A DNA stretch of 25,619 bases from Saccoglossus kowalevskii (lineage: Eukaryota > Hemichordata > Enteropneusta > Harrimaniidae), in the NCBI RefSeq assembly GCF_000003605.2, contig NW_003109081.1:444770-470388 (forward strand), given 5' to 3'. The translations under genes and the position numbers were made by a program. Below are positions 1 to 25,619 of the stretch, one piece after another. The notes beneath the pieces were generated by a model. It was given only the letters and a program-made list of their open reading frames with translations. It ran no database searches and was not told where the DNA came from. Each line of letters starts with the position of its first letter. Within the stretch, counting starts at the first letter, position 1.

Positions 1-599
1 TTCGAACCCATGTCGTTTGTATTGAGGGTTTTTCTATTTCCCATGTTGGCTACGCCTTAATATGCAACCACTTCCCCGTTTTATTGTGATTTTGAGGGTG
101 TTTAATGATGTCTTCCTCGCTCGTCACGCCATGACCCAGTTTCAACCACACGGCCATTTTGCAACAAGTGCGTGACCCTCGGCGTGACCCGACTGACTAT
201 ATGATCGTTCTGTTCAACTGTTAAGCTAGGATTTATTACCGTTATTATCATTATATTGTCACATGATTTGTTTTACCTTATGTGTAATGTCTTAAGTATC
301 TTTATTGTAATTTGTATATACCAATTCGTATATACCGAGGAAACGACCCCGATTGAAGGTCATGTATTTTGTGACGTCACCAATTCGTGTGTAGGTACGG
401 CTTCTAGATCCGTGCCGTGAGTTCTGTGGGTGCCCTCTCTACACTGTGACAGATTGAATAATGTGCAAATTTTTGTTGTGAGTGATAAAGGTAGACACAC
501 TTTTAATGAGTATACTTCTGATTTGAAATAACTTGGCACAAAGAACTGCAGCATACTTATTCTACAGCATTATTTTTTCAGATAATATATTTCAATATA
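1..599. other. Gene-free AT-rich stretch
   Basis: I see no coding gene here. A perfect palindromic CRE-like octamer (TGACGTCA) lies at 372-379 inside a less AT-rich patch (about 360-460), but no supported exon or promoter is attached to it. The first 180 bases resemble a dispersed repeat more than a gene; I could not assign them to a family. Confidence 0.5.
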
Positions 600-603
600 T
601 TAA

Positions 604-1440
604 GGTAGAGATGCAGTTTACCTGACAGGTATTTTAATTAGTTAATTAGGAAACCAAGATGACCTCCCTTGTCCACAAAACTATATATTTTCGGAAAGCT
701 TATTTATGAATTTTAAAATGTTGTTAGTATTTTTATGGACACTGTAGTTTGAAATATGCACAAAAATGTGCTTTTTTGGTCAAAAGTGATTTAAAAAAAA
801 ATAGCTCTTAAACTATGCTTCTGTTTCATGTCAAAATTGGTTTGTGGGTACATCTGTTTACTATGAAGAAAGTGCCGTCTTGAAAACTGTCTAACAGTTG
901 TCAATTTTGCAGGGCAGCAGCCCAAATTTCACTACTTCAAGTTTATGTATAAATTAACACCCAGGCTAGTTGTCTGTACGATTGTTGTAACACTGTTCAA
1001 CCAAAAACAATGCCCCGACGGCGTTTTGAAGAGAAACACATTGTCAATCATTTATGAAAATTTCAAAAGCTCAAAGTGTCAAGGAGCTTTTTCTTTTTAA
1101 AGTTCTGGGATGTGGACTGAAAAAAAGCTGAGATAATTGCTAATTTGCATAACAATTCACTCAGTAAGAAGTTTACTAATGCTCATAATTAAAATGGCTG
1201 TAAACAATTCCAAATTTAAATGTATTATCGTTTTGTGAAAAGTTAAATATAGTGCATAATATGGAAATCCCGTCATTTCTATTTTTCACCATGTTTCTTT
1301 TTTATTATTTAATCGTTTTTTGAGTATGTTCCACTATTCACAATTCTACAAAATGTTAACAGTCTATAGCCAAAACTGTTTGGATAATAACAAGCAAAAA
1401 AAAAATCACTCCCAAGTGCCCACAAACCTGCATCTCTATT
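604..1440. mobile_element. Non-autonomous TTAA-flanked DNA element, copy 1
   Basis: An 837-bp element bounded by TTAA at 600-603 and 1441-1444, with short terminal inverted repeats (GGTAGAGATGCAG at the left, its slightly mutated complement at the right end). A second copy at 20059-20975 is similar over its whole length, which fixes both ends. There is no transposase reading frame, so it must have been moved by an enzyme encoded elsewhere. TTAA target duplication is typical of piggyBac-type elements, but the termini do not start with the usual CC, so the superfamily is left open. Relative to copy 2 it lacks about 67 bp of internal sequence near its right end. Confidence 0.82.
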
Positions 1441-1444
1441 TTAA

Positions 1445-4400
1445 GTGAGAAGATATCATTGTGAATAAAGCACTAATTACCTCTTGATGGGAAACAATAT
1501 AATGTAATCATCAATTTATACACGTAGGTGTTAATGGAATTGCAGTTTTAAAATAGGCCTCACGTAATTTCCTCATTAATTTTAATAATTTCAAAACTGC
1601 GTTCAGAGGTAAACTAATCGCTAACTGAAGATCTTTTAATGACAATCGCTTCAACTCGTGGGTCTAATGTGGCTGTGATATGTTGCAAAATAATAAAACC
1701 ACACTAGTCTTTCAGACAAATACGAATAGAGCTATTTCAACAAAACACCACGTTCGTACATCATATCAATTGATTTACATGTGTCTATTAATAATGCTTC
1801 ACGAGGCATATAATGTATTAAATATACATCTGACAATGGAATCAATAGAATTCACCCTCTTCCGTAAAACGCCGCACAGACGAGTTCGAATGTCTGCCTT
1901 ATTTGAAAATATTACATCACAGTCGAACAGTTTGTTTTGTTTACTTCAGGCGTAGAATCACTATCGGTGCGTTATAGGAGTATAATCTTGTCACTGGACG
2001 TAAACGTTCGCACAACGAAGAGTGTTTCTTTTCTATTTCAGGCTGTTTTATTACTACGAGCAGGTTAAAGATGTTTAATAATAAGGTTATCGCGATAATA
2101 ACGCAAAGTATGCACGAACGCAGAAAGGGAACGCGCTACGAGTCGGCCGATAAATCGCCGTGCTGTCTTTGTTTAGACTACCTGTAACATGACATCATAA
2201 TATTTCATCACAATATATTATCAAAGCTGCATGACAAAAATGCGTTTTACAAAGCCCACATCGAGACATGCAAATTAAATTAATCGTTCATGTTTCTTTT
2301 CTGATATTTGGGAAATAAGTAAAGAAATTAAACGATAATTGCGTTGAATGGTATTACTTTCCCATATGTATTAGAAACAATACCTTCTTATAAAAATGGC
2401 ACAGAACGACGTAGAAATAATTAGACTTTATGTTACTTAACATTAAAAACTGGCATCAACTGGCTACTAACGGACTTAGCAGACACACACGACATTTCAA
2501 ACAAATGAAAATTAATTAAATTCGGCCCCCATGTACATTTCGATTCTCTAATGAACAAGCAACACGTTTGACATTTCGTTACGAGTTTTCTATATTGCAT
2601 CACTGATAGATTTATTAACATCTCTCTAACTATTATAATAACCCTTTATAAATCTTGTAATTAAATGTTCTACATAATTTAATTTATTACACAAGCAATT
2701 TACATGGCATGCGTTGTACATATTAAAACAGGTTGAGCATGCAAGAGTAATTTGATAGATACGTCATGTCGAGATATCTTACTGATTCAATTAAATGAGT
2801 GTCCCAAGCTCTACCTTACAATTCATTCCATGTCTGTCCACACAGGGCATGCAAAGTTCATGTTTTTATCAGTGCCATGTCTTGCTGTAAAGGTGTCATA
2901 TCATCGTTAAAATGTTGTATATGCATATTATCTTCCTGAACATAAACAATTTAAACAAGACGAAAGGTTGGCAAACGAATTGCATATATATAATACACAA
3001 CGTGAATTAATGTGAATCTATATTATGTTGTATACGATTTTCAGTCAATGAGATATGATATCACTGACACTGACCGTCGCGAATTTATGCTAACTGATAA
3101 GCAGCACTATAAATTCCCGGAATTCTCTATGGTTTGTACAATTGGTCACCCATTTCTCGAAAAATTGTTACCGATTTACCATTGTTTGCCCTATTCAATA
3201 TCTATTTATCTGTTGTACATTTTTTCAAAAGTACGCTTATTATGTTGTAATGTGAGTCTCAAATGTGTTTATAAACTAAGTTTTATTTACTGTTGACAAA
3301 AACTCCACTACTCTAGTAAAACATTCAGGGATTTTGAAAAATATGAAGAAAAAAAATACATCTTCAGAATGCTTTAAGTATATCAACAAATGAATGTGCA
3401 CTGGTAACATTTACTAACCATTTTGCGACCAGTATATACTATTAATAACCAAGGGATTGAGGGTAATTGCGAGCACTGTATGTTGTGAGAATGAAATCGC
3501 ATGATGTTAAACTTTACTATTTAGTCACCTAGTAATCACCAATCGTAATTCTGAATGTCTATGCAAATCTCGAACAGACAACTGTTCCTGGAAATATTCG
3601 TTAACTACTCAGAGTGCGCTTTGCTAGAGAACGACCTGTGACACTAATTCTGATTGGCTGCTGTCGTTATACAATAACGAATTAAAGGCGACCAAAATTT
3701 AGTAATATTTTTTGGAGTTAATTACTAATATTATACAACATGGTTATATCACAGTCAAGCTTATAGTAAATAGGGTGAAAACTGAACAACAAATCATATT
3801 ATTAATAACTCGAAACGGAAATTGAATGTTAATGTATTCAGCATAGAAAAAACAAAATTGTTTGTGGCTGAGTGTTATTTTCAGCTGGACTTCTTGGTGG
3901 GTGGTTCTTACTCTACAGATTTTGTGACTTCAGATTACGACATTGTTTTTGCTATTGGATTTTCTCATATACAATTCTACATTGCAATGTGATGTAGTAC
4001 AGGAAAGATCGACAATGCATATCACATACTTTTACGTCACATACTTCCGAACTCTTTTTCAGTGTACCAGCTGCTTGAAGGTTGTCCGGATCTTCCAGGT
4101 TTATTTACGGTCCAATTACTACGGATTTTGTTAGAATGGTTTATTTTAGGAATCTCGTGTGTGTTTATTTGAAATTATTATACAGTTCCTACCCAGAGAT
4201 CGGTTGAAATTTACATTACCGTCAGGGTAGCGTCGACCCAAGCCTGCACCTCGCGGCAATCACTTGAGTCTGTCGCCGATAACCAAATGAAAACAATATT
4301 GGATATTCGATTAAGTACCTTCCTGTTACGAACATAAATTAATATTTAGTGGGAGAAGGTTGAATAAGATGAGGTGGTACGTGACTTCAAACAAATGATA

Positions 4401-5280
4401 CTTTTCATGAATTAATAATCTTTAAAGTACAGCAGCTTTCATTGCAGTTAAATATGATTAACCCACAACATATACGCATAAATAGAAGAATTCTTATTAG
4501 AACATCTTCGGAAATCACAAACACCTTGCATTCCATACAAAACAGTCAAATGCGACTGACATAAACACAACGTGTGCATAGTAATTCATACCAACACAAT
4601 ATAAGCACACTGCGTACACAACAAACACACCCAACTGAAAATTATTCTCCAATATATTTTGTATTACATTTACTATATAATTGAAAGCACTATTACATGA
4701 CATACACAGGGTAAGGGCTAGCAGACACATTAATAAAGTAAGCTTAGATAAAAAAAATATTAGCATTATTTCTCGATTTCGTTACCAGATTCCAGATAAC
4801 CTTTGATAGTAAGTTTATTTTTCGTTCACTGTGACAGCTGGCATATTGCTTAAAGGGCGCACATCGAACGTCTGCTCCAAAATTGAGTGTATCGAATCCC
4901 ACGCGTTGTTTACTATGGTACAGAGAAACAATAATGATAGAACCTTTAATTTGCCCATCAAATATAAATGCTTGCTTTCGTATCTGTTCATCACCTTTCT
5001 CTACGAACCCGGTCGTGTCTGATTCGTTGTTACAATTTTGGGGTTGTGTGAGCAGTTCCGGTCACGTGAGTAGTTCGCAATTATTATAAGCATTTATCGT
5101 TTTATTTATCCCTATGTCTATCTGGTTTAAGCTTTCAACATCTTCAAAAGTGAAGTAGGGGAAAAGTTTCAAGATATAACATATAATTATGTCTGTCTCA
5201 TCTGTGTTATCGTATTAAATCTACACCGCCGAGAGTCACTGCCTGCGAGCACTTGAGTACGTACATACTGGCATACTAAA
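1445..5280. other. Gene-free intergenic stretch
   Basis: About 3.8 kb of AT-rich DNA without a supportable gene. Open frames of 60-95 codons exist (for example 1680-1955 and 3012-3296 on the plus strand), but their compositions follow the local base content. They show no recognisable domain and no splice or promoter context. No repeat shared with the rest of the window was seen here. Confidence 0.5.
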
Positions 5281-5353
5281 CAGTCGCCGACATATTCGCC
5301 GCCACCACGTGCACTCTAAATAGGTGGTGGCGATGACTATATCGCGGCGACTG
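5281..5353. repeat. Imperfect palindrome / long hairpin
   Basis: The arms begin CAGTCGCCG at 5281 and end CGGCGACTG at 5353. They continue inward through CATAT/ATATCG-like and CGCCGCCACCA/GGTGGTGGCGA blocks, separated by a loop of about 15 bases near 5309-5323. The arms pair over roughly 27 bases with a few mismatches or bulges. The hairpin is much richer in G and C than its surroundings and ends only 8 bases before the ATG of the open frame at 5361. It could be a folded transcript leader or a small fold-back element; the sequence alone does not decide. Confidence 0.6.
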
Positions 5354-5360
5354 ACTGTCA

Positions 5361-5786
5361 GTGATCATTCTCCCAGAAACGTACCAGCAGTATGGTGGTG
5401 GTACGTTGCGCCGGTCCGATGATCTGTGGGTCCGTCCCAAATTCTGTAGACGAGTGTACGCATTTTGTAAGAACTGCTGTGAATGTGATACAGTTTCGAT
5501 GGGGCAGTCGAGTACTGGAAGAATTCCGTACAGATTTTCGATTCACTGTATGGAAGCGACAATGCCTACGATGGCATCGGTGGAAACCTCCTACGAAACG
5601 TTTTACACAAACACATCATGCGCGGATTTGGGGGGAGGGACGCTAGACCCCACCCCTACACCCTCGGCTGGTAAAACAAATCTTTCCGGCCTCGTCATGC
5701 GAAAATTCAATAGCAGTTGCGCGCCCCCGTCACCAATTTCAGTGCCTATGATCGAAGAGAACACTCTCGCGACACCATCGAGGTAA
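5361..5786 (+). other. Possible coding exon or decayed gene end, unrecognised
   Basis: A 141-codon open frame in a region less AT-rich than its flanks, with a second long frame (5392-5646) overlapping it. The first frame is rich in Ser, Thr and Pro in its second half. Its end coincides with a good donor-like GAG|GTAACA, though the same TAA also serves as its stop. In the second frame a segment reading FRTDFRFTVWKRQC resembles the helix-8 and cysteine region after transmembrane helix 7 of rhodopsin-like receptors. No intact receptor sequence precedes it. It could be a decayed receptor fragment with a frameshift, an orphan exon, or chance. Confidence 0.22.
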
Positions 5787-5789
5787 CAT

Positions 5790-8016
5790 ATGCATACACG
5801 AACATATATTTCCTACACCGGAGAAAAGAAACATGATGATTGGCTGAATATTTTTCTATTTCAGCTGTGGTGGCGCTACTAACATACACCACTTTCTTAT
5901 AGGAGACTTATATTATATAAGGTAATATATGGAGGCAGTAAGCTGGAACATTATATTTTGAAAATTCAAGATGACAATATTGTTTATGCCATCCAATTCT
6001 CGTTTACGTTGGATTTCGAAGTAAACGTCAAATGGTCTATTGACAATCAAACTGTTCATGCAAGAATATAACAATGTAAAACCAAAATATATGAATATGT
6101 TGATATACATGAAACATAGATTACGTAATGCTGTATTTTATTTAATATTTGGTATACCCACAACACATAGTGTGGGTATTTTCCCAGGGTTCCACTGAGG
6201 ACGTCATTTGAATACACTGTAAAACACGTCTTCTTAGCTAGCATGTCATTTTAGCTAATTTAGCTAACCTGTAATTTCGCTAATTCAAGATGTCGCTAAT
6301 TTAAAATAAAGTATATTCTCACAATGAGATTTTGTTAATTCATGTATTGAGTTAAATTCGCTAAAATGGCATGTAGCTATTTCAATGTGTTTTACATTAC
6401 CTCGTAATCATGGACTGGTTCCATTTATCTGTCGTTAAACGGCATATTCTCCATACTATGACAAAATAATGAATCAAATAACAAATACTGCAAATTAAAA
6501 GAAGCGTAACAAGGGGGTCCCATCATTATATAAAGACAAATATCTAGCAGCCCAAAATGTGTACTAATTACGTCCAAATTATGGAGAAAATGTTCGTAAC
6601 ATGAAATTGCTATGATTCGCGGCTGTAAAATTGTGGGTGTATTGTGTAGATAGGATTTAGATTATTTAGCATAAATTAAAGTAACACAATATAGTGAAAT
6701 ACTGTTTTGACCACGCCGTGAAATATGCAACAACTAAATAAAGAGTAAAGAATTTTGAAAATGATGGAGAAATACTGTTCATGTACGTTGAATGCAAACT
6801 CACTCGATATGCGCTGTTAGTAATATGGTGTTCCCCGATAGTGTAATTAGGAGAGATTAATATTAGATAGTTGTATCTGTGTAATAAAATAAAAGATTGT
6901 GTATTGTAGGACTTTGATTGGCATCTAACTGCAAATTTATATGTGATAATGACTTTTATGTAACACTGTACACAATGTCTGTTGACGCCACATGTGCTCG
7001 ACATTATCGTATAATTGTTATCTATAGTTGTATTATAATGATTTAAATACTTGATGGTTGGAAAATAGATCGAGGTGCTGTCCTCCCATGGTTTGCAATT
7101 AAATTACGGTGTTCTCTTCTCAATCCATTGAAAATGAATTGAAGGTTTCCATATCAATAGTTAAGTCTTAACGTTCCCATGTTTAATTTCATTAATTAAA
7201 AAAAGAAAAAAAGTTACATTTAATGTTTACCCTATATATAATCTGACCATAGGAATAAATGGTACGTGAAACGTAGATAACAGTAAAGGGATAACAACGT
7301 GAGCAGAATGTTGTAGTAACATGTATGTTGCTCGTGCCTTCCATTATGTATCATTAACAGGTATTTATGGAATATAAATATATCGAGAATGAATTTGTCT
7401 TTGTATGCTTTGGAAGCTTACATACCGTTCATCCGTTATTTTTAACCATCGCTTTTTAAAATACTTGTTGATCTCATGTCTGATAACTATACGGGCTTAA
7501 ATGAGCACATGGTGTCCAATGAGGAAACTTAGTCCAGATTGAGTCTACGGTTTTCGAATGTTTTCTTTTTGTGATATAAAATCATTTAGTCTAGTATTCA
7601 TGTATGTAAACAAGACAGTGTATATTTCAAATTGTTTTAATGCCCCAAAATCCCGTATAAATGTTTCCATGGAAATGGCACGTCTGCTGTATTCATACGA
7701 TGTTATAAATTGAAATCCGTATGATTTGAGCGTATTTAATGCCGTATTATAAGTATGCTTTATATATGTAAACTATCTTTATATAGAAATACTGTGTGTG
7801 GTATGTAGTGCGACTCTGCAATAATTACCCATGAGTTTGGAAACCTAGTAAATACATGTTCCGTCAGTGGCTATTGGCGAATAACACGTTTATTTCGCCA
7901 AACTTAAATATTTGACAGAAATACAAGACTTTTGTACTTCAGTTAGCCGTCTGGTACCATTCATGCAGTCTGGTTATGAATAAAGCTAAATTATCTGTGC
8001 GTATTTCTATGAGTCG
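5790..8016. other. Gene-free stretch with small hairpins
   Basis: No supported gene. Short inverted repeats are visible: a perfect 9-bp stem (ATACCCACA/TGTGGGTAT) at 6154-6179, the larger fold-back at 6213-6400 listed separately, and an 11-bp stem (TTGGCGAATAA against TTATTTCGCCAA) at 7874-7902. The rest is AT-rich without recognisable structure. Confidence 0.5.
6213..6400. repeat. Fold-back repeat with 47-bp arms
   Basis: The left arm (about 6215-6262) and right arm (about 6354-6400) are imperfect inverted copies: TAGCTAGCATGTCATTTTAGC on one side matches GCTAAAATGGCATGTAGCTA on the other, and pairing extends outward through TGTAAAACAC/GTGTTTTACA. The loop of about 90 bases contains further copies of GCTAATTT. 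There is no reading frame. The layout fits a fold-back type miniature element; no target duplication was identified. Confidence 0.6.
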
Positions 8017-8059
8017 TGTTAGCGTGGTCTTCCAAGCGAGTTGGTCTTCCACGCACGTA

Positions 8060-8992
8060 CGAGGGGCGTTCAATAAGTAATGCCCCTGACCCACTTCCAG
8101 TTGTCGGATCTAGATGAAATGTTGCATGTGTAATGATTTACATATTTATGGGTTATGTTGCAAAAACAGCTCTGAGCTAATTGTGGTTTCTGATTTACAG
8201 GTGAGTGTCGGTTGAAGGTGTCTGGCAGATGAATGGTTGCTCACACCTTTCCAGAAGCAAGAAAACGTCGAGTGCTCGAGGATGAATTTGGAGAAGAGCC
8301 AAGAAGATGAGTCAAAGTTTTTCAAAAGACTGATTACACAGGATGAAACTTGGGTCCATCACTATGATCCAGATACCAAAGCCCAGTCAATGCAGTAGAA
8401 GCACTTGGACTCACAACCTGCAAATAAGGCAAGGGTGCAGCCCTCCGCTGGCAAGGTCATGCTCAGTCTTCTGGGACCAGGACGGAGTAGTGATGACAGA
8501 TTTCCTGGCAAAATATACCACAATTACAGGAGCCTATTACGCTTCACTTTTGATGAAATTAAGAGAAGTTATCAAAATCAAGAGGCGGGCAAGATCAGCA
8601 AAGGTATCCTCCTCCTGAATGACAACGCTCCAGTCCACAACTCGCATGTCGCCAGATCAGAAGCACGGCCGTGTGGCTAAGAAATCCTCCCCAATCCCCC
8701 TAACTCTCCTGACCTTGCACCCTCTGATTTTCATCTCTTCCCAGCCATGAAGTTGTGTTTGAAAGGAAAGCGTTTCCCAGATGATGCAGCCTTGATTTCT
8801 GAAGTTACGGCGTGGTTGGAGGACCAACCTGGGGTGTTCTACAAAAACGGTGTTCAGAGCTGCATCAAACGATGGGAGAAATGCATAACTCTGGGTGGTT
8901 TCTATGTAGAGAAAGACTAATAACTGTGCCAAGTTTCATTAATCTCCTGCTATGGGAAATGGGTCAGGGCATTACTTATTGAACGCCCCTCG
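8060..8992 (+). mobile_element. Decayed mariner transposon with internal deletion
   Basis: A 933-bp element with terminal inverted repeats of about 34 bp (beginning CGAGGGGCGTTCAATAAG) that differ by one base indel, flanked by TA on both sides (8058-8059, 8993-8994). Full mariners are about 1.3 kb. Here the region encoding the N-terminal DNA-binding half of the transposase is deleted, while the catalytic half survives in broken frames. The uninterrupted repeat at 24705-24853 is in effect an empty site carrying a single TA, confirming insertion with TA duplication. The element cannot make a transposase but keeps both ends. Confidence 0.95.
8234..8920 (+). pseudogene. mariner transposase, C-terminal part, broken
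   Basis: Remains of a DDE transposase that would cut and paste mariner DNA. Visible motifs in order: TQDETWVHHYDP (first catalytic Asp) near 8340, LLLNDNAPVH (second Asp) near 8610, and SPDLAPSDFHLFP (third Asp, 34 residues later, the D,D34D spacing of mariners) near 8700. It ends in GGFYVEKD and a stop at 8918-8920. An in-frame stop replaces an expected Trp near 8396, a frameshift occurs near 8460 and another near 8590, and a further stop lies near 8678. The N-terminal helix-turn-helix domains are missing. Confidence 0.92.
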
Positions 8993-9104
8993 TATATGAC
9001 TTCCTTTCGTTACATAAAGTTACCGGTCCCCATCACATAGTTTGCATTAGGGTTTGAAGGCCCATCAACCCTTATGTAACAAGCTTTGAAATTAATAATT
9101 TAAT

Positions 9105-9814
9105 CGACATTAATGTTCATTGTATGAAACACTGCATACTATTATTAAAGTCAATTTGTTATGACCAAACTGATGATGCAATAAACCAGTCTAATAATCG
9201 CGCCCTCTAGTAACGAAGTGTCACTGAGACGTAGAAATGACTCAGATTGGTGAACGTTTTATGATGTACTAGCACAACTTGTATTCAATTGTTCGTTTCT
9301 TGGTTGAATTTGATTATCCATCTACCTCATCACGATGATTTGTTGCTATATGACAGCCCTTCCAATCAACAAATAAATGCAAATTTGGTAACTTTATTTG
9401 ATGATATTTATTCTAATGTACTAGAAGTTGTCTTTTACAATAATGAAGACTATACGAATTTAAGGCAATACATAAGCCATGTCGATGTGAGAACGGTTAA
9501 ATAACTCAAATCTGGTCGTGAATTCCATGTTAAACTAGTATGCCTCTCAATATCAAGCTTTGTACACCTGGCAAATGAAAGAAGTAAATAGCTGTTAGAA
9601 AAGGGAAGACGTTTTATTTGAAAATATGTAGCCACGCAGAGGTCTCTCAATTACATCTAAATAATGTTTCTACGCGCGTTGTACATGCAGTATAGGACTT
9701 CACAGTGCGACGACACGTGGTATGGGACGGTGCGATATGACAGCACTTGACATGGGATGACGCGGTGCAGTGACTGTGGCGCTTCAATTCTATATACAAA
9801 TTATAACTTGTAAT
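9105..9814. other. Gene-free stretch downstream of GH9
   Basis: No supported gene. Between about 9696 and 9775 there is a G-rich patch of loosely repeated units around GATATGACA/GGGATGACG-like words, too degenerate to define a repeat length. The remainder is AT-rich. Confidence 0.4.
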
Positions 9815-9823
9815 TTATTTATT
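9807..9823 (-). terminator. Candidate polyadenylation signal of GH9
   Basis: On the minus strand AAATAAATAAATTAC overlaps and follows the stop codon of the candidate last exon. It offers one or two AATAAA hexamers. The signal is plausible but common in AT-rich DNA. Confidence 0.45.
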
Positions 9824-9883
9824 TTTGGAATGTGAATGGAAGCGAAAAGTAATCTTCATGGCATCCACATAATGCCTGAACCT
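9819..9883 (-). CDS. GH9 terminal exon 10 (candidate)
   Basis: Found by looking for a phase-compatible acceptor with a pyrimidine-rich tract downstream of exon 9: CCTTATAGTTCCAG, then 65 bases coding [20 protein letters not shown] and a TAA stop. The frame closes exactly and ...LVAG-E-VQAL is close to the usual LAGL..L end of GH9 domains. The extra 15 residues are not family-typical. A different terminal exon further left, or reading through the exon 9 donor, cannot be excluded. Confidence 0.55.
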
Positions 9884-12800
9884 CTGGAACTATAAGGTTA
9901 GGGGTTCGTCAATTATCATCGGGTTTGATCATAGCGGGACAAGCTTAAATTCAGCAATTGTAAAATAGATTCGAAAGATGCATGTATTATAAATCACAAC
10001 GTAAATACCTGCTACGAGGGTTTGGAAACCAGCGTTGTAGTCACACGCCACCTCATTCTTAACGTAGTCTTTGCGGTTGTCATCCCAATCATCAGAACAG
10101 TTTGGACCTCCTACCATAGCCCCACGCAGTAGGTGATGATTCGGACCATCATAGTTGAAACTGTTGGAGTTAGTGCATGTCTCGGTGATCACGGGACAGG
10201 AGCTATGTAGAAATAACAGTTAGAATACACGTTTACTGACTCAGTATTTGTATCAACTTCGCACGTGTCGATATTTGTAATTGCTCTGACGTGATGAGAA
10301 CATGTTATTTATCATGAACTAAAAACGTTCTTACAGCACTTTCTCTAATAGGCATTTGCGCTGTTTGTTTTGCTATGTACAATACCAATCGTTTCTGCAC
10401 ATGCGTATGAGTGTTTTCATTTGTCATCGAACGGGTACTGTCTTAAGTGCTGCAAAATTGTAATCGAATTTCTTCTTCAACATACTGTACCAAAAGAATA
10501 TATTAATTATTTGCTTTTTGTCTTGCATATGTAAATGGTAGGGTTATTTGAGCAGTAATAGTGAAATCAGGTAGGTGTTATACCAATCTTATAAACGCCA
10601 TCTTGGGAGGTGAATTTTACGAAGCATTAATGGGCTAAAGTCTCATGAGTAGAGTAAATATGGAGGGGTTTAATGTGAATGTTGAGAGCTCAGAGGCCTG
10701 CCACAGTATGGCACATGTGGAGAGGTTTATGGACGGGAGACAATGGTGTGGATAGAAGGAACATTTGAGAATTACTTTTAAAGAGAGATGTCAAACTGTC
10801 AGTTGCAGGGAAACTGATTTTAATTTTTCGGTCACATCAGCGAGAAAATCAAGTGGTTATAAATTGGTTATTATTCTTTTTTTTAAATACTGCTCATTAG
10901 CTAACTCGCCGTAACTATGTCACGTGTTCTTACCTTCCCCTGTGGTGGGGACGAGTTGGTGGGTTTTCGCCAACTCCTACTACGTAACTATGGCCAGAGG
11001 AACCAAGAATATAGTCCAGTTGTGACTTGGCGAAATTCCTGTATGCTGGTGCTCTGATTCCGTAATGGGATGCAATAACTGCTAGGGCAGCAGAGTTACC
11101 TGGAATGAAATAACAGATTAATAGTATGTAGATTATATCAGTGCTCAATACCAAATATAGAACCAATTTTGAATTACCCAAGACAATAAGAAATATGAAC
11201 AGAGGAATTCATCAACCTTTTATTTAATAAGAGGTGATTCTAAAAGTAAATGGTTTAACTTTAATTAAGTGTTTCCAAACTGTGTTTAGCCGGTGAAATA
11301 TGACATTTCATTAATACATGTTCAAAGTTTGATGTTGGACGCAAATTGACGCTAAGCTCTCATTGGGAGCGTGGGAGCCACGAGATTTCTGACAGACAAT
11401 GTTCCCCTGACATAAACAAGTCTCGTGACTCCTCTGCGACGAACATTTGGGTCTGAGGTCTATTAGATGCCAAAGTCTCATTTATTACTTATGGAGCAAT
11501 TAGCGAAAGTCGTACGGGTTCGTTTTCCTGAGATACCATGGCACGTTGTCTAAGCACATGACTTTCATTCTATCAACAACCAGACTACAAATGTGACAGC
11601 ACATATAACAGTAAAATAAAGTCACCTACCAGCCCATCGCAGAGAACCCCATGCGTCCCTGCAGGCAAGACCTTTAGGCGTGTAAGTCACAGTTCCACCC
11701 GGCAGCCAACCATTCATGTATGATTTGAAATGTCTCCAGTATTTCTTTTTAAGGTTTTTATTAATATCTTTGTGAATGTAGCCCATTAGAAGCTGAGATA
11801 AGAACACGAACAGTTACACATGTGTGACGAAGCATCCACCATGTGACGGATACTGGTATATTTATATATACCGAGAACAATAGATCGTCTAATATTCCAA
11901 CTATTTGAGATATTTCCACTAATATATATCTTTTAGTATTTTACCTTATTGAACATAAATGTCAACTTTTGTCACATTTTACGAAACAAACCTTCATAAT
12001 GTTTAAAGATAATCTGTAGCCAACGGTAAGTTATGTTTTGTTCAAAATTGACAAAGGAATTACAGAAAAAAAACATCAAAATGGCGGGACAAACTATGGT
12101 GTCAAAACACAACTCCGTTTATTCAAGACAGACCATTAATTAATTCGGTAGGCTGGCTAAGTTGGGCTATTGCGCATGCGCATATCATGGGTGATCAAAA
12201 TAGTAAGGTGTTCTAATCTAACTTGGCATTTTCTAAAACCTGTTAGTTGGTCTGATTGTTTTTAAATAATCGTTATTTTACGACAATGTTTGCATTTATG
12301 TTTGAGAAGTACATTTATCTATATAAAGACAAACAGTTTTTGAACATATCAATCATCAATCAAATATTTTATTTTACCTAATAATATACACTTGTAGTTT
12401 ACAAAACAAGAATCAATTATAAATAGGTAAAATAGGAACCAGAAATAGCCGTTGGCTAATCTAGTCTGATTCCTCAAAAAACAAATGAATTACACTATCT
12501 TTGAGGGTGATTTATAGAAGGCCAAAATGTAACAATGATCATAACGAATTGTCATGCTAAACCGTACCTTGAGTCCCTCTCGCTTGTCGTTCCATCCGTA
12601 TACGTAAGATTTCCTGTTCAGGTTTTTTGAATCGTATAAGTTAACTGCCTCTTGTCGGTACCACTCGTCACCGGTCAACCAGTATAACCAGATGGCGGCC
12701 CATGCAACCTCGTCCCAGGCTCCGTTTGATCTACAGTTAAATATTTATATCAAACGAAATTAGTCGTTTTTATAATTAACTTCAACGATTCACGGGTATG

Positions 12801-15800
12801 CACAGAGTATTCAAGCATTTCAGTACAGTTTTGGAGTTCTTTACACAATTTTGGTATTTTTCATGCAGTTAGGCTATGCTTTCGGTTTTGTCATATTGGT
12901 ACGGTGCGCATACTAACTACGGCAATGTATATAAACTAGTAAATAAACAAATTTTAATCGTGGAAGTAAAGTTCCGTAGTATGACGTCATATTCATGATG
13001 GCGACCAATACACCGAAACAATGAGATTCAAATTTCAGTTTCCAACGCTTTACGAACAGTTTCGGAGCACCGTTTTCACTACTCTACTTATTTGTTGGGT
13101 TATTCGAGTGGAAAAAGTTTCATGGTTTGGCTGAACTGATAAAAAAATGCAATTTTTGGTCTGCACTAGTTTTAGTTCACCTTGTATGATAATAAGTAAG
13201 GTATCTTATAAATCATTAGTATTATACATATTACATTAGTATTATACATACTACATTAGTATTATACATACTACATTAGTATTATACATAAAATTACTAG
13301 TATTATACATACTACATTAGTATTATACATAAAATTACTAGTATTATACATACTGATGATTACACCACTGATGATTAAAAAAAAGGAACTACAGAAAAAC
13401 AAGAGCTAAAGAACTGTAACTACCGACAAACAAACACAGTCACTTCTTACTTGTAATATATAGTTGGGGGATACAGTCCTGGATGGTTTAGTGCAAACAT
13501 GAAGAGAGACTTCGCTTTATCTTCACACTCTGACGCGTAGTTTGTATCTGAAAAAAAGTACGAAATAAAAAAATACAGTTTAGTTTGTCAGTGTTTGTAG
13601 TCTGGCATTAGTAATTGTAATTCGAGCTCAAGTCAGGTTTTAAGTCGAGGAACTCAGTTATATCCATATATATTAATACGAGTAAGTTGTCTATTTTAGT
13701 GTAGGTCTGTTGCTATCGACTCATTATTACTTACCGAAATGTTCGAAAACTTTGGCGCATCCAGCCAAAGCAGCTGCTGTTTCACCTGCAACGTCAGCAC
13801 CAGAGTCCTCTATTTGGTATGATGGTCGTGTTGATGAAATGTTTTCTGGTCGATTCCATTGACTGTGATCAACACCAGGATCGCCGACCTGGTGGTGGGC
13901 GGATGTAAATAAAATGGTTACTTGTTTCTGGTCAGGTTTAGTAGGTACATGAAATTATTATGCTAATTATTTGGAAAATTCACACGTTTCCGTGACGTCA
14001 ATGAAAGGTCTAAAGGACGCCATTTTGAAGCGTTGTTATTGTTTTTAATCTGTGGTCATGACGTTCCAAATAAAGAAAATGCATGGCTACTGCCATGCCA
14101 TGAATACACGACCAAACAAAGTTTCCATCTGAAAAGGATTTGTCACAGCAATCTACGTCATGTGAAGTCACAGAAGCGCCCCTAAGCTAGAGGGCGCACC
14201 TTGCAGCAAAACGATTACGTGCCGTACGCCCTTATAGTATCTACCAAATATGCACTCAAACTGACTGGCTCACCTGGTGATAAAACACATCAGCACTGGG
14301 GTGACACTTTATGAAATAGTCACAATTCCATTTCAAAAGGTCCCTGGTGCTTTTGTCTTCCCCTGCATCAATATATGCATCTTCGAATTCGATGTAACTC
14401 CATGCCATCATAGTTGTAGTCCAGGCCATTGGAAGGTTGAACTTGATGTGATCACCAGCTGTAATTTGAATGAATGAATGAAATTTATTTCACCAAAAAA
14501 TAAAACATTAAAGGTAGAAATTGTACAGGTAATAAATATATATAAATAAATAACGAATTCTACTTAGCGTACTTTGCTTTTTTTGACGGGGATTACAGAT
14601 ATAGTTCATCAGAACTATTCGAGTCCGTAACCCCTGTATATATATTTTCATAGTTTAATCACACAAATCTCCAAATGAAAGAGAAACAAAAATTACAAAT
14701 CAAATATTGAAGAGATATTTATATTTATTGCTGAGATCAAAGACAAATAAACAAGTTTGTAACTTGCAGAGAAAAAAATGTCTAGTATTCTTAGTTTTTG
14801 AAAAAGAGGAACAGCATGGGAATACGAATCAGAGAAAGTGATGAGACGTACTATTTGTTTCTGTAAGAGATATATTGGTTGAACTAGAATAGCATATGTA
14901 TTACCCCAGATTTCGAGGCAATATGTAATGTGTGGAAGAATTAAGGAGTTGTACAAGAGAATAAATATATGTCTAGGTAAAATGACGTAGTTGTAAAATT
15001 AATCCAATTTTTGGTGCAATAACTTTGCAAATGTTATCAATGTGAACTATCCATGACATATTCTGGTCAATAGAGACGCCAAGGTAATTGACGATTTAGA
15101 AACAGAATAAATGTTGCCATCTTTTGGCGTCTTTCCATTATTCGAAATCGTTTTAGTTTGCATATAATTACGTTCATTTAATTGTGATACATCAGTTATT
15201 TTAATAATGCATATTATTGCTTTTTTTATTTTTTATATTATGGCAGTAAAGTGCATTAAAGCAATGTAATATTAATATTTAAATATACTGTGTAATAACA
15301 AATCCTCGTAATTCTGATTGATCTATGCAAGCATCCTGTGATTGAAATTTTGATACCGTGACTGATTAATTGTATATCTTATCTAAGATATAATAATATG
15401 TTATACAACCGTCTATACGTCAAGAAATATATCTAATCCTCCCACTTTGTTTGCCTAGTGGCCATTTAAAACGGATCGTGTACATACCAAAGATTTCCCT
15501 TCACAATTAATTATCACTTTACTAATGTATCCCAGAATACCGTAGATATATTGATGTATTGTTTTCCAAATCGATGACGGCATTAGTAGTTCACGCACAG
15601 CGATCAATTATGCAACGAAGACACGACGCTCTTCGAAGACGTTAATATGGTTTCTTAGTTTTATTGTGTTTGCAAAAGCAGAGAAACGGATAAACGGAAT
15701 AGCAGGATTAGTGCGTACTACCAGCAACTGAATGCGTTGTAGACTGAATTAGTTCGCCACGTCTGGCGTGTTTAAAATGTAAATCATGGTTATTAGATAA

Positions 15801-17377
15801 AGCATACCAAGTATATAATAAATTTTCTTGGGTTTGAATGTGACAATCTGTTGATGAACACGTCGAATGACGACTTATTATACATATTTGGTTGTTTTTC
15901 CTTATCATACTATTAAAAGAAATGACATAAATTGACTTGTCTTATTTCGATATGACGTAATAAGTTTGTTTCATGTAAAATATTTATGTGATATATTATT
16001 AAAATTATTCACTATACACAGAAAACTGAATCATGATTCTCAATAGTACACGTACATAGTACGCGTGAATTAATAGGTCAATTCGCTCATGATGATATGT
16101 GTATGTGGGTAAACTGAATACAACGTACCATCATACATGCCCCCGCTAAGGTCTTCTCCGTTCGCACCTGTGTCAAACTGTGCAATATCTGGTTTACGCC
16201 ATTGTACTCGCCCATCTTCGGGCACTGGCCCTGAACGCTGGGCTTCGAAGAACTCAACTGAAGCAATTAGAGCATCGCGGTAATCATAACCTGGAAGGAG
16301 GATAAACATTTTTTTATACGACATATCAATTTGATTTTCTTTCTGAATTATCTATCAATGCACAAAATAATGAGCAAAACATATGAAGCGGCGAGTCGTA
16401 CTTCGATGAGTATTCAACTGGTGCAACCGGTTTGGAGGCGTGTTTTTGTTTTTTTTTGGCCAGAATGTGTTTGGAGAACAACAGCTATAACTCGTATATC
16501 AAACGACCCATACTTGTACTCCGCTTATCGATTCCATCTTCCGCTTTGTAAACATCGTCATTATCAGGTACATGGGGACTTAGGTCATCATTGGGCCGGT
16601 TAGGAGGCGGTTGCTCGTACAATTCTCTATGAACATGTACTGCATGGAGGTAAAACCGGGATTCGAAATTAGCGGTGGTACTGCGTCCGAAAACCACCAT
16701 ATATTCATTTCCTCACTTAAGATTTAGTCATCGGTCATCGATTTTGACGACCACTCAGAAACTCGAAATTATGAAACTAATATGTTTATGTAAAATAAAC
16801 TGCAGCTACAATCAGTCGGTTGTTTAAACGATATTGAACACTAGAGAATGTTTTCTTTCCTTAGTAATGTCATGTTTTGCGGTTGCAAACTCGTTCTTAA
16901 GGTATTTCGAATCGGAGGTTGGCATAAAAAATGCACATTTAAAACGTATCAAAATCATGAACCCTATATCACACCATCTATTGTGAATCAAATTAGGTGG
17001 GTTCTGCGTCGGCTTATAAATACGCTTTAGATTTTGGGAAAGTGCGTCAAAAGTACAGATGGTGATTTCTGCCCTCTGTGTTTCTAAATGTCGTTTCGTC
17101 TATTTTGGACGGATAATGATGATTTAAATCGTTTTGTTTTAGTGAGGGGAAAGGCTGCTTAATCTAAAACTCAATGACACACACAAAAACGATTGAAGTT
17201 CATACCTGTACTACGCTTATCTATTCCACCATCCACTTCGTAAACATCGTCGTTATCGGGTACGTCAGGACTTGGGTCATCCAATGGCAGATTTGGAGGC
17301 GGTTGTTCGTACACTTCACTACGAACATATACTGCAAGAAAATACACTAGGGATAAAGCAAGTGGTAGACGAGACAT
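9819..17377 (-). CDS. Glycoside hydrolase family 9 endoglucanase (complete, 10 coding exons)
   Basis: The product is a secreted endo-beta-1,4-glucanase of the animal GH9 family, which cleaves internal bonds of cellulose-like glucans with inversion. Coding exons (minus strand, 5' to 3'): 17377-17206, 16290-16129, 14458-14274, 13888-13735, 13547-13451, 12730-12568, 11792-11630, 11099-10934, 10202-10009, 9883-9819. All internal borders are GT/AG and the sum is 1521 bases, 506 residues plus stop. Layout: signal peptide about 1-20, acidic Pro-rich propeptide 21-55 ending in Lys-Arg, GH9 domain about 58-490. Catalytic landmarks are DAGD at 111-114, RPHHR at 415-419 and the general acid Glu in [12 protein letters not shown] near 471. 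Introns and the TATA promoter rule out bacterial contamination. Exon 1b may be added. The last exon is the least certain part. Exons are listed individually below. Confidence 0.93.
10009..10202 (-). CDS. GH9 exon 9: catalytic Asp and Glu
   Basis: Completes Ser421 and encodes 422-485 plus one base of codon 486. It contains [20 protein letters not shown], then [16 protein letters not shown]. The Glu in KNEV is the general acid, and the Asp cluster is part of the GH9 active site. The acceptor is CTACATAG, the donor G|GTATTT. Confidence 0.96.
10934..11099 (-). CDS. GH9 exon 8: catalytic-site RPHHR motif
   Basis: Completes Gly366 and encodes 367-420 plus two bases of codon 421. It reads [34 protein letters not shown] and [15 protein letters not shown] is the conserved active-site histidine motif of GH9. 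The acceptor is ATTCCAG, the donor AG|GTAAGA. Confidence 0.96.
11370..11437. repeat. Short inverted repeat in GH9 intron 7
   Basis: GGAGCCACGAGATTT on the left matches AAGTCTCGTGACTCC on the right with two mismatches, separated by about 35 bases. It is a possible hairpin in the intron; no function can be assigned. Confidence 0.5.
11630..11792 (-). CDS. GH9 exon 7
   Basis: Encodes residues 312-365 and the first base of codon 366. It begins LLMGYIHKD and ends in [18 protein letters not shown], the TPGGL...WGSLRYA block of GH9 enzymes. The acceptor is TATCTCAG, the donor G|GTAGGT. Confidence 0.93.
12347..12475 (-). mobile_element. LINE 3'-UTR remnant in GH9 intron 6
   Basis: Only the 3' end of a LINE is left. 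On the minus strand it has the stem-loop at 12474-12434, about 70 bases of AT-rich sequence, an AAATAAAA block and a short tail of TTGATTGATGATTGAT. No coding part remains. The family assignment rests on the stem-loop shared with the LINEs at 14463-15110 and 24984-25619. Confidence 0.6.
12434..12474 (-). other. LINE 3'-UTR stem-loop, copy 1
   Basis: The minus strand reads AGGAATCAGACTAGATTAGC and then CAACGGCTATTTCTGGTTCC. The outer arms AGGAA(T)CAGA/TCTGGTTCCT pair with one mismatch, and the inner TAGCC/GGCTA is perfect. It matches the design of the other two copies although primary sequences differ. Confidence 0.7.
12568..12730 (-). CDS. GH9 exon 6
   Basis: Completes codon 257 and encodes 258-311. 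It contains [20 protein letters not shown], the conserved block with substrate-binding aromatic residues, then YGWNDKREG (the WDDK-type motif). The acceptor is CTGTAG, the donor AAG|GTACGG, and the exon ends in phase 0. Confidence 0.95.
13213..13356. repeat. Minisatellite in GH9 intron 5
   Basis: About seven tandem units of roughly 20 bp built on CATTAGTATTATACATACTA. The last part is a higher-order repeat: a 41-bp dimer, in which one unit reads AAAATTACTAGTATTATACA, occurs twice in a row. It lies wholly within the intron between exons 5 and 6 and is likely length-polymorphic. Confidence 0.88.
13451..13547 (-). CDS. GH9 exon 5
   Basis: A 97-bp exon completing codon 225 and encoding 226-256 plus two bases of codon 257. 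It reads [20 protein letters not shown], matching the helix that follows GETAAALA in the family. The acceptor is TTTTCAG, the donor AA|GTAAGA. Confidence 0.92.
13735..13888 (-). CDS. GH9 exon 4
   Basis: Encodes residues 174-224 and the first base of codon 225. It includes [15 protein letters not shown] and the [16 protein letters not shown] motif, both hallmarks of the GH9 (alpha/alpha)6 barrel. The acceptor is CACCAG, the donor G|GTAAGT. Confidence 0.95.
14274..14458 (-). CDS. GH9 exon 3: DAGD nucleophile-activating motif
   Basis: Completes Ala112 and encodes 113-173. The exon 2/3 junction forms [16 protein letters not shown], the conserved GH9 motif whose aspartates activate the catalytic water. 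It continues to [20 protein letters not shown], also family-typical. The acceptor is preceded by a tract of ATTC repeats that is the 3' tail of a LINE. The donor is CAG|GTGAGC. Confidence 0.95.
14463..15110 (-). mobile_element. LINE remnant in GH9 intron 2
   Basis: The minus strand carries the C-terminal part of a CR1/L2-like reverse transcriptase in broken frames. [12 protein letters not shown] followed by an IG.ILQLRHF motif lies near 15090-14985, then a frame from 14956 with [20 protein letters not shown] and [10 protein letters not shown]. After a stop near 14693 follows a 3' untranslated region with the stem-loop at 14588-14634, ending in (ATTC) repeats at 14465-14480. It is 5'-truncated and degenerate, with several stops and shifts. 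The insertion is in the same orientation as the host gene and its tail ends a few bases before the exon 3 acceptor. No target duplication was confirmed. Confidence 0.85.
14588..14634 (-). other. LINE 3'-UTR stem-loop, copy 2
   Basis: On the minus strand GGGGTTACGGACTCGAATAG pairs with the downstream CTATATCTGTAATCCCC: an outer GC-rich stem, an internal unpaired ACTCGA-type block, and an inner stem GTTC/GAAC with a short loop. The same architecture occurs at 12434-12474 and 25146-25189. Confidence 0.75.
15111..16003. other. Remainder of GH9 intron 2, nothing recognisable
   Basis: AT-rich intronic DNA between the LINE remnant and the outer end of the inverted-repeat arm. A short minus-strand continuation of the LINE (to about 15230) is possible but too decayed to support. 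No exon with family motifs is expected here, because exons 2 and 3 join perfectly. Confidence 0.5.
16129..16290 (-). CDS. GH9 exon 2: start of the catalytic domain
   Basis: Encodes residues 58-111 plus the first base of codon 112. It opens [20 protein letters not shown] and includes the RVQWRKPD and LSGGMYD motifs that start GH9 domains. The acceptor is CCTTCCAG, the donor G|GTACGT. A shorter, frameshifted copy lies at 21738-21862. Confidence 0.95.
16514..16639 (-). CDS. GH9 exon 1b: tandem duplicate of the propeptide exon, probably alternative
   Basis: A 126-bp exon-like block with acceptor TGCAG|TACATG and donor ACAA|GTATGG. Both borders are phase 1 and the length is a multiple of three, so it can be included or skipped without changing the frame. 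It encodes 42 residues parallel to the propeptide of exon 1 ([25 protein letters not shown]), including a second Lys-Arg. Inclusion gives a 548-residue enzyme with two propeptide modules. The frame is open and its sequence is protein-like. Whether it is spliced in cannot be told from DNA. Confidence 0.72.
17206..17377 (-). CDS. GH9 exon 1: signal peptide and acidic propeptide
   Basis: Encodes residues 1-57 and the first base of codon 58. [20 protein letters not shown] is a classical signal peptide. It is followed by a segment with four Pro-rich clusters and about eleven acidic residues in 33 positions, ending DKRST. Lys54-Arg55 lies directly before the catalytic domain and looks like a proprotein convertase site, so residues 21-55 may be a removable propeptide (inference). 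The donor is CAG|GTATGA. An internal CTTGCAG encoding Leu-Ala-Val matches the splice acceptor of exon 1b, showing the two exons share an origin. Confidence 0.92.
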
Positions 17378-17433
17378 GACTGCTCGACCGGGTCTCGATT
17401 CTTGATGATGGCGAGACAGTCGAACATCCACTG

Positions 17434-17441
17434 TTTATATA
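17434..17441 (-). promoter_or_regulatory. TATA box of the GH9 gene
   Basis: TATATAAA on the minus strand, 57 bases before the ATG at 17377, with CCAAT a few bases further upstream. Transcription would be expected to start about 30 bases downstream, near 17410. That places the upstream in-frame ATG at 17431 outside the transcript and supports the ATG at 17377 as the start. The same box and its surroundings are preserved in the inverted copy at 19475-19482. Confidence 0.75.
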
Positions 17442-17899
17442 CCTTTTTCTGAATATTGGAAATAAAAGGTACACATACATTCGTGTAACTCGTTATTCTG
17501 TGTTCGGATTGCAAATAAACCTCCCATCGACCAGACTATTGTGAAATTGCATTTCCTGTTGGGGACAAACAGTTGGGGACAGTTAAATTCCTTTTAAAAA
17601 ACAACGGACCCCACGTCTTATGGTATTATTTCGGAAATAAGGTGAGAAGAATTGATGGCGAGGTCGTTTATGTTCCAATATTAAAAAAAAAATTGTCTCG
17701 CTGCACGAACCATCAAAAATGTATACCAAACAAAGTGGTTCTCAAAAACGAATAATAGAGAATCAAATTGCGGTATTCAACATCCCGAAAAGATGACAAT
17801 CGTTATGTATCGTGACGTAACATCTTAATTACTTAAGTGTTTGCAGTTACCACACTACTTTACAGCACGTACGCTTTAAAACATACAATTAAGAGATAT

Positions 17900-18638
17900 C
17901 AGTTACCAGGTTAGGGAAAGAGCGTCTGCCAAATAAAGCCTATAAAATGCTTTTAAATATGCACAATAATGGCAAACGCACATGGGCTACTGAAATAATG
18001 CTCCTATTAGACAATTTAGGTTTTGGCACAGTCTGGAAAAATCAAGGCGTTGAAAACAGTAAAAATTTTCTATTAGAGTTCAAAAGCCGTGCGCAAAATG
18101 AAGGTAAAAGAATTTGGTACTCGGATATACGTACGGCGGATAAAAAAACAGATCATTATCGACAATTTAAATTTAACTCTGGCAGAGAAATGTACTTAAA
18201 GCTTTCAGTCAACACAAAACTTCGTAGAGCATATGTCCGTTTAAGATGTTCAGATCACCCCCTAGCTATAGAAGTCGGTAGACACAAAAGAATCGCCAGA
18301 GAGTATAGAATTTGCGATCTATGTTTGTCTGAAATTGAAGACGAGTTCCATTTCCTTCTAAAATGCCCAAAACTCAGCATATTCAGGCAAACATTTCTCC
18401 CCAGTCTCTCCAGGACCATGCAGCAAACACCTTGCAGGATTTTCACAAGATAATGGCATCAGACAACCCGACTGATATTGAAAGTGTTGCTTTATTTTGT
18501 TTTGATGTATTTAAAATTTAAAGAGAAATTGTAATTTAAGTCTTTTATATTTTATTTTCAAACCTATGACAGAAATGTAAGGATTTATTATTATTTGCGT
18601 ACATGGGCCAGAGGCCTAAATACGAATAAAGTTATTAT
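17900..18638 (+). mobile_element. 5'-truncated LINE with 13-bp target-site duplication
   Basis: The element is flanked by direct repeats AATTAAGAGATAT at 17887-17899 and 18639-18651, the signature of target-primed insertion. It carries the C-terminal part of a LINE reverse-transcriptase protein and a 3' untranslated region. That region ends near a GGGCCAGAGGCCTAAA block and AATAAAGTTATTAT. The element is 739 bp, so most of the LINE is missing at the 5' side, as is usual. It lies in the spacer of the inverted repeat. Confidence 0.92.
17911..18453 (+). pseudogene. LINE reverse transcriptase, C-terminal region
   Basis: An open frame of 180 codons to the TAA at 18451-18453. It opens LGKERLPNKAYKMLLNMHNN, continues with KRTWATEI and FGTVWKNQG, and ends with a zinc-knuckle-like CDLCLSEIEDEFHFLLKCP (C-x2-C...H-x4-C), all typical of the C-terminus of non-LTR retrotransposon proteins. 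The catalytic reverse transcriptase and the endonuclease are absent because of 5' truncation. The first supported codon lies upstream of the first ATG (17947). The frame is still intact, so the insertion may be fairly young. Confidence 0.88.
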
Positions 18639-19474
18639 AATTAAGAGATATTTCCTTTCATTTTGTTGAAGGTTGCATTTTTAGTCTCCATCTTGAGGTT
18701 AATGACGAAATGTTCTTCAGATAAAGGTGTTTCTTCTAGTATTATGTTACTTAATTTAAAATGAGTTTCGATAAATAATGATTTGATTGACGTATCAGTA
18801 TTTCTAGTGTCCAAATGCGATACCCTCATCGGAGCTTAAACTTTGCGAAAATACTCATCTGTTTTTACTCATATATATAAACGTTCACAGTCACCTTGTG
18901 TCTGTTTTGAGTAATCACAAACCCTAAAACAAAACGTAAATTTGTGAAAAAAAGTGAATTCGAAAACTCGTCACGTTTCTGGAAATTGACAATATGAAAT
19001 ATACACATCGGAAATAAATAAATTTGTAAAAATATATATATTTACAGTATAATACATGTACATGAGATATTTAATCAGTAATTATGGTGTTACGTCACAA
19101 TACATCACGATTGTCGAGTTCGGCATCTTTTCGGGATGTTGAATACCGCAATTGTGTTCTCTATTATTCGTTTTTGAGAACCACTTAAAATGTTTGGTAT
19201 ACATTTTTTAGGGCTCGTGGAGCGAGATAATTTTTTTTAATATTGCAAAATAAACGACGTCGGCCACAATTCTTCTCACCTTATTTTCGAAATAATACCA
19301 TAAGACGTGGGGTCCGTTGTTTTTTTAAAGGAATTTAACTGTCCCCACTGTTTGAGCAGGAAATACAATTTCACAATAGTCTGGTCGATGGGAGGTTTAT
19401 TTGCAATCCGAACACAGAATAACGAGTTAAACGAATGTATGTGTACCTTTTATTTCCAATATTCAGAAAAAAGG

Positions 19475-19482
19475 TATATAAA
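19475..19482 (+). promoter_or_regulatory. TATA box of the inverted GH9 5' copy
   Basis: TATATAAA preceded by CCAATATTCAG, as in the functional copy at 17434-17441. It directs transcription rightward, away from the GH9 gene, so the two promoters are head to head about 2 kb apart. Confidence 0.65.
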
Positions 19483-19538
19483 CAGTGGATGTTCGACTGT
19501 CTCGCCATCATCAAGAATCGAGAACCGGTCGAGAAGCA

Positions 19539-21862
19539 ATGTCTCGTCTACCACTTGCTTTATCCCTAGTGTACCTTCTTGCAGTATATGTTCGTAGTGA
19601 ATTGTACGAACAACCGCCTCCCAATCTGCCATTGGATGACCCAAGTCCTGACGTACCCGATAACGACGATGTTTACGAAGTGGATGGTGGGATCGATAAG
19701 CGTAGTACATGTATGAATCAATTTGTTGTGTCATTGAGTTTTTGACTGAGCCTTTCCCCTCACTAAAACAAAATGATTTAAATCATCATCACCCTTCAAA
19801 AATATACGAAATATGCGTATTATTTTCAATTGGTTTAACAAACAAAATTGTTCAGATATGTGTATATGATACGCTAAAATTACATTTAGAAACATAGAGG
19901 GCATAAATCACCATCTGTACTTTTGACGCACTTTCCCTCAATCTAAATCGAATATCTATTGTTTTGTTCATCATCTACTAGGATGCGAAATTATTTTCAA
20001 GCGTGCTAATCTGTTCAGATCACAGTCTTTATTTTCTGGTGGATCAATGTCAACTTAAGGTAGAGATGCAGTTTACCTGACAGGTATTTTAATTAGTTAA
20101 TTAGGAAACCAAGATGACCTCCCTTGTCCACAAAACTATATATTCTCGGAAAGCTTATAGTATGAATTTTAAAATTGTTTTATTATTTTTTTTATGGACA
20201 GTGTAGTTAGAAATATGCACACAAATTGGCATTTTTGGTCAAAAGTGATTTAAAAAAAATTAGCTTCTAAACCATGCTTCTGTTTCCTGTCAAAATTGGT
20301 TTATGGGTACATCTGTTTACTATGAAGAAAGCGCCGTCTTGAAAACTGTCTACCAGTTGTCAATTTTGCAGGGCAGCAACTCAAATTTCACTTCTTTAAG
20401 TTTATGCATAAATTAACACCCAGGCTAGTTGTCTGTACGATTGTTGTAACACTGTTCAACCAAAAACAATGCCCCGACGGCGTTTTGAAGATAAACACAT
20501 TGTCAATCATTTGTGAAAATTTCAAAACAAAAGGTAAAAGCGTCTAGGAGCTATTTTTTTTAAAGTTCTGGGATATGCACTAAAAAGAAGCTGAGATAAT
20601 TGCTAATTTGCACAACAATTCACTCAGTAAGAAGTTTGCTAATGCCCATAATTAAAATGGCTGTAACAGTTCCAAATTTAAATGTATTATCGTTTTGTTA
20701 AAAGTTAAATATAGTGCATAATATGGAGATCCCGTCATTTCTTTTTTTCACCATGTTTCTTTTTTATTATTTATGTACAGCCTTGCTAAATCTTGCTAAG
20801 CATTCAAAAGAAAGAATGTTTGCACCTGTTATCTATTTTAAAATCGTTTTTTGAGTATGTTCCACTATTCACAATTCTACACAATTTTAACAGTCTATAG
20901 CCAAGACTGTTTGGATAATAAAAAGCAAAAACAAAAAATTTCACTCCCAAGTGCCCACGAACCTGCATCTCTACCTTAAGCAATTATAGTATTTTTATGC
21001 ATATGCAGAACCCACTTAATTTTATTCACGAAGAAGAGGCCCTTTAGCAATTGTTAAACACAAATTAGTGCGATATAGTGTTTAAGATTTCCATACGTTC
21101 TAAATGTGCATTTTTTTTGTTCACCCCGATTCGAAATACCTTAAGAGTGAGTTTGCAACCGCATACATGACATCACTATTGAAAAAAACAACATTATTTT
21201 CTTGTGTTCGATATTGTTTAAACAACCGATAATGATGACTGCCTACTTCTTGCTGATGCAAATTAGGTATTGTAGCTGCAGTCTGTTTTGCATAAAAAGT
21301 CTCATAATTTCGAGTTTTTGAGGGTGACCGCCGACTAAATCTGATGATTTAAATGAATCTAAATGAATATATGGTGGTTTTCGGGCCCAGTACCAGCGCT
21401 AATTTCGAATCCAGGTTTTACCTCCCTGTAGTACATGTTCGTAGAAAATTGTACGAGCAACCGCCTCCCAACCTGCCCAAAAATGATAACGTGTTTACAA
21501 TGTGGAAGATTTTATCGATAAGCGTAGTAAAGGTATGGGTCGTTTGATATACGAGTCATGGCTGTTGTTCTCTAAACATTTTCTGGCCAAAAAAAAAACG
21601 GTTGCACCAGTTGAATACTCATCGGAGAACGACTCGCCGCTTCATATGTTTTGCTCATCATTTTATGCACTGACAGATAATTCAGAAAGAAAATCAAATT
21701 GATATGTCGTATAGAAAATTGTTTGTCCTCCTTCCAGGTTATGATTATCGTGATGCTCTGTCGGCGTCAGCTCAGTGCCCGAAGATGGGCAAGTAAAATG
21801 GCGTAAACCAGATATTGCTCAGTTTGAAGAAGAAAAAGACCTTAGCGGGGGCATGTATGATG
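19539..21862 (+). pseudogene. Truncated GH9 paralogue (exons 1, 1b, 2 only)
   Basis: Exon 1 (19539-19710) is intact, with signal peptide [20 protein letters not shown], the acidic propeptide and DKRST. The donor is now CAT|GTATGA, still usable. Exon 1b (21432-21532) is 101 bp instead of 126 and is frameshifted. Exon 2 (21738-21862) is 125 bp instead of 162; spliced to exon 1 it reads [19 protein letters not shown] and then a stop. Exons 3-10 are absent. No enzyme can be made. If transcribed, a short secreted peptide of about 76 residues could result (inference). In exon 1 four of six substitutions before the last base are silent. Confidence 0.85.
20059..20975. mobile_element. Non-autonomous TTAA-flanked DNA element, copy 2
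   Basis: A 917-bp copy of the element at 604-1440, in the same orientation, flanked by TTAA at 20055-20058 and 20976-20979. Its terminal inverted repeats, GGTAGAGATGCAG and CTGCATCTCTACC, are perfect. It contains about 67 bp near 20773-20841 that copy 1 lacks. It sits in the first intron of the inverted GH9 copy and is missing from the left arm, so it arrived after the inverted duplication or was lost from the other arm. Confidence 0.88.
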
Positions 21863-21998
21863 GTACGTTGTATTCAGTTTAGCCACATACACAAATTAAC
21901 ATCAACATTAACGAATTGACCAATTAATTCACGCGTACTATGTACGTGTACTATTGAGAATCATGATTCAGTTCTCTGTGTATAGTAAATAATGTTGC

Positions 21999-22255
21999 AT
22001 GGTAACTCAACGTTATTTGCCGCCACACTATTGCAGAAGTGTTATGATGGAGACTCAGGACAACATGGCACACGTGGGACGGAATAACAGTATAGAACTG
22101 GCGAGGTCGCATTTTTACTGGCCAAGTATGGCACGCAAAATTGCTTGAAGGATCCGCCAGTATGGACACTGTCTACATGGAAAAGTTAATCCAGCCAGAC
22201 TGCGTAACGCGCCGCTCAAACCTATGCTTTCAACTCATCTGTTGGAGTTATTGTG
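21999..22255 (+). pseudogene. Gypsy-type integrase zinc-binding region, broken
   Basis: Translation from 22008 gives LPPHYCRSVMM, MAHVGRNNSIELARSHFYWP and SMARKIA, the H2C2 zinc-binding region at the start of a Ty3/Gypsy integrase. A TGA stop at 22146-22148 follows, then RIRQYGHC and THLLELLCI in the same frame. One His and one Cys of the HHCC finger are replaced. The catalytic core expected next is missing. It is a dead remnant, oriented rightward. Confidence 0.8.
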
Positions 22256-22310
22256 TATATGTCGTCAAGCAGGGGCGATGCAATACACTTGTTATGACGA
22301 ACCACTTCAT

Positions 22311-22510
22311 GATATGATATGATATGATATGATATAAATGTATATAGTACAATGGCCTCAGGCCTATGGTAAAATAAATCAAAAATTCAGAAGCATATAC
22401 ATTTGTCGAGAAAAGACTCTTGAATAGGGTGACAACGAGAAAGGATATATATGATAAAAATACCCAAGAATGCGGTCTAGAAGACGGGGGTTGTGTATTT
22501 GTTCGAAACG
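22311..22510 (-). mobile_element. LINE 3' end with (GATAT)n tail
   Basis: On the minus strand a 3'-untranslated-like stretch ends ATAGGCCTGAGGCCATTGTA, then ATATACATTTATAT and a tail of five GATAT/ATATC units (22311-22335). The GGCC-GAGGCC hairpin near the end recalls the end of the LINE at 17900-18638. It interrupts the Gypsy remnant, with integrase pieces on both sides. The right boundary is uncertain and no target duplication was confirmed. Confidence 0.55.
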
Positions 22511-22530
22511 TAATCATATGAGAAAAAACA

Positions 22531-22701
22531 AGTTGCGTTGCTAAAAAGCCTGATTATTCGTTACCAGTGTATATCGTCCGACCAGAAGATTGTGGAGCTG
22601 AGCATTGCACATTGCGTCAAAACCTGCTCATGTCAAGTAACGCATTACCCCCTCGATCATCTGATAGAATGATATGCGGGAGCAGACGAAACGATGAATA
22701 A
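22531..22701 (+). pseudogene. Gypsy-type integrase C-terminal fragment
   Basis: The frame reads AKKPDYSLPVYIVRPEDCGA, then TLRQNLLMSSNALPP and ends at TAA 22699-22701. The PVY-VRPED...L-RNLL pattern is the usual C-terminal segment of Ty3/Gypsy integrases. With 21999-22255 it brackets a deleted integrase core now replaced by a LINE end. Confidence 0.75.
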
Positions 22702-24704
22702 AGACCCTATGCATGGACACGTGTGCTTCTCATCAGTATAGGGAGTCCAATAGTAGTTCTAATTCAGAGAGTAAAGTGATTTAAAAGGAAATGCATTGTG
22801 TGGTAGTTTGCAAGGCCATTTCGCCTATAGCATGCGCCGATTCACAGATGACAGATAATGCAGAAGAGTGTGTATTATTGTGTCAAATAGATATGTCTAC
22901 AGCTAGCCCCAAGTGTTTCAGAGAGAGGAAGTAGTGAAGTGTCAGATTCACCTCCAAGAGAAAGAAAACCTGACAATAAACAATTCAAACACGTGATGTA
23001 ATGCAGCCACAGACTACTGGGCGTGAAAGTGCGTTAGAATGTGTGGACGACAAAGAGTATGAGAGTACGAATCATATGACAAAACCCAGTAGTACTAATC
23101 AACCCTGTACAACTGACCACGGCTATAGAGAACCAGATACATTGATTAGTGAGTCTAGTGTGAATGACAAGTGCGAATTAATCACAAGTGATGAGCCGGA
23201 AATGCGTTTGATCCCTACACATAAAATTGAAAATAGTAATACGCCATCCCATGAAACAGCTAACACCGTATTATTTTAGCAATAGTCGCTTTATACAGTT
23301 TTATGGATTCGGAAGTCGAGGTATGAGTCATTTTCTGCAAGATAATAAGGTCGGCCATGTACCACTTTCACAGTTTAAGCCATCAGTTGATGGATGTCAG
23401 AATGGAGACATGTAGTTGTTGTGTATTTATTGTGAGATATTATCAATGTTGTATTTGTCTTTTACTAACGCTTATATATTACACAACCTTACTATTTAAC
23501 AGGGCATGGGACTTGAGGAGTGTTTTGCTGTGCTGTTTCGATATGTATGTGATGGTGTTTGAAGCCATGGTACTGTGTATCAGTAGATATATCGTTTAGA
23601 TTTACTTTGGTTTGCCGGGAATAACATTTTATTTCGAGTCCAGAAATGCCGACTGGTGTTTCTTTTTTCTATGTGACACGATGCTTAGAGGACCCCCTTA
23701 GAGTTGTTATCGGGATATTTGATTTGTCGGGTGGTCGGACGACACTTGGGCTATGCTGGCTGTTCTACTCTTGGTAGACGACGAGGTTTATGGATGTACT
23801 ATGGTATAATAGTTAGTTATATTTATGACGCAAACATGGGTGTGTATAACCTGAGGATTATCCTTGATTCAGATTTGCGTTCTACCATATATGACCAGTT
23901 ATTGTTTTTTTATTTGTTTTGTTTTTGAGAATTTGAATGTAGTCTGCGATTTTATTAAAATAGCTATGGGTTAGTTGGCGCCACTTATATAAATCGGTTA
24001 AAAGTGAGGTCATGTTTGTTTTTCTAGAGGGAGTGTGTTACACATGACATTTTTCAATGGTAACAAGTTTTGATAATTGGTAATAGGACTATTGCATCAA
24101 TTAAGGGACTTTGTGATTTATCTCCGTCATTGGTACGATATTTCATTTAAAAAACATGAATTTTTATGGCAGAAATCTGTCAAATTCAGCGATTTGTATG
24201 ACTTGCCTAGTTAAAATTGACATCTGCGTAACACAGATATGTTAATTCATAGGGAATCCACTTATTTTGTTGAATGGTTCATTAATTCTGCTGGGTTGAA
24301 ACTTGGAATTCCGCCAACAATATTGTAATCTATTTAAAGAAAAGACATTTATCATTAGCAAGTTGTTAAATCAATTAATGTTACATAGGGATGGTTTCCT
24401 TAGGTATATTCGTGTGATGAGACTTTTACGTGGCTAATATTAATGATTTGTTCTTGTTCTTACGAGACGCGCCAGACCATGATTCAAAGGCTTTATTACA
24501 TATCAAGTCGAAAAGTTCATGTTTTTAAACATTTACGATATTTCACAATTTACGTGGTTACAAACATGTCACATTGTTGTCTAAAGTCACCAATAATTAA
24601 TTTCAGTTGATATAAATATTTGTGTTGCATGGGAGATTTGTAATTGAATATCATTCAAAATTAGACAGGTCAAAATTAGACGATTTATTTAAATATTGGG
24701 GCAG
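22702..24704. other. Gene-free stretch after the Gypsy fragment
   Basis: No recognisable protein domain. A 92-codon open frame at 23001-23279 is rich in Ser, Thr, Glu and Asp. With a charged stretch at 22890-22980 it might be the tail of the Gypsy polyprotein region or an unrelated accident. If 24705 is the start of the 3' LTR, this would be the region between pol and that LTR. Most of it is AT-rich and featureless. Confidence 0.4.
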
Positions 24705-24853
24705 TGTAAGCGTAGTCTGCCAAGCGAGTTTATCTCCCACGTATTCGACTTCTCTTCGATACATAAAGTTGCCGGTCCCCACTACATAGTATACCTTAGG
24801 GATTAAAGGTCTATTAGCCCCTATGTACCAAGCTTTGAAATTAATAATTTAAT
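24705..24853 (+). repeat. Uninterrupted copy of the repeat hit by mariner (possible 3' LTR start)
   Basis: Aligns with 8017-8059 plus 8993-9104 at roughly four bases in five. It begins TGTAAGCG directly after ATTGGGGCAG, reminiscent of a polypurine tract and LTR start, and lies downstream of Gypsy integrase remnants in the same orientation. Similarity fades after AATTTAAT near 24853. The site of the mariner insertion is the TA in CACGTATTCGAC. Confidence 0.65.
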
Positions 24854-25091
24854 GAATATTCGTTAATGCTCATATTGATCATATGTCGTCATTGCAAAAG
24901 AAATAAGCCCATCGACATACTTGTTAATTATTTGAATAATGTTTTGTATGTAAATAGGGCAAATATTCATAGCATAGGGATAATATAATAATAATAATAA
25001 TAATATTTATTCGCCATAGAAGTATTACAAGGAAATCAATAAATAAATAACTAAATTAAATAAATACAAGTAAATTATGAAAATATGTAAG

Positions 25092-25122
<31 letters not shown>

Positions 25123-25130
25123 TAAACTTT
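25092..25130. repeat. (ATA)n microsatellite
   Basis: About twelve ATA/ATT units with one G interruption near the right end, inside the LINE 3' untranslated region. A second, shorter run of the same unit lies at 24984-25007 and is the likely tail of the LINE. Confidence 0.9.
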
Positions 25131-25145
25131 CAATAATCTGTGGCA

Positions 25146-25189
25146 GGGAAACAGAAATAGCACAATATGGCTAGTCGAGTCTGTTTCCC
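25146..25189 (-). other. LINE 3'-UTR stem-loop, copy 3
   Basis: The minus strand reads GGGAAACAGACTCGACTAGC followed by a loop and CTATTTCTGTTTCCC. The outer stem GGGAAACAGA/TCTGTTTCCC is perfect over 10 bp, then comes an asymmetric internal loop (CTCGA) and a short inner stem CTAG/CTAT-type. It is the clearest of the three copies. Confidence 0.8.
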
Positions 25190-25340
25190 TAAAATATATT
25201 GGAAAATATTTATTAAAGTGTATGACGAGGGCATTGTGACATAAATGATAAAAAGCAACAGAGATTAATGAAACGTTATAAGAAATCTATAAAGAGTATG
25301 TTTCAAAACCTAATACAAACTAATGGAGAATAGGTCAGGG

Positions 25341-25619
25341 CTAATCATCAGAAATCATGCGTTCAGTTATTAAATATTTTTTAAAAGCTTTTTTGAAACA
25401 GGCACGATTGTGATTTTTTTTTAAATATGAAGGTAACTTATTCCAAAGTATAGTTCTCTGGTAGTCAATAGATGATTGTCCCAAGCTAGTTTGTTTTTTA
25501 GGAAGAGAGAAATTAGTTGAAAATCTAGTGTTATAGTTGTGTTCAGGAAAGAGAAATAGTCACACACATTACGAGGGATTCTATTAGAGTGCAGATCATG
25601 GATAAATGTGCATAGTTGG
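25341..25619 (-). pseudogene. LINE reverse transcriptase, C-terminal end (partial)
   Basis: The frame reads LHSNRIPRNVCDYFS, then after a one-base shift FPEHNYNTRFSTNFSLP, SIDYQRTILWNKLPSYLKK and FKKAFKKYL, ending in SDD and TAG at 25341-25343. HNYNTR and WNKLP are standard C-terminal motifs of CR1/L2-like elements. The upstream part lies outside the window. The shift near 25510 suggests a dead copy. Confidence 0.85.

What the first reader, a model, noticed from the sequence alone, without database searches (positions are those of the whole stretch)
16004..21993. Inverted segmental duplication of the GH9 promoter and first exons
The left arm (16004-17834) and right arm (19077-21993) are inverted copies of a block holding the promoter, exon 1, exon 1b and exon 2. 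The arms end before exon 3, so only the functional copy keeps the enzyme. A head-to-head promoter pair about 2 kb apart results. Reading across the whole palindrome would give a hairpin RNA able to act on the gene's own 5' region; transcripts from the two promoters alone would not be complementary.
Basis: seen in the sequence. Interest (0 to 1): 0.75.

Follow-up and report, generated by a model that had tools for sequence, protein, structure and literature searches.

The report
Inverted relic of a cellulase gene
Beside a working-looking animal cellulase gene lies an old, partly decayed mirror-image copy of that gene's start region, a real but ordinary kind of gene-fragment duplication with no sign so far that it does anything.

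Summary
The 5' end of a GH9 cellulase gene (minus strand, start codon at 17377) has an inverted copy to its right. Arms: left 15960-17899 plus 18639-19030, right 19045-21996. The "spacer" is mostly more left arm, split by a LINE-like insert with a 13-bp target-site duplication; the right arm carries a roughly 0.9-kb insert.

New evidence lies outside the window: about 20 kb away on the same scaffold is a second copy of the palindrome, without these two inserts but running into the same right-hand flank. Arms differ by 3-17% by segment. A fold-back assembly artefact is therefore very unlikely, and the inversion predates the split of the two copies.

The right arm keeps promoter and exon 1, but exons 1b and 2 are broken. 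Evidence for selection on its promoter and exon 1 is weak and mixed (p=0.23 and p=0.016 in two tests). Most likely it is a decaying, truncated inverted duplicate. A hairpin RNA would need a third promoter and is untested; precedents exist in Drosophila and poplar. Whether copy 2 is a tandem paralogue or the other haplotype is unsettled, as is some gene conversion between arms.

The parts
10001..17377 (-). GH9 cellulase gene, coding part: E1 17377-17206 (start codon, signal-peptide-like start, acidic segment ending in KR), E2 16290-16129, E3 14459-14271, E4 13885-13730, E5 13545-13462, E6 12729-12565, E7 11747-11634, E8 11100-10936, E9 10198-10001 (limits of E3-E9 approximate)
   Evidence: Exon peptides located; 7 of the 8 pieces E2-E9 match PF00759, in order with gaps from position 1 to 443 (E7 below the family cut-off, E5 no match); E1 and E2 join in frame by GT/AG
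15960..17899 (-). Left arm, outer and main part: promoter, exon 1, exon 1b, exon 2, parts of introns
18639..19030 (-). Left arm, inner continuation beyond the LINE-like insert
   Evidence: Matches copy 2 482087-482490 on the plus strand at 90% and its inverted partner 483255-482928 at 83%
17900..18638 (+). 5'-truncated LINE-like insert inside the left arm, flanked by the 13-bp target-site duplication AATTAAGAGATAT (17887-17899 and 18639-18651)
   Evidence: 29 of 36 matches lie off C344, with 5' starts from query position 69 to 770, and 18 of the 29 end at query 797-811; empty site in copy 2
19045..21996 (+). Right arm: inverted copy of promoter, exon 1 (19539-19709, open frame), broken exon 1b (25-bp deletion) and broken exon 2 (28-bp and 9-bp deletions)
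20060..20971 (.). Insert in the right arm, absent from the left arm and from copy 2; resembles window 600-1445 (direct, 90-93%)
16514..16639 (-). Exon 1b: diverged tandem copy of the 3' part of exon 1, with AG before and GT after, in frame between exon 1 and exon 2; use unproven
   Evidence: 16509-16644 against 17201-17336, 82%; splice test
17434..17441 (-). TATA-like box of the left promoter
   Evidence: read by eye
19475..19482 (+). TATA-like box of the right promoter
   Evidence: read by eye
22020..22148 (+). Retroelement integrase fragment just beyond the right breakpoint
   Evidence: PF17921 Integrase_H2C2, E 1.3e-6

Best explanation
It is an old inverted segmental duplication of the 5' end of a GH9 cellulase gene, made at the DNA level (introns kept) and broken off in intron 2 next to retroelement sequence. 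The left copy continues as the gene. The right copy is a truncated relic that keeps a promoter and an open exon 1 but cannot make the enzyme. After the palindrome formed, the whole block came to exist in two versions (tandem duplicate or two haplotypes); each then took its own insertions, and the window's version also lacks about 0.84 kb at its centre that copy 2 has. Shown: geometry, common right-hand flank, private inserts, broken exons, palindrome older than the split of the copies. Inferred: that the relic is non-functional, that the central difference is a loss, and that the inversion arose by ordinary break repair or template switching.
For: Arms aligned. Second palindrome at C344:481619-486280 with arms 481620-482499 and 483741-482919 and a 419-bp loop. 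Both right arms pass from intron 2 into the same integrase-bearing flank (466383-467104 against 485815-486623; R1 lacks about 50 bases at the junction that R2 has). Divergence in intron 1 and the next stretch: L1-R1 30/206 and 36/224, R1-R2 27/314 and 18/255; flank between copies 174/2456 = 7.1%. LINE-like insert with target-site duplication in copy 1 and empty site in copy 2. Right-arm exon 2 broken differently in R1 (28-bp and 9-bp deletions) and R2 (one extra base). Right-arm branches: core 17/678 against intron 30/806, p=0.23; left branch plus R ancestor: core 6/339 against intron 45/403, p=1.2e-7, as expected if only the left copy is under selection.
Against: Both right arms keep an open 57-codon exon 1. 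R1-R2 substitutions in the core are fewer than in the rest of the arm (17/339 against 134/1485, p=0.016) and so are indels (1 against 25, p=0.07), so weak constraint on the right promoter is not excluded. The excess of left-only differences seen in the introns (L1 45, R1 14, R2 16) is missing not only in the core (6, 5, 12) but also in the upstream stretch 17833-17546 (8, 14, 10) and in 16514-16001 (15, 24, 14); selection on the left copy or patchy gene conversion between arms could cause this. A few quartet sites group the arms of one copy together (4 sites against 3).
Confidence: 0.8

Rival explanations
1. Hairpin-RNA locus: a transcript crossing both arms folds into a long hairpin, is cut by Dicer, and the siRNAs act on the 5' end of the GH9 mRNA or its promoter.
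For: 334 of 1815 left-arm 21-mers have an exact reverse complement in the right arm, with exact runs up to 68 bases, several of them in promoter and exon 1. Precedents: D. [quoted passage not shown] poplar inverted ARR17 fragments (PMC9636151, passages).
Against: Neither arm promoter transcribes both arms; a third promoter is needed, and RNA data that could show one are not on hand. Two inserts and many indels interrupt the duplex.
Confidence: 0.06
2. Assembly artefact: fold-back chimera, or two haplotypes joined head to head.
For: The window lies between two N runs of 6082 and 11230 bases. Copy 2, on the next contig, could be an allele placed in tandem, so placement errors are possible here.
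Against: Arms differ by 3% (proximal promoter) to 17% (exon 1b) with private insertions; a fold-back would be near-identical. The palindrome is found independently on a second contig. Haplotypes are not expected head to head (general knowledge).
Confidence: 0.04
3. The right arm is a live second promoter: a divergent transcription unit giving a short secreted peptide or a chimeric transcript, perhaps kept similar by arm-to-arm gene conversion.
For: TATA box and open exon 1 kept in R1 and R2; core more alike between L1 and R1 (11/339) than elsewhere (161/1374, p=5e-7), and R1-R2 core slower than the rest of the arm (p=0.016); 4 quartet sites join L1R1 and L2R2; left-only differences are not in excess upstream, in the core or at the exon 2 end.
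Against: Selection on the left copy alone can explain the L1-R1 similarity: right-arm branches do not slow significantly in the core against introns (p=0.23). The quartet is 4 against 3, three of the four within 11 columns. The last base of exon 1 before the donor GT is T in R1 and R2 where the gene has G.
Confidence: 0.1

Closest known systems
Inverted tandem duplication of GSTT2/GSTT2B in African apes (PMC3375281; abstract and one section read)
   Same: Gene duplicated in inverted orientation next to the parent; copies dying in humans; gene conversion between copies
   Different: 29-kb region with the whole gene, dying copies 99.4% alike; here only the 5' part, arms 83-97% alike by segment (substitutions only) and no clear conversion
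Drosophila simulans hpRNA loci, e.g. the one beside ballchen (PMC10317233; passages, including one from the abstract)
   Same: Inverted repeat made from the 5' part of a neighbouring gene
   Different: There siRNAs and primary transcripts of hpRNA loci are reported; here the gene itself forms one arm and no RNA evidence exists
Poplar ARR17 partial inverted duplicates (PMC9636151; passages, including one from the abstract)
   Same: Partial gene copies in inverted orientation including exon 1
   Different: On another chromosome than the target, with 24-nt siRNAs and promoter methylation reported
Unprocessed truncated pseudogenes in tandem gene clusters (recalled)
   Same: Intron-bearing fragment beside its parent on a scaffold with another GH9 gene
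   Different: Inverted orientation and present in two versions

Membership tests
Inverted segmental duplication (truncated unprocessed pseudogene) | Two diverged inverted copies of the same genomic block | tested here: met
Inverted segmental duplication (truncated unprocessed pseudogene) | Introns kept, gene truncated, coding exons disrupted | tested here: met
Inverted segmental duplication (truncated unprocessed pseudogene) | No sign of selection on the relic | tested here: inconclusive
   Branch test p=0.23; pairwise core test p=0.016
hpRNA / endo-siRNA locus | Inverted repeat homologous to a target gene | tested here: met
hpRNA / endo-siRNA locus | One primary transcript spanning both arms | not testable with these tools
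   No RNA data; arm promoters point away from each other
hpRNA / endo-siRNA locus | Dicer-dependent small RNAs from the arms | not testable with these tools
   No small-RNA data
Assembly fold-back artefact | Near-identical arms, no private insertions | tested here: not met
Gene-converting palindrome | Arms within a copy closer to each other than to their counterparts in the other copy | tested here: inconclusive
   4 sites against 3; introns group R1 with R2, other segments do not
GH9 cellulase (left gene) | Exons covering the GH9 domain in order | tested here: met
   E5 had no match and E7 was below the cut-off, so positions 169-211 and 270-294 are not covered by a match

The most novel reading that the evidence does not exclude
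A palindrome made from a digestive enzyme's own promoter and first exons, carried in two versions, works as a cis-born hairpin-RNA or divergent-promoter switch that tunes one GH9 gene of the cluster.
Probability: 0.07. Interest if true: 0.6.

Novelty: new member of a known kind. Interest (0 to 1): 0.27.

Why it matters
It gives an example, orderable in time, of how partial inverted duplicates form, double and decay in an animal genome rich in cellulase genes. If small RNAs came from it, it would be an animal RNAi locus caught near birth beside its target. As it stands it is ordinary genome turnover.

Tried and rejected
Fold-back or haplotype artefact: rejected, because arms are diverged and the palindrome is repeated on another contig. 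Retrocopy: rejected, introns kept. Right arm derived from another GH9 paralogue: the left-arm DNA gave 10 matches, all on C344 (4 in the window, itself included, and 6 in copy 2); the exon 1 peptide gave 6 matches at E up to 1, all on C344, one of them (48% identical) at C344:434896-435027 near the neighbouring GH9 gene. These searches score only the best candidates and skip very common words. Gene conversion as cause of the near-identical core: not needed, since selection on the left copy can explain it, but not excluded. Copy 2 as allele or tandem paralogue: undecided. Among the 65 matches reported for the gene body (40 of 180 candidates scored) none is a second close copy of the exons; those besides the window's own are dispersed repeats and two exon stretches of the neighbouring gene. 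Both contigs end within about 0.7 kb of the last shared stretch. Either reading remains open. A search for genome copies of the right-arm insert (20040-21000) did not complete, so its nature rests on its second copy at window 600-1445 alone. Whether the N runs are assembly gaps or withheld sequence is not known.

Full report
What is there. It lies exactly between two N runs. A GH9 gene runs on the minus strand: exon 1 begins with a start codon at 17377, and the exon pieces located match PF00759 in order, with gaps, from profile position 1 to 443 (7 of the 8 pieces E2-E9 match, E7 below the family cut-off, E5 not at all). Exon 1 itself has no Pfam match (left copy, right copy). The best of 18 solved structures matched by a hand-joined query was an endoglucanase, 1ks8.

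The arms. The 5' part of this gene is present again, inverted, on the right: 17094-17833 against 19811-19077 at 90%, and 16001-16974 against 21996-21068 at 76% including gaps. Exon 1 of the right arm is open over 57 codons with two amino-acid changes against the left; exon 1b has lost 25 bases, exon 2 has lost 28 and 9. The right arm ends in intron 2 and is followed by a retroelement integrase fragment.

Beyond the window. A whole-genome search with the left arm gave 10 matches, all on C344: 4 in the window (itself included) and 6 that form a second palindrome at 481619-486280. There the left arm (cut by the contig start) and right arm pair as 481620-482499 and 483741-482919 around a 419-bp loop. 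Comparison shows that the window's "spacer" is left arm (18639-19030) split by a LINE-like insert at 17900-18638 with a 13-bp target-site duplication and an empty site in copy 2. Of the 36 matches of the spacer, 29 lie off C344 and 18 of these share the 3' end (query 797-811), as 5'-truncated LINE copies do; its open frame had no Pfam match above the cut-off, so "LINE-like" rests on this pattern. The window's copy lacks about 0.84 kb of loop and inner right arm present in copy 2 (482491-483333). The window's right-arm insert is also missing from copy 2, which has an insert of its own (about 484873-485814). Both right arms run into the same integrase-bearing flank, R1 lacking about 50 bases at the junction.

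Order of events. Because both copies hold the palindrome and the same outer flank, the inversion predates the split of the copies. Divergence agrees in intron 1 and the following stretch: left and right arms differ by 15-16%, the two right arms by 7-9%, the flanks of the two copies by 7.1% (174/2456). It does not agree everywhere: upstream (17833-17546) and around exon 2 (16514-16001) the left arm is not the odd one out (8, 14, 10 and 15, 24, 14 differences private to L1, R1, R2). Copy 2 may be a tandem duplicate or the other haplotype.

Is the right arm used? Proximal promoter plus exon 1 is unusually alike between the arms (11/339 differences against 161/1374 elsewhere, p=5e-7). Splitting changes by branch, with the introns as yardstick, the slow-down sits on the left branch plus right ancestor (6/339 against 45/403, p=1.2e-7), while the right branches change at 17/678 in the core and 30/806 in introns (p=0.23). 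Selection on the left gene explains this. Against that reading, the plain R1-R2 comparison gives fewer changes in the core than in the rest of the arm (17/339 against 134/1485, p=0.016), and the upstream and exon 2 segments above fit patchy gene conversion as well as selection. Weak constraint and some conversion are therefore not excluded. These tests compare segments chosen after seeing the alignment and treat sites as independent.

Hairpin idea. 334 of 1815 left-arm 21-mers have an exact partner in the right arm, so a transcript over both arms could form Dicer substrate. The arm promoters point away from each other and give no such transcript. Cases of RNAi loci from partial inverted gene copies are published (passages), so the idea is sound in kind but has no evidence here.

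Verdict. A real, old, decaying inverted partial duplicate; a new example of a known kind.

Noticed in passing
16514-16639: Exon 1b, a tandem copy of the 3' part of exon 1, would insert 42 codons in frame, repeating the acidic segment ending in KR; a possible cassette exon.
   Followed up: partly
600-1445: A repeat at the left end of the window, 90-93% like the insert in the right arm, same orientation. Genome copy number not obtained.
   Followed up: partly
13210-13354: Tandem array with periods 20 and 41, lying between GH9 exon pieces E5 and E6.
   Followed up: no
14467-15094: Stretch between exon 3 and exon 2 with dispersed genome copies, including a long minus-strand frame at 14693-14998.
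   Followed up: no
C344:429275-435027 (outside the window): Neighbouring GH9 gene on the same strand; four exon stretches 72-85% alike and a related exon 1 nearby.
   Followed up: partly
C344:481619-500264 (outside the window): The next contig is matched by the right part of the window in pieces scattered from its first base to about 0.7 kb from its end (roughly 5.7 of 18.6 kb, my sum): tandem duplicate or alternate haplotype placed in tandem.
   Followed up: partly
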